From: Spirochaetes bacterium RBG_16_49_21
Lineage (GTDB): Bacteria; Spirochaetota; UBA4802; UBA5550
DNA: 54,100 nucleotides
Reading direction: 5' to 3'
Assembly (NCBI GenBank): GCA_001829495.1
Contig: MIBJ01000001.1
Span: forward strand, 66,414 to 120,513
How positions within the stretch are numbered: the stretch's first letter is position 1; the number at the start of each line of letters is the position of its first letter. The notes under the pieces were generated by a model. That model made no database searches. It saw only the letters and a program-made list of their open reading frames with translations, and had not been told where the DNA came from. Position numbers and translations under genes: made by a program. Positions 1 through 54,100 of this stretch are shown here, one piece after another.

Positions 1-1203
1 CGCTGCCAATTCCAGGGGAATCCCGGCCTTCCGTAATTCGTAGTAAGCCATCCATGATGCCAAATTGGAGACCCCGATCCCGCACAGGATGAGCCGGTAT
101 TTTTTCTCTTTGATGATCTCCTGCAGCTTGCGTGAAGCCCCGAAGACCAGCTTCTCCGCGGGGGTGATTTCCTCAGGGTACGGCAGCTGGTCCGCGGAAT
201 CGGCCAGCTCAGATGTCCAGGAGTCCTTATGGATACGCCCCATGAGAAACCATATCCGCTTTTGACCGAGGCGGGTTAAAAAGTCCTCATGAAGGCGGCA
301 ACCCAGTACCCATTTTTCAATCCAGGCCTGATACTGGTCAGGACTCCGGCTGGCCCGCCGCGCTTCCAGAATAAATTCCTCGTCCTCGCCATAACCGTTA
401 AAATCGGGAATTCCCAAAGCATGGAGCCCCACCGGATGCGCCCCAAGGGGGACCGGGCATACGGCGCGGACTGCATACCCGGGAATCTGGGCCATGTATG
501 AATAGCGGCGGATAAAATCCGCATCCACGACCTTCTCTACGGTAACGATCACGCCCTCTTTCGCCGCAAGGGCGCCGTAATGATTTGTTGAGTACGGCGC
601 GGCCAGTATTGTATTCCCCTCCGCATCCGCAGCCCAGCCGTGAGCCAGGCTGATGTCCGGATTGAGGGCTTTTACAAGACCCGCCGATTCTCCCTCTGCA
701 AAGGGGTTGGGAGCCTTGCAAAAATTTTCCCGGTTTTCGGATTCCATGGAGCTGCCGACGATCGATTTAGTGGGGAAAAAGGGAAGCCCCATGGCGCCTG
801 CCATGAGTCTCAGGGTCAAAGAAAGATGAGTCCAGCTTTCCGGCGTCACATAGCCTTCGCGAAAAGCCCGGGTCAAGACCGGGTTGGGGACCGGGAACGG
901 ATACGCATCGCCGCAGAATGAGGAAATGATTCTGCGGCACAACCTGCCGTGGGCAAAAACCGCGTAGCTGTAGGCTCCGCCGCCGGTGCCGATTAAGGTG
1001 AATCCCGGATCTTTCCCCCAAAATTGACGCGCGATCTCATAATAAGCCGCCGTCGGGAAGGGCATTCCATTCCCCGCGTGAATGCTTATTCCGGGCTTCA
1101 CGTATCTGCGGACCGCCTCCGAAAGATCCATTACTTTATTTTCAGTCCGGACTTCCGGGCTTGCCAATCTCTTCTGCAAAAATTGTAGCAGATCTGGATC
1201 CAC
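1..1203 (-). CDS. CoA-transferase, A and B domains fused (partial, runs off left edge)
   Basis: An open frame without stops runs from a GTG at 1203 to the left edge (401 codons), so the 3' end is missing. The GTG is preceded by AAGGAG at 5 nt spacing. Residues about 24-340 resemble the glutaconate/3-oxoacid CoA-transferase A subunit (MDLSEAVRRYVKPG, then a glycine-rich GTGGGAYSYA stretch). From about residue 355 the pattern LILCGIGVSNLASWMAYYEL looks like the start of a B subunit, so the two subunits seem fused. The family moves CoA between carboxylic acids through a glutamyl-CoA intermediate. The substrate cannot be told. It lies 260 bp downstream of a thiamine-diphosphate lyase-like gene on the same strand, which may supply or consume the acyl-CoA. 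Confidence 0.8.
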   Translation of the reverse strand, partial: MDPDLLQFLQKRLASPEVRTENKVMDLSEAVRRYVKPGISIHAGNGMPFPTAAYYEIARQFWGKDPGFTLIGTGGGAYSYAVFAHGRLCRRIISSFCGDAYPFPVPNPVLTRAFREGYVTPESWTHLSLTLRLMAGAMGLPFFPTKSIVGSSMESENRENFCKAPNPFAEGESAGLVKALNPDISLAHGWAADAEGNTILAAPYSTNHYGALAAKEGVIVTVEKVVDADFIRRYSYMAQIPGYAVRAVCPVPLGAHPVGLHALGIPDFNGYGEDEEFILEARRASRSPDQYQAWIEKWVLGCRLHEDFLTRLGQKRIWFLMGRIHKDSWTSELADSADQLPYPEEITPAEKLVFGASRKLQEIIKEKKYRLILCGIGVSNLASWMAYYELRKAGIPLELAA

Positions 1204-1250
1204 TTTAGCTCCTTGAGTGCTGATGTATAAAAAGATGCTCCCGCAGAGAC

Positions 1251-1410
1251 GACCTCACCCCCCGGCCCCCTCTCCCATTAAGAAATGAATAAAGGAGAGG
1301 GGGAGTCTAAGGATGAAGCTTAATGCTTCGGAAACCCTCTCCCCCTTGAAGGCGGGGATGCGCATCCCCGCCTTCAAGGAGGAGAGGGTGCGCGGAGCGC
1401 GGGTGAGGTC
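1251..1410. repeat. Palindromic intergenic repeat with terminal inverted repeats
   Basis: The element begins GACCTCACCC (1251-1260) and ends GGGTGAGGTC (1401-1410), an exact inverted pair. Inside are C-rich and G-rich arms (CCCCCTCTCC and GGAGAGGGGG) and a perfect 36-bp palindrome at 1344-1379. A related element lies at 32198-32311. It resembles non-coding MITE-like or REP-like dispersed repeats. The central hairpin could also stop transcription between the two flanking minus-strand genes. Confidence 0.6.
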
Positions 1411-1463
1411 AGAGTATGAAATGTACTGAATAGTTACGTCAAGAAAATTATCACTATCGATCT

Positions 1464-3197
1464 TTACATCGAAATCGATCCCTTGCGAAAATCCGTTTTT
1501 CCGATCAGGGCGTTTAGGAGCACCGGCGTGCCCTTCCGCGACAGATCGAGCGCCTGCCGTATCGTGGCGTCGATCTGATCCTCGCCGGCTATCAAAAATC
1601 CCCGGGCGCCAAAGCTATCGGCTATGCCGTGATAATTCGCGTAGCGCAACACCGTGGCCACGTCATCCTTAAGGTACACGACCTGATCGCGGCCGATCTG
1701 CGTCCATCCCGCGTCATTACCGATAACGGCGATCACCGGCAGCTTGTGCCGTACGAAGGTATCGAATTCAATGATGCTGTAGCCTGCTGCGCCGTCACCC
1801 CAGAGGAGCCAAACGTCAGCCTCAGGCCTGCAGAGTTTGGCTCCCAGCGCAAAACCGGCGCCCACGCCCAGGGTACCGAATACGCCCGGATCGAGCCATG
1901 ACAGGGGGCTTCGGGGCCGCACGATATACGATGCAGTGGAGATAAAATCGCCGCCGTCGGCAACAATGACGCCCGCATCGCTTACCGCGCCGTCAATCTT
2001 TTCCAGCAACAACAGGGGATTCACATATTCGGTTTTTTGTCCCGCGAGGATTTTGATCTCTTCCTCCCGCTCCTGTTCGCGGCCCTGCAACACCCTCATC
2101 CAATCATCACGGGAGCCGCTCCTTTTGATTAACGACGAGCAGGCTGTAAGAAACTCGGCAGGATCGGCGTGAACGGCGAGATCAGGCTTATGATTTAATG
2201 TCAAATCATGCCTGCTCCGGTTTATTGCGATCGTGGCCGCTTCCTTATTGATGGAAAGGCCGTAATCAAGACGGAAATCGCAGGGCATTCCCGCCAGAAT
2301 AACGCAATCCGCTTCCGCCAGGGCCGCATTCCGCTTATGATGCAATTGAAGTGGATCATGCCCTTCCAGCAGTCCCCGCGCCATTCCGGTCAGGTACACC
2401 GGGATATTCATCATGCGGATCGATTCTGCAAGCTGGGATGCCCTCCCCGGGTTAAGAGCTGCCTGGCTCCCGACAATGAGCAGCGACCGCGCGGATTTAT
2501 CAATTAATTGGAGTGCTTTGACCACCGTGCGCCTCCTCATATCCGGCTTCACTGAAGCTATAGTATCATGAGCCATGGAATCGAGATCGCAGGCGTACAT
2601 TCTGTCCAGATGCCGTTTGAGGTACCAGGATATCACCTTTTTTCGGAACGAGTCCGCCTTCCCCGCCGAACTTTTTGTTTTATACCAGAGGCGGACCAAT
2701 TCCTCATCATAGAGAAGGTCTATGGGGCATTCGATGAAGACCGGTCCGGGAACGCCCGACTGTGCGAATGCGAAGGCAAATTCGATGACGGGAATGAAAT
2801 CGCAGTTCCTTTTTATGGTGAATACCGCTTTCACAGCGGAGCGGACGAGCGACACCTGGTCGATATCCTGAAGAGAGCCCCTGCCCTTGAGCACGGTTGC
2901 CGCAGCCCCGCCGAAGACAACGAGGGGCGATTGCGCCATGCTTGCGTTCACGAGGGCGGTAACGCTGTTGGCGACGCCGGGACCGGCCGTCACCGCGGCG
3001 ACCCCGGGAATTCCGGTGAGCCTGCTCACGGCATCGGCGGCGAAAACGGCAGTGGCCTCATGACGCACGTCAATAATCCTGATCCCGGCCTTATTCGATT
3101 CGGTAAGTATGGGTGAGATATGACCGCCGCATACCGTGAACAGGTAGCGGACATCGTGCTCTTTCAATATCTGCGCGATGATGGCCCCGCCATTCAT
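1464..3197 (-). CDS. Thiamine-diphosphate enzyme, acetolactate synthase-like / 2-hydroxyacyl-CoA lyase (ILVBL/HACL2-like)
   Basis: 577 residues with the three-domain layout of the acetolactate synthase superfamily. The N-terminal pyrimidine domain has the activating Glu47 ([13 protein letters not shown]) and GGHISPIL; a central domain spans about 205-345; the C-terminal domain has the diphosphate motif GDGAAGYS at 467-474 with Asn494. The wording of the N-terminal half is closest, from memory, to human ILVBL, a 2-hydroxyacyl-CoA lyase, rather than to IlvB. No small regulatory subunit gene is nearby, which argues against true acetolactate synthase. The ATG at 3197 is chosen over a GTG 15 bp upstream because AAGGAGG sits 5 nt before it. 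Benzaldehyde lyase or oxalyl-CoA decarboxylase activity remains possible. Confidence 0.8.
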
Positions 3198-3398
3198 AAA
3201 AGCCTCCTTCACGAGGATAAAATCGTCTGTGGCTTGTTCCGGTGTTGAATATCTATTTTAATATAGGGAACAATAATTTGCAATTCAATTATGCAGTGGA
3301 GATGCTAAAACCTCCCCCCCCTTGACTCAGCAATGAATCAAAATTTTATTGCATTTTATGGTCAGCCGAATTTGTATTGTCTCCAAAAGGAATCCGGC

Positions 3399-4259
3399 AT
3401 GGAAGAGAAAATATACACGGGTATATTGACCCAAAAGGATAATTCAACCTTTTTAACCGATTCAAGAGGGAGACGCCATTTCGAGCGTGAAAAGATATGG
3501 TCCGGATACGTCGCCCACTGGCTCGGAAAAAAGGTCAATGCCCGGTACGTGCGGCAGAAGGATTATGATACCGGCAGAAACATCGTCATCATGCGGCCGC
3601 ATACGGAGCCGTCCGCGGTTCCGTTTGTCGAGCTCTACTATAATGAGCGGCTGGTTAAATATAAATTTTCCCTGCTCGGCCATTTGGCGATTAACGTGAA
3701 CGGCGGAATTTTTAATTTTTCCCACCTTATCAATGAAAATGAGATAATCTCCGAAGAGGAATACTTTTACCGGCCCGCGCTCGGAGAGTTCGCGCCCCAT
3801 CCGGTAACCGGCAGATTCAATGTGGAAGACAAAACCCGGCCCTATTACGATAAGTTCGGCAGAAACTTCATGCGCACCATTCATGTGCTGAGGATGGAGG
3901 GCGTTGATGCCGGCCGCCTCGGCGCCTACTATAAAACAGTGTTGTCCGAGATAGTGGCCGCACCCGATCCGAAGCGGCCGGAAAAATACCGCGATTTCAG
4001 CCTTTTTACCCGAAGCTGCGTGACCATCATACGCGACGGGCTTCTCGGCTACGGGTTCAGGGATCTTAAAGGAATCTTTCCGAGGGATTTTTTCATCAAC
4101 GCAGCGTATAATCTGTTGAAATTAAACGGCAGTGACTCCCTACAGGTGAAGCTCTTCCGCATGCCACAGCTCAAGGTGCCGGAGGCTCTCTACAGCGCCC
4201 TCACCGTAATAACGAATCCGATCAACAGGGTACTGGCGGGGAGACTGCCGGATTATTAG
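3399..4259 (+). CDS. Uncharacterised protein, possible permuted papain-like (Lnb/NlpC-like) fold
   Basis: 286 residues, soluble, no signal peptide or membrane segment visible. A histidine in LLGHLAINVNGGIFNFS is followed about 120 residues later by a cysteine in FTRSCVTIIRDGLLGYG. This His-then-Cys order and spacing resembles circularly permuted papain-like families (DUF4105/Lnb, NlpC/P60-like), which are peptidases, amidases or acyltransferases. The assignment is tentative, because the match is by motif only. The ATG at 3399 has AGGA at 7 nt; an in-frame ATG at 3333 would add 22 residues but lacks a ribosome site. It lies 36 bp upstream of the SGNH hydrolase on the same strand. Confidence 0.6.
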   Translation: MEEKIYTGILTQKDNSTFLTDSRGRRHFEREKIWSGYVAHWLGKKVNARYVRQKDYDTGRNIVIMRPHTEPSAVPFVELYYNERLVKYKFSLLGHLAINVNGGIFNFSHLINENEIISEEEYFYRPALGEFAPHPVTGRFNVEDKTRPYYDKFGRNFMRTIHVLRMEGVDAGRLGAYYKTVLSEIVAAPDPKRPEKYRDFSLFTRSCVTIIRDGLLGYGFRDLKGIFPRDFFINAAYNLLKLNGSDSLQVKLFRMPQLKVPEALYSALTVITNPINRVLAGRLPDY

Positions 4260-4295
4260 AGTTGTTGCATACCAAAATTTTTTAACGGGTTTTAA

Positions 4296-6401
4296 ATGAA
4301 AAAAATCAAACTCATCTTATTTATAATTTGCGGAATCATCGGGCTTGCGGTTTCATTAAGCTTTACCCGAACGATGAAGGCGGTCCTTCATGATTACCTG
4401 ATCGAAAAATATAATAACTCACGGGACGAATTTAACCGGATATATTTTAAAAAAGGTTTCTGGATAAACCCTTATGAAAGATACATGCAGGGATCCGGCC
4501 TCCAAAAAAAATTTACCTTCCCAATATATTTTAAGCCTTCCGTACATAATGAAAAGGTCACCCGGATGAGCTTTGATCTGGAAATGTCTCCGGTGAATAC
4601 CGGATTTCAGTTCAAAAGTATCTGCGATGATTATCTTATTCTTCTTTTTAACAGCACCGGGAAGGACTCATCCGGCTTCAGGATCAGTGCTGTGAATTTC
4701 ATCCCCAGCGGCTGGATTGTCTTGAGCGAAAACGGCATCAGGCTCATTCAGCCGGTCAACTTCACGTTCCAGAGCAAAAAACAGGAGAGAGTGACGGCAT
4801 CGATAACGCCGGAATCGATGCAATTAACCATCGGCAACCGAAGTTTCGTCTTGCCGGGGAATTTTAATAAAACCGGCGTCGGGTTTTTATTGGGCACCGC
4901 CGACACCGCCATGAAAAATCTGGAAATTCTCTATAACGAAAAAATCTACAAGGATCTGGCACCCTATGACACAACAGTCGACCCTCTGCTCCTGGCGCTC
5001 GTCTTTTTAATCCCATTGCTGAACTGGCTCTGCTTTTCATATGTTGTGGCCAGATATTTTGAATTTGGCGCTTTTAAATTTATGCTGAGCGATTTCCCGG
5101 TAATCTTTTTATTTCTATTCTTCAAGGTAAATCCGCATAAGACATTTTGTTATGCCACGGCCCTGGTACTGTTCCTGATTTTTTTCATAAGAACAATAAT
5201 ATTCGCAAAATTTCTTTATCATCTGAAAGATATAAACGACATCAGAAAAAAGGGATTCGCGATCCTCTCGGTTTTAACAGTCGCGGTATTTGCGGGGATC
5301 TACCTGCTCGCCCTCTTCAATGCGGACAAATTGCAGCCGGGCGAAACATTCATCGAAAAAAAAGAGATTTCCCTCCCCATTTTAGGCATCCTGTTTTTGT
5401 CGACAACCTCCCTGTTTATATATTATGAAAGATTCAGCCAGCTTATCCGCCTTGCGGCAATCTCGATAACCATACTGTTCTTTACCGCAATGCCCAAATA
5501 TTTTCGCACCGATTCCTACTTTTCAACGGCGGATAAACTATTTAAACCCAATGCCATGTACTATCATTATAACGGCAAGGCCAAGACAAAGCCGATGAGC
5601 ATAATAAGACCCGGGTACCGGAGAATATTTTTCGCGGGAGGATCCGCCACCTATGGATTCCCCATGGATATTAATGGAAAGGCATTCCCGGAACAGTTTG
5701 AAGAAATCCTAAACAGAACGGGTGCAAAGGTTGATGCATTCAATATCGGCATGCTGGGACATACCATATCCTCATTACGATATTCAATTGAAAAAAATGA
5801 TCTCCTGAACAAATATCCGATTGATCTGCTGGTTCTTTATCTCGGATATAACGATGCGTCACTATACCCAAAATTATATGGATTTATAGACAAGACGGAT
5901 TGGCAAAGCATAAACTTTATGAATTCCTCAAGTTTTCCACGGCGTATTTTCAGGATGATTCAGTTTTCGCCTCCAATAAGCTATCTTCTTCTCGCAAAAT
6001 CAATGTTTATCGAACCACCGACACGTCCACCAAAAGAGGCTCAATTGAAAAGTACCGCCCGGCATACAATAAAACTGCCGCGCGTATCCGTGCAGGAAGA
6101 GGGTGAGCATGTGGCATGGTTCAATAGAGAATGTAAAAAAAGAAAAATTTTATTAATTATTGTTCCTGAATTATATAACAGAACGCGCTCGCTGGCCGAG
6201 GCTTTATCACAAAATCCCCAGCAAAAGGCGATGGTGGAGGCTGCAAAGGTGCATAAGATCCCGGTAATAGACTGCTACCCGAAATTCAACAGCTTGAATA
6301 ACATTTACCTGTATGATCCGGTTCATTTGAATTATGAAGGAAATAAAAAGCTGGCCGAGATTCTTGCAGAAAAACTGAAGCCTTATCTAAGTAAAATTTA
6401 A
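4296..6401 (+). CDS. Multi-pass membrane protein with C-terminal SGNH/GDSL hydrolase domain
   Basis: 701 residues. One N-terminal membrane segment (about 4-24), an extracytoplasmic stretch to about 225, then about six membrane segments to about 405. The C-terminal third has the SGNH blocks: the nucleophile region AGGSATYGFP (about 448), the Asn block LGYNDAS (about 515) and the catalytic pair in YDPVHLNYEGNK near the end. Such proteins usually act as esterases or O-acyltransferase partners on exported glycans. SGNH proteins are often found with carbamoyltransferase/DUF5989/SxtJ sets, and here that set converges on this gene from the opposite strand. The substrate is unknown. The ribosome site is weak, so the start is less certain than the reading frame. 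Confidence 0.75.
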   Translation: MKKIKLILFIICGIIGLAVSLSFTRTMKAVLHDYLIEKYNNSRDEFNRIYFKKGFWINPYERYMQGSGLQKKFTFPIYFKPSVHNEKVTRMSFDLEMSPVNTGFQFKSICDDYLILLFNSTGKDSSGFRISAVNFIPSGWIVLSENGIRLIQPVNFTFQSKKQERVTASITPESMQLTIGNRSFVLPGNFNKTGVGFLLGTADTAMKNLEILYNEKIYKDLAPYDTTVDPLLLALVFLIPLLNWLCFSYVVARYFEFGAFKFMLSDFPVIFLFLFFKVNPHKTFCYATALVLFLIFFIRTIIFAKFLYHLKDINDIRKKGFAILSVLTVAVFAGIYLLALFNADKLQPGETFIEKKEISLPILGILFLSTTSLFIYYERFSQLIRLAAISITILFFTAMPKYFRTDSYFSTADKLFKPNAMYYHYNGKAKTKPMSIIRPGYRRIFFAGGSATYGFPMDINGKAFPEQFEEILNRTGAKVDAFNIGMLGHTISSLRYSIEKNDLLNKYPIDLLVLYLGYNDASLYPKLYGFIDKTDWQSINFMNSSSFPRRIFRMIQFSPPISYLLLAKSMFIEPPTRPPKEAQLKSTARHTIKLPRVSVQEEGEHVAWFNRECKKRKILLIIVPELYNRTRSLAEALSQNPQQKAMVEAAKVHKIPVIDCYPKFNSLNNIYLYDPVHLNYEGNKKLAEILAEKLKPYLSKI

Positions 6402-6455
6402 TTGCGAAGGTACCGCGGCATACCCCGTGTCCTTGAGGCTGACCGACGCTTATCA

Positions 6456-8315
6456 TTAATCAAGCTGGTATATTTTGCGCCAATCCGCTTCTTCCTTGAA
6501 ATCCTTCTGTTCCTTTTTATCAAATAAAAAATTATCCATAGCCAGATAATCCATTTCGGTGCGCATAAAGCACCGAAAGGCATCCAGCGGCGTACAAACG
6601 ATCGGCTCTCCTCTCACATTAAAGCTGGTATTGACGATAACCCCGTAGCCGGTCTGTCTTTTAAATTCATTGATCAGCTCCCAAAATCTCTCGTTTGTCT
6701 GCCTGTTCACGCTCTGAATCCGGGCTGAATAATCGATATGCGTTACGGCCGGAATATCCGAGCGCAGATGATAGAGCCGGTCAAACATGGCCATGGTTTC
6801 ATAATCCCTCGGGAGGGGATTCCTCCTGCTCTCTTTAACCGGGGCAACGAGAAGCATGTAGGGAGAAGGCCGGTCAAGATCAAAATATTCCTGAATATTC
6901 TCTTCCAATACCGAGGGCGCAAAAGGCCTGAAGCCCTCCCGGTATTTGATCTTTAGATTCAGCTTTTTCTGCATATCAGAGTGCCGTGCGTCTCCCAGGA
7001 TCGATCTATTCCCCAGGGCCCGCGGGCCGTATTCCATTCTACCCTGAAACCATCCAACAACTTTGCCCTCTGCGATGAGGCCGGCAACGACGGAAACGAG
7101 GTCGGCAAAGGCGCTGTAATATTTATAGGGAGCATCGAATTTCAATGCGACCCTTTCAATGTCCCTCCGGCCAAATTGAGGCCCCAGAAATGAGCCGGCC
7201 ATGGAGTCGGGCCTCTGAATTGTCGTCCTCTCCTCTCCCTTCCAGATATGCCACGCGACAAGCGCGGCCCCCAGGGCGCCGCCGGCATCGCCGGCAGCAG
7301 GCTGAATCCAAAGGTCATCGAAAATTCCGGATCGCAGCAGCTTACCGTTGGCTACGCAATTGAGCGCCACGCCGCCGGCCAATACGAGATTTCTTCTGCC
7401 GGTTAAGCTCTTTGCGCTCTTTGCAAGCCTGAACACGATCTCCTCAGTGACGCGCTGAGCTGCGAGAGCCAGATTCATATAAGGCTCGGTGATGAGCGTC
7501 TCCGGCTCTCTCTTTGTTAAACCGAACAGCCTTTCCCATTTATCCTCATTGCACATCCTCAGTCCGGTCGCGTACTGGAAGTAGTCCATGTTCAAAAGAA
7601 TCGAGCCGTCCTCTTTTATATCCACTATTTCATCCACTATTTTTCTCTCAAATGCCTTTGTCTCTTCTGAATCAGCAGCGCCGTAAGGGGCTAAACCCAT
7701 CAACTTATATTCCCCGCTGTTGACCTTGAAGCCGCAATAGTAGGTAAACGCTGAATAAAACAGACCTAGTGAATGAGGAAAATGGAGCTCGCGCAAAATC
7801 GAAATGCCGTTCTTCTCGCCGTCGCCTATAGTCGTTGTCGCCCATTCTCCGACGCCGTCGATAGTCAGTATCGCGGCATTCTCAAACGGGGAGGGGTAAA
7901 AGGCGCTGGCGGCATGCGAGAGGTGGTGCTCGGGGAATATAAGACCCGGGATACTCCCTCCCAGTTTAGAAAGCTCCTCCCGCAACATGTTCTTCATGAA
8001 GAGCTTTTCCTTGATCCAAACCGGGATGGCGGAAAAAAAGCTCATCAGTCCCCGCGGGGCGAAGGCGTGATACGTTTCAAGCAGGCGCTCAAATTTTATA
8101 TACGGCTTATCATAAAAGGCAATGACCTCCAGGTCCGGGAGAGCCAGGCCGGCTTCCTCAAGAACGTATCGGACCGCATTGACAGGAAACGAAGAATCAT
8201 GCTTCTTCCGGGTGAACCTCTCCTCCTGGGCCGCCGCGACGATCCTTCCGTCAACCACCATTGCGGCGGCGCTGTCGTGATAATAAGCCGATATACCAAG
8301 AATCGCAGATGACAT
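6456..8315 (-). CDS. Carbamoyltransferase (NodU/CmcH/TobZ family)
   Basis: 619 residues, full length for the family. It opens with ILGISAYYHDSAAAMV, the Kae1-like domain start, and includes HHLSHAASAFYPSPF, the glycine-rich GGVALNCVANGKL nucleotide loop and the C-terminal GRMEYGPRALGNRSIL signature. The family uses carbamoyl phosphate and ATP to carbamoylate a hydroxyl on a secondary metabolite or glycan. The start has GAGGT 4-5 nt upstream and lies 21 bp after the DUF5989 gene, so the two are probably co-transcribed. It converges with the SGNH gene (54 bp apart). The acceptor substrate cannot be read from sequence. Confidence 0.93.
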   Translation of the reverse strand: MSSAILGISAYYHDSAAAMVVDGRIVAAAQEERFTRKKHDSSFPVNAVRYVLEEAGLALPDLEVIAFYDKPYIKFERLLETYHAFAPRGLMSFFSAIPVWIKEKLFMKNMLREELSKLGGSIPGLIFPEHHLSHAASAFYPSPFENAAILTIDGVGEWATTTIGDGEKNGISILRELHFPHSLGLFYSAFTYYCGFKVNSGEYKLMGLAPYGAADSEETKAFERKIVDEIVDIKEDGSILLNMDYFQYATGLRMCNEDKWERLFGLTKREPETLITEPYMNLALAAQRVTEEIVFRLAKSAKSLTGRRNLVLAGGVALNCVANGKLLRSGIFDDLWIQPAAGDAGGALGAALVAWHIWKGEERTTIQRPDSMAGSFLGPQFGRRDIERVALKFDAPYKYYSAFADLVSVVAGLIAEGKVVGWFQGRMEYGPRALGNRSILGDARHSDMQKKLNLKIKYREGFRPFAPSVLEENIQEYFDLDRPSPYMLLVAPVKESRRNPLPRDYETMAMFDRLYHLRSDIPAVTHIDYSARIQSVNRQTNERFWELINEFKRQTGYGVIVNTSFNVRGEPIVCTPLDAFRCFMRTEMDYLAMDNFLFDKKEQKDFKEEADWRKIYQLD

Positions 8316-8336
8316 GCAGACCTCAATACCCGTTAT

Positions 8337-8486
8337 CTAAAAAATTGTATATATAAAGGGAGCGATCGCCGAACCGCCGGAGAACACGATTATCAAACCC
8401 AACAGCAGCAGAATTATAATGAGGGGCAGCAACCAGAATTTCTTTCTTGTTTTTATGAAACCCCAGATTTCTTGTAAAAATTCCAT
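8337..8486 (-). CDS. DUF5989 family small membrane protein
   Basis: A 49-residue reading frame starting MEFLQEIWGF, with GGAG 7 nt before the ATG. After a basic stretch (IKTRKKFW) it has one long hydrophobic segment (about residues 18-36) and ends SGGSAIAPFIYTIF. This is the recognisable DUF5989 pattern, and DUF5989 genes commonly sit between carbamoyltransferase and SxtJ genes, exactly as here. Its function is unknown; it may be a small membrane partner of the carbamoyltransferase. It lies 21 bp upstream of the carbamoyltransferase start. Confidence 0.85.
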   Translation of the reverse strand: MEFLQEIWGFIKTRKKFWLLPLIIILLLLGLIIVFSGGSAIAPFIYTIF

Positions 8487-8531
8487 ATTAAATCTCCATT
8501 ATATTAGACTAGTTGCGACACTAATTTAAAT

Positions 8532-8651
8532 GTCATTGCGAGGAGCGCCAGCGACGAAGCAATCGGAATCAGAATAAAAAAGGCCCTATTACACATTAAC
8601 AACAGTCTTTTTAATAGCATTAGCTGATTGCTTCGCTACGCTCGCAATGAC
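8532..8651. repeat. CATTGCGAGGAGCG-type inverted repeat element
   Basis: The left arm at 8532-8564 starts GTCATTGCGAGGAGCG and ends GAAGCAATC. The right arm at 8626-8651 starts GATTGCTTCG and ends CTCGCAATGAC, an imperfect inverted copy. About 60 bp of AT-rich sequence separates them. This pattern is a widespread non-coding palindromic element in bacterial genomes. Here it is inserted between the DUF5989 and SxtJ genes, which are otherwise expected to be adjacent. Confidence 0.75.
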
Positions 8652-8690
8652 GGTTAGTTTAGCAACAAGTTTATTAATTATGCACAATAC

Positions 8691-9113
8691 TTAATATGGT
8701 TTCTCCACATCTTCCCGTCGGAATGCATGATTTCTGACTTGAAATACCGACGAATCATCCTTTTTCCATTTCTTCAGTAAAAGGGTATCCTTGCCCAACA
8801 AGCTTCTCAACAAGCCTACCGGGGTAACAAGAAAAATAAAAATAATGGTCAACAATACCTTGGAAACGAATGTCCCCAATATATGGGCAAAGCCGAACCA
8901 CAGCCACGCGGCAGGTTTATATAGAACAGGCGACACCATATTGATAATCAGAATGATTATAGCAATGACCTGAAAAATCTTAGCCTTGTCAGGGATAAAC
9001 TGGGCAAGAATGAAAAAAATTAAAACAAGCGCCATGCCCGTGTCTTTTGCCTGATCTCTTGTTATATTTTTATAACGAAGATCCGTTCCGGTATGAGCTT
9101 CCGTGTCTATCAT
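8691..9113 (-). CDS. SxtJ family membrane protein
   Basis: 140 residues with three hydrophobic segments (about 27-42, 46-64 and 80-102) and a charged C-terminal tail (LLKKWKKDDSS...). The size, topology and position two genes upstream of a carbamoyltransferase match the SxtJ family, named from the saxitoxin cluster but common in unrelated genomes. Its role is unknown; it probably acts at the membrane with the carbamoyltransferase. It lies 39 bp downstream of the histidine kinase, so co-transcription with that gene is possible. Confidence 0.75.
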   Translation of the reverse strand: MIDTEAHTGTDLRYKNITRDQAKDTGMALVLIFFILAQFIPDKAKIFQVIAIIILIINMVSPVLYKPAAWLWFGFAHILGTFVSKVLLTIIFIFLVTPVGLLRSLLGKDTLLLKKWKKDDSSVFQVRNHAFRREDVEKPY

Positions 9114-9152
9114 AGACCTGTAATTCGATACCTATAGCGTAATGTCAACTAA

Positions 9153-11822
9153 TTATTCAGGCTTGCCGGAATCGACCTGCCGTGACGCTGCGCGCATCTG
9201 CACCCTCACCTCAAACCCGCCCTGTTCATGGTTGCCGGCGCCGAAATCGGCGCCGATAACCGCTGCGCGGTATCTCATGATCCTCAGGCCCAGGCCCGTG
9301 TCTTTTTTCTCTTTCGCGGCTCCCGTGCCGTTGTCCCGGATGATCATGGCAAGCCCCGCGTCATCGGCGGTCAGGCGGATCATGATCCTCTCGGCTTTCC
9401 CATGCTTGATCGAATTCGTCACCGCCTCCCGTGCGATGTAATAGAGGTGCGTCGCAGTCTGATTGTCGCTGATGAGGAAATTCCCCTCCTGGTATATCTG
9501 GCACGATACGTGGTACACCTTTTCGGTGGCCGCGGCCATCTCGTCGAGCGCGGAGCGGAGGCCGTTCTTCTCCATCTCGACCGGGCTCAGCATGCGCGAC
9601 AGGCTCCGCGTCTGCACGATGGCGTCGCGGATCAGGCTCTCGACATGCTCAATCTCCCGGACCTCATTGCTGAGCTTCTCGGGCATCTTCTCCTTCAGCG
9701 CCTCAATGAGAAAGGTCACGGCCGTGAGATTCTGGCCGAGTCCGTCGTGCAGGTCCTGCCCGATCCTCTGCCGCTCGAGCCCCGCAATCTGCATGATGCC
9801 GTTCTGGAGATTTCTCATCTCGGTGATGTTGGTATAATTCTCGATGACGCCGATTATTTGCCCCTCGTTCGACAGATAGGGAGAGGCATGCACGATGCAG
9901 ATGATATCCTCGTCATTGACGCGGCTTTTGATCTCGTACTCGACGTAGCGCTCGCCATTAATGATGCGCTTCATCACCAGCCGGTCCGATTTCGCAAGAG
10001 CCGTAGCCCCGTCATCGCCCCCGCCTCCTGGAAAAAGCATCGAATCGAGATTGAACATTTCCCTGCACCGCCTGTTGATGTGGATCGTGTTGAATTCACG
10101 ATCAATGACGCGCATCCCGACCGGAGTGGAGTTGAATATCTGCTCAAGCTCGGTGAAGGCCCTGATCTTCTCCTCCTCGGCCTTTTTGCGCTGGGTGGTA
10201 TCCTGCAGGGTTTCAACAGCTCCGATGATATTCCTCTCGGAATCACGGAGCAGCGCGGCCGTGAAAAAGAGCCATTTCCCCAGGTGCGGAAAGAACCGCT
10301 CGCTGTCGGCGGCCCCTTCAAGCACCGGGGACTTTTTGTACTCGCCTCCGTATTTCCGCGCCAGATCAGGGTTCTGCGCACTGTACATGATCATATCCGC
10401 CAGGGACAAGGTTTCGGTTTTGTAGAAGGGCTCCCACTGCCTCCTGGTTCCGACCATTTTCTCCGAAGAAGAACCGGTAAGAATCTCGCAGGCCCGGTTC
10501 CAGTGGGTTATGACATGGTTCTCGTCAATGACGAACGTCGGTATGGGGCTCCCCTCGATGATCTGAGACAGCATCCGCTGCGTCCGCTCCCGGGCCCGCT
10601 CCGCATTCTTGCGCTCGGTTATATCGTTCAAAAAACCCTCCGCGCCCACTATCGCGCCGCGGTAGTAGACCGGCTGGATGTTATACGTCTGGAAGGCGAT
10701 GCTCCCGTCCTTTCGCATCATGCCGGACTCCCCGCGCGCGGTACCGCCCGCCAGAACCCGCGCCATCAGCTCTTTCTGCTCGGCCGCCTCCCGGGGAGGC
10801 TGGGCGATACTGAAGTGCCTGCCGACGACATCGTTGCGCGCGAAGCCGAGAATCCGCTCCCATTCTGCATTGACGTACTGGAACAGGCCGTCCCGGTCGA
10901 CGCGGTAGTATCCGAACGGGGCGTTCTCCACGATGTTCCGAAACCGCTCTTCGCTCTCCTTAAGCTCGCCGAGCGCGGCCTCGTGGTCGCCGCGCAGCTC
11001 GATTCCGCTTAAGGCAAATTCGATGTCGGCAGCGATCTCCCTGAAGAGCACCTGTTCCTCGCTGTCGTACAGAAGGTCTTCAGGCATGGATACACTCAAT
11101 ATCCCCCGAAGCTTGCCGCCGTAGCTGATGCTGACGGTCATCCTGCTTGAACCGGCGCTCTGACTCGAAAGGGGACAGCCGGCGCATTCTATCCGCGGAT
11201 CTCTCGTTAAAATAATCCCCCGCGTGTTGGTCGCGCGCGTGACGCATAGGGGCATGGTTCCATGCATCAGCATGTCAGCCATGGGCTGAAAATTTCCGCC
11301 CAGGCCCGCCTCAGCCGCCGATGTCAATCGCCCGGAATCGTCGAATAGGGCGATCCAGGCGAAAAAATAGCTCCGGTTCTTCACCAGATTCACGCATATC
11401 CCCTTGAGCAGCCTGTCCCGCTCCTTCTCCTTGGTGATCAGATGGTTGATGTCCCTGATGGCGCCGAGAACCAGGTTCAGGTGATGCAGCCGTTCTCTGA
11501 TCCGGCCCGCACGCTCGCTCAAATACGAGACGACCGCGGCAATCGCAAAAAACATGAGGACCCTGATGTAGTCATCCGCCGTGCTGAAATACTCATGTAA
11601 AAATATATTGCTCAATACCAGCGAAAGAGACAAGGCCAGGGCAATCAGGATCCCCCTCCTTCCCCACCAGATCGAAGCCAGGATGATCGGAATGTAGAAA
11701 AAGTGGGTGAACACCGCTGCGCTGTGAAGAATAAAATGGAAGTACACTACAAAAAAGAATGATATCAATATAAGTAATGATATCACGATAATTTTGTATC
11801 TTTCTGAAACCGATTTGATCAC
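9153..11822 (-). CDS. Membrane-anchored PAS sensor histidine kinase (HisKA_3 / NarX-type)
   Basis: 889 residues. The N-terminus has about four membrane segments (10-110). A GAF-like region with CAGCPLSS lies about 120-280. Three PAS domains follow, at about 290-405, 415-535 and 545-665 (the first opens RFRNIVENAPFGYYRVD). The phosphoacceptor helix has ERQRIGQDLHDGLGQNL, typical of HisKA_3, and the ATPase domain has AREAVTNSIKHG and DTGLGLRIMRYRA. Such kinases normally pair with NarL/LuxR-type regulators, but no response regulator is in the window, so it is an orphan here. The start is GTG at 11822 with AGAGGTG about 5-6 nt upstream. The signal is unknown; cysteines in the GAF-like part could sense redox. 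Confidence 0.9.
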   Translation of the reverse strand: MIKSVSERYKIIVISLLILISFFFVVYFHFILHSAAVFTHFFYIPIILASIWWGRRGILIALALSLSLVLSNIFLHEYFSTADDYIRVLMFFAIAAVVSYLSERAGRIRERLHHLNLVLGAIRDINHLITKEKERDRLLKGICVNLVKNRSYFFAWIALFDDSGRLTSAAEAGLGGNFQPMADMLMHGTMPLCVTRATNTRGIILTRDPRIECAGCPLSSQSAGSSRMTVSISYGGKLRGILSVSMPEDLLYDSEEQVLFREIAADIEFALSGIELRGDHEAALGELKESEERFRNIVENAPFGYYRVDRDGLFQYVNAEWERILGFARNDVVGRHFSIAQPPREAAEQKELMARVLAGGTARGESGMMRKDGSIAFQTYNIQPVYYRGAIVGAEGFLNDITERKNAERARERTQRMLSQIIEGSPIPTFVIDENHVITHWNRACEILTGSSSEKMVGTRRQWEPFYKTETLSLADMIMYSAQNPDLARKYGGEYKKSPVLEGAADSERFFPHLGKWLFFTAALLRDSERNIIGAVETLQDTTQRKKAEEEKIRAFTELEQIFNSTPVGMRVIDREFNTIHINRRCREMFNLDSMLFPGGGGDDGATALAKSDRLVMKRIINGERYVEYEIKSRVNDEDIICIVHASPYLSNEGQIIGVIENYTNITEMRNLQNGIMQIAGLERQRIGQDLHDGLGQNLTAVTFLIEALKEKMPEKLSNEVREIEHVESLIRDAIVQTRSLSRMLSPVEMEKNGLRSALDEMAAATEKVYHVSCQIYQEGNFLISDNQTATHLYYIAREAVTNSIKHGKAERIMIRLTADDAGLAMIIRDNGTGAAKEKKDTGLGLRIMRYRAAVIGADFGAGNHEQGGFEVRVQMRAASRQVDSGKPE

Positions 11823-12075
11823 GGAGGCACCTCTCAGATAATTGATTCTGGGTTAATCATAATCTTTCATGATCCAATACGTCAAGATTTCAGCCGCATT
11901 TTTTATTATTTCTTGACATATTTTCATATTCAACATAGTGCGATAAAAATGCCTATGGGCATAGGCTGCCTTTGAGAAGGGAACCTCAAATTAGGATGTT
12001 CCCTTTGGCCGCAATGCAATATACAACCTTGTAACTATTCAGTGCATTTAATCAACCTATACAATGGGAATAGAT

Positions 12076-12906
12076 ATGAATAAAATTCAAGAAAAAGAAT
12101 TCTTATCACCTCAGGTCTTCCGCATAAGGGTGGAATCCCCGGCGATAGCACGAAAGAGAAAGGCCGGTCAGTTCATCATCCTCCGCACCTGCGATGACGG
12201 CGAGCGGATTCCGCTCACCATAGCGGATGCGGATCCGCACCATGGATGGATCGAGCTTGTGGTGCAGATCGTGGGTAAAACGACCAAAGCCCTGTCAGAG
12301 CTCGCTGTCGGCGATATGGTATGCGACCTGGCGGGACCATTGGGCAGGCCCACGCATATAGAACTATTCGGCACCGTGGTAACGGTCGGCGGAGGCATAG
12401 GAATCGCTCCCGCACACCCGATCGCGCAGGCGATGAAAGCCGCAGGCAATACCGTGATCTCCATCCTGGGAGGCAGGTCGAAGGAGCTCATCATCATGGA
12501 AAAGAAGATGCGCGCTGCAAGCGACGAGGTTATCATCACCACGGACGACGGCTCCTACGGAATGAAAGGCTTCGTGACCGACGCCGTGCAGAAGCTGATC
12601 GACGAAGGAAAGCGGATCGACCAGACGATAGCCATCGGCCCACCGATCATGATGAAGCAGGTAAGCCTGCTCACGAAAAAATACAATATTCCCACACTGG
12701 TGAGCCTGAATACGATCATGGTTGACGGTACCGGCATGTGCGGCGGATGCCGGGTCACGGTGGGCGATAAGACCAAGTTCGTATGCGTGGACGGCCCTGA
12801 ATTCGACGGCCACCTGGTGAATTTCGACGAGATGATGATGCGCCTCGCCATGTACAAAGACCGGGAAAAAGAATCAATCGATCACGCGTGCAAGATCAGA
12901 GCTTAG
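12076..12906 (+). CDS. nfnA: Ferredoxin-NADP reductase subunit NfnA / sulfide dehydrogenase beta subunit
   Basis: 276 residues, full length. It has the FAD-binding flavodoxin-reductase barrel (RKRKAGQFIILR, PLTIAD), the NAD-binding GGGIGIAPAHPIAQAM, and a C-terminal [2Fe-2S] site with cysteines in DGTGMCGGCRV and KFVCVDGPEFDGH. With the adjacent GltA-like subunit it would form the NfnAB complex, which bifurcates electrons between ferredoxin, NAD(H) and NADP(H), or a sulfide dehydrogenase. The start MNKIQEKEFLS matches the family; an ATG 12 bp earlier is less likely. The 250-bp upstream region carries a TTGACA box at about 11915-11920, a GCCTAT..ATAGGC hairpin and a GGGAAC..GTTCCC hairpin, so the leader may be structured. 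Confidence 0.9.
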   Translation: MNKIQEKEFLSPQVFRIRVESPAIARKRKAGQFIILRTCDDGERIPLTIADADPHHGWIELVVQIVGKTTKALSELAVGDMVCDLAGPLGRPTHIELFGTVVTVGGGIGIAPAHPIAQAMKAAGNTVISILGGRSKELIIMEKKMRAASDEVIITTDDGSYGMKGFVTDAVQKLIDEGKRIDQTIAIGPPIMMKQVSLLTKKYNIPTLVSLNTIMVDGTGMCGGCRVTVGDKTKFVCVDGPEFDGHLVNFDEMMMRLAMYKDREKESIDHACKIRA

Positions 12907-12973
12907 TACCTTGATCATGAAAGTCTTGCTGCCAAAAACCTTTTTAGTTTCGGCTTTGCCGGGTTAGGATATA

Positions 12974-13040
12974 TGACCACGAATTTATTTCGCCCAGAGA
13001 TACAAAGACACAGATGCTTCTCCGTACCTCTGCGGTATGA
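12974..13040. repeat. Intergenic CCTCTGCGG / CGCCCAGAG-type repeat fragment
   Basis: Between nfnA and nfnB lies sequence reading CGCCCAGAGATAC AAAGACACAGATG...CCTCTGCGG. It resembles a dispersed intergenic repeat family containing 'cacagag/ctctgcgg' words. It lengthens the spacer between two genes that are usually nearly adjacent. Recognition is by eye and tentative. Confidence 0.3.
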
Positions 13041-13064
13041 TTAAATAGGCGATTAGTTACCAAT

Positions 13065-14501
13065 ATGGAAAAGAAAGAGCTTACCAACAAGGAGCGGCTG
13101 GCGATCCCGCCGCAAAAGATGCCGGAGCAGGACCCGGCCAAGCGGATTCGCAATGTGAACGAGGTACCCCTGGGATTCACCGAGGAGCAGGCCGTGGCTG
13201 AGGCAAACCGCTGCCTGCAGTGCAAAAACGCACCCTGCGTCAAGGGCTGCCCGGTTGCGATAAATATTCCCGCGTTCATCAAGCTTATCTGCGAGAAGAG
13301 ATATCGGGAGTCGATAAACGTGATCAAGGAGACAAGCATCCTTCCCGCAGTCTGCGGCAGGGTCTGCCCGCAGGAGGAGCAGTGTCAAGCCCCCTGCACC
13401 GTGGGCAAAAGCCTTAAGTCGGTCGACCTGGCAGTGCAGATCGGAAAGCTCGAGCGCTTCGCCGCGGACTGGGAAATGGCCCAGCCTGCCTCCGAAAGCC
13501 CGGCAATCAAGCCGCATACCGGCAAGAGGATAGCGGTCATAGGATCAGGCCCGGCAGGCGTCACCGTTGCCGCGGACTGCAGGCGCGACGGTCATGAGGT
13601 TACCGTATTCGAGGCACTGCATAAGGCGGGCGGCGTGCTGGTTTACGGCATACCTGAGTTCCGCCTCCCCAAAAAGATAGTCGGCCGGGAGGTGGATAAC
13701 CTGATACGGATGGGGGTCGAGGTGCGCACCAATATGGTCATCGGTAAAATAGCCACCCTCGACGAGCTCATGGAAGAGGGATACGATGCCGTGTTCGTGG
13801 GGACCGGGGCCGGCCTGCCCCAGTTCCTCAACATACCCGGGGAAAACCTGAACGTAGTGTATTCAGCCAACGAATACCTCACCAGAGCCAATCTGATGAA
13901 GGCCTACTCCTTTCCCGTCACGGACACGCCGATTGCGCGGGCAAAAAATATCGCCGTGTTCGGCGGCGGCAACGTGGCCATGGACTCGGCGCGCACGGCC
14001 CTGCGCCTCGGCGCGGACAACGTATACCTCATATACCGGCGCTCCCGCGTCGAGATGCCCGCACGCAAGGAGGAGGTCCATCACGCGGAAGAGGAAGGCG
14101 TGCATCTGATGCTCCTCCAGAACCCGGTGCGAATAACCGGGAATGATAAGGGCTGGGTTACCGGCGTCGAATGCATCCGCATGGAGCTGTGCGAACCTGA
14201 TGAATCCGGCCGGTGCAGGCCGGAACCGATCCGGGGAAGCGAGTTCACCATACCGGTGGATGCCTGCATCGTGGCTGTCGGCAACGCCTCCAATCCCCTC
14301 ATCCCCCAAACCACGCCGGACCTTGAGACAAACCGGCACGGCAACATTCTTGCTGATCCGAACACCTTGAAGACGAGCAAGAGAGGAGTGTTCGCCGGAG
14401 GCGATATCGTGCTCGGCGCTGCCACGGTCATCCTTGCGATGGGACAGGGGCGCAAGGCCGCGAAAGCGATCAATGATTATCTCGCAACCGGCGCGTGGTA
14501 G
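13065..14501 (+). CDS. nfnB: NfnB / NADPH-dependent glutamate synthase-like (GltA) flavoprotein
   Basis: 478 residues, full length. The N-terminus has two [4Fe-4S] motifs: CLQCKNAPCVKGCP, and VCGRVCPQEEQCQAPC. FAD binding is at IAVIGSGPAGVTVA, and NADP binding at AVFGGGNVAMDSA followed by arginines in LIYRRSRVEMPAR, which favours NADPH. A final FAGGDIVLGAATVI closes the flavin fold. With nfnA upstream it forms the large subunit of NADH-dependent reduced ferredoxin:NADP oxidoreductase (or sulfide dehydrogenase SudA). No glutamate synthase large subunit is nearby, supporting the Nfn reading. No clear ribosome site precedes the ATG. Confidence 0.92.
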   Translation: MEKKELTNKERLAIPPQKMPEQDPAKRIRNVNEVPLGFTEEQAVAEANRCLQCKNAPCVKGCPVAINIPAFIKLICEKRYRESINVIKETSILPAVCGRVCPQEEQCQAPCTVGKSLKSVDLAVQIGKLERFAADWEMAQPASESPAIKPHTGKRIAVIGSGPAGVTVAADCRRDGHEVTVFEALHKAGGVLVYGIPEFRLPKKIVGREVDNLIRMGVEVRTNMVIGKIATLDELMEEGYDAVFVGTGAGLPQFLNIPGENLNVVYSANEYLTRANLMKAYSFPVTDTPIARAKNIAVFGGGNVAMDSARTALRLGADNVYLIYRRSRVEMPARKEEVHHAEEEGVHLMLLQNPVRITGNDKGWVTGVECIRMELCEPDESGRCRPEPIRGSEFTIPVDACIVAVGNASNPLIPQTTPDLETNRHGNILADPNTLKTSKRGVFAGGDIVLGAATVILAMGQGRKAAKAINDYLATGAW

Positions 14502-14513
14502 ACGCATCTGTAA

Positions 14514-16073
14514 TCACCGGGATTTTGGAATGCTTCTGGGCTTCTCTCCCGGTCTGCCGTCCCTTATTGCCATGAGCCCATTGTAGCATCCCACATAGGC
14601 CGTACCATCGGGCCCAAGGGTGATTGGCGCATAATTATTATTCCAGAGAGCACCCGTGCCGGTAAGAATCTTATAAACTGTTTTTCCGGTCCGATAATCC
14701 ACTGCCGTGAGGTACCACGCGACTGTCGTATCCAGAGTACCGCTCAACCGGGTATACAGATAGACCAGACCGTTACCGACGGAAAGCTTCGGCACGGTGG
14801 TCTGGCTGGCCTCCCTGCTTTCCCAGACCACGCGGCATCCTGAATAATCGGGGTTTATATCAATCCGGGTCACCCCCGGATGACTCCGTGGATTCGGGTC
14901 AGTAGGAAGGCCGCTTGAATACCGGTAATTATTTTCTATAATAAGGGAACGGCCATAGGCAATAATGCTGTTTTCACTCACGCTCCTCCCTTTATCAAAA
15001 AGAGGTTGTCGGCAAACCAGCCGGCGGCCCTTAACATGCGGAAGGCGCTTGTAAACAAGAAGATTCACCCGGTCATCAGCATTATCGGTGATAGCCACGA
15101 GGTTTTTGTCAACCAGGGTCGGGGTCGTCCCTGAACCCTGGTTGATGGCGCCAGGCTTTACGCCTGAGCCCCTGTCATACTCTTCGCGCCATGTGTACTC
15201 TGGCTTCTTATTCTCCGTATCCGCTTCAAATCGGTAAAGAGCATGGTCTGATACAACATACACTCCGTCTTCAGCTATGGCCAGGGAATTCTGGATCTCT
15301 TCGCCTTTCAGCCAAAGGGTATGGACCGATCGCCGGCCCGGTCCTACATAACCCACTATTCCATTACGGGTGACAAACCATATTCTTCCCTGCCAATCCG
15401 GTATGGCATCAATGACAGCGGCATCCTCTGGAAGGAAGGGATTGAGGTCATAAGAATCCGCAATGCTCCAAACCGGTTTGTTATCCGATTCCGTCAAACT
15501 GAATATTTTGATTATCCGATCAGCTGAAGCTATAATGGGCCGGTCATCCTTATCAAGGTGAAAATACGCACCTCCGGAAGTATCATTCATGATCACGCGC
15601 ATATCAAAGGTTGTCCAGAACTTCAACATGGAGGCTCTCTGAGGCAGATTAAAAGACGCCAATACGGACAGATTATCCGGATCTAAAAGCAGGAGTTGAA
15701 AATTAAAGAGGTTCCCGCTTACGCAGATCAACCGTCCCTTTTTATCAAATGCAACGGTGGCAACCTCTCCTCCCCACCATGCCAGGGAAGCTGATGTCAC
15801 TTGAGGATTATTCCCTAAAGGCCCGTGCCCAGGGTAGGTGTCAGAGCAATAAGAATCAGCATGCATTCCATTCCTCGCCTGCGGAGCAAGAAAGGGATGT
15901 TGTGGTATGTATTGCCTCATCAAAGGATTAGAATTGGCCTGTTTTCCAATAAAAAGGGGCACTGTCTCTATGCCCGGGCCCATGGGTATGTCTGCGCCAT
16001 TACCGGGCGCACATCCGGAAAATAGACCCGCAAGGGAAAAAAAGACAATGATCATCAAAACTATTGAACTCAT
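14514..16073 (-). CDS. Predicted lipoprotein with beta-propeller-like repeats
   Basis: 519 residues. The N-terminal hydrophobic segment ends LAGLFSGCAPGNG; the Cys-21 context is a relaxed lipobox (Phe at -3), tolerated in spirochaetes. The rest is low in helix and made of repeated blade-like strands (for example KKGRLICVSGNLFNFQLLLL, DWQGRIWFVTRNGIVGYV, PDGTAYVGCYNGLMAI), as in PQQ-type or WD-like propellers. It may bind a ligand or partner at the outer envelope. It converges on nfnB with a 12-bp gap and has no obvious operon partner. No specific family is recognised. Confidence 0.65.
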   Translation of the reverse strand: MSSIVLMIIVFFSLAGLFSGCAPGNGADIPMGPGIETVPLFIGKQANSNPLMRQYIPQHPFLAPQARNGMHADSYCSDTYPGHGPLGNNPQVTSASLAWWGGEVATVAFDKKGRLICVSGNLFNFQLLLLDPDNLSVLASFNLPQRASMLKFWTTFDMRVIMNDTSGGAYFHLDKDDRPIIASADRIIKIFSLTESDNKPVWSIADSYDLNPFLPEDAAVIDAIPDWQGRIWFVTRNGIVGYVGPGRRSVHTLWLKGEEIQNSLAIAEDGVYVVSDHALYRFEADTENKKPEYTWREEYDRGSGVKPGAINQGSGTTPTLVDKNLVAITDNADDRVNLLVYKRLPHVKGRRLVCRQPLFDKGRSVSENSIIAYGRSLIIENNYRYSSGLPTDPNPRSHPGVTRIDINPDYSGCRVVWESREASQTTVPKLSVGNGLVYLYTRLSGTLDTTVAWYLTAVDYRTGKTVYKILTGTGALWNNNYAPITLGPDGTAYVGCYNGLMAIRDGRPGEKPRSIPKSR

Positions 16074-16209
16074 TGTAGAAATTCCTAACCCGGTATAGCA
16101 GAAACCAAAAAGGTTGGAATCACATTAAAAACCGAAATGGGTAAAATCAATAAATTTTATAAACAAATCCAGAATTAATTCCTAAACTCATTTTATAATA
16201 AAAATAATT

Positions 16210-16250
16210 ATATACTTCCCCCGCCCCCTTCGGCGGCGGGGGAAGTATAT
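16210..16250. repeat. GC-rich 16-bp inverted repeat
   Basis: The arms ATATACTTCCCCCGCC (16210-16225) and GGCGGGGGAAGTATAT (16235-16250) are exact inverted copies with a 9-nt loop, in very AT-rich surroundings. The core resembles the hairpin at 31892-31926. It may be a dispersed hairpin repeat or an orphan terminator; its A/T flanks would let it work in either direction. Confidence 0.5.
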
Positions 16251-16421
16251 AAAAATATATTTTTGTATAATAAAAAATTTTAAAAAATTAATAGTGCAAC
16301 AAATCGTTAAATTACTCTGGGTCAATTAAGACTTGGTGAACATGAAAGAAAAAGTGGCTGGATGGGAAATATCTTGACATGCTTCAAAATTTCAATTTTA
16401 CCGGGGTTTAACTGGATTAAA

Positions 16422-16460
16422 GGGGGTCAGAGTAAGCTACTACTACGGGGGTCAGAGTAA
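16422..16460 (+). repeat. Two GGGGGTCAGAGTAA motifs (RAYT-associated REP-like)
   Basis: Identical 14-mers lie at 16422-16435 and 16447-16460, 25 bp apart. The same word occurs at 18794-18807, and GGTGTCAGAGTAA occurs at 18863 and 21440. They surround the REP-associated transposase gene at 18125-18724 and are likely its recognition sequences. Confidence 0.5.
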
Positions 16461-16488
16461 TATTTTAGTTTAGCTACGAGGGATGATT

Positions 16489-17904
16489 ATGTCATTATCA
16501 GATGAAGTAAAAAATCATGATGCCACTTCCTTGGCACACCTGGTGCGCACAAAGGAAGTGAAGCCTCTGGAACTGGTTGAAGCGGCGATTGAGCGGATTG
16601 AAAAGCTCAATCCGACCCTGAATGCAGTTGTTACAACCATGTATGACCAAGCGCGTGATGTGGCGGGTTCCAAGATCCCGGAGGGCCCCTTCTCCGGCGT
16701 TCCTTTTCTGTTGAAAGACATGATCGCCTCCTACGCCGGCGTCCGCCTGTCGTTCGGCTCAAGGCTGCTCAAGAATTACGTGCCTGACTATGACAGCGAG
16801 CTTGTCCGGAGATACAAGAAGGCAGGGCTTATTATCATAGGAAAAACCAATACGCCGGAATTCGGTATACTTCCGACAACGGAACCAGAGCTATTTGGCC
16901 CAACGAAAAATCCATGGAGTACCAACTGCTCGACCGGAGGGTCGAGCGGAGGCTCGGCTGCGGCGGTTGCCGCCGGTATTGTCCCTATGGCGCATGGGAA
17001 CGACGGCGGAGGATCCATTCGGATTCCAGCATCAATCTGCGGCGTGTTCGGATTGAAACCCACGAGGGCGCGGAACACCCTGGCGCCCGACCTGGGCGAT
17101 ATTATGGGCGGTCTGGTGTCAGAGCACGCGCTCACGCGCACCGTCCGTGACAGCGCCGCTCTCCTGGATGCGACCGCTGGGTGCGTCCTGGGCGATCCGT
17201 ACTGGGCTCCACCAATAGTGCGTCCCTTCCGTGAGGAGGCAGGCATTGACCCGGGAAGGCTCCGCATCGCATTTACAACAGATACGATGACCGGAGTTCC
17301 CGTGCATGACGATTGCGTGAATGCGGTCAAGGATGCTGCGTTATTATGCCAAAAACTCGGCCATGTGCTTGAGGAGGCTGCCCCGGTAGTTGACGGCATT
17401 GCTCTGGCCCGCGCCTTTGTAGTGAAGTGGGCTGCGGGCGTCGCTGCCATTATAAAAGCTCTCGGTGCCAGGCAGGATCAAGTGGAACCGCTTACATGGG
17501 GGATGTACGAGCTTGGGCGATCGAATGATGCAGCTGATTACCTCAATGCTGAACAGACATTACAACATGCTGCCCGTGATATTGCCGCATTCTTCTTGAA
17601 ATATGATATATTGTTAACCCCAACGCTGGCGCAGCCGCCCGTGCAGCTAGGCTCATTTGATTCCACTCCAGACAATCCGCTGAACGGCTTCAGGCTGGCC
17701 GGCGAAATCGCCGCCTTCACTCCCCTCTACAATGCGACCGGCCAGCCGGCAATGTCCGTGCCGCTTTACTGGAATGCCGGCGGCCTGCCGATCGGGACCC
17801 ACTTTATCGGACGCTTCGGAGATGAGGCCACGCTTTTCAGGCTCGCTTCGCAACTTGAGGAGACCAGGCCATGGAAAAACAGGCGCCCGCCAGTGTCCGT
17901 ATAG
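16489..17904 (+). CDS. Amidase signature family hydrolase
   Basis: 471 residues, normal for the family. The catalytic triad is visible: Lys in PFLLKDMIA, the cis-Ser in [12 protein letters not shown] and the nucleophile Ser in the glycine/serine-rich [14 protein letters not shown]. It would hydrolyse a carboxamide to acid and ammonia; GatA is unlikely because no gatB or gatC is nearby. The ATG at 16489 is chosen because GAGGG lies 6 nt upstream; an ATG 6 bp earlier abuts that site. The C-terminal part ([12 protein letters not shown]) is typical of fatty-acid amide hydrolase-like and indole-acetamide amidases. It stands alone between repeat-rich spacers. Substrate unknown. Confidence 0.9.
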
Positions 17905-17917
17905 ACTCTCTTGTGTC

Positions 17918-17957
17918 AGTGTCAGAGCAAGTTTTCCAGTTCCAGTGAATGGAACTG
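17918..17957. repeat. GTGTCAGAG-type REP-like unit with hairpin
   Basis: Just after the amidase stop, GTGTCAGAGCAAGTTTTCCAG closely matches GTGTCAGAGTAAACTTTCCAG at 21440. It is followed by a hairpin CAGTTCCA..TGGAACTG at 17937-17957. This is likely a REP unit related to the nearby RAYT, and the hairpin may act as the amidase terminator. Confidence 0.4.
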
Positions 17958-18124
17958 CTAATGCCCGGAGCAGAAGAACCATATAAGCAATTAAAGATGA
18001 TGAGGATAAGGTATGAAAAAATTGGATAGAAAGAGCATATTAATTAATAACCATAGATCATTTTGTATTTTCATATACGGGAATGTATAAAAACTATCTT
18101 TAAATTGCACTGTACTAAAATGAA

Positions 18125-18724
18125 TTAGGCATAAACATATTGTGAAAATATTCGTTTTCGATACTGTTCTTCGTATTCCAACAATTTTTTAACGCGCTCA
18201 TTAGACTTCGAACCAAGTTTAATAAAAAAATCATGGAGGGTTATCTTTACTGGCGATTTATAATTTTTATCCAAATAACAATTGATACTACTGTAGGGAT
18301 AATCACGGGGATCTTGCACATAATGACTTCGAACCGGATTATATCCAATATACCATAAAATATAAAAAAAGACTGATTCAGGATCATCAGAGAATTCTAT
18401 AATAGTATCCCCGAAGCGTTCATTCCAAAAAGGACCTGTTCGATTCATCAATCGGTTATACCTCCGAGAGAATTGAGCCTTAATAAACTGCATAATACGT
18501 GAAATAGTTTCTCCGTCTTTGAGAGTTTTAATATAAAAATGAAAATGATTGTCCATAATAGTATAACCACTGAGTTCGAAGTGATATTTTTTCAATGCCC
18601 TATTTAAAACAAAGATCATTAGTTCCTTTATTTTTTCAGATCTCATAAGTGGTTTTTTTTCAATACATCGGGAGTGGGTATGGTAGGTAACATTTTCAAG
18701 ACAAATTCTATGTTTTCGTGACAT
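18125..18724 (-). CDS. REP-associated tyrosine transposase (RAYT, Y1_Tnp family)
   Basis: 199 residues. The HUH metal motif is in TIMDNHFHFYIK and the likely nucleophile Tyr in FSRRYNRLMNRTGPFWNERF; the WNERF block is typical of RAYTs. These IS200-like single-strand transposases are usually single copy and move or maintain REP palindromes rather than themselves. GGAG lies 7 nt upstream of the ATG. The gene appears intact, is more AT-rich than its neighbours, and is flanked by GTCAGAGTAA motifs at 17.9, 18.79 and 18.86 kb, suggesting these are its REP partners. Confidence 0.88.
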   Translation of the reverse strand: MSRKHRICLENVTYHTHSRCIEKKPLMRSEKIKELMIFVLNRALKKYHFELSGYTIMDNHFHFYIKTLKDGETISRIMQFIKAQFSRRYNRLMNRTGPFWNERFGDTIIEFSDDPESVFFYILWYIGYNPVRSHYVQDPRDYPYSSINCYLDKNYKSPVKITLHDFFIKLGSKSNERVKKLLEYEEQYRKRIFSQYVYA

Positions 18725-18793
18725 AACTATGCTCCAAGAAGGTTAATTTATCTTTATATACGAATAAGATGAGAAATAATTGGGAAAAAGTTG

Positions 18794-18875
18794 GGGGGTC
18801 AGAGTAAAAAATTGTAGAAATTGTTGTATTAGAACTTGACCCTCTTAAAAAATTAAAGACATGGTGTCAGAGTAA
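18794..18875 (+). repeat. Pair of (G)GTCAGAGTAA REP-like motifs upstream of RAYT
   Basis: GGGGGTCAGAGTAA at 18794-18807 and GGTGTCAGAGTAA at 18863-18875 lie on the 5' side of the transposase. A TGACCC at about 18837-18842 is an inverted partner of GGGTCA, so a hairpin can form between them. The same words occur elsewhere in the window. Confidence 0.45.
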
Positions 18876-18945
18876 TCACTTTAGAAAAAAGGCACCAAAG
18901 TCGAGAATATTTAAAATATATGCAGCTTAAAATTGGGATAACCGT

Positions 18946-19215
18946 ATGAAAGCAATCATAACCGTAGTGGGCAAAGACAAGGTCGGCATCATCGCAGCGG
19001 TTAGCACCAAGCTCGCCGAAACCAATGTTAATATACTCGATATCAGCCAGACGATCATGCAGGAGAATTTTACCATGATGATGACCGTTGACCTGTCTAA
19101 AGGCAGGGTCTCCCTCAAAGAACTGAAAGTACAACTCAGCGAGATCGGCAACCGGATGGGACTTGTCATTAATATCTACAACGAAGAGCTCTTCAACACC
19201 ATGCACCGGGTATAG
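18946..19215 (+). CDS. ACT domain protein, UPF0237 family
   Basis: 89 residues consisting of one ACT fold: MKAIITVVGKDKVGIIAAVS, then NILDISQTIMQENFTMMMTVDL, typical of UPF0237 (GcvR-like). ACT domains bind small ligands, often amino acids, and regulate partner enzymes. The gene ends 3 bp before the UPF0210 gene; the two are a conserved pair in many bacteria, so the ACT protein may regulate its partner. Function unknown. Confidence 0.9.
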   Translation: MKAIITVVGKDKVGIIAAVSTKLAETNVNILDISQTIMQENFTMMMTVDLSKGRVSLKELKVQLSEIGNRMGLVINIYNEELFNTMHRV

Positions 19216-19218
19216 TAC

Positions 19219-20577
19219 ATGAATGAGCATGAAGTCATAGAAACCCTCAAAATGATCCAGGAGGAAAAACTCGATATCCGCACCATCACCATGGGAATTT
19301 CTCTTCGTGACTGTGCAGATGAGAATACGAAAAAATCATGTGCAAAGATAAACGATAAAATCAGGCGGTTGGGGGGTAGACTCGTCTCTGTAGGGAGAGA
19401 GATCGAGGAGACGTATGGCGTTCCCATTATCAACCAGCGTATCGCCGTTACCCCCATCTCCCTGGTCGCGGAAAGTTGCTCTGACACCTGCGATTATTTT
19501 CCCTTTGCCGCGGCGCTTGAGCAGGCAGCACTCGAGGCAGGCGTGGATTTCATCGGCGGCTTTTCAGCAATGGTGCACAAAGGGATGACGCCGGGAGACC
19601 GTAAGCTCATAAAGGCGATACCCCGCGCCCTTTCGGAAACCGGGCGAGTCTGCGCATCAGTCAATGTGGCCACGACCAAGGCGGGTATCAACATGGATAG
19701 CATCAGGATGATGGGGGAAATCATCCGCGAAACAGCCATCGCCACGAAAGATCGGGGAAGCGTCGGCTGCGCCAAACTGGTGGTATTCGCCAACGCACCG
19801 GAGGACAACCCCTTTATGGCAGGTGCCTTTCACGGAATCGGCGAAGCTGAGTCCGTCATAAACGTGGGGATCAGCGGCCCCGGGGTCATCAAGAGCGCTC
19901 TTGAAAAGATAAGGGGAAGCGACCTTGAAACCGTTGCCGAAACCGTCAAGCGGACATCATTCAAAATCACCCGCGTGGGCCAGCTGGTAGCCCGCGAGGC
20001 GGCCAGAAGGCTGGGGATACCCTTTGGCATCGTGGATGTGTCCCTGGCGCCCACCCCTTCTGTGGGTGACAGCGTCGCTTATATTATCGAGGAGATGGGA
20101 CTGGAAAAATGCGGCGCGCCCGGGTCCATTGCTGCGCTTATGCTGCTCAACGACGCCGTCAAAAAAGGCGGCCTCATGGCCTCATCTTTTGTCGGCGGGC
20201 TTTCCGGCGCATTTATCCCGGTGAGCGAGGACCTGGGCATGATCGAGGCAGCCCAGCAAGGGGCCCTTACGATAGAAAAGCTCGAGGCGATGACCTCGGT
20301 CTGTTCAGTGGGGCTGGACATGATCGCCGTCCCCGGCGATACAGACGCCAGCACCTTAGCTGCCATCATCGCGGATGAGGCGGCAATCGGCGTCTCAAAT
20401 AACAAGACCACCGCGGTTCGGATAATCCCGGTCGTGGGCATGAAGGAGGGGGATTTCGTCGAGTTCGGCGGGCTTCTGGGCAGGGCTCCGGTGATGCGGG
20501 TTAACCGGTTCAGCTCCTCTGATTTCATCAAACGGGGAGGCAGGATTCCCGCGCCGCTCCAGAGCTACCGGAACTGA
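19219..20577 (+). CDS. UPF0210 family protein (DUF711)
   Basis: 452 residues, matching the UPF0210 family size. Recognisable blocks include [14 protein letters not shown], a conserved cluster [15 protein letters not shown], and [14 protein letters not shown]. The structure in this family resembles a glycyl-radical-enzyme-like barrel, but no catalytic activity is established. It starts 3 bp after the ACT gene stop, so the two are translationally linked. The C-terminal [14 protein letters not shown] is typical. Confidence 0.92.
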
Positions 20578-20643
20578 TATTATCTTGACAAATAAGTCAT
20601 GCATTTCTTTTATAGATAATCCATGACGTGATCTCATGTTAAA

Positions 20644-21495
20644 ATGAAAATTTTATTGAGCACGGTATCCAGCCCGCTTACTGCGATTCTTCTCTTCTTG
20701 CTTACGCATTGCGCTGCTCCTTCGCAGCGGCCGGCATCTGACGTCAAATTCATAGTTATCGGCAATACAAGCCCGGCGTCGCCCTTCGTCGGATATGCGG
20801 AAAGGCTCCCCGCTGTATTGAGAGACATAAACCATGAACATCCGGTGCTGGTAATTCACACGGGAAACATCATCCATGGAGGTCACGAATGGATGGGAAT
20901 AACCAGAAAGGATGTCACGCGCCAGTTCCGGAACCTGATCAAGCAAAAAAAAATTTTTACTTCGGCCATCCATATCCTGGCCGGGGCCGGAGATCAATTT
21001 AACGGCTCCCTGGAACTTTTTGAACAGTACACCGGAGAAAAGCTATTTTATTCATTTAATTACGGCGACTCTCATTTCGTTCTACTTCACATAATAGATG
21101 AGGGCCGGAAGATGTCGCCGGAGCAGACACGATGGCTTCGAGAAGACCTTGAGATCCACAAAAATTCCTCCGCGATTTTCATATTTTCCCATCATCCGGT
21201 CATATCCTATCCCCAAAACGGAACCCGGTATTCGGGCGGCGAAGAGCTCCATAAGCTGTTTATCCGGTATCCGGTCAAAGCCGTCATTTCCGGCGACGCG
21301 AATAACTTTTATGAATATGCAAAAGACAATATCCGGTATATAATGGCCGGCTGCTACGGCTTCAACAACCGTGATTGGCACTGGGGTTTTTATCAGTATT
21401 ATATCGGGCACTATGATGGAAACAGATTTACTATTAAAGGTGTCAGAGTAAACTTTCCAGCTCACGAACAAGCAAAAATACCGGCGGAAGAATAG
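20644..21495 (+). CDS. Phosphoesterase-like exported protein lacking metal ligands
   Basis: 283 residues with an N-terminal hydrophobic segment ending LLTHCAAPS, a possible but unusual lipobox. The layout follows calcineurin-like phosphoesterases, but metal motifs are replaced: the first reads IGNTSPAS (family D-x-H), the second HTGNIIHGG (GDxxD), the third GAGDQF (GNHD/E) and the last SGDANNFYEY (GHxH). Only FSHHPV keeps its histidines. It is therefore probably a non-catalytic relative. A TTGACA box lies at 20585. The last codons (KGVRVNFPAHEQ) contain a GTGTCAGAGTAA repeat unit, so the C-terminus seems to have been created by repeat sequence. Confidence 0.7.
   Translation: MKILLSTVSSPLTAILLFLLTHCAAPSQRPASDVKFIVIGNTSPASPFVGYAERLPAVLRDINHEHPVLVIHTGNIIHGGHEWMGITRKDVTRQFRNLIKQKKIFTSAIHILAGAGDQFNGSLELFEQYTGEKLFYSFNYGDSHFVLLHIIDEGRKMSPEQTRWLREDLEIHKNSSAIFIFSHHPVISYPQNGTRYSGGEELHKLFIRYPVKAVISGDANNFYEYAKDNIRYIMAGCYGFNNRDWHWGFYQYYIGHYDGNRFTIKGVRVNFPAHEQAKIPAEE
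21439..21460 (+). repeat. REP-like unit GGTGTCAGAGTAA inside a coding region
   Basis: The unit continues ACTTTCCAG and matches the copy after the amidase at 17918. It is read in frame as G-V-R-V-N-F-P at the C-terminus of the phosphoesterase-like protein. Confidence 0.45.
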
Positions 21496-21605
21496 TCGGA
21501 CAAATAAAAAAATTGACACGCCGAGGCTATTCTAATATTCAGTATCTGTATCTGTGCCGCTTTGTCATCACTCCTTTAACAAATTAAGTCCCGCTGGAGG
21601 ATATC

Positions 21606-23399
21606 ATGGTTGGCAAACTGAGCCTTACCGAATTTCATGACATCATAAAAGAGCTTACCGAGATCGAATCCGAACTGGAAAGAAACATCAACACAACCAT
21701 GTGGATCAGCGATCCTCATGGAGCAGGCGATCGTTTCACGTCCATCCTGAAGGGAAGATTCGGCCTAATATGGAGAACGGCCCAGGAGGCGCTCTCAAAA
21801 AACTTCTCTAATGAAAAGCTCGATTACCTCGACCAGGTCATTCAGAAAGAGCGATATTTCACCACGGAAGAATTTTCCCTGGAGCGCCAGGACGTCATAG
21901 CCGCGCTGGTAAAAATTATACGGTACAAGGTGGAGGATATTATTGATTTCGACCTGGTGAGGTCGAGCATCAACAAGGACCTCAAAACCGTGATAGAAAA
22001 TCTCATCCTCAACTTTCATGTTCCCAACATCATATATGAAAACGAAATCATCGCGGACAGGGTAATAGCGGCCCTTGCGAAAATCGTGAAGCAGGTCATC
22101 CTGGGCCAGCTCGTGGTTCTCGGCGACGTGTTCGACCGGGGAGACGAGCCGGATAAGATCTTACGGATCCTGTCCAGCAGGGAAATCCGGCCATACGTGA
22201 AATTCGTGTGGGGGAACCACGATATACTCTGGATGGGAGCGGCCGCGGGCAACAAGTCGCTCATCGCCGAGGCGCTTAGGATCAGCGTTCGATACGATAA
22301 TCTGGCTTTTTTAGAGCGGCTCGGCATCGATCTGGAGAAGCTCAAGGCATTCGCGGAAAAGCTCTATCCGGTCGGAATAACCGGCCTGTTCAAGGCTAAA
22401 CTGGAAATATCAAAAAAAATGGAAAAGACCCTCGCCATGATCCAGTTCAAGCTTGAGGAAAAGACGATCAAGCAGTTCCCGGAGCTCGGCATGGAGTCGC
22501 GCCTCAATCTTGAGAGGCTTGCCGGCATGATGAAACGCGGTGAAGTTGAAGGCCTCACCGACACCCATTTCCCGACATTTGATCCGGAGAACCCGCTTGA
22601 GCTGACCGCTGAGGAGACGGATGTCATCGACGACTTGGCGAAGCAGTTCACATCAAGCCTGAAAATCAAAGAGCTGATGAAGTACCTCTTCGAAGTCGGC
22701 ACGCTGTATCATATCAATAATTATATCCTTAACATCCACGCGCTCATTCCGAGCACCGAGGACGGGAAGTTCGACAAGCTCTTCGGAAAACGGGGAAGGG
22801 ATCTCCTCGACCATATCGAAAAGATGGTCAAGAACGTGGGCAAGCGCTACCGGGAAGGCGCGACCCAGGACCCCTTTGAGCTTGCAGTCATGTTTTATCT
22901 CTGGTGCGGGCCGAAATCCCCCTTCTTCGGCAAACACGCGATGAAGACCTTTGAACGATACTTTTTAAAAGACAAGGCCACCCACAAAGAAAAGACGCTC
23001 CACTGGGGCGAGAACTTAAAGAAGAAGGAATTCATGGATCTGATCATGGATGAATTCGGCGCTGAGCGGATCGTGTACGGTCACACGCCGGTGGACGTCA
23101 TGAAGGGCGAAAAAATAGCCTCCCCGGACGGACGCTCCATAAACATAGACGGGGGCTTCTCAGAGGCCTACCTGGGCAGGGGCCATTCCCTCATTTATAC
23201 CCCGTACTCTCTGTACGCCATCATCCTCCCCTCCCTGGACGAGATCAGGGAAGCTAAGCACGCGAATCTCAAGTTTGAAGAAATCGCCCGGTTTGACAAG
23301 CCCAAAAAAGTAAAAGATGTATACAAGGGGAGCGAGCTTGCGAGGCGCCGGGATGATCTTATGAAAAAGCTCAAAACGTACACAAAAAATCCAGTCTAG
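21606..23399 (+). CDS. fbp: Fructose-1,6-bisphosphatase, class III
   Basis: 597 residues. Metal and catalytic motifs of the class III (Firmicutes-type) FBPase are clear: WISDPHGAGDRF, VVLGDVFDRGDEPDK, VWGNHDILWMGAAAGN and VYGHTPVD. It hydrolyses fructose-1,6-bisphosphate to fructose-6-phosphate and phosphate in gluconeogenesis, in the cytoplasm. The size fits the family (about 640). GGAGG lies 5 nt before the ATG. A TTGACA box at about 21513 with a TATTCA about 16 bp downstream is a plausible promoter. Gluconeogenic FBPase agrees with the presence of PFOR and GpmI in the window. Confidence 0.95.
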   Translation: MVGKLSLTEFHDIIKELTEIESELERNINTTMWISDPHGAGDRFTSILKGRFGLIWRTAQEALSKNFSNEKLDYLDQVIQKERYFTTEEFSLERQDVIAALVKIIRYKVEDIIDFDLVRSSINKDLKTVIENLILNFHVPNIIYENEIIADRVIAALAKIVKQVILGQLVVLGDVFDRGDEPDKILRILSSREIRPYVKFVWGNHDILWMGAAAGNKSLIAEALRISVRYDNLAFLERLGIDLEKLKAFAEKLYPVGITGLFKAKLEISKKMEKTLAMIQFKLEEKTIKQFPELGMESRLNLERLAGMMKRGEVEGLTDTHFPTFDPENPLELTAEETDVIDDLAKQFTSSLKIKELMKYLFEVGTLYHINNYILNIHALIPSTEDGKFDKLFGKRGRDLLDHIEKMVKNVGKRYREGATQDPFELAVMFYLWCGPKSPFFGKHAMKTFERYFLKDKATHKEKTLHWGENLKKKEFMDLIMDEFGAERIVYGHTPVDVMKGEKIASPDGRSINIDGGFSEAYLGRGHSLIYTPYSLYAIILPSLDEIREAKHANLKFEEIARFDKPKKVKDVYKGSELARRRDDLMKKLKTYTKNPV

Positions 23400-23518
23400 G
23401 GGCACGGCTTGTTTTAAAAACTGACAGTTCATTTTTTATAAATTTTCAATTTTTATAGTTTTATAGTTGATAATTATCTTTCAAGATTCCAGAGTAGTCG
23501 CGTCATAAGCATAGTACC

Positions 23519-23776
23519 ATGGACAAAAAAATTTCAGTCCGAATAAAATTCTTCTCCGGCTTAGATAAGGATCTAAAACTCGAAAATTACAACCCTGCCG
23601 AAGGGATCCGGATCGTAATTCCTAAAGGAAAACGGCTGAAATTGGCACTCAAGGCTATGGGATTGAAAACTTTTTCCGATTGCGCCTATTTCAGGAGCGG
23701 AGAGAGGATAAGCCCGTGGTCAAAGCTCCGCGATGGAGATGAAGTCACGTGTCTGAAGCCTTCCGGAGGGGGGTAA
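23519..23776 (+). CDS. MoaD/ThiS-like sulfur carrier, AOR-associated
   Basis: 85 residues with a ubiquitin-like beta-grasp pattern and the terminal Gly-Gly-Gly (VTCLKPSGGG). Its place directly upstream of an aldehyde:ferredoxin oxidoreductase matches the MoaD-like proteins dedicated to tungsten-pterin cofactor. The C-terminal glycine would be thiocarboxylated for dithiolene formation. No ribosome site is evident before the ATG. It probably shares a transcript with the AOR gene 185 bp downstream. Confidence 0.8.
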   Translation: MDKKISVRIKFFSGLDKDLKLENYNPAEGIRIVIPKGKRLKLALKAMGLKTFSDCAYFRSGERISPWSKLRDGDEVTCLKPSGGG

Positions 23777-23960
23777 AATATCTATTTTTGCCTAACCCGA
23801 CGGAGCCGGGACCCAAAAAAATTTTTTGCCGGAAAAAATAAAATTTTGGCAGTACTAACGCAGCCAGCAGTTGCCATCAAAAAGTGTAAGAAAAGAGGGG
23901 ATACAGGCATGCTGATGAGCAATCAAAAAAATCTACGAGAGCATAGTCAGGGGGATTATC

Positions 23961-25835
23961 ATGCAGGAAATAAAAGGCACCAATGATCGTATTCTTGAAA
24001 TTGATCTGAGCGCAAAAAAATTCCGGGTAACGAAAATCGGGAAGAAGGACCGGAACATGTATTTAGGCGGCAAGGGATTGGCGCTCAAACTTCTATACGA
24101 CCGGATGGAGCCCGGCGTCGACCCCCTGGGCGAAAAGAACATGATCGCCTTTATGATGGGCGTGCTCATGGGAACCGGCGCGCCCTGTTCGGGGCGGTTC
24201 GAGGCTGCCACCAAATCACCCCTCACCGGTATCATGAGCACCGCTTCGTGCGGCGGGCCTTTCGGCATGGCCCTTAAGACATCCGGCTGGGACGGCATCA
24301 TCATCAGCGGCAAAGCAAAGGTCCCCGTTTACCTTTACATCGACTCCAAGGGCGTGCAGCTCAAACCCGCCAAGGCAATCTGGGGTAAGGATACGGGAGC
24401 GGCAGAGGCCGTTTTATCGAAAGAGGGCGTGGGCGCGCTCGTCATCGGCCCGGCGGGCGAGAACCTGGTCAGGTTTGCCAACATCCGTTCCGGCCACCGC
24501 TTCCTGGGAAGGGGCGGCATGGGCGCTGTCCTTGGCTCAAAGAACATCAAGGGAATTGTGGCCAAAGGCGGAGAAGTAAAGATCGTACCTGCCAAGAAAA
24601 AAAAGTTCGACCGCTCCAACAAGAGGTTCTTTAAATATATCAACCAGAACTCCATTACTTCCGGGTCTTACCGCTATTATGGAACAAACGCCAACACGAA
24701 CCTGTCCAACGCAGCCGGCATCCTGCCGGTGCGCAACTTCACCGGCGGATCCCACGGCGAAGCGCATAAAATCTCCGGCGAAACCATGGCTGAGCGCTTC
24801 AAAACCACGTGGGACACGTGTAAGCCCTGCATCATCATGTGCGGCCACAAAGGCATGATAGAAGGAAAAGAGCGTCACATACCGGAATACGAAACCGTCG
24901 GTCTTTTGGGCCACAACCTGGAAATCTTCGATCCGGTGGTGATATCCGAATGGAACGACATCTGCGCCGGCATGGGCATGGATACCATATCATCCGGCGG
25001 CACCCTGGCCTGGGCAATGGAAGCCACGGAAAAGGGATTGGTCAAAACGAATCTAAAATTCGGATCAACCGATGGCATATCTGAAATGCTCAGAAACATT
25101 GCATATCGAAAAGGAATAGGCAAGGACCTGGCTCTCGGCTCAAAAGCTGCATCAAAAAAATACGGCGGCGAAGACTTTGCCATGCACGTGAAAGGCATGG
25201 AGCTGCCGGCTTATGACCCGCGGGGCTGTTTCGGCCACGGTCTGTCCTACGCAACCGCCAACAGGGGGGCCTGTCACCTGTCGACAAGCCTTTTCGTCCT
25301 TGAAGCATATTTAGGCATGGCCGACCCCTATGCCATGAGATGGAAGCATTACATGGTAAAGTTCATGGAAAATGCTTATGCGGCAATGAACTCCCTTCAT
25401 ATCTGCCAGTTCACCGCCTTTGCCGTTTTTCTTGAGCCGCCGCTGATCAAACTGACTCCTAATTTCATCATCAAAATCCTGAACCAGAATCTGGCGCCCC
25501 TTGCACTGAATCTGATGGATGTAAGCCTGTGGCCGGAACTCTGGCATGCGACGGTTGGGAAGACCTATATTCCGTTCGTCAGTATGTTGAAATTCAGGAA
25601 AGCGGGCGAGCGGGTCCATGTGCTCGAACGGTATATGAATACCCGCGAGGGAATATCGAAGAAGGACGACACCCTCCCCCTCCGGCTGCTCACCGAAGGG
25701 AGAAAATGCGACTCGAAAGAGCGGAGTGTGCCGCTTGAAAAGATGCTCAAAAAATATTACCGGTTGAGGGGCTACGATTCAAACGGTATCCCTAAAAAGC
25801 GGACGCTGAAGCGTCTCGGCATTGAGATAAAATGA
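23961..25835 (+). CDS. aor: Aldehyde:ferredoxin oxidoreductase (tungsten-type)
   Basis: 624 residues, full length. The N-terminal domain has YLGGKGLALKLLYD and GPAGENLVRFANIRSGHRFLGRGGMGAV, which bind the bis-pterin tungsten cofactor. The [4Fe-4S] ligands are Cys287, Cys290 and Cys294 (DTCKPCIIMC) and Cys482 (HICQFTAF), matching AOR spacing. It oxidises aldehydes to acids with ferredoxin as acceptor, or the reverse with reduced ferredoxin. The start has AGGGGGA 5 nt upstream. It follows a MoaD-like gene and precedes two Fe-alcohol dehydrogenase paralogs, so aldehyde/alcohol interconversion is the likely context. The subtype (AOR, FOR, GOR or WOR5-like) is not decided. Confidence 0.93.
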   Translation: MQEIKGTNDRILEIDLSAKKFRVTKIGKKDRNMYLGGKGLALKLLYDRMEPGVDPLGEKNMIAFMMGVLMGTGAPCSGRFEAATKSPLTGIMSTASCGGPFGMALKTSGWDGIIISGKAKVPVYLYIDSKGVQLKPAKAIWGKDTGAAEAVLSKEGVGALVIGPAGENLVRFANIRSGHRFLGRGGMGAVLGSKNIKGIVAKGGEVKIVPAKKKKFDRSNKRFFKYINQNSITSGSYRYYGTNANTNLSNAAGILPVRNFTGGSHGEAHKISGETMAERFKTTWDTCKPCIIMCGHKGMIEGKERHIPEYETVGLLGHNLEIFDPVVISEWNDICAGMGMDTISSGGTLAWAMEATEKGLVKTNLKFGSTDGISEMLRNIAYRKGIGKDLALGSKAASKKYGGEDFAMHVKGMELPAYDPRGCFGHGLSYATANRGACHLSTSLFVLEAYLGMADPYAMRWKHYMVKFMENAYAAMNSLHICQFTAFAVFLEPPLIKLTPNFIIKILNQNLAPLALNLMDVSLWPELWHATVGKTYIPFVSMLKFRKAGERVHVLERYMNTREGISKKDDTLPLRLLTEGRKCDSKERSVPLEKMLKKYYRLRGYDSNGIPKKRTLKRLGIEIK

Positions 25836-25909
25836 GTGATCGCCATACTGTCTTTACTACGTCTCCGGCATTACGAAGACGGCATATTTAATACAAGAGA
25901 GGAATAATT

Positions 25910-27070
25910 ATGCTGATACCAGATTATTACCAATTCCTGATTCATCCAAAGATAATTTCCGGAAAATGTTCCCTGGAGAACATCCCATCCGAGCTGAATG
26001 GTTACGACGCGCAAAAGCCGCTGGTAATCACCGGCAAAAACATCATGGAGCGCGGTCTGGTTAAGAAATTCATCAAGGCGTTTTACGATTCCACGGTTAC
26101 CCTGGGAGGAATCTTCGATGAGGTCCGCGATTACGCCGGCATATCCCTGGCGCGCGATGCGGCATTTCTTTACAAAGAACGCGGCTGCGACTCGATCATC
26201 GCCCTCGGAAACGGTACGGTCGTGGACCTGGCGAAGGCAGTCAACGTCCTGGTATCGGAAAAAATCGATAATCTCTCCGCTTATCATGAGGGAGCCTCGA
26301 TCAGCCGTCAATTGAAGCCGCTCATCATCGTTCCCGCCTGCCGCTCCAACGGAATGGAGGCGACCAACGTCATGACGATCGACAACAGGCGGATAACAGC
26401 GGACTTCCTGTATCCGGACGTGATCGTAATCGATCCCCGGATGACGCCAGGCTGCTGCCCGGAATGCGTCGCCGAGTCGGGGGTCATCGCCCTTACGCAC
26501 GCGTTCGCGGCCCTTACCGATGAAGCGCACAATCCGATGACCGCCGCCGTAGCGCACCCGGCGCTGAGTTACCTTTCCGAATATCTTCCGAAAGGCGTCA
26601 CACGGCCGAAAAACAAAGACGCCAGCATAGCACTGGCAAATGCCTCCGTATTGGCCGCCAGCGCCTATTCCAACACACGGCCCGGTATGGCGGACCTGCT
26701 CGCGGAGGAGCTATCGATTATTACCGGCATATCCGTAGGAAAATACATGCGGATTCTTCTACCATCATTAATAGCTGATATGCAAAAGAAAAAAATCAAA
26801 ATCAGTGATGAGTTGTTCCTGTCCTTAGTCGGGATGGAGGCGTACGCGGCGACCCCGGTGCAAGAGCGGCCGCAGAAGGGCCTTGATGCTGCCATGAAGC
26901 TTATCAACAGCCTGAAGGGGCTCCTGCCGAAATCGCTGGAGCAACTGAAGATTCAAAAGTATAAACTGGCCGAGGTCGCCAGGGTCGCTGCGGAAAGAAG
27001 CGCGGAACGTTTCACCGACGCCGATTGCCGCACGGTTCTTGAGCAGGCATGGGAAGGGAGCGCCGTCTAG
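25910..27070 (+). CDS. Iron-containing alcohol dehydrogenase paralog lacking metal ligands
   Basis: 386 residues, aligned by eye with the intact paralog at 27769 along its length (MLIPDYYQFL vs MLLPSFYDFC). The Asp of the AMDAMTH motif is Ile193 (GVIALTH), the GH histidine is Glu266 and the PHG histidine is Val276; only His197 remains. The cofactor loop GGGS is GNGT at 100-103 and TTAGTGSE is ACRSNGME. It therefore probably cannot bind Fe/Zn and may be a structural or regulatory partner of the intact enzyme. AGAGAGGAA precedes the ATG by 5 nt. It lies between aor and an SCP2-like gene and looks intact. Confidence 0.85.
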   Translation: MLIPDYYQFLIHPKIISGKCSLENIPSELNGYDAQKPLVITGKNIMERGLVKKFIKAFYDSTVTLGGIFDEVRDYAGISLARDAAFLYKERGCDSIIALGNGTVVDLAKAVNVLVSEKIDNLSAYHEGASISRQLKPLIIVPACRSNGMEATNVMTIDNRRITADFLYPDVIVIDPRMTPGCCPECVAESGVIALTHAFAALTDEAHNPMTAAVAHPALSYLSEYLPKGVTRPKNKDASIALANASVLAASAYSNTRPGMADLLAEELSIITGISVGKYMRILLPSLIADMQKKKIKISDELFLSLVGMEAYAATPVQERPQKGLDAAMKLINSLKGLLPKSLEQLKIQKYKLAEVARVAAERSAERFTDADCRTVLEQAWEGSAV

Positions 27071-27099
27071 ATCGATATCATTACGATAAGGAGAAAGCA

Positions 27100-27714
27100 A
27101 TGAATATAAACAAATATCCTGAAATACAGCCGGGGAAAAAGCTCATCAAGAGAATCTACGTTGCGGTCTTCATGTGGTTTTTCGCCCGGGCGATACAGGC
27201 GGCCGCGAAGGTTGATGAGGAAGTCAAAAAGGAGGTGGAGACAATCCCTGCGAACTTTACCCTGCGCTTAATCGTCAATCCCGAAAAAGCGTTTCCGCTC
27301 TTCTTTTACGCGAAAATGCTGCCCCGCTTTATCGTGGACAAGGGCATCCTCCTGTACGGACTGCAGATGATTATGGGAAAAGACAAAAAAGGAAAATTCC
27401 GCTACCAGGGATCGGATCCGCGCGGCAAGAAAATCAACCTGAGCATGGCTTTCACGAGTCTGGAGGCCGCCATGATGGTCTTCACGTTCAGAGAATCATT
27501 ATGCACGGGATATGCCCATAGCCGCTTTGTGGTGGAGGGCGATCTGCCGTTTGCGCAATCGATTATGCGGATTATGGATCTCACGGCGGTCTTTCTGCTG
27601 CCGAAAATAGTCGCCAAGCTGGTTGTAAAGCGGTATCCCAAGTGGTCCGAGATGTCCCCGCTGCGGAAATATCTCAATCGGGTTCTTGTCTATTTAAGAA
27701 TGTTTACCGTTTAA
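27100..27714 (+). CDS. SCP2-like uncharacterised protein
   Basis: 204 residues. The segment from about 55 to 150 (TLRLIVNPEKAFPLFFYAK, then AMMVFTFRESLCTGYAHSRFVVEGDLPFAQSIMRI) is weakly reminiscent of the sterol-carrier-protein 2 fold, where a hydrophobic tunnel carries lipids or acyl chains. This is suggestive only. Hydrophobic patches (IYVAVFMWFFARA, FLLPKIVAKLV) may reach a membrane. AAGGAG lies 6 nt before the ATG at 27100; an ATG at 27049 would overlap the preceding gene. Its position between two alcohol-dehydrogenase paralogs suggests it binds a hydrophobic substrate of the cassette. Confidence 0.6.
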   Translation: MNINKYPEIQPGKKLIKRIYVAVFMWFFARAIQAAAKVDEEVKKEVETIPANFTLRLIVNPEKAFPLFFYAKMLPRFIVDKGILLYGLQMIMGKDKKGKFRYQGSDPRGKKINLSMAFTSLEAAMMVFTFRESLCTGYAHSRFVVEGDLPFAQSIMRIMDLTAVFLLPKIVAKLVVKRYPKWSEMSPLRKYLNRVLVYLRMFTV

Positions 27715-27768
27715 ATGTACCGGGAACATCCATAGGAACAATTACATTAATAAGTAAGGGGAACCATT

Positions 27769-29034
27769 ATGTTACTTCCAAGCTTTTATGATTTTTGCTG
27801 CCGTGTTAAGACAATATCGGGGAACAAGGCCCTTGAAAAAATACCGGCCCTGCTGGCAGGCATGAACGCCTATCGGCCCCTTATCATTACCGACAAGGGC
27901 GTCGCCTCCGCCGGCCTCGTCGACGTGGTGAAAAAAGCCATGGAAAACAAGCTGAAAATCGGCGCCGTGTACGATGACGTGCCGATGGATTCCGACTACA
28001 AGATCGTCAACGACGCCGTACGGGTATACCGGCAGAAAGGGTGTGATTCGATAATTGCCATCGGCGGCGGCTCCGTTATCGATACCGCCAAGGGGGTCAA
28101 TATCGTGGCGTCGCTGGGCGGGGACAATCTCCTCGACTATGAAGGATATGGAGCCGTCAAGAGAAAACTGAAGCCCTTTGTGGTGGTCCCCACCACAGCC
28201 GGCACCGGCTCTGAAATGACCCTTGTGGCCGTTATAACCGATCCCGATCGAAAAATAAAAATGAATTTTGTATCGTATTTTCTGTTGCCGGACCTGGCGG
28301 TGCTGGATCCGCGCATGACCAGGACCCTGCCCGCATTTCTTACCGCCTCCACGGCAATGGACGCGATGACCCACGCGTGCGAAGCATATTTCTGCATTGA
28401 AAAAAACCCGATAAGCGATTCATTCGCTTTCAGGGCGATCACAATGATCAGCGAAAATTTATTGAATGTAGTAAAGAATCCGGGAAATCTGAACGGCAGG
28501 CTCGCGCTGGCGAACGCATCGACTATGGCGGGGGCCGCATTCTCGAATTCAATGGTCGGAATGGTGCACAATCTGGGTCACACCGTCGGCGCGTTGTGCC
28601 ATGTGCCGCACGGGGTGGCTATGAGCATCTTCCTCCCCTATGGCCTTGAGTACAACCTGCACCGCTCCGCCGACATCATCGGAGAGATACTGTTCCCGCT
28701 GGCGGGCCCGGAAGTATACGCAAGCACACGGAAAAAACATCGCGCGGAGCGGGTCATTGAGCTGATCCGCAAGTTGAACCAGGACCTGCACGACGCGACC
28801 GGCGGCAAGCACCCCCGTTTTCTGAAAGAGATTTACGACCGGAACGGCTCACCGGTTGTGCCGCAATCCATGCTGCCGGTCATTGCGCAAGCCATAATGC
28901 TCGACGGCGCCCGCTTGACCAATCCCGAGGAATTATTGCCCGAGGACGCCCGTATGGTGCTCGAACATGCATGGGAAGGCACGCCGCTTGATCGTAAGAA
29001 AATCAAGAAAGGCGGAAGAAAGGTGAAATATTAA
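27769..29034 (+). CDS. Iron-containing alcohol dehydrogenase (intact)
   Basis: 421 residues. The NAD(P) loop GGGSVIDTAKG and the TTAGTGSEMT segment are intact. Metal ligands are Asp198 and His202 (AMDAMTHACEAY), His271 (NLGHTVG) and His281 (VPHGVAM). It reduces aldehydes or oxidises alcohols with NAD(P)H. AAGGGGA lies 6 nt before the ATG, and the gene is followed by a strong terminator at 29046. It closes the moaD-aor-ADH-SCP2-ADH cassette and is probably the catalytic ADH, perhaps paired with its ligand-less paralog. Substrate specificity is not visible. Confidence 0.95.
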   Translation: MLLPSFYDFCCRVKTISGNKALEKIPALLAGMNAYRPLIITDKGVASAGLVDVVKKAMENKLKIGAVYDDVPMDSDYKIVNDAVRVYRQKGCDSIIAIGGGSVIDTAKGVNIVASLGGDNLLDYEGYGAVKRKLKPFVVVPTTAGTGSEMTLVAVITDPDRKIKMNFVSYFLLPDLAVLDPRMTRTLPAFLTASTAMDAMTHACEAYFCIEKNPISDSFAFRAITMISENLLNVVKNPGNLNGRLALANASTMAGAAFSNSMVGMVHNLGHTVGALCHVPHGVAMSIFLPYGLEYNLHRSADIIGEILFPLAGPEVYASTRKKHRAERVIELIRKLNQDLHDATGGKHPRFLKEIYDRNGSPVVPQSMLPVIAQAIMLDGARLTNPEELLPEDARMVLEHAWEGTPLDRKKIKKGGRKVKY

Positions 29035-29045
29035 TGCAAAAATTT

Positions 29046-29073
29046 GAAGGCGGGGTTGCTTAACCCCGCCTTC
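29046..29073. terminator. Bidirectional rho-independent terminator
   Basis: GAAGGCGGGGTT (29046-29057) and AACCCCGCCTTC (29062-29073) form a 12-bp perfect stem with a GCTT loop, followed by ATTTTATTATT and preceded by a run of A on the other strand. It sits between the convergent ADH gene and plsB and can serve both. Confidence 0.9.
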
Positions 29074-29082
29074 ATTTTATTA

Positions 29083-31683
29083 TTACAGCCTCTGCATCGT
29101 CCACAGATAGGCCTGCACCCTTTGTTTTATTTCCAATGCTTTAACCGGATACTTGATGTTGACTTCAGGGTATCTCCTTCCCACCTGCCGCATTTCAAGC
29201 ACACCGGACTTTTCAAGCTTGGCAAGGGCATTATCATACGTCGGCATGGAAAGCGATTCCGACAGCTTGACATCGCCCAGATTGTAAAGCTTCATTCCGT
29301 TCTTGCGCACCTCGTAAACCAGATCGCGGCGGCTCATCTTCCTCCTGATCTGGGTCACGCTGTCGCATACGATCAGGTATGATTCGAGAAAATCCTGTAC
29401 CGCTTTGGCATAGAGGATGAGCTCATCGCGGCTGGAGGATTGAATATGGATCTTCTCCCCGCTCCGGAAAAGAACCGAGCGGCTTTCGAGATAGCCCAGG
29501 TATTTGGCAATTACACCCGCCGTGTCGAGCATCTCCTCTGAATAAATGAATTCTTCGGCGAGCAGCTCCATAAGATCCTTGAATTTATCGGTGAGCTGCT
29601 GAACATCCATCTCGTCGCCCTGTGCGAAGTTAAGTAAGACCCCCGAAATGAACGACACGGGCAGAAAAAAATGGGTGATGCTGTTTTTGTAAAAGGCGAT
29701 TCTCGCCCGTTCGTTTTCGTCGATCGCATACACCCCCTGGAGCGTGATCTCTCCATCCGTACTGCCGATCCCGGCAGTGAGCTCGGTAATGATATCGTCC
29801 TGCCGGTACGATTCGATCACATAATCAATGATCTCATCATAGTTGGACGCGGTCTGCATGGTGTCGCTCATGCGCGCGCCGGCAAACATCAGGTACTCGT
29901 GCAGCACGGCGAAACGCTTTCTCAATAAGTCCCTGCTGAAACCCTTGGCCGAGGACAGGAGCATGGCGGCGGAGGTAACCGCGAAGGGGGTCGCCATGAT
30001 GATCTCGCTTATCCTTTGACCGAGGTAGAGGCCGAGGGATTCCGTAAGGTCCTCTTCTTTTTTCAGGCTTTCCGCGTATTCTCTGAAGCTCACCGGCTCG
30101 TTAAAGGATAGGTAGACCTTGCCGTAATTCCTTTTCAGGAGCTTGCGGCTCTTGACAAAGGCGGAGGTTGTTTCAGCCTCCTTTTCTTTTCCCTTAAGCT
30201 CCATGTGGTATGACGACTCTTCGACTATCCGGTCATAGCTGATCGTTATGGGCACGAAAATCATTTCCCTGTTGTATCCCTCCTCGACCGCATTGATCAG
30301 GTATTTCAAGATGCCCAGCTTGAGAGTACCCATCTTTCCGGTTCTGGATCTGGTGCCCTCGATGAAGAATTCAATGGTGTATCCCTCGCCCACGAGCGTC
30401 TTGATATACTGCTTGAACACATCCGGATAGAGCTTAAGACCCCGGAACGAGCGGCGCATGAAAAAGGCGCCGCACCGGCGAAAAATCTGTCCCATGGGAA
30501 AAAAGGTCAGATTAGAGCCCGCCACGATAAAGGGCGGAAAAATTTTATTCTCGTAAAAGATACAGGATATGATAAGGTAGTCCATGTGGCTCTTGTGGCT
30601 CGAGACGAGTATGAGCGGCCCCCGCTGAGCCGCCTCACGGATGCGCTGCACATCATTGATGTCAAAATATATGTCGTCGAATATCTTGCTCAATACATAT
30701 CTGACGAGGCGATGGAACCATTTAAGCATGGTGATGGAAAAATGCGCCGCTATCTCATTAAAGTATTTGTACGCCTTCTTTCTGAGGAGCTTTTCAGACT
30801 GCCGCTCCGATCCCATCAGGAGCCTTATTTCATCCAGGACATTCTTATGCTCGAGCACCTTCTCCATCATCTCCTGGTGGGACTTTATAACCGGTCCCAG
30901 CGTGGTCCTCTTCTCATGCGTATATATCTCCAAAAGCTTGTTCCGTATAATGCGGGATATCTGCTTTGGATCATCCGTAGATGACCGCCGGATCTCTTCC
31001 TGAAGGTTGATCGGCGTAGAAATCCGCGCGAACGCGGGCGTGACGCTCCGGATCATTGTAAAAAGAGCGGAGAAAAATCCAAGGTTTGTCGTAGCATGAG
31101 TGCTGATGAACGTGTTGGTCCGCTCCGGATCCTGGTTCCAGAACAAAATATGGGGGAACAGGTAGATGGGCTCATCAATGAGCTTTTGAGCTTCAATCAG
31201 GTACTCGATGGTATCGGACTTGATATCGATGTACTTCCGGATAAAGAGCTTCCGCGACAGAAGAGAAAGCATGACGGCCCGGTTGCCGCGGAGGAGATTA
31301 ATGATATATTCCTGATCCGGAACGGCCGTAAATTTTTTTCTTTCAAGGTATTTCTGGTAAAAATAGGATATCCGCGAGAAAAAATTTATGATCATCTGTA
31401 GAAACGAGGGCGTGAAATCCAAGGCGATATCAGGAACACGATTGCCGTGTCTCCGCAGAAGATTTGCCAGTATGTGCAGCGACGCGCTGGAACTCTGGTA
31501 CGAAACATAGGCCACCCGTCCCTTCCCCTGGTATTCCCGAAGGGTTTTTATACTCTCGGTGTCAAAATCGATTTTCCTAAAAAAAATTCCCGCCAGCTTC
31601 TCCATAAAGGCATTAGCGCCGGTATTCATCAATGAATTGCTGATATACAGTGAAGTAATCAATTGGTTATTATTCATGTTCAT
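29083..31683 (-). CDS. plsB: Glycerol-3-phosphate 1-O-acyltransferase (PlsB)
   Basis: 866 residues, slightly longer than E. coli PlsB (807). The acyltransferase motif HKSHMD (HX4D) is in LILVSSHKSHMDYLI, and the substrate-binding blocks FPMGQIFRRCGAFFMRR, FFIEGTRSRTGKMGTLK and FVPITISYDRIVE are clear. It makes 1-acyl-glycerol-3-phosphate from acyl-ACP or acyl-CoA at the inner membrane, the first step of phospholipid synthesis. A long N-terminal domain precedes the acyltransferase core and a helical region follows it. The ATG at 31683 has GGTGG upstream. It stands alone on its strand. Confidence 0.92.
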   Translation of the reverse strand: MNMNNNQLITSLYISNSLMNTGANAFMEKLAGIFFRKIDFDTESIKTLREYQGKGRVAYVSYQSSSASLHILANLLRRHGNRVPDIALDFTPSFLQMIINFFSRISYFYQKYLERKKFTAVPDQEYIINLLRGNRAVMLSLLSRKLFIRKYIDIKSDTIEYLIEAQKLIDEPIYLFPHILFWNQDPERTNTFISTHATTNLGFFSALFTMIRSVTPAFARISTPINLQEEIRRSSTDDPKQISRIIRNKLLEIYTHEKRTTLGPVIKSHQEMMEKVLEHKNVLDEIRLLMGSERQSEKLLRKKAYKYFNEIAAHFSITMLKWFHRLVRYVLSKIFDDIYFDINDVQRIREAAQRGPLILVSSHKSHMDYLIISCIFYENKIFPPFIVAGSNLTFFPMGQIFRRCGAFFMRRSFRGLKLYPDVFKQYIKTLVGEGYTIEFFIEGTRSRTGKMGTLKLGILKYLINAVEEGYNREMIFVPITISYDRIVEESSYHMELKGKEKEAETTSAFVKSRKLLKRNYGKVYLSFNEPVSFREYAESLKKEEDLTESLGLYLGQRISEIIMATPFAVTSAAMLLSSAKGFSRDLLRKRFAVLHEYLMFAGARMSDTMQTASNYDEIIDYVIESYRQDDIITELTAGIGSTDGEITLQGVYAIDENERARIAFYKNSITHFFLPVSFISGVLLNFAQGDEMDVQQLTDKFKDLMELLAEEFIYSEEMLDTAGVIAKYLGYLESRSVLFRSGEKIHIQSSSRDELILYAKAVQDFLESYLIVCDSVTQIRRKMSRRDLVYEVRKNGMKLYNLGDVKLSESLSMPTYDNALAKLEKSGVLEMRQVGRRYPEVNIKYPVKALEIKQRVQAYLWTMQRL

Positions 31684-32045
31684 GCCGAATTTCCACCTGT
31701 CAGTACCGTAAAATAGCCCTGATTCGTTTAATTGCAGCTATACAACAAATCCAGTATTATCCAGAACAATGAAGGAGATGAACTTCAAGATATAGCATCA
31801 GCTTTTCATAAGCAAGTATTTTTTCTCGATAGAATGCGTATAATCCGCATTTCCTCATTAGACTTATTTCAAAACTCAATTATTGTTTACAATTTGCCCC
31901 CGCTGCCGGAGGCGGCGGGGGCAAATATGAAAAACTATTGCGCGTTAAGAAACAAGTCTATTAATATTATTTTTTTCATAAAAAATTAATTGCAAATATA
32001 TCAGCAGAATTCATAAAATGTCGGCAGTCATATATTGACATACGA
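31684..32045. other. Non-coding intergenic stretch with a GC-rich hairpin
   Basis: 362 bp between plsB and tRNA-Pro. It holds a GC-rich imperfect hairpin at 31892-31926 and is otherwise AT-rich. No reading frame with a ribosome site was found. The plsB and tRNA promoters must lie here but are not distinct. Confidence 0.5.
31892..31926. repeat. GC-rich hairpin repeat
   Basis: Left arm ATTTGCCCCCGCTGCC pairs with right arm GGCGGCGGGGGCAAAT with one mismatch and a 3-nt loop. The core resembles the hairpin at 16210-16250, which has different outer arms. It is probably a dispersed hairpin family. Confidence 0.5.
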
Positions 32046-32120
32046 CGGGATGTAGCGCAGCCCGGTTAGCGCGCTTCGTTCGGGACGAAGAAGTCGGGAG
32101 TTCAAATCTCCCCATCCCGA
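32046..32120 (+). tRNA. tRNA-Pro (CGG)
   Basis: 75 nt cloverleaf. The acceptor stem CGGGATG/CATCCCG pairs exactly; the anticodon stem CTTCG/CGAAG holds loop TTCGGGA with anticodon CGG; the T stem GGGAG/CTCCC holds TTCAAAT. The 3' CCA is not encoded. Confidence 0.95.
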
Positions 32121-32197
32121 AGCTATCGTTGATCTGAACCCAATTGCATGCGACGGATGAATATCCGGATTAAGGTATCTCTCATAACCTGATGTCC

Positions 32198-32311
32198 AAC
32201 TCACCCCCTGCCCCCTCTCTACTCCGTAAAGAGGGGGGATAGTTACAAGGAGCTTCTTGAATATACCTCTCCCTTCTCTTCCCGAAGAGAAGGGAGCTGG
32301 GGGGATGAGTT
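32198..32311. repeat. Palindromic intergenic repeat, related to 1251-1410
   Basis: It begins AACTCACCCCCTGCCCCCTC and ends in GGGGGATGAGTT, with TCTCTTCCCGAAGAGA hairpin inside. The C-rich to G-rich layout and TIR-like ends mirror the element at 1251-1410. It lies between tRNA-Pro and the next gene. Confidence 0.5.
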
Positions 32312-32383
32312 AAAAATGATATGGTCAGAATTTTGGGACGTGACTAAAAAATTATCATTTCGGTAACGGCAAACACCGAGTAT

Positions 32384-32962
32384 ATGCGTATGCAATCTCT
32401 CAAAGAAATATCCGACATTTTACAGGGAATTAATGCTTTCATATCGAGCATTGCATTCATATCGCAAACTATAGGATATGACACGATTCTGGTTTTCATC
32501 GCCATTATCATCTTTTCCATAGGATTCTCCAGCCTGGGCGTACCCCGGGGGAAGGCTTCATTTCTTGTATCCCTTGCCGCAGTCGACTCCCTGTGGATAC
32601 TCTGGAAAGCGGGCATCACCGCACGGTTCCCCGACTACCTCCTGCCGATGCTCAAAACAAACCTGATAGTGCTGGCGCCCCTCATCATCGTTGCGATCCT
32701 TGCCAGGATGTTTCCGTTTCTCCGGACTGCAATCAAACGGGCGGCATTGTCGCCGTTCCGCAAAACGCCCGCATTTGACAAAAAAAGCCTTGTTGCGCTC
32801 TATGAGGAATACCAGGCGCAGAGCGGAGCGCTGAACGCATCTATCCTGTTCGAGATGCTCAGCTCCGGCGCTGAAGAGAAAATAGTCCTGTCTGCAGCTA
32901 CCGTAAAAACAATTGATACGCTAAAAAGTATCCTCGCCAAGTTTGATGCGGGGAAAAAATAA
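32384..32962 (+). CDS. Hypothetical membrane protein
   Basis: 192 residues with three hydrophobic segments: about 16-28 (AFISSIAFISQTIG), 33-50 (TILVFIAIIIFSIGF) and 89-105 (NLIVLAPLIIVAILA), then a hydrophilic C-terminal domain (KSLVALYEEYQAQSGALNASILFEML...). No family is recognised. No ribosome site precedes either early ATG (32384 or 32390), so the start is uncertain. It ends 15 bp before the MCP start and is probably in the same transcript, so a link to signalling is possible. Confidence 0.6.
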   Translation: MRMQSLKEISDILQGINAFISSIAFISQTIGYDTILVFIAIIIFSIGFSSLGVPRGKASFLVSLAAVDSLWILWKAGITARFPDYLLPMLKTNLIVLAPLIIVAILARMFPFLRTAIKRAALSPFRKTPAFDKKSLVALYEEYQAQSGALNASILFEMLSSGAEEKIVLSAATVKTIDTLKSILAKFDAGKK

Positions 32963-32977
32963 CGAGGGGGTATAGCA

Positions 32978-34534
32978 ATGAGCTCGTTACAGACCGAATT
33001 GTTGATAAATAAAACACGGTATCTTTTTACCGTCATGTTCTTACTGGTGGCGCTCGCTTCAAAAGCCGGAGCATCCAGCGTGCAAACGTGGGGCACGATT
33101 CTTGCGGTAAGCGTCCTACTGCTCTTGATAGCCATAATTAATCAGATATTCATAGGCTTAAAAAAAATATCCATTCCGCTCATATACATCTCGGTAACCG
33201 TGGAGCTTTCGCTGGTATTTATTACGAAATTCGTCATGCACTTCGACGAGCGGGTGGGTTACGGGATGACCATAAAAGAGCCGGCGACCTTCTGTGTCTA
33301 TTTTCTTTTTATTATTATGTCGGCGCTCCGGTACAACAAAAAACTTAACATATACATGGGCGTTTATTCCATTGCAACATATTCGATCCTTCTGGTGCTG
33401 GCGATGACCGTCGGCGGCATGCAGGTGACGTCGGACGTCACGAAATTTTTCGACAAGGATACGATACGGCTTTCCAGTGAAATACCCAAGATCATCTTCC
33501 TCGGAGCATTCGTGTTTTTTGTGGTTAAGATGGCGGATTTCACCAACAGCAACATGAAGCGGGTTGAGGATGCGGAGCGGACCGCCAGCTCTAATTTTCA
33601 GGAATTAAAAACTATGCTGGCGACCCTTGAGCAGACCGCGAACGAGCTCCTTGCGCAGAGCAACAGGCTTTCCGAATCATCCGGCCAGATAGACGGCGTC
33701 CTCAACGATCACGGACTGCTCCTCAACGAGGTCGAGAGCATCTCCCAGGAGTTCACCTCGAGCATTGAGGAGATCCGCAACAAATCAAATTTCCAGTACA
33801 AGACCGTGGAAGAAAACTTCGCAATGATAAAGGAGATATCAGACCTCATGGAGAGGATAAACAGCGACAGCTCGTCCCAGCGCGGGAAGGCCGAGAACGC
33901 ACTCAGTCTCGCCATTACGAACGAGGAAAATATAACCATAACCATCGCCGCGATTACGGACATGAAGGAAAATTCAAAAAAAATCGAAGAGATATCCAGA
34001 ACCATAAGCGAGATAGCCGATAAAACGAATCTCCTCTCCCTCAACGCCGCCATCGAATCGGCCAGGGCCGGCGAACATGGAAAAGGCTTCGCCGTGGTTG
34101 CGGACGAGATATCAAAGCTCGCCACCATGAGCATCGACTCTTCGAAGGAGATCGCAAAAATCATAAAGAATACGGTCAGCAATATAGAAAATTCGTCGAC
34201 CATGATCGGCACCCTCGCCAAGAACCTGGAGCAGATCGTCTCGTTTGTGAAGGAGAATTCCACATTCATGGCGAGCTTGAACGAAAAGACGATGAACGAA
34301 TTCAACGAGACCAAGATACTCTATTCCTCCTCCCTTGAGGTCGACCGGGCGGCAAAGCAGGTCATTGATCTATCTGACCGGCAGACGGAGTTCGTTAAGA
34401 AGATCGTCGCCTGGCTCAAGAAAATGAACAACATGGGCGGAGTCATTGCAAGCAGCTTAAGAGACCTGCAGTCCCTGTCGATGAGGCTGAAAGAGCGCTC
34501 GGGCGAAATGAAAATCATTCTGGAACAAAAATAG
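32978..34534 (+). CDS. Methyl-accepting chemotaxis protein
   Basis: 518 residues. The N-terminal half has about six membrane segments and no evident periplasmic sensor or HAMP domain, so sensing may be via the membrane or cytoplasm. The C-terminal signalling domain has the hairpin-tip consensus [33 protein letters not shown]. It would couple to CheA/CheW to control motility. GAGGGGG sits 7 nt before the ATG. It follows a hypothetical membrane protein by 15 bp and is followed by a STAS gene, a typical signalling partner. The sensory input is unknown. Confidence 0.9.
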
Positions 34535-34617
34535 CTATATTTAATTGACAAGTGCATCCCCTATGGCGACAGTAGCCGGGGTTCACCGGCTGAAGCCGCG
34601 TGGGAAGCATTCGGATT

Positions 34618-34917
34618 ATGAATATGGATAGAAAAGAAACCGAATCTGAAATTACCTTTATTATAACCGAGGAGCTTGTCGCTCACAATGTCACCTTCCT
34701 CGTGAATGAATTCACCCGGTTCGCCCGGAACGATTCGAGAGACGCGATCATCGACCTTGCCTTCGTACAAAAGATAAATTCAATGGCGATCGCCGCGCTG
34801 ATCCGATTCAAGAACATGCTGGCGGAGAGCGGCAGAAGCATGCATCTTGTCAATACCAATGAAACCGTGCTCAGAGTACTGGAGGTTTCCGGCATGGAAA
34901 AATTTCTGCTGGAATGA
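34618..34917 (+). CDS. STAS domain protein (anti-sigma factor antagonist-like)
   Basis: 99 residues forming a single STAS fold: ITFIITEELVAHNVTFLVNEF, then the helix-strand DAIIDLAFVQKINSMAIAALIRF. The serine in INSMAIAA is where SpoIIAA-type proteins are phosphorylated. It could relay a switch kinase signal. The start is uncertain: ATGs at 34618 and 34624 and a GTG at 34600 are all possible. It overlaps the phosphoglycerate mutase start by ATGA, so the two are coupled. The region from 34548 to 34617 upstream can form an AGCCGG..CCGGCT hairpin. Confidence 0.75.
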   Translation: MNMDRKETESEITFIITEELVAHNVTFLVNEFTRFARNDSRDAIIDLAFVQKINSMAIAALIRFKNMLAESGRSMHLVNTNETVLRVLEVSGMEKFLLE

Positions 34918-36584
34918 CGGAGCGCGGCATGAAGCCCCTTAAGAGAAATGGAAAAATAAAACGTCAGGGACCCCTCCTGCTTATTATCATGGACGGGGTC
35001 GGCATCGGCAGAGAGAACGAGGGTAACGCGCTCCATCTGGCAAGGACACCGGTGCTGGACCGGCTCATGGCGCAGTGCCCGTATCTGACGCTCAAGGCGC
35101 ACGGGACCGCCGTCGGCCTGCCGAGCGACGATGACATGGGGAATTCCGAGGTCGGCCATAACGCGCTCGGCGCGGGCCGTATCTTCGATCAGGGCGCCAA
35201 GCTCGTGACAAAGGCAATAGAAACCGGTAAAATATACGCGACCGGGATATGGGAAGAATTGACGGACAAGCCGCTTCATCAGGGAAGGGCGCTCCATTTC
35301 ATCGGCCTCCTCTCAGACGGCAACGTACACTCCCACATCAGCCATCTCTTCAAGATGATTGAGAAATGCGCACAGACCGGCATCGGGAAAATACGGGTGC
35401 ATATCCTCCTCGACGGCCGCGACGTGCCCGCGACCTCGGCGCTTGTCTACATCGATGCGCTCGAGAAATTCCTGGAATCGTACCGAAAAAAAAGATTCGA
35501 TTACCGCATCGCCTCGGGCGGAGGCAGGATGGTGACGACCATGGACCGGTATGCGGCGGATTGGACTATCGTAAAGCGCGGCTGGGAGGCTCATGTGCTC
35601 GGAAGCGCCCGGCCCTTCAGCTCTGCTGCAGAAGCTGTGGCGACCTATAGAAAAGAAGACCCGCACGTTACGGATCAGTACCTCCCCTCCTTCACCATTG
35701 CCGACGGCAGCGCTCCGGTGGGCGCAATCGAGGACGGGGATTCGGTCGTATTCTATAATTTCCGGGGCGATCGTGCAATCGAGATAAGCCGGGCTTTTGA
35801 GGAAAAGGATTTTGATGAATTCGACCGCGGCAGGCTGCCCGACATCGTGTTTGCCGGAATGATGCAGTATGACGGCGACCTTAAAATCCCGAAGAAATAC
35901 CTCGTGCCGCCTCCCGATATTGACCGGACCATAAGCGAGTATCTGGTGCATTCAGGCGCCATGCAGTACGCGATATCCGAGACCCAGAAATTCGGCCACG
36001 TCACCTATTTCTGGAACGGCAACCGGAGCGGAAAATTCGACGAACAAAAAGAGATATACGTCGAGATCCCGTCGGACAAGGTGGAGTTCAACCTGCGGCC
36101 CTGGATGAAGGCTGCTGAAATCACCGATACGGTTATCGAGGCGGCCGGCAGCGGCGCCTACGATTTTTTAAGGCTCAACTTCGCGAACGGCGACATGGTG
36201 GGCCACACCGGCGACAGGGACGCCGCAGTAATCGCCGTTGAAACCGTGGACCTCTGTTTGAAGAGGCTCATACAGGCTGTTGATCAAGCCGGAGGCATAG
36301 CGGTCATCACCGCCGACCACGGCAACCTGGACGAGATGTACGAGGTCAATAAAAAAACCGGCGAAATCGAGCATGATATAAAAACCGGTTTGCCCCGGAA
36401 CAAGACATCGCACACGCTGAACCCGGTGCCGTTCATCATCTATGATCCGGATTCAAAGCATGAATACCGGCTCGCCAGGCTCAAACAAGAGCCGGGCCTT
36501 GCCAATGTCTCGGCTACGCTCCTCCTCTTACTCGGGTTTGATCCGCCGGAAGAGTATCTGCCGCCGTTGATCGAATTTGTCTGA
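34914..36584 (+). CDS. gpmI: 2,3-bisphosphoglycerate-independent phosphoglycerate mutase
   Basis: 556 residues, in the upper size range of iPGM. Catalytic Ser is in DDMGNSEVGHNALGAGR, with metal motifs IIMDGVGIGRENEGN, LLSDGNVHSHISHL, LLDGRDVPATSA, NGDMVGHTGDRDA and ITADHGNLDEMYE. It interconverts 3- and 2-phosphoglycerate in glycolysis and gluconeogenesis with Mn. The ATG at 34914 overlaps the STAS stop; an ATG at 34929 with CGGAG at 6 nt is an alternative. The link to a STAS gene is unusual. The C-terminal HTLNPVPFIIYDPDS matches the family. Confidence 0.95.
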   Translation: MTERGMKPLKRNGKIKRQGPLLLIIMDGVGIGRENEGNALHLARTPVLDRLMAQCPYLTLKAHGTAVGLPSDDDMGNSEVGHNALGAGRIFDQGAKLVTKAIETGKIYATGIWEELTDKPLHQGRALHFIGLLSDGNVHSHISHLFKMIEKCAQTGIGKIRVHILLDGRDVPATSALVYIDALEKFLESYRKKRFDYRIASGGGRMVTTMDRYAADWTIVKRGWEAHVLGSARPFSSAAEAVATYRKEDPHVTDQYLPSFTIADGSAPVGAIEDGDSVVFYNFRGDRAIEISRAFEEKDFDEFDRGRLPDIVFAGMMQYDGDLKIPKKYLVPPPDIDRTISEYLVHSGAMQYAISETQKFGHVTYFWNGNRSGKFDEQKEIYVEIPSDKVEFNLRPWMKAAEITDTVIEAAGSGAYDFLRLNFANGDMVGHTGDRDAAVIAVETVDLCLKRLIQAVDQAGGIAVITADHGNLDEMYEVNKKTGEIEHDIKTGLPRNKTSHTLNPVPFIIYDPDSKHEYRLARLKQEPGLANVSATLLLLLGFDPPEEYLPPLIEFV

Positions 36585-36618
36585 TATATGAGAATCAATT
36601 CTGCCGAATCTTTATAAT

Positions 36619-36644
36619 CTATATATACAAATTTGTATATATAG
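36619..36644. promoter_or_regulatory. 26-bp perfect palindrome upstream of purF
   Basis: A perfect palindrome of 13-bp half-sites built around ACAAATTTGT lies about 85 bp before the purF start. It may be a repressor operator. It is AT-rich, so chance is possible, but 26 bp of exact symmetry is unlikely at random. Confidence 0.45.
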
Positions 36645-36728
36645 GTATCAAAAGATAAAAATTCTTTACATATCTCATGCATGGATTCACTTTGTCCGCG
36701 TAGTATATTTAGACGCATTATGTACTGT

Positions 36729-38177
36729 ATGAAACCAACACCTCCCCCGCCCGCTGACGACGGGAAGCCGAAAGACGAATGCGGGATAGTCGGAATATAC
36801 GGTAACGCCAAGGCCGCAAACTTAACCTATCTGGGGTTATATATGCTCCAGCACCGGGGCCAGGAATCAACGGGCATAGCATCGTCAGACGGCCACCATA
36901 TCTACCGCTACGCCGGCATGGGCAAGGTCATTGACGTGTTCACCCAGGAGCATATCAATAACCTCCAGGGCTACCTGGCAATCGGGCATAACCGGTATTC
37001 CACCACCGGGTCGTCATTTTTACGAAACGCCCAACCCTTCAGATCGGACTCGATCCTGGGGCCGGTTGTGCTTGCCCATAACGGAAACCTGACCAACGCG
37101 GGCACCCTCCGGCACGATCTGGAGAAAAAAGGGCATATCTTCCAGACCACGATCGACTCGGAAGTCATCGTACACCTTATGGCGAAGTCCGGGATCGAAA
37201 ATTTTCTGGAGGCGCTCATCTTCGCGCTGAAGCAGGTGCGGGGCGCCTACTCGCTTTTGGTCATGAGCCGCGACAAGATCTACGCGGTGCGCGACCCGCA
37301 CGGGTTCAGGCCCCTGGTGCTGGGAAGAATCGACGAAACGCACGTGATCGCGTCGGAAACCTGCGCCTTTGACATCATCGATGCGGAATACGTGCGGGAA
37401 ATCGAGCCGGGCGAACTTGTGGAAATATCGAACACGGGCATTAAATCCTACCGTCCATTCGAAAAGAAAAATCAATCCCTCTGCATATTCGAGTATATCT
37501 ATTTTTCCCGGCCGGACAGCATTATCTTCGGCAAGTCCGTGTACGAGATGCGGATCAAGCTGGGACGAATGCTCGCGCGCCAGGCGCCGGTAAAGGCCGA
37601 CATCATCGTGCCCATACCCGACTCGTCGGTGTGCGCCGCAATCGGATACGCGAAAGAAGCGGGCATCCCCTACGAGATGGGATTGATACGGAGCCATTAC
37701 ATCGGCCGCACCTTCATTGAGCCGTCGCAAAAAATCCGCGACTTCGGCGCCAAGATCAAGTACAACGTGGTGCGCTCGACCGTGGCGGGGAAGAAGATCG
37801 TGGTGGTGGACGATTCCATCATGCGGGGAACCACCATGCGGAAAATCATAAAGATGTTCAGGCTCGGCGGAGCAGCCGAGATCCACGTCCGCATATCCGC
37901 GCCTCCCACGACCTTCCCCTGCTTCTACGGGATCGATATCCCCACGCGCAAGGAGCTCATCGCAGCCACGCACACCATCGACGAGATACGGAAATACCTC
38001 AGGGTCGACTCGATCGAATACATGACCGTGGAGACCATGCTTGAGGCGCTGGACAGCCCGGAGATGCAATTCTGCTGCGCCTGCTTCAACGGATACTATC
38101 CCTGCGAGCTGGATGAAAACTGCGAAGACAACCAGAAGTACCTTTTCGAGGACGCGGGGATCAACGAGTATTATTAA
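36729..38177 (+). CDS. purF: Amidophosphoribosyltransferase
   Basis: 482 residues from this start. The glutaminase nucleophile Cys follows a short propeptide in KPKDECGIVGIYG; LQHRGQESTGIA, GHNRYSTTGSS and the PRPP loop VVVDDSIMRGTT are clear. Cysteines in the C-terminal half (FPCFYG, CCACFNGYYPCELDENC) indicate the Fe-S type of PurF. It makes phosphoribosylamine from PRPP and glutamine, the first step of purine synthesis. The start is unsure: in-frame ATGs at 36681 and 36720 also exist and none has a clear ribosome site; 36729 gives a typical propeptide length. A 26-bp palindrome is upstream. Confidence 0.94.
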   Translation: MKPTPPPPADDGKPKDECGIVGIYGNAKAANLTYLGLYMLQHRGQESTGIASSDGHHIYRYAGMGKVIDVFTQEHINNLQGYLAIGHNRYSTTGSSFLRNAQPFRSDSILGPVVLAHNGNLTNAGTLRHDLEKKGHIFQTTIDSEVIVHLMAKSGIENFLEALIFALKQVRGAYSLLVMSRDKIYAVRDPHGFRPLVLGRIDETHVIASETCAFDIIDAEYVREIEPGELVEISNTGIKSYRPFEKKNQSLCIFEYIYFSRPDSIIFGKSVYEMRIKLGRMLARQAPVKADIIVPIPDSSVCAAIGYAKEAGIPYEMGLIRSHYIGRTFIEPSQKIRDFGAKIKYNVVRSTVAGKKIVVVDDSIMRGTTMRKIIKMFRLGGAAEIHVRISAPPTTFPCFYGIDIPTRKELIAATHTIDEIRKYLRVDSIEYMTVETMLEALDSPEMQFCCACFNGYYPCELDENCEDNQKYLFEDAGINEYY

Positions 38178-38225
38178 ATAAAATTCTTGACTGATTTGCC
38201 GCATGCCTGATTATTTTTATGTGAT

Positions 38226-38294
<69 letters not shown>

Positions 38295-38298
<4 letters not shown>

Positions 38299-38357
38299 CA
38301 GAACAGGACTTAAAAATAACAAGAGGCGGGATTTCCCGCCTCTTGTTATTTTCAGGC
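38295..38357. repeat. Duplicated terminator module, copy A
   Basis: The block from CCTGCAGAACAGG through the terminator to TTCAGGC is identical to 50535-50597, 12.2 kb away. Similarity continues weakly after it (GACCTGTTCCATGAC vs GACCTGATACATGAC). Copy A includes the 3' end of tRNA-Trp. Confidence 0.85.
38313..38352. terminator. Rho-independent terminator of tRNA-Trp
   Basis: A near-perfect 18-bp stem (AAAATAACAAGAGGCGGG with its complement) around ATTT ends in a T-rich tail. It can act in both directions: after tRNA-Trp and against the citrate synthase gene. Confidence 0.9.
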
Positions 38358-38441
38358 AGGTTGTTGACCTGTTCCATGACTTTGGGATCGAGCAGGAAGG
38401 AAAAGGGCTTGATCCAGTCGATTCTTACACCGAACATCCCG

Positions 38442-39410
38442 TCAAAATAGATACCAGAAGCTTGCCCTCGGATCATAACTTTTATAAATACGGTGTCCGA
38501 AGCCGAACAACCTGAAAGAGCTGTTTTTATCTTTTGCTCTATCAATACACTCCCTAACGGATATGCCGTCTTGTTGAATGCGTTCAAGCATTTCAATGAC
38601 CTCCTGGTTTGCACCGCCATGCAAAGGACCCCACAGAGCGCATATGCCAGCGCAGATCGACGAATACAGGTTTACCATACTGCTTCCGACGAGCCGTACG
38701 GTTGACGTACTGCAGTTCTGCTCGTGATCTGCATGGAGAATAAGCAGGGTGTTGAGCACCTTTTCGATTTCCGGATCAACATCGTATGGACTCACCGGAC
38801 TGTTAAACATCATATAAAGAAAATTTGCGCAGTACCGGAGATCATGGCGGGGATACACGAAGGGTTCACCGATGGAATGCTTGTATGAATAAGCTGCTAT
38901 GGTACGGATTTTGGATATAAGCCGCACGGCCATGATATCGAAAGCGTCACTGTCAAAATCGACAGTGAAGAATTGAGGATAAAAAACCGAGAGAGCATTT
39001 ACCATGGTGGAAAGGATTGCCATTGGATGCGCGGTTGGAGGAAACCCGTCAAAAAATCGAAGCATCTCCTCATGGATCATGGAATTTTCGGTAAGACGCA
39101 AGGAAAATAATTTTTTTTCAGAGTCGTTCGGAAGATGGCCATAAACAAGAAGATGCGCGGTTTCGGTAAACGTTGATTCTTCCGCCAGATCCTCTATGGG
39201 AAACCCGCGATAGCGAAGTATCCCTTTATCCCCGTCGATATAAGTGATGGCTGAAAGGCAGGAGCCGGTGTTCTGGTACCCCGCATCCAAGGTGATATAC
39301 CCGGTTTTGTTCCGCAATTCTGAGATATCAATTGCTTTTTCACCCTCGGTCCCCTCTACCACGGGGAGATCGTATGTTTTATTTTCAATGGACAATTGTA
39401 CTTTTTTCAT
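38442..39410 (-). pseudogene. gltA: Citrate synthase, truncated (C-terminal third missing)
   Basis: 322 residues where about 430 are expected. The N-terminal 315 residues are well conserved, with catalytic His in LHADHEQNCS (226/229) and GPLHGGANQE (264). The match stops at GFGHRIYKSYDPRA; a foreign tail SFWYLF ends the frame. The catalytic Asp and arginines beyond (about E. coli Asp362, Arg387, Arg407) are absent, so condensation of acetyl-CoA and oxaloacetate is not expected. The ATG at 39410 has AGGAG 8 nt upstream. Downstream in another frame lies FDGMFGVRIDWIKPFSFLLD, which looks like the end of a different protein. A repeat borders this junction. Confidence 0.85.
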
Positions 39411-39571
39411 TTGGCATACTCCTGTGGTGATGCTTTGGTATTTCCTATTTCGATGACCGATATTTGCGCGCATAATGAATCAACCAGGTCCACAGGAAGA
39501 TTAGCTCCGATCATCTTTAAGTTCCCATACAAATCCGCTTCTTTAATTGACACCGATTTTTCAGAAAGCAT
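39407..39571 (-). CDS. Small hypothetical gene coupled to citrate synthase
   Basis: 54 residues, beginning MLSEKSVSIKEADLYGN. GGAGGGAGAG lies 6 nt before the ATG, and the stop TGA overlaps the citrate synthase ATG (ATGA), a sign of translational coupling. No family is recognised. It may be real or the tail of a decayed gene, given the neighbouring broken genes. Confidence 0.45.
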   Translation of the reverse strand: MLSEKSVSIKEADLYGNLKMIGANLPVDLVDSLCAQISVIEIGNTKASPQEYAK

Positions 39572-39679
39572 ATGAAACTCTCCCTCCGGAAAGCGCTCGA
39601 CCGACGGTAAAGTGAACAAACCGGACTGAAATGATCGCCAGAAAGAACATAATGCGAAAATTGCCGATTCAGATATTTC

Positions 39680-39820
39680 TCATGATCGGTATGTTGTATT
39701 GGTATGAGAATCGTAATAACGCAGTTCCACGACAGAATTATAATGCGGGTGCAGCTCAGCCCTATACCCTTGCGCGGTGATAAATTCAATGCCAATTATC
39801 CGCACATCGTCAGGATTCAT
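39680..39820 (-). CDS. Small hypothetical gene, 46 residues
   Basis: A 46-residue frame starting MNPDDVRIIGIEFITAQGYRA, with AAGGAG 5 nt before the ATG, a strong ribosome site. It ends HTNTTYRS. No family is recognised. About 110 bp separates it from the 54-residue frame. It could be a small functional gene or a remnant. Confidence 0.4.
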   Translation of the reverse strand: MNPDDVRIIGIEFITAQGYRAELHPHYNSVVELRYYDSHTNTTYRS

Positions 39821-40103
39821 ACTTGCTCCTTGCCATTATTACAGTGAGTATTTCCTTGGAACCGCCGCATTTCATTATGTATTTTAAAAAAGCTGTTGTG
39901 AAACAAGAATAAGAATGTTGGACGGGAACCAGAGAATTATTACTCATAGGGCTTTCTCATCTCCTGATATGCCATATTTGATATATACAGGTCGAGAATC
40001 ACCATTGCAGTGAAAGCTTCCGCCACGGGCCATACGCGTGACACAGAAGAATTTTCCATAATTGCATCCGATCATTATTTTTCCCTTTACTATCTTACCT
40101 TAG
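39821..40103. other. Stretch between small frames and aminotransferase remnant
   Basis: About 280 bp with a possible 39-residue frame on the minus strand at 39940-40059 (MENSSVSRVWPVAEAFTAMV...), with a poor ribosome site. No other convincing feature. It may hold remnants of a decayed gene. Confidence 0.4.
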
Positions 40104-41236
40104 CTATGATATTTTTGCGATGGCCTCGCCGATGCGGGCTACACCCCTGATAAGGCCTCATCGATAAGATACGAACAGAGCTTCGATGAATTGCCGGAAC
40201 CTTCATACCTGCTTGCTATTTTTTCCCACCCCCGGAACCGATACACATCGCTTATCCGCGGGAATGCGTAAAACGCACCGTCCGGTTGTGAGCAGGCAAA
40301 ACCGGGCACCTTATTGAGGCCGTTGACGATGAGGGTTCTCCGACGGGCGAAAGCCGATACCATCTCCATGACAGGATTCTGGTCACCCGACAATGCCGCA
40401 ACTGCTGCATACTGGGCGATTGACGTGGGATTTGACGTTGACTGGCTTTGCAGCGTCTCCACATTTTTAATAACTGCCGCGTCGCCCGCCATGTAGCCGA
40501 TACGCCAGCCGGTCATGGCATACGCCTTTGAAACGCCGTTCAGCACAAACGTCTTTTGTTTCATCTCCTCCGATATGTTGGCCATGTTGGCGAAAGCGCG
40601 GCCGTCATACATAATCGATTCGTAAATGTCGTCGGATACAACAGCGATATCCCGCCCGGCAATTGCCCCGGCGAGAGCGGCGAGATCGTCGCGCGTGTAG
40701 GCGGCCCCGGCAGGGTTTGATGGGGAGTTCAACACCACAACGCGCGTTTTATCTGTTATTGCGCCAAGTAACTGCTTAGGCGTCAGCCTGAAACCGTTTC
40801 GTTCAGGGCACTCAACTATCACCGGGACTCCCCCCGCGAGTGATACCATGGGCGGATAGGACACCCGGTAGGGCGACGGTATGATCACTTCGTCGCCGTC
40901 GTCGAGAAGAACTTGCATCAGGTTGTAAAACGAGTGCTTGCCACCGCAATTGATGGTGACCTGGCTTTGCTCGTACGAAAGGCTGTTATCACGCTTGAGT
41001 TTTTCTACAACGGCCGCCTTGAGCTCCTTGATACCACCCGCTGGCGTGTATTTTGTTTTACCCTGATCAAGAGCACGCTTCGCGGCTTCTTTAATACCTG
41101 CGGGAGTATCGAAGTCGGGTTCGCCCGAACCGAAGCCGATGATGTCGATCCCCTGCGCCTGCAGTGACGCAGCCAGGGCCGTGAGGGCCAGTGTTGGGGA
41201 TGGTTTTACTTGTTGTATTCTCTTTGAAAGTTTCAC
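40104..41236 (-). pseudogene. Class I aminotransferase (aspartate-type) with 3' deletion
   Basis: The frame encodes 365 residues, about 30 short of the usual length. The PLP lysine is in NGVSKAYAMTGWRIGY, and the usual NSPSNPAG and DDIYE motifs are present. The frame ends LIDEALSGV and a stop at 40139; directly after it, in another frame (40136-40104), the family C-terminus RIGEAIAKIS appears. Some 30 codons are therefore deleted out of frame, including the conserved Arg-Leu-Ser block whose arginine binds the substrate carboxylate. It is probably inactive. The start is GTG. It lies 40 bp after padR in the same direction. Confidence 0.85.
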
Positions 41237-41276
41237 GAAATTGTTTTACCCCTTTTCTATATGATAGAGTAGTCTG

Positions 41277-41585
41277 TCATTCATAAAGCGCGTCAAAAAG
41301 CTCCTTGGCCTTTTCCTTTGCTTTATTAAACGCTTCTTTTCCGCGATCCGTCAGCGTATAATATTTTCTGATTTTTCCATTTATATTCCGATCCTCATGG
41401 ATCAGGTATCCTTTTTCCTCGAAACCGTGAAATGTGTTATACAGCGTACCAAATGATATCTTATAGCCGTACTCTTGAAGCTGATCGTGTATTTCCTTAC
41501 CATAAACGGGTTCCTTTTCCGCGTATTGCAGAATATAAATTTTTATAAATCCTAATAAAAACTCATGTATCATTACATCTGCCAT
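41277..41585 (-). CDS. PadR family transcriptional regulator
   Basis: 102 residues with the PadR winged helix: FIKIYILQYAEKEPVYGKEIHDQL, then TLYNTFHGFEEKGYL and KYYTLTDRGKEAF. GGGAGGA lies 4 nt before the ATG at 41585; an ATG 36 bp earlier has no ribosome site. PadR proteins repress neighbouring genes in response to small ligands. It may regulate the nifJ-purC operon or the aminotransferase. No effector can be inferred. Confidence 0.85.
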   Translation of the reverse strand: MADVMIHEFLLGFIKIYILQYAEKEPVYGKEIHDQLQEYGYKISFGTLYNTFHGFEEKGYLIHEDRNINGKIRKYYTLTDRGKEAFNKAKEKAKELFDALYE

Positions 41586-41630
41586 TGCATCCTCCCGATA
41601 GAGCGATATAGATTTGATCAAACGTTACAA

Positions 41631-43379
41631 TCACTTGGACAACAACGCAAGCAATTCTCTTGACGCTTCTTTGGGTCCTATCATTTCCCATCCTTGTAAT
41701 CCGAGACGGGTCCGTATCTGCCCGACTATTACACCAGTATTGAAAAAAGCGGTGAAATAGCGCTGCGCAAGTTCCTCGTACAAATCACGGTACTGCGGCG
41801 GTCCGAAGATGTTCGCGAAATACGATTGTACGATACCGGTCGTGTTTGTAGTCCCTTTACTCATGACGGTACCTTCACGAAAGACTCGAAGCGCTTCGTC
41901 TGATGTCGTGAACAGTTCGATGACCGGGTGGCCTTCGTCGATCTCCTCATAATTGTTCGCGTACAGTACCATGTCGACGCGGCTGCCCCGTATAATCTCG
42001 TCATACGTCGTCACGGGGAGCACAATGCGGGCGTTTGTTTTGTTCGGGCTCATGATGATGGAGCGGTCGAGCTGTCCGAAGGCGTAGCCGGGCTGCAGGT
42101 CGTCGATGCGGAGAAATGCGCCGATTTCCGTGCCGTAACCAATGACATCGCCATTTTCGTCGATTGATAGAGAGCCCATATCGTCAGCGATTACTACCAT
42201 GTCTCGGATACAATCATCGCCGACGGTGCGGAATGCCTCAAGCGTTTCCGATTTGCCTGCGCCCGTATCGCCGATGACAAGCAGAGTTTTATCGACCCCG
42301 CCCTTTAAAAGTATTCTCACCATGGCGCCATGGTAAGGCAACCTTCCGCGGCGCATCATGCATATATTGTGCAGGGTGAGCACCATCTTTTTCAAGTATC
42401 CGAAATATCCGAACCGGTCGGCGAAGGGGACCGATGCGACAAGTATCCCACTTGATTGATCTTCGTGAAAAACCGTCGGCGAATCGCCGAAGCCGTAACC
42501 GGCGTCTCCCGGCACTCCGAAGAAATATACGGCGTCCGGCTTGCGGTTGAGTTCTTCCAATGACGCAAGATCAAAAAGATTGCAAAGAGTGAAGCCGAGC
42601 TCAAAGAATTCCTTATAGAAATAAACAAAAATCAGCAACTCACCAACCTTTGCAGGATAACATAACCAATCATCTGCCGTAAATTCGATATGGTCAATTG
42701 GGTTAATCTCGGTTTTTTCGAATACACCGCTCCGCGTATTTATCGGCGGGTCGAGGATAAGTGGCGGGACAAGGAGCACCTGTCGGATAACCGACATGTT
42801 CTTCAATTTCTGATACCACTCAGGGGGAAGGGACAATTCCATCGGCAGGGCGATGGCCGCTACCTCGGCCCCCGCGTTCACCTGGCGGTATACATTCGAG
42901 TGTCTGCCAGTGATGTTCTCCTGCACATCGCGGTATACGCTCCGCACCAGATCTGAAAGAAATTCAACCGTGCTATTGAACGTGCGGTAGGGTCGGCTGT
43001 CGAGCCGGTCTCCAGTGGAATCGCAGATGATGAAGCGATCGAAGCTCCTCCAGAAGTTATAAAGATATTCAACGAACCCGTTAAATAACTCAGCATCACT
43101 TAAAAACATTTTAGATCCGTCTACGACTTTTATGACATTTTCACGGGGAAGCCGTTGAAGTTCTCCGATTGTCGCGATAAGAATCCCGGTCGAACTGTCG
43201 TTTATACAGCCGTCTGGGATTATTGCAAGAAGGCGGGAGCCGTTTTTTTCCAGCCGCTTGATGGCGAGCCTTACAATGTCGTAAAAAAGGGCGCTTTCGA
43301 TTAGCTCACGTGAACTCTCACACACGCGGTCCTTGATGTGAAGTATCACCTTTTTATTGATTATTTCATGACGGATCAT
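41631..43379 (-). CDS. HPrK/PEPCK-like P-loop ATPase of unknown function
   Basis: 582 residues. The C-terminal part has a Walker A loop GDTGAGKSET at 370-379, close to the HPr kinase loop, followed by an acidic IADDMGS at 397-403 and the block TNTTGIVQSYF later on. This matches the PEPCK/HPrK superfamily fold. The N-terminal half (about 1-340) is unique, with a YGFGDSPTVFHED segment. It may be an unusual PEP carboxykinase or a kinase of another protein. The ATG at 43379, with AAGGA at 8 nt, is chosen because an earlier start would overlap purC. It is the last gene of a tight operon, 5 bp after purC. Confidence 0.75.
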   Translation of the reverse strand: MIRHEIINKKVILHIKDRVCESSRELIESALFYDIVRLAIKRLEKNGSRLLAIIPDGCINDSSTGILIATIGELQRLPRENVIKVVDGSKMFLSDAELFNGFVEYLYNFWRSFDRFIICDSTGDRLDSRPYRTFNSTVEFLSDLVRSVYRDVQENITGRHSNVYRQVNAGAEVAAIALPMELSLPPEWYQKLKNMSVIRQVLLVPPLILDPPINTRSGVFEKTEINPIDHIEFTADDWLCYPAKVGELLIFVYFYKEFFELGFTLCNLFDLASLEELNRKPDAVYFFGVPGDAGYGFGDSPTVFHEDQSSGILVASVPFADRFGYFGYLKKMVLTLHNICMMRRGRLPYHGAMVRILLKGGVDKTLLVIGDTGAGKSETLEAFRTVGDDCIRDMVVIADDMGSLSIDENGDVIGYGTEIGAFLRIDDLQPGYAFGQLDRSIIMSPNKTNARIVLPVTTYDEIIRGSRVDMVLYANNYEEIDEGHPVIELFTTSDEALRVFREGTVMSKGTTNTTGIVQSYFANIFGPPQYRDLYEELAQRYFTAFFNTGVIVGQIRTRLGLQGWEMIGPKEASRELLALLSK

Positions 43380-43384
43380 ATCTT

Positions 43385-44425
43385 CTATCCTTGTTTTGAT
43401 TTTGCAAGTTCGTATTGAATATCCTTCATGATCTCCGAGAGGGGCCGCACCCGAAACCAATGCATGCCGGTAAGCTCGTTTGCCACTGCCTGGTATATGC
43501 TTGATATGAGCCCCGAAAGCTGATCGGGAAGATGCGGGGGGTTTGATGCAACAAGCGATTTCCACGCGAGCCTGTTTTTCTTTTTCGCAGACTCAAGATC
43601 ACGATACCAATCGGTTTCCCGATAAAAAACCCGGGCGAGTTCCTTGCTTACGTGAATGCCGTTGTAAGTGAAACGGCATTCATCCGGCGTACCCAGGACG
43701 TCGACCACTACAACATTTCCACTATTGTCGATGGCAAATTCCATCTTGCCGTCCTCATTCACGAGCCCGATGCGTTCAACCTCACTCGTGATGATCGTAT
43801 TGATCCTTTCCGTGAGTTTTTCCATGTTGTTGAAGTTGGTGTCTGCGAGGCCTGATATCGCTTTCGCTTCGCTCCACGGCAGATACCGGTCGGTAGCTTC
43901 GAGTTTCGTGGACACGTCAAGGATCGGCCACTCAAGGACGTCGCCGGGACCCGGCATATTTGTCAATCCGAGATCGGCAAGGCTTACTGACCCTTCGGCG
44001 AGCCTTTTTAAAACACTCGAACCTTCGGGAAGACGGTTGCGGTAAATCACCTCCAGCGGTATCAGAAAATTTACTGAAGTCCCGCGATATTCCGAATAAT
44101 CGTAGGATCCGTTTTTTTCTATTGGACGAATTACCCGGTAGAGGCTGACTGCCATGATATCCGGGGCCTCTTTCATATCTTTTATTTGGCGTATCACTCC
44201 GTCGTTGCCGACAAGGCCGCGATAATGGCTGTCAATACCCGCCTCAAGGAGTTTTTCGAAAAAATAGGCGCCGATGATACACAGCGCCTTACCCTTGCCG
44301 GCGATATGATCCGGCATTTCGCCCCAGTCGAATACCGAGTAGCGGTCGGAAAAGGAGAAAAAACCGACGCCGGAGTTAATGCCGGTAGGTTCCTGTATTA
44401 TTTTCAAATCCTTGACACTTCCCAT
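43385..44425 (-). CDS. purC: SAICAR synthetase (phosphoribosylaminoimidazole-succinocarboxamide synthase)
   Basis: 346 residues. The ATP-binding and substrate blocks are clear: YSVFDWGEMPDHIAGKG, PLEVIYRNRLPEGSSVLKR, PILDVSTKLEATDR and DVLGTPDECRF. It makes SAICAR from CAIR and aspartate with ATP in purine synthesis. AAGGAG lies 7 nt before the ATG. It starts immediately after the previous stop, within the same operon. The length is larger than E. coli PurC (237), as in other long-form enzymes. Its pairing with an HPrK/PEPCK-like gene is unusual. Confidence 0.88.
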   Translation of the reverse strand: MGSVKDLKIIQEPTGINSGVGFFSFSDRYSVFDWGEMPDHIAGKGKALCIIGAYFFEKLLEAGIDSHYRGLVGNDGVIRQIKDMKEAPDIMAVSLYRVIRPIEKNGSYDYSEYRGTSVNFLIPLEVIYRNRLPEGSSVLKRLAEGSVSLADLGLTNMPGPGDVLEWPILDVSTKLEATDRYLPWSEAKAISGLADTNFNNMEKLTERINTIITSEVERIGLVNEDGKMEFAIDNSGNVVVVDVLGTPDECRFTYNGIHVSKELARVFYRETDWYRDLESAKKKNRLAWKSLVASNPPHLPDQLSGLISSIYQAVANELTGMHWFRVRPLSEIMKDIQYELAKSKQG

Positions 44426-44426
44426 A

Positions 44427-45431
44427 TTATTTCTCCTTGTTAACCGTTGAAGCTTCGTGCGCAATTGTTTTGTATCTCTTGTAAAAATCCTCACATACCG
44501 CTAGCGGCACATCATAGTCCTGGGAAGCATTCCACAGGAGATACCCTCTTACCCCGGCATCGTGAACCGCCTGTATCTGAGCCTCGATATACTTTTCATA
44601 GGTTAGGCCGGAGCGTTTCACTTTCATCCTGAAGGCCTGTATCCATGGGACGATTTCCGACTTTGAGGCACGCTCTTTTGCCCTTTTTGACGTGATGTGG
44701 ACTGTATAATATGGATCGGACATCATCTTTTTGCTCCAGGTGTAATGCGAGGGATACGCCATGGGACAGATGACATCGACGACGCGGTCGAACACCTCCA
44801 TCTTCTGGCCTATGTTGTCGTCAGTATTGAGCGGGATACGGCCGAAAATGTCAGCGGCAATTTTCACTCCGTATTTCGAAAGCCGGGCGCGCGCAGTAGA
44901 CAGAAATCCTGATATATAATCGTATTTTTGTGAAAGAGAAACACGACCTATCACACCATGATCGTTGAACCGGATATAATCGAACTGTATTTCCCTGAAC
45001 CCGGCCGCGCACGCTGCCTCGGCGACTGCAAGCCGATTTTCCAGAAGTTCCTTCGGGGCGGGGTACTCTTTCAACCCCTCGGGAAACACCACGACCCGGG
45101 CTATGGGATGAAACCCCATTTTCAAGCAGTACTCGACATGCTCCTTCGGCGTTACAGCGGACTTCATGCCCGGGGTCTGTACATCGATGACCACGGTGTT
45201 TAAACCGGCTTGTTTAGCCCGCTCGATGTGGCGTTTCAGCTTTACCATGCTGCCGCCCGATCCGGAATTCAGGTAAAAACCTTTATAAAAAATCGGATAT
45301 GTGTATGAGAGCTTTTTTTTCTCATTATTATTTTGCTGACCTCTTGTTACGCCTTTACCGCAGACGAAAATAATTGCGCCGATAAGGAGTAAAAAAATGG
45401 GAACCAGAATAATATATTTCCGATCATTCAT
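44427..45431 (-). CDS. Exported glycoside-hydrolase-like protein (DUF4015)
   Basis: 334 residues. One N-terminal membrane segment (about 6-22) anchors it. The body starts PIFYKGFYLNSGSGGSMVKLKR, and IQFDYIRFNDHG, PMAYPSHY, and PWIQAFRMKV are typical of the DUF4015 putative glycoside hydrolase (TIM barrel). The ATG at 45431 has TGGAGG 6 nt upstream and lies inside the last codons of nifJ (8-bp overlap), so it is translated from the nifJ transcript. Substrate unknown; probable role on envelope polysaccharide. Confidence 0.85.
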   Translation of the reverse strand: MNDRKYIILVPIFLLLIGAIIFVCGKGVTRGQQNNNEKKKLSYTYPIFYKGFYLNSGSGGSMVKLKRHIERAKQAGLNTVVIDVQTPGMKSAVTPKEHVEYCLKMGFHPIARVVVFPEGLKEYPAPKELLENRLAVAEAACAAGFREIQFDYIRFNDHGVIGRVSLSQKYDYISGFLSTARARLSKYGVKIAADIFGRIPLNTDDNIGQKMEVFDRVVDVICPMAYPSHYTWSKKMMSDPYYTVHITSKRAKERASKSEIVPWIQAFRMKVKRSGLTYEKYIEAQIQAVHDAGVRGYLLWNASQDYDVPLAVCEDFYKRYKTIAHEASTVNKEK

Positions 45432-48400
45432 TGACAACCTCCAGGGTAGGTAATGATTGCTCTGCGACGCCGGCCAATCGACTATACGTGTTATAACGAT
45501 TGCGGGCATTTTCCTCGGCAGCTTCAAAAAGCTCTTCGGCGTGGCCAGGAAATTCATGTTTGAGCGAGGTGTAACGGGTCTCGTTCATGAGGAACTTCCT
45601 GAATTTGTTCCAATCCGGAGAGGGCGAATCGAGTATGAATGGATTTTTCCCTTCACGCTCCAAGAGAGGATTATAGCGATAAAGATGCCAGTAACCGCAC
45701 GCAACGGCGTTTTTCATGACTTTTTGAGTTGAACCCATGCCTGAACGTATACCGTGGTTAATGCATGGCGAATAGGCAATGATAAGCGACGGACCGGGAT
45801 AGGCTTCGGCTTCGGTTACAGCGCAGAGATACTGTGCCTGGTTCGCGCCCATGGATACCTGCGCGACATAGACATAACCGTACGACATGGCCATAAGCCC
45901 CAGGTCCTTTTTCCGGAGGCGCTTCCCCGATGCTGCGAACTTAGCGATAGCGGCCGTTGGCGTTGACTTTGAAGATTGCCCGCCTGTATTTGAATATACC
46001 TCGGTATCGAGGACGAGAATATTCACGTCCTCTCCCATGGCTATTACGTGATCAAGACCGCCGAAACCAATGTCATAAGCCCATCCATCGCCACCCACAA
46101 TCCAGATAGAGCGTTTTCTCAGGAAGCGTCTCAACCGGAATATTTCACGTGCCGTTGCACTTTCATGTTCACGCACAAGCGAGAACAGCCGATCAACCGC
46201 AGCTTCACAATCGCTTGCTTCGTCCTTTTTATCCAGCCAGTCAAGCGCTGCATGGCGCAATTCATCACTGACATCTTCTGCAATAATAACCCTCACGAGA
46301 CCGATCAATCTTGACCGCAGATGAACATACCCCAGGTTCATGCCGTATCCGTATTCGGCATTGTCCTCAAATAGGGAGCTTGCCCAGGCAGGGCCACGGC
46401 CTTTCGAATTCACCGTAAACGGTGTGGACGGGGCTGAACCGCAGTATATTGAGGAACACCCGGTTGCGTTAGCAATCATCATGCGGTCGCCGAAGAGCTG
46501 TGTTATCAGCTTGTAGTGGGGAGTCTCACCGCAGCCGGCACACGCTCCATGGAACTCAAGAAGCGGCTTGGCGAACTGGCTCCCCTTGACCGTGGTTTTC
46601 GGTACCAGATGGTCTTTGTATGAAATATTTACAGAGAAATGATCCCAAATGGGGACCTGGGCCATCTGGCTTTCAATAGGCTTCATGACTAATGATTTCT
46701 CCTTTGACGGACAAACCTCCACGCAGCTTCCGCAGCCGTAACAGTCGAGGGTGCTTATCTGTATGCGGAAGCGGTATCCTTCGAGGCTTTTACCTCTGGC
46801 TTGAAGGGTTTCGACGCCGGAAGGAAGTGATTCAACCTCGCTATCATCGAGCAGGAAAGGCCTGATGACTGCATGGGGGCAGACGTATGCGCACTGATTG
46901 CACTGAATGCAATTGGAAGGCACCCAATCAGGAACATACGTTGCTATGCCGCGCTTTTCATAGGCGGCTGTACCCTGTGGGAACGTGCCGTCGGGAAAAT
47001 CCGTGAAAGCGCTAACCGGCAGATTGTTCCCCTCAAGTCGATTTATCGGACTTACGATGTCGCTAATGAAGTCCGGATTGCTTTGGCCATCATGATCTGA
47101 GTTAACCTGTACCGTCTTCCATTCAGTTGGGACAGCAACCTTGTGCACCATTTCACCGCCGTGTTCAATGGCAGCACAGTTGATTGCCACGATATCGTCG
47201 CCTTTTTTCCCGTAGGTCTTCTTCACCGCTTCTTTCATATATTGTTCGGCCAGTTCATATGATATGACGCCGGCCACCTTGAAAAATGCAGCCTGCATGA
47301 TACTGTTGGTGCGCCCGGGAAGGCCGATGTCCTCCGCTATTTTCGAAGCGTTTATGATGAAAAAGCTGATGTCTTTTTGTGCGAGGAAACTCTTAATAGC
47401 TGCGGGTAAACGTCTTTTAGTTTCTTCCTCGTCCCAGGGGCTGTTTAGTAAAAATGCACCGCCTTTTTTTAAACCAGCCAGCATATCATATCGCTCAAGA
47501 TAGGCCGGCACATGGCATGCAACAAAGTCGGGATGGGTCACCAGATATGTCGATGTGATCGGCTTTTTTCCGAATCTCAGATGTGACACCGTAACGCCAC
47601 CCGATTTTTTTGAGTCATAGGCGAAATAAGCCTGGGCATAAAGGTCCGCACCGTCACCGATGATCTTGATAGAATTTTTATTAGCGCCCACAGTGCCGTC
47701 AGAGCCGACACCATAAAATTTGGCCTCGAAAGTGCCATCCGGCACGGTAGATATCTCAACTGGCAGAGACAGTGACGTATGGGTGACATCGTCTCTTATA
47801 CCGATAGTGAAGCCATTTCCGGGCACAGGTATTGTCAGTTCCTCAAAGACCGCCATTATCTGCCGCGGCGTGACGTCCTTTGAGCTTAAACCATAGCGAC
47901 CGCCGATTATAAAGGGCCTCGCATTTAGTTTATTATCAAACAAGCTTAAGATATCAAGATACAGGGGCTCGCCGGGAGAACCCGGTTCTTTTGTACGGTC
48001 AAGAACCGCTATTTTTTTTACCGTTGAAGGAAACTGATCAAAAAAATATTTCACGGAGAAGGGCCGGTACAGGTGAACGGTGATAAGGCCGACTTTTTCA
48101 CCCCTGGCACAAAGATAATCCACAGTTTCGCGGATTGTTTCTGTTACTGAACCCATAGCAATTATTATACGGTCCGGATCCGGCGCACCATAATACACGA
48201 AGGGGGAGTATTCCCTGCCTGTAATTTTTTGAATATCAAGCATATACTGAGCTACTATATCGGGAACGGCTTTATAGTAGGTATTGGCGGCCTCGCGTAG
48301 CTGAAAATAAATGTCCGGGTTCATGGCCGTCCCGCGCGTGACCGGTGTTTCAGGATTCAAAGCCCTATTTCTGAAATTATTCAGCATGTCATAATCGAGC

Positions 48401-48987
48401 AGTGATCCAAATGTTTTGTAATCAATCACCTCTATATTCTGTATTTCGTGGGAAGTACGGAAACCGTCAAAAAAATGCAAGAAGGGAACGCGGCTTTTTA
48501 TGGCCGCCAGATGGGCGATCCCCGCAAGGTCCATGACCTGCTGAACGCTACCGGCCGCGAGCATGGCAAATCCCGTTTGTCGTGCCGCATACACATCGGA
48601 GTGATCCCCGAAGATCGATAGCGCGTGTGTGGAAAGTGACCGGGCGCTGACATGCATGACGCAGGGGAGAAGCTCGCCGGATATTTTATACATATTAGGG
48701 ATCATGAGAAGAAGGCCCTGGGATGCAGTGAAGGTTGTTGTAAGCGCTCCCGCCTGCAGGGATCCGTGAACAGCTCCAGCAGCGCCTGCCTCGGATTGCA
48801 TTTCCACGACCCGCACCGGTTCTCCGAATATGTTCTTTTTCCCGTAGGCTGACCATTCATCAACACATTCTGCCATTGTAGAAGAAGGTGTAATGGGATA
48901 AATGGCTGCAACCTCAGTAAATGCATATGCAATATGAGCGGCTGCGGTATTACCATCCATTGACACAGTTTTTGTTGTTCTTAACAT
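45424..48987 (-). CDS. nifJ: Pyruvate:ferredoxin (flavodoxin) oxidoreductase
   Basis: 1187 residues, the single-chain form. Domain order: pyruvate-binding (YPITPSSTMAECVDEW near residue 34), transketolase-like C-terminal, gamma domain, then two [4Fe-4S] motifs (CIQCNQCAYVCPHAV and CYGCGSCVEVCPS), and the TPP domain with GACAGCGETP, ATGCSSIYCG and GGDGWAYDIGFGG. It decarboxylates pyruvate oxidatively to acetyl-CoA and CO2, reducing ferredoxin, or works in reverse. The ATG at 48987 has GAAGGG upstream. It heads a minus-strand operon with the GH-like, purC and HPrK-like genes. Confidence 0.97.
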   Translation of the reverse strand: MLRTTKTVSMDGNTAAAHIAYAFTEVAAIYPITPSSTMAECVDEWSAYGKKNIFGEPVRVVEMQSEAGAAGAVHGSLQAGALTTTFTASQGLLLMIPNMYKISGELLPCVMHVSARSLSTHALSIFGDHSDVYAARQTGFAMLAAGSVQQVMDLAGIAHLAAIKSRVPFLHFFDGFRTSHEIQNIEVIDYKTFGSLLDYDMLNNFRNRALNPETPVTRGTAMNPDIYFQLREAANTYYKAVPDIVAQYMLDIQKITGREYSPFVYYGAPDPDRIIIAMGSVTETIRETVDYLCARGEKVGLITVHLYRPFSVKYFFDQFPSTVKKIAVLDRTKEPGSPGEPLYLDILSLFDNKLNARPFIIGGRYGLSSKDVTPRQIMAVFEELTIPVPGNGFTIGIRDDVTHTSLSLPVEISTVPDGTFEAKFYGVGSDGTVGANKNSIKIIGDGADLYAQAYFAYDSKKSGGVTVSHLRFGKKPITSTYLVTHPDFVACHVPAYLERYDMLAGLKKGGAFLLNSPWDEEETKRRLPAAIKSFLAQKDISFFIINASKIAEDIGLPGRTNSIMQAAFFKVAGVISYELAEQYMKEAVKKTYGKKGDDIVAINCAAIEHGGEMVHKVAVPTEWKTVQVNSDHDGQSNPDFISDIVSPINRLEGNNLPVSAFTDFPDGTFPQGTAAYEKRGIATYVPDWVPSNCIQCNQCAYVCPHAVIRPFLLDDSEVESLPSGVETLQARGKSLEGYRFRIQISTLDCYGCGSCVEVCPSKEKSLVMKPIESQMAQVPIWDHFSVNISYKDHLVPKTTVKGSQFAKPLLEFHGACAGCGETPHYKLITQLFGDRMMIANATGCSSIYCGSAPSTPFTVNSKGRGPAWASSLFEDNAEYGYGMNLGYVHLRSRLIGLVRVIIAEDVSDELRHAALDWLDKKDEASDCEAAVDRLFSLVREHESATAREIFRLRRFLRKRSIWIVGGDGWAYDIGFGGLDHVIAMGEDVNILVLDTEVYSNTGGQSSKSTPTAAIAKFAASGKRLRKKDLGLMAMSYGYVYVAQVSMGANQAQYLCAVTEAEAYPGPSLIIAYSPCINHGIRSGMGSTQKVMKNAVACGYWHLYRYNPLLEREGKNPFILDSPSPDWNKFRKFLMNETRYTSLKHEFPGHAEELFEAAEENARNRYNTYSRLAGVAEQSLPTLEVVNE

Positions 48988-49010
48988 ACTGGCCCTTCTA
49001 TTCTATTTCT

Positions 49011-49031
49011 TGATATCAATTTATGATATCA
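49011..49031. promoter_or_regulatory. Twin TGATATCA palindromes upstream of nifJ
   Basis: TGATATCA occurs at 49011-49018 and 49024-49031, each self-palindromic, 13 bp apart, about 25-45 bp before the nifJ start. Possible regulator site. No match to a known motif is claimed. Confidence 0.35.
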
Positions 49032-49276
49032 TTATTTGTTATCTAAAAATAGAAATGACAACATTTTGTCAAACTCTTTTGATGTTTTAATAAAAATAAT
49101 TGTTAATTGCAAATGAAAATATTGAAGATTTTTTGGCAAGATTCGAATAGTACTATATCATTGTGAAATTATGCATAATTTTATGCCGCTTTGCTGTGCC
49201 AAATTATGATATTAAGCAAAGAAATGTCCAATAGTTTAAGTCCCCTCCTCACCCGCAGACGGACCTTAAACTTCTG

Positions 49277-49308
49277 ACACGACGGAGAAATCTGTCGTGT
49301 TTTATTAT
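49277..49308 (+). terminator. Terminator-like hairpin in intergenic region
   Basis: ACACGAC (49277-49283) pairs with GTCGTGT (49294-49300), followed by TTTATTATC. It reads as a plus-strand terminator although no gene lies upstream on that strand; it could end a short untranslated transcript or be a chance hairpin. Confidence 0.35.
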
Positions 49309-49434
49309 CAGAAAGCCATTTCGGAAGATTGATGATCCGGATCAACGGCCTTATATCCATATTTACCAAGCCTCATCCAATAAATCAATAAAACGTAAAA
49401 CGCTGAACAGCGGGCTTATAAATTAATTAATCAG

Positions 49435-49463
49435 TTGACAGCTATAATAGTTTTGCCTAAAAT
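49435..49463 (+). promoter_or_regulatory. Near-consensus promoter of marR
   Basis: TTGACA at 49435-49440, 17-bp spacer, and TAAAAT at 49458-49463 fit the sigma-70 consensus. It faces the marR gene at 49518 and is overlapped by the operator at 49446-49482. Confidence 0.75.
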
Positions 49464-49482
49464 GGTTTTAGGCAAAACTATT
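49446..49482. promoter_or_regulatory. 17-bp perfect inverted repeat, probable MarR operator
   Basis: Two 17-bp exact inverted arms, each holding TTTTGCCTAAAA or its complement, flank a central TGG. The element covers the spacer end, the -10 box and the start site of the marR promoter, so binding there would block transcription. It is likely bound by the adjacent MarR protein. Confidence 0.75.
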
Positions 49483-49517
49483 AATATTAGTCGTATTTAT
49501 TCAACCGACGGATCTAC

Positions 49518-49952
49518 ATGGAAATAAACCAGAATAATTATTTATACATAATTTCACGCATCAAGGAACTACTGATTGTGATCCTTGAAAACGGGCTGGC
49601 GGAGAAAAGTATCAAGGATTTGTTCACCTCGGATGGCTATGTCCTTTTCATTCTGGACCGGAAAGGCCCGCTGTCTTTAAAGGACCTTGCGCGGTACGCT
49701 GTAAAAGACAAATCAACGGTATCCACCGTGGTGAAAAGGCTTGAGAAGAACGGGTATCTCATCAAGGAAAGGACAAAGGAGGATGCCCGAAACATCAACA
49801 TAAAGCTTACGGCAAAAGCAAAAAAGATAAAACCTCAGATATTGGGAATATCCTCTGTCATGAACTCAAAGATGTTTAAGGGTTTCAGCGAAACAGACAA
49901 GAGAAAACTGTTCCAGCTTACCGGAAGGATATATGACAACATTCATGGATGA
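49518..49952 (+). CDS. MarR family transcriptional regulator
   Basis: 144 residues with the MarR winged helix: LKDLARYAVKDKSTVSTVVKRLEKNGYLIKERTKEDARNI, where the DNA-contacting helix and wing are clear. The N- and C-terminal helices form the dimer interface. A consensus promoter and 37-bp palindrome upstream suggest negative autoregulation. The next gene, a frameshifted 4Fe-4S protein 30 bp downstream, is likely co-transcribed and thus its target. The ligand is unknown. Confidence 0.9.
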   Translation: MEINQNNYLYIISRIKELLIVILENGLAEKSIKDLFTSDGYVLFILDRKGPLSLKDLARYAVKDKSTVSTVVKRLEKNGYLIKERTKEDARNINIKLTAKAKKIKPQILGISSVMNSKMFKGFSETDKRKLFQLTGRIYDNIHG

Positions 49953-49982
49953 GGACGAATTTATATTAAGCAGGTTGAAGCC

Positions 49983-50394
49983 ATGAGTATAAAGCGCACA
50001 CTCAAAAAACGCGTGAGAAAGGCAACGTGGAGCTTTTTTTATTTCGTTGTCAGGATATTCCCGAAAATGGGGTATGGTTACCCGGTTATCGGACCTAAAT
50101 TGAAACGGATCGTCAACCTTGATCCTTCCGAGCGAGCGGTTCCGCTCCATCGGCTGGAAGGCAAAGATTAACAATGAGTCATGCAACGCGTGTAAGCTCT
50201 GCATCAGCAAATGCCCTGTGAACGCGATATCCATCATCGACGGCCATATCGTTATAGACGAGCAGACATGCCTGGGGTGCGGATTCTGTGCTGCGAACTG
50301 CAAACAATTGGCCATCAAGCTCAGCCTGCAGACCCCGCTGAAGGGAAAAGTTCAGGATTATTTCATCGATGGCGGATTGAGTGTGGATATATAA
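49983..50394 (+). pseudogene. 4Fe-4S ferredoxin-like protein, frameshifted
   Basis: The first frame starts MSIKRTLKKRVRKATWSFF at 49983 and ends at 50171. The second, overlapping frame continues as FRSIGWKAKINNESCNACKLCISKCPVNAI and DEQTCLGCGFCAANCKQLAIK, two [4Fe-4S] cluster motifs, to 50394. Joining them gives one protein of about 136 residues. A tandem GAGC duplication at 50130-50137 explains the shift: removing four bases restores DPSERFRSIGWK. The gene is therefore probably broken, or has a sequencing error. It lies 30 bp after marR. Confidence 0.75.
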
Positions 50395-50534
50395 TTGTCG
50401 TTCCAGCATACCGTGCCATGCTCAGTACCCGACATTTTCACTCATGTAAAGGCCCATGGGACACAGTGGGCCTGATGCGAATAAATTGGGGCACAATTTC
50501 ATCGATGACCGAGTTCGAAAATCGTCCCTGATTG

Positions 50535-50597
50535 CCTGCAGAACAGGACTTAAAAATAACAAGAGGCGGGATTTCCCGCCTCTTGTTATTTTCAGGC
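50535..50597. repeat. Duplicated terminator module, copy B
   Basis: This copy is identical to 38295-38357. It holds the terminator hairpin (50553-50592) but no functional tRNA before it. Upstream sequence (GAGTTCGAAAATC) faintly recalls a tRNA T-arm, so a tRNA remnant is possible but unproven. It may terminate the marR-ferredoxin transcript. Confidence 0.85.
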
Positions 50598-50666
50598 GGA
50601 TGATTGACCTGATACATGACCCGGGGAGCATTGGTTTCAGAAATATGAATCAAACAGCTAACCACC

Positions 50667-51311
50667 TCATTTTTTAATAACCTTTTTAATTGCAAAGATA
50701 TTAAACGATTGCTGCTGTAAAAATGAATAACTCCTGAGATCTCTATAGCCTGCCTCCTTCATTTCACTGCGTATAACCTTCTCCTCCAGTGAATGGCCAA
50801 TCAGATTCCTCAGGAAGCCAAGTTTATCAGAATCATAATCAATTATTACCACTCTGCCATTCTTTTTTAATACCGGTCTGAGCATTGAAAAATAGTTCAC
50901 CCTGTTTGCAATATCATGGAACGCATTGCGAATAAAAATAAGATTAATGGTTCCGGGTTTCAACTTCGAGTCATCATAGGTTGCTAAAACAACTTCAATA
51001 TTGGTGATGCCCTTTTCTTGTACCGACTTTCGTATAAAATCAACGCTTTCTTTGCTTATATCAACTGAATAAACCATGCCGCTTTCGCCGACTGCTTCCG
51101 AAAGCTTACATGAAAAGTATCCCCCACCTGCGCCAATGTCCGCAACAACGTCGCCTTTGTTTAGGTTTAAATAGGGGATGATGTTAACTGAAGATTTATC
51201 TTCTTTTTCCGCCAGATCATTGAAATGCACAACAGAGCTTGTGCACCCCGATTGAATTGTTGTTATTGCAAAAGCAGCTACCGATGCAAATATTCTAAAG
51301 ATTGTTTTCAT
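50667..51311 (-). CDS. Exported or lipid-anchored class I methyltransferase
   Basis: 214 residues. The SAM motif I is VVADIGAGGGYFSCKL at about 55-70, and FIRNAFHDIANRVNYFSMLRPVLKKNGRVVIIDYD completes the Rossmann core. The N-terminus has a signal-like stretch ending TTIQSGCTSS, so the enzyme may be a lipoprotein, which is unusual as SAM is cytoplasmic. The substrate is unknown. It is 42 bp after the epimerase gene and shares its TetR-controlled promoter. Confidence 0.8.
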   Translation of the reverse strand: MKTIFRIFASVAAFAITTIQSGCTSSVVHFNDLAEKEDKSSVNIIPYLNLNKGDVVADIGAGGGYFSCKLSEAVGESGMVYSVDISKESVDFIRKSVQEKGITNIEVVLATYDDSKLKPGTINLIFIRNAFHDIANRVNYFSMLRPVLKKNGRVVIIDYDSDKLGFLRNLIGHSLEEKVIRSEMKEAGYRDLRSYSFLQQQSFNIFAIKKVIKK

Positions 51312-51353
51312 TGTGTTCTTCCCTTTAAGTAATTTTTTTCAGATTCGACGCTT

Positions 51354-52340
51354 TTATGCATAGCGATTCTCCTTAAACCAGGCCATGGTATCAGACAGTG
51401 TTTCATCAAGTGATCTGAATGCAACCCCCAGCTCTTTTTCAGCCTTTGATGAATTGTACCAAAAATTTTTCTGAAGTCGCTTAATGATCTCAGGCTTCAA
51501 GGGAGAGGATTCCCCCTTGATGTTATGAAGTAAGGTTACCAATCTCGCAATCATTAAGAGCTTACCCGGCGATATCGTTTTTTTCAAGGGTGGGTTCCCT
51601 GTGATATTGGAAAAAATTTTGAATATTTCTGAAAACGAATACTTTCTTCCACCGATGAGGTATCGTTCACCACCCCTTCCTGTATTAATTGCCTGAACCG
51701 CGGCATGCGCGACATCCCGGACATCAACAATCCGATGTGAACCCGGAAAAATAAATCTCGTTTTGCCCTTTAGATAATTGAGAATAATATTACCAGTCGG
51801 CGTGGGCCCCCTGTCTCCAGGGCCAAGCATTACAGTGGGCAATATAGTTATTATTCTTACTGAAGGATTGGCCATGGCAAATTCATTTACCGCCTGTTCC
51901 GACAGTACCTTGCTCCTAAAATAGGGATCTTCTGTTTCCGAGTAGGATGCTCTCTCATCCACCTCGTCAATATTCTCAGTATCAAGTACTGCAGATGAGC
52001 TGATATATATTATGTTGTTAATACCATTCTTCCGGGCTGCCTCAAACAGAGCTTTTGTCCCATTGACATTAACATTAAATAAAGCCAGTTCATCACCATT
52101 ACGATAATATTCCCCATAAATCGCAGCAGCGTGAATCATAACATCAAATCCCTGCAAGCTGCCAGAGAACTGATCAACCGCTTCCAGTGTCCCTTCGATT
52201 AACGCTACTCGGGGATCGAGGATTGTTTTTCCTCTTTCCCGTGACCGGACAAGTGCTGTTATACGATGTCCCTTTTTAAGCAATTCATTGGTTATGCTAT
52301 TGCCCAGCAACCCTGTTGCTCCAGTAATAAAGACTTTCAC
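51354..52340 (-). CDS. NAD(P)-dependent epimerase/dehydratase (extended SDR)
   Basis: 328 residues. The N-terminal cofactor motif is VFITGATGLLGNSI; a Ser-Tyr-Lys active site appears in ISSSAVL and YFRSKVLSEQAV (Tyr-x3-Lys form, here changed to F-R-S-K, so the tyrosine must be judged with care). It resembles HpnA-like sugar epimerases or dihydroflavonol reductases. The start is GTG at 52340 with GGAGG 7 nt upstream; the ATG two bases before it is out of frame. A TetR-type operator overlaps its promoter, so expression is likely ligand-induced. It is followed by the methyltransferase gene. Confidence 0.88.
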   Translation of the reverse strand: MKVFITGATGLLGNSITNELLKKGHRITALVRSRERGKTILDPRVALIEGTLEAVDQFSGSLQGFDVMIHAAAIYGEYYRNGDELALFNVNVNGTKALFEAARKNGINNIIYISSSAVLDTENIDEVDERASYSETEDPYFRSKVLSEQAVNEFAMANPSVRIITILPTVMLGPGDRGPTPTGNIILNYLKGKTRFIFPGSHRIVDVRDVAHAAVQAINTGRGGERYLIGGRKYSFSEIFKIFSNITGNPPLKKTISPGKLLMIARLVTLLHNIKGESSPLKPEIIKRLQKNFWYNSSKAEKELGVAFRSLDETLSDTMAWFKENRYA

Positions 52341-52359
52341 ATTTTTACCTCCTATATTA

Positions 52360-52403
52360 ATAACCAAACGTTTGGTTATAGTTATGCTTAAAAACTTGCG
52401 CAA
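52360..52403 (-). promoter_or_regulatory. Promoter with TetR-type operator for the epimerase-methyltransferase pair
   Basis: On the minus strand TTGCGC (52403-52398), 17-bp spacer and TATAAC (52380-52375) form a promoter. The 20-bp perfect palindrome with core AACCAAACGTTTGGTT at 52360-52379 overlaps the -10 and start region. The same core precedes tetR. Confidence 0.75.
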
Positions 52404-52422
52404 CAATTCATATCAACGCCTT

Positions 52423-53040
52423 TTATTCATGTGATTGAAAATGTGATTTTTTAAAGGATTCTAAAAATTGAAGAAAAACAGCATCTTTATTATAGTCAAA
52501 ATAATCACAGAATTTCTCCTTCAAAACCACGAACATAATGAAAGGTATAAAGCCGGTGAAAAATTCATGAACGAAAAATTCCTGCCTATTCTTTTCAAAA
52601 AGATCTTTTTTTGATTTAAAATTGTCCTTATGCATCTTTAATTCATTGTTAATGGTCATTTCTGCGCACTTAAAAAGGAAACTGCTGCAGTCACTATTTT
52701 TCAGAGCTTCCATTGCCATTACAGAAATTATCTTCTTTTTATCTTCTATAAAATGTATTTCCCGGCCAATTTTTATTGCTATATCATCTTCAGTAACGCC
52801 ATTAGAACCTGAATCATGAGATGATTTTAAATGGTTATTCAGATCAACGATTATATCCTTGAATAATGCTTCAATGATATGATTTTTGCTTTTAAAATGA
52901 TAATATATAGTCGCCTTATTGATGCCGGCCTTCTGTGCTATCTCTTCTATGCCGGTTCCATCAAATCCTTTTTCCGAGAAGAGTTCTTCTGCAACCTGGA
53001 GAATGCGCTTCCGTGTAATATCACCACCGCTTTTTGGCAT
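52423..53040 (-). CDS. TetR family transcriptional regulator
   Basis: 205 residues. The helix-turn-helix is clear: RILQVAEELFSEKGFDGTGIEEIAQKAGINKATIYYHFKSK. The C-terminal domain is variable, as expected for ligand binding. GGGAG lies 6 nt before the ATG. Palindromes AACCAAACGTTTGGTT in its own promoter and in the next one suggest that it represses itself and the epimerase-methyltransferase pair. The ligand is unknown. Confidence 0.93.
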   Translation of the reverse strand: MPKSGGDITRKRILQVAEELFSEKGFDGTGIEEIAQKAGINKATIYYHFKSKNHIIEALFKDIIVDLNNHLKSSHDSGSNGVTEDDIAIKIGREIHFIEDKKKIISVMAMEALKNSDCSSFLFKCAEMTINNELKMHKDNFKSKKDLFEKNRQEFFVHEFFTGFIPFIMFVVLKEKFCDYFDYNKDAVFLQFLESFKKSHFQSHE

Positions 53041-53059
53041 ATTCCACTCCCATATTTAT

Positions 53060-53110
53060 AACCAAACGTTTGGTTGAATTAATATTACAATATTCCAATA
53101 AAAACGTCAA
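53060..53110 (-). promoter_or_regulatory. tetR promoter and operator
   Basis: TTGACG (53110-53105), 17-bp spacer and TAATAT (53087-53082) form a promoter facing tetR. The palindrome AACCAAACGTTTGGTT at 53060-53075 lies at the start site, just downstream of the -10. This suggests autoregulation. Confidence 0.75.
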
Positions 53111-53177
53111 GAGCTAGAATGAGAAAAATGAAAAAAATCTCTGGAAATCTACTATTCATAAAAAGATTGTTTATTAA

Positions 53178-53414
53178 GATGATGCAATCATTGGAAGAAT
53201 TGAAGAGGATTATGATGAATATAATGGAAGGAATGGAATAAATTTTTCCATCGATGGGAAGAAGTACACCATTAATGATCTCGAAAAAATATTAAGCCCT
53301 TATATCACTTTTAATTTTAAGCTCACTATCTATGATCCTACTGAAGACATTCCTCTTGAGAAGAAAAATAAATTAGAAGATAAATTTCCCTGGCTTGAAT
53401 ATCATGACGATTGA
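53178..53414 (+). pseudogene. 5'-truncated gene fragment, C-terminal 78 residues
   Basis: A frame open directly after a TAA at 53175-53177 encodes DDAIIGRIEEDYDEYNGR..., ending FPWLEYHDD at 53414. It has no start codon in frame, but its composition (INFSIDGKKYTINDLEKIL) looks like real protein. It is probably the tail of a small acidic gene whose 5' part was lost. It converges on the SEC-C gene with 4 bp between stops. No family is recognised. Confidence 0.55.
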
Positions 53415-53418
53415 TTCA

Positions 53419-54100
53419 TCATTCTTTGATCAAACAACATTTTTTATATTTTTTACCTGATCCGCACGGGCATGGATCATTTCTTCCGACTTTTGTTTGA
53501 GACACACCACTCTGCAGAATAGAATTTTTCTCATGATCTCTTATTTGATTTTTAATTTCTATCAGCTTTTCTTCTTCACCTGTATCATTGTATATTCCCT
53601 CAAGTCTTTCAAAAAGAAACTCTTTATCTCGTACATTACTAACTTTCAAGCCTCTTAGCAGGATTTCTTCAGCTCTTTGATAATTTTTTTCTTTACGATA
53701 TCCCAGATAATAACAGTCGGACCACCCAATCCAGCCCCATCCCCAGGCAGGGTCTTCCTCTAGCCACCGTTCAAACAACAAATCCGCCTTTTCTCTATTA
53801 CCCAGTTCATAATAAGACTCGGCTATTGCCCGGCGTGCATTTTCATAAAGATTATCATCAATTTCAAAGAAAAAATCAAGAAAGGCTTCGTTGACAGAAA
53901 TTCTTTTCTGAAAATATGCATCATCCCTGACCGCAGCATTATACAATTCCGTATCATAGTCCTGAAACCAGTTAAATAACGATTGTGTTCCCCTGAATCT
54001 CGAGTGGTGCTGAGCCCCGTTTAGGAAACCACTTTTAGTTGATGCATTGCAAGATACCCAGCTTGTGCTTTCGTAAACTTTAACGGTGCAATCAATCCAA
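53419..54100 (-). CDS. SEC-C motif protein with TPR-like repeats (partial at right edge)
   Basis: The frame is open to the right edge, so the N-terminus is outside. 226 residues are visible. TPR-like helices (for example [25 protein letters not shown]) precede the zinc-binding C-terminal SEC-C motif [18 protein letters not shown]. Such proteins are found alone or as substrate-recognition adaptors; SecA carries a similar tail that binds SecB. A TTG at 53946 could serve as a start, but the open frame upstream (residues ..[17 protein letters not shown]) reads as genuine coding sequence, so the gene is longer. Confidence 0.8.

Follow-up and report, generated by a model that had tools for sequence, protein, structure and literature searches.

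An iron-type alcohol dehydrogenase paralog without a metal site, conserved beside an intact paralog in Spirochaetota and Desulfobacterota, is a candidate non-catalytic partner

What does an iron-type alcohol dehydrogenase (Fe-ADH) that has lost its metal site do beside an intact copy? The question is raised by a 54,100-nucleotide stretch of DNA from Spirochaetes bacterium RBG_16_49_21, here called the window, in which five genes follow one another on the plus strand, as do all features given below: a MoaD/ThiS-like small protein (23519..23776; 85 aa), an aldehyde:ferredoxin oxidoreductase (AOR; 23961..25835; 624 aa), the Fe-ADH paralog without a metal site (ADH1; 25910..27070; 386 aa), a predicted SCP2-like carrier protein (27100..27714; 204 aa) and the intact Fe-ADH (ADH2; 27769..29034; 421 aa). 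The successive intergenic gaps are 184, 74, 29 and 54 bp. Both ADH reading frames proposed in a sequence-only reading of this DNA were present and open, and the ribosome sites that it placed before them were seen as purine-rich, ribosome-site-like stretches, which also precede the SCP2-like gene. A hairpin resembling an intrinsic terminator (29045..29074; 13 pairs, both strands scored) follows ADH2; such hairpins were not enriched in the window, where 7 were found and 7.9 were expected from shuffles.

ADH1 is a full-length homologue of the Fe-ADH superfamily, as the sequence-only reading had held. It matched both Pfam Fe-ADH domains, PF00465 (E=1.7e-26; 93.2 bits, gathering score 31.3) and PF25137 (E=6.6e-17; 62.3 bits, gathering score 27), and the matches of ADH2 were stronger (5.4e-47 and 4.6e-40, respectively). 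In the alignments, ADH2 keeps the ligands Asp198, His202, His267 and His281, in agreement with its earlier description as complete, and with these and the GGGS loop it would be classed by sequence as a metal-dependent Fe-ADH enzyme. ADH1 lacks both the Asp-His-His-His site and the GGGS loop of that class. Three of its four ligands are lost: Asp198 is replaced by Ile193 (codon 26486..26488), His267 by Asp262 (26693..26695) and the fourth ligand, His281 of the PHG motif, by Val276 (26735..26737); His197, aligned with His202, is the sole ligand position retained. The number of lost ligands and the identities of Ile193 and Val276 had been given correctly, but Glu266 (26705..26707) had been taken for a ligand site. 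It aligns with ADH2 His271; the corresponding residue of FucO, His267, is not a metal ligand (PMC5125639), so the third lost ligand position is at Asp262 and not at Glu266. The reported loss of both loops held: the NAD-binding GGGS is GNGT in ADH1 (residues 100-103; 26207..26218) and TGSE is NGME.

The ligand Asp, the fourth-ligand His and the His at the Glu266 position were each absent from all 72 aligned ADH1 rows, that of the window among them, and because it is repeated in every row the pattern of ligand loss is more than chance. None of the four ligands was kept in 35 rows, one in 11, two in 26 and three in 0, and TGSE was kept in 0 of 72. The residues at the Asp site vary (I, T, A, V, L, R, G, S, P and M), and no metal-binding residue was conserved across the 72 rows. 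These counts include a very divergent ADH1-like gene at locus L131 (110 bits; end branch 4.91), whose placement and ligand columns are uncertain because of that divergence, and a few further rows, also very divergent, whose ligand columns may be misaligned. Rows from L132-L151 were labelled ADH1 or ADH2 by their ligand residues in this tally, in the second tree and in the insert count described below, and assigning these 40 genes by profile score instead led to the same result. The ADH1 of L162 was cut by a contig end. Among the ADH2 rows, paired and unpaired together, the four ligands and GGGS were present in 97 of 97 and TGSE in 96; these counts omit L112_ADH2b, an intact gene that is not the ADH2 of its cassette, and the ADH2 of L077 was left out as shorter than 300 aa.

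Ligand loss alone is no proof that ADH1 is inactive, since the maleylacetate reductases, which have no metal, as is predicted for ADH1, are active members of the Fe-ADH superfamily (PMC5125639). ADH1 could therefore be a re-purposed enzyme carrying out other chemistry without a metal, or a ligand-binding protein that senses a metabolite. Besides the maleylacetate reductases, the purifying selection on ADH1 and the two ligand positions kept in 26 of the 72 rows are compatible with such a role, which we nevertheless consider unlikely: the ligand positions show no conserved substitute residue, GGGS, reportedly conserved in all FeADH subfamilies (PMC5125639), is kept in 3 of 72 rows, and no fetched locus with a continuing contig had ADH1 apart from ADH2. 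Few conserved residues are specific to the ADH1 group, and a structure model made from the single ADH1 sequence, without an alignment, was poor (pLDDT 37.8).

The pair was conserved elsewhere, as the proposal of the sequence-only reading required. At least 29 of 296 Spirochaetota genomes searched contain ADH1, and these all belong to a single order; in Desulfobacterota, at least 36 of the 340 genomes of a single order contain it. Both counts are lower bounds because scoring was limited to the top 4 to 6 candidates in each genome. The SCP2-like gene and ADH2 adjoined ADH1 in 28 of 30 fetched Spirochaetota loci, and the remaining two loci were cut by contig ends. All 24 tandem pairs fetched from Desulfobacterota (4 + 20) consisted of one ligand-less and one intact gene, and in the fetched loci ADH1 always occurred with ADH2 wherever the contig continued. 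Recurrence in many separate genomes ruled out an assembly artefact. A ligand-less paralog conserved beside an intact one has, by sequence, the appearance of an enzyme-pseudoenzyme pair. One genome of the same genus as the window (G001, 90% complete) had no ADH1 ortholog (best E 3.9e-27).

A second explanation for the altered active site is that ADH1 is a functionless duplicate in decay. The degenerate site itself and an evolutionary rate about 2.5 times that of ADH2 (30 taxa) agree with decay, but the frameshifts or neutral drift in relatives that the sequence-only reading had named as evidence against its proposal were not seen: ADH1 frames were open in two phyla, and dN/dS was 0.05-0.36 in nine close pairs (a tenth, L114/L115, gave no value), which indicates purifying selection. 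Gene linkage was preserved, and all ADH1 rows tested fell into one group, comprising 40 of 40 rows in a first tree (SH-aLRT 100) and 59 of 59 in a second, unrooted tree with the active-site columns removed (SH-aLRT 99); both trees were quick searches with SH-aLRT support only. The first tree left out the partial ADH1 of L054 and L058, the ADH2 of L041, which is broken at its N-terminus, and L059, and the second left out L131_ADH1 and L112_ADH2b. A pseudogene was ruled out by dN/dS, open frames and the single grouping, and decay is largely refuted and most improbable. Evolutionary distances of ADH1 and ADH2 were correlated (r=0.82; 0.75 when controlling for the SCP2-like gene; 30 taxa). Since many distant anaerobic bacteria keep both genes side by side, ADH1 probably works as a non-catalytic partner rather than being junk.

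Partnership was also suggested by a feature of ADH2. A 9-residue insert (residues 346-354 in the window; 28804..28830) was present in 58 of 58 ADH2 genes paired with ADH1 and in 1 of 19 unpaired genes, counts for which we assigned the labels from loci fetched in both phyla, and the insert was noticed post hoc in the same set. The single unpaired gene with the insert is most simply a cassette split between two contigs. Of 20 further loci, 13 had the insert and 7 lacked it, and ADH1 was present in 12 of the former and in none of the latter (Fisher p=1e-4, relatedness ignored); these loci were picked by hand from genomes that had a single listed match, so as to span high and lower scores, and are not a random sample. 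The counterexample, L163 (genome G776), has an ADH2 with the insert, no adjoining ADH1 and no SCP match in the genome. Paired ADH2 genes formed one tree group (SH-aLRT 93), so the association between insert and ADH1 is close to one evolutionary event. ADH2 of the paired lineages usually has a longer C-terminal tail besides the insert. That ADH1 is tied to the ADH2 insert favours a working partnership. The two proteins might also be linked if ADH1 assisted ADH2 as a chaperone or metal-loading factor instead of being a stable subunit; the pairing, the shared fold and the one or two ligand positions kept in 37 of 72 rows are compatible with this. We regard this role as quite improbable, given that ADH1 conserves no metal-binding residue and that unpaired relatives of ADH2 retain their ligands without an adjoining ADH1.

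The reading that we prefer, and hold to be fairly likely from these sequence comparisons, is that ADH1 has long persisted as a non-catalytic Fe-ADH subunit, in a hetero-oligomer with ADH2. The metal site of an Fe-ADH paralog, usually together with the NAD loop, would have been lost, most simply once, and purifying selection would since have retained this paralog for its partnership with ADH2, which in the paired lineages carries a dedicated insert and usually the longer tail. In the putative hetero-oligomer only ADH2 would turn over aldehyde or alcohol, and ADH1 may be a scaffold or regulator through which ADH2 is brought to AOR and the SCP2-like carrier, which would let a hydrophobic aldehyde pass between AOR and ADH2 within an acid/aldehyde/alcohol module. 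The sequence-only reading had likewise proposed an inactive partner in a heteromeric module, which is consistent with the conserved pair, the purifying selection and the link to the insert; physical assembly, inactivity of ADH1, substrate channelling, substrate class and direction are what we infer. More tentatively, and with the balance somewhat against it, the dead paralog may be an obligate structural subunit that uses the insert and tail of the live ADH to dock that enzyme to an AOR-SCP2 unit; a single complex would then interconvert carboxylic acid, hydrophobic aldehyde and alcohol, with the SCP2 carrier passing on the aldehyde. If the partnership is real, the Fe-ADH family would be seen to work as a hetero-oligomer, the insert would be a sequence marker by which an uncharacterised acid/alcohol module could be recognised in Spirochaetota and Desulfobacterota, and a route for hydrophobic aldehydes between aldehyde oxidoreductase and ADH via a lipid carrier would be suggested.

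Group III Fe-ADH enzymes known to us are homo-oligomers, and pairs of a dead and a live paralog are a known theme. ADH1 and ADH2 are homologous over both domains to Group III enzymes (FucO, DhaT and methanol dehydrogenase; PF00465/PF25137); ADH2 keeps all the ligands and motifs, whereas ADH1 lacks the metal site in all 72 rows and GGGS in 69 of them. The best NCBIfam match of both was ErcA (NF041833, 'alcohol dehydrogenase-like regulatory protein'), at 126.8 bits for ADH1 and 275.7 bits for ADH2, both far below the cut-off of 550 bits. The Thermoanaerobacter acid-to-alcohol pathway uses AOR and then ADH on acid, aldehyde and alcohol, as the cassette would, but its account, in the sections available, mentions neither a ligand-less ADH paralog nor an SCP2-like carrier (PMC10816221); the terms 'gene cluster', 'MoaD' and 'iron-containing' were absent from its text. 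The AorABC(DE) operon of Aromatoleum aromaticum combines AOR with MoaD-like maturation genes, as the cassette does, but the operon description, as excerpted, includes no ADH and no SCP2 protein (PMC6365974). In accordance with the novelty claimed earlier, literature searches mostly outside subscription journals, judged largely from listings, showed among the papers listed no report of a ligand-less Fe-ADH partner or of a dead and live pair among iron-type alcohol dehydrogenases; in the one paper that contained both 'pseudoenzyme' and the enzyme name, 'pseudoenzyme' stood only in the reference list.

The neighbouring genes named in the sequence-only reading were identified by different kinds of evidence. 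AOR was confirmed by Pfam (PF02730, E=3.6e-69; PF01314, E=2e-113). It adjoined the cluster in 23 of the 30 fetched Spirochaetota ADH1 loci and was absent beside it in 7, so the proposed AOR setting is common and not universal. The MoaD-like gene had no Pfam or NCBIfam match, and its putative label reflects its small size and C-terminal GGG, which was invariant in 11 of 11 aligned rows; homologues were found in 10 of the 30 Spirochaetota loci. The SCP2-like gene had no PF02036 match above the Pfam gathering score, and among 32 members of its family PF02036 gave matches in 3 (best E 0.016). Sequence proof of SCP2 identity having failed, the predicted fold was used instead, and its structural match to SCP2 proteins supports an SCP2-like fold for the product of 27100-27714. 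Two other small genes at L112 exceeded the PF02036 cut-off of 21.3 bits. Ten hand-picked neighbour proteins from 7 of 14 loci gave no consistent pathway clue. AOR and the SCP2-like protein were fused in one open reading frame at eight loci (L116, L120, L142, L144-L146, L152 and L153).

Five genes of the window, all on the forward (+) strand, form a cassette in the order MoaD/ThiS-like protein (23519-23776), aldehyde:ferredoxin oxidoreductase (AOR, 23961-25835), an iron-type alcohol dehydrogenase (Fe-ADH) paralog without a metal site (ADH1, 25910-27070), SCP2-like protein (SCP, 27100-27714) and an intact Fe-ADH (ADH2, 27769-29034). Both Fe-ADH domains were matched in each ADH, and a hairpin was located 3' of ADH2 (29045-29074). 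The gene upstream of the cassette (21606-23399) is 85% identical to an FBPase_2-matching gene (L063:1441-3303) that is likewise upstream of the cassette in its own locus, so this neighbourhood is common to a same-genus genome.

Alignment with ADH2 and solved Fe-ADHs placed ADH1 residues Ile193, His197, Asp262 and Val276 opposite the ADH2 ligands Asp198, His202, His267 and His281. The sequence-only reading had listed Ile193, Glu266 and Val276 as ligand losses; the first and last stood, but Glu266 aligns with His267 of FucO, which is not a metal ligand (PMC5125639), and the third site is Asp262. That reading was borne out in the loss of the GGGS and TGSE loops, which are GNGT and NGME in the window ADH1, and in the completeness of ADH2, whose four ligands are all present. 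The Asp, the residue matching FucO His267 and the final His were missing from all 72 aligned ADH1 sequences; none of the four ligands was kept in 35, one in 11 and two in 26, and GGGS was retained in three and TGSE in none. A few of these sequences (above all a gene in locus L131) diverge so far that individual columns may be out of register. A 73rd ADH1 (L173, genome G458) had the same ligand loss. The four ligands and GGGS were present in 97 of 97 ADH2 sequences, with or without an ADH1 neighbour, and TGSE in 96. The variety of residues replacing the ADH1 ligands argues against a new metal site. Since metal-free members of the Fe-ADH superfamily can be active (PMC5125639), the main rival to a non-catalytic role is that ADH1 is an altered enzyme, a reading regarded as unlikely.

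The pair, which was to be sought in related genomes, recurred. With the window ADH1 as query against 59 genomes, the window's own included, the pair was found in four of the five other same-genus genomes and not in G001, of that genus. A profile of 29 ADH1 sequences matched at least 30 places in at least 29 of 296 Spirochaetota genomes at 398 bits or more (lower bounds, as the best 4 to 6 candidates per genome were scored); all of these belong to the window's order, and the next-best match, at 371 bits, was an intact ADH2. SCP and ADH2 adjoined ADH1 in 28 of 30 fetched Spirochaetota loci, the other two being cut by contig ends; AOR adjoined the cluster in 23 and a MoaD-like gene was found in 10. 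Outside the window's order, a very divergent ADH1-like gene (L131:4655-5770, genome G266, Spirochaetota; 110 bits) was placed between SCP and an intact ADH2. The cassette AOR of another locus (L048:5740-7606) was read as two open frames that overlap, which may reflect a frameshift or a fault in the assembly.

A scan of named contigs with the SCP family gave 27 loci, many on the same contigs as the Spirochaetota set; ADH1 was present in 26, of which six were labelled deltaproteobacterial, syntrophaceal or desulfobacterial MAGs. A search of the phylum of one such MAG gave matches in 24 of 395 genomes at 1e-80, and a search of its order in 85 of 340 at 1e-75; many of these matches were ADH2-type. 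All 24 tandem pairs fetched from these lists (4 + 20) comprised one ligand-less and one intact member. Once G296, G299, G300 and G301 and 12 follow-up loci were included, ADH1 lay beside ADH2 in at least 36 of the order's 340 genomes, and the arrangement SCP-ADH1-ADH2 was common there.

ADH2 proteins encoded beside ADH1 carried an insert of nine residues (346-354 in the window ADH2), and their C-terminal tail was usually longer. This insert was present in 58 of 58 paired versus one of 19 unpaired ADH2; in the exception, G458, SCP and an ADH1 lacking the ligands lie at the end of a different contig, and the cassette was most simply split by assembly. Follow-up of 20 loci from the order search (340 genomes) with one Fe-ADH listed revealed a ligand-less ADH1 neighbour for 12 of 13 ADH2 with the insert and none of seven without it (Fisher p=1e-4, relatedness ignored); the 12 neighbours had fallen outside the listing at the search threshold. 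In G776 (L163) an ADH2 with the insert lacked an ADH1 neighbour, and the genome gave no match to SCP. Paired ADH2 genes, that of G458 included, formed one tree group (SH-aLRT 93), so the linkage of insert and ADH1 is strong but close to one evolutionary event.

ADH1 dN/dS ranged from 0.05 to 0.36 in nine close pairs, the highest value coming from a pair with a dS of just 0.145 and an ADH2 dN/dS of 0.23, and several others having dS above 1; it was 1.6 to 2.9 times that of ADH2 in the eight pairs computable for both. All 40 ADH1 sequences grouped together in a first tree (SH-aLRT 100), as did all 59 in an unrooted tree with active-site columns removed (SH-aLRT 99). Several ADH1 branches were long, which makes placement of the duplication uncertain. 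Drift of ADH1 was rejected on these dN/dS values and the single ADH1 group. Across 30 taxa ADH1 evolved about 2.5 times as fast as ADH2, and the distances of the two were correlated (r=0.82; 0.75 once SCP distance was removed). Mean retention in ADH1 of ADH2-conserved residues was highest in segment 21-40 (78%, 5 columns) and lowest in the active-site segment 261-280 (21%, 10 columns).

AOR would use ferredoxin to interconvert acid and aldehyde, and ADH2 would use NAD(P)H to interconvert aldehyde and alcohol, a two-step pathway already known (PMC10816221); the presence of an SCP2-like carrier suggests that the aldehyde is hydrophobic. In the fetched loci ADH1 occurred only beside ADH2 wherever the contig continued, and ADH2 carries a matching change; the two most likely form a mixed oligomer in which ADH1 would not catalyse. 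We consider ADH1 probably a non-catalytic partner subunit; a larger complex, with ADH1-ADH2 docked to AOR-SCP, is a more tentative proposal.

Searches of the open-access literature found no account of an intact Fe-ADH with a ligand-less partner, nor any co-mention of AOR with SCP2 or sterol carrier protein. Paralog pairs with one dead and one live member are a known theme.

In eight Desulfobacterota loci (L116:2575-5778, L120:3145-5682, L142, L144-L146, L152 and L153) a single open reading frame encoded AOR together with an SCP2-like domain. Adjoining the cassette of L112 (at about 8100-12000) were a second partial AOR, another intact Fe-ADH and two further small proteins above the Pfam SCP2 cut-off. 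The gene directly 3' of AOR in L113 (9361-9804) encodes a protein of 148 aa that contains several 4Fe-4S motifs and is a possible electron-transfer subunit.
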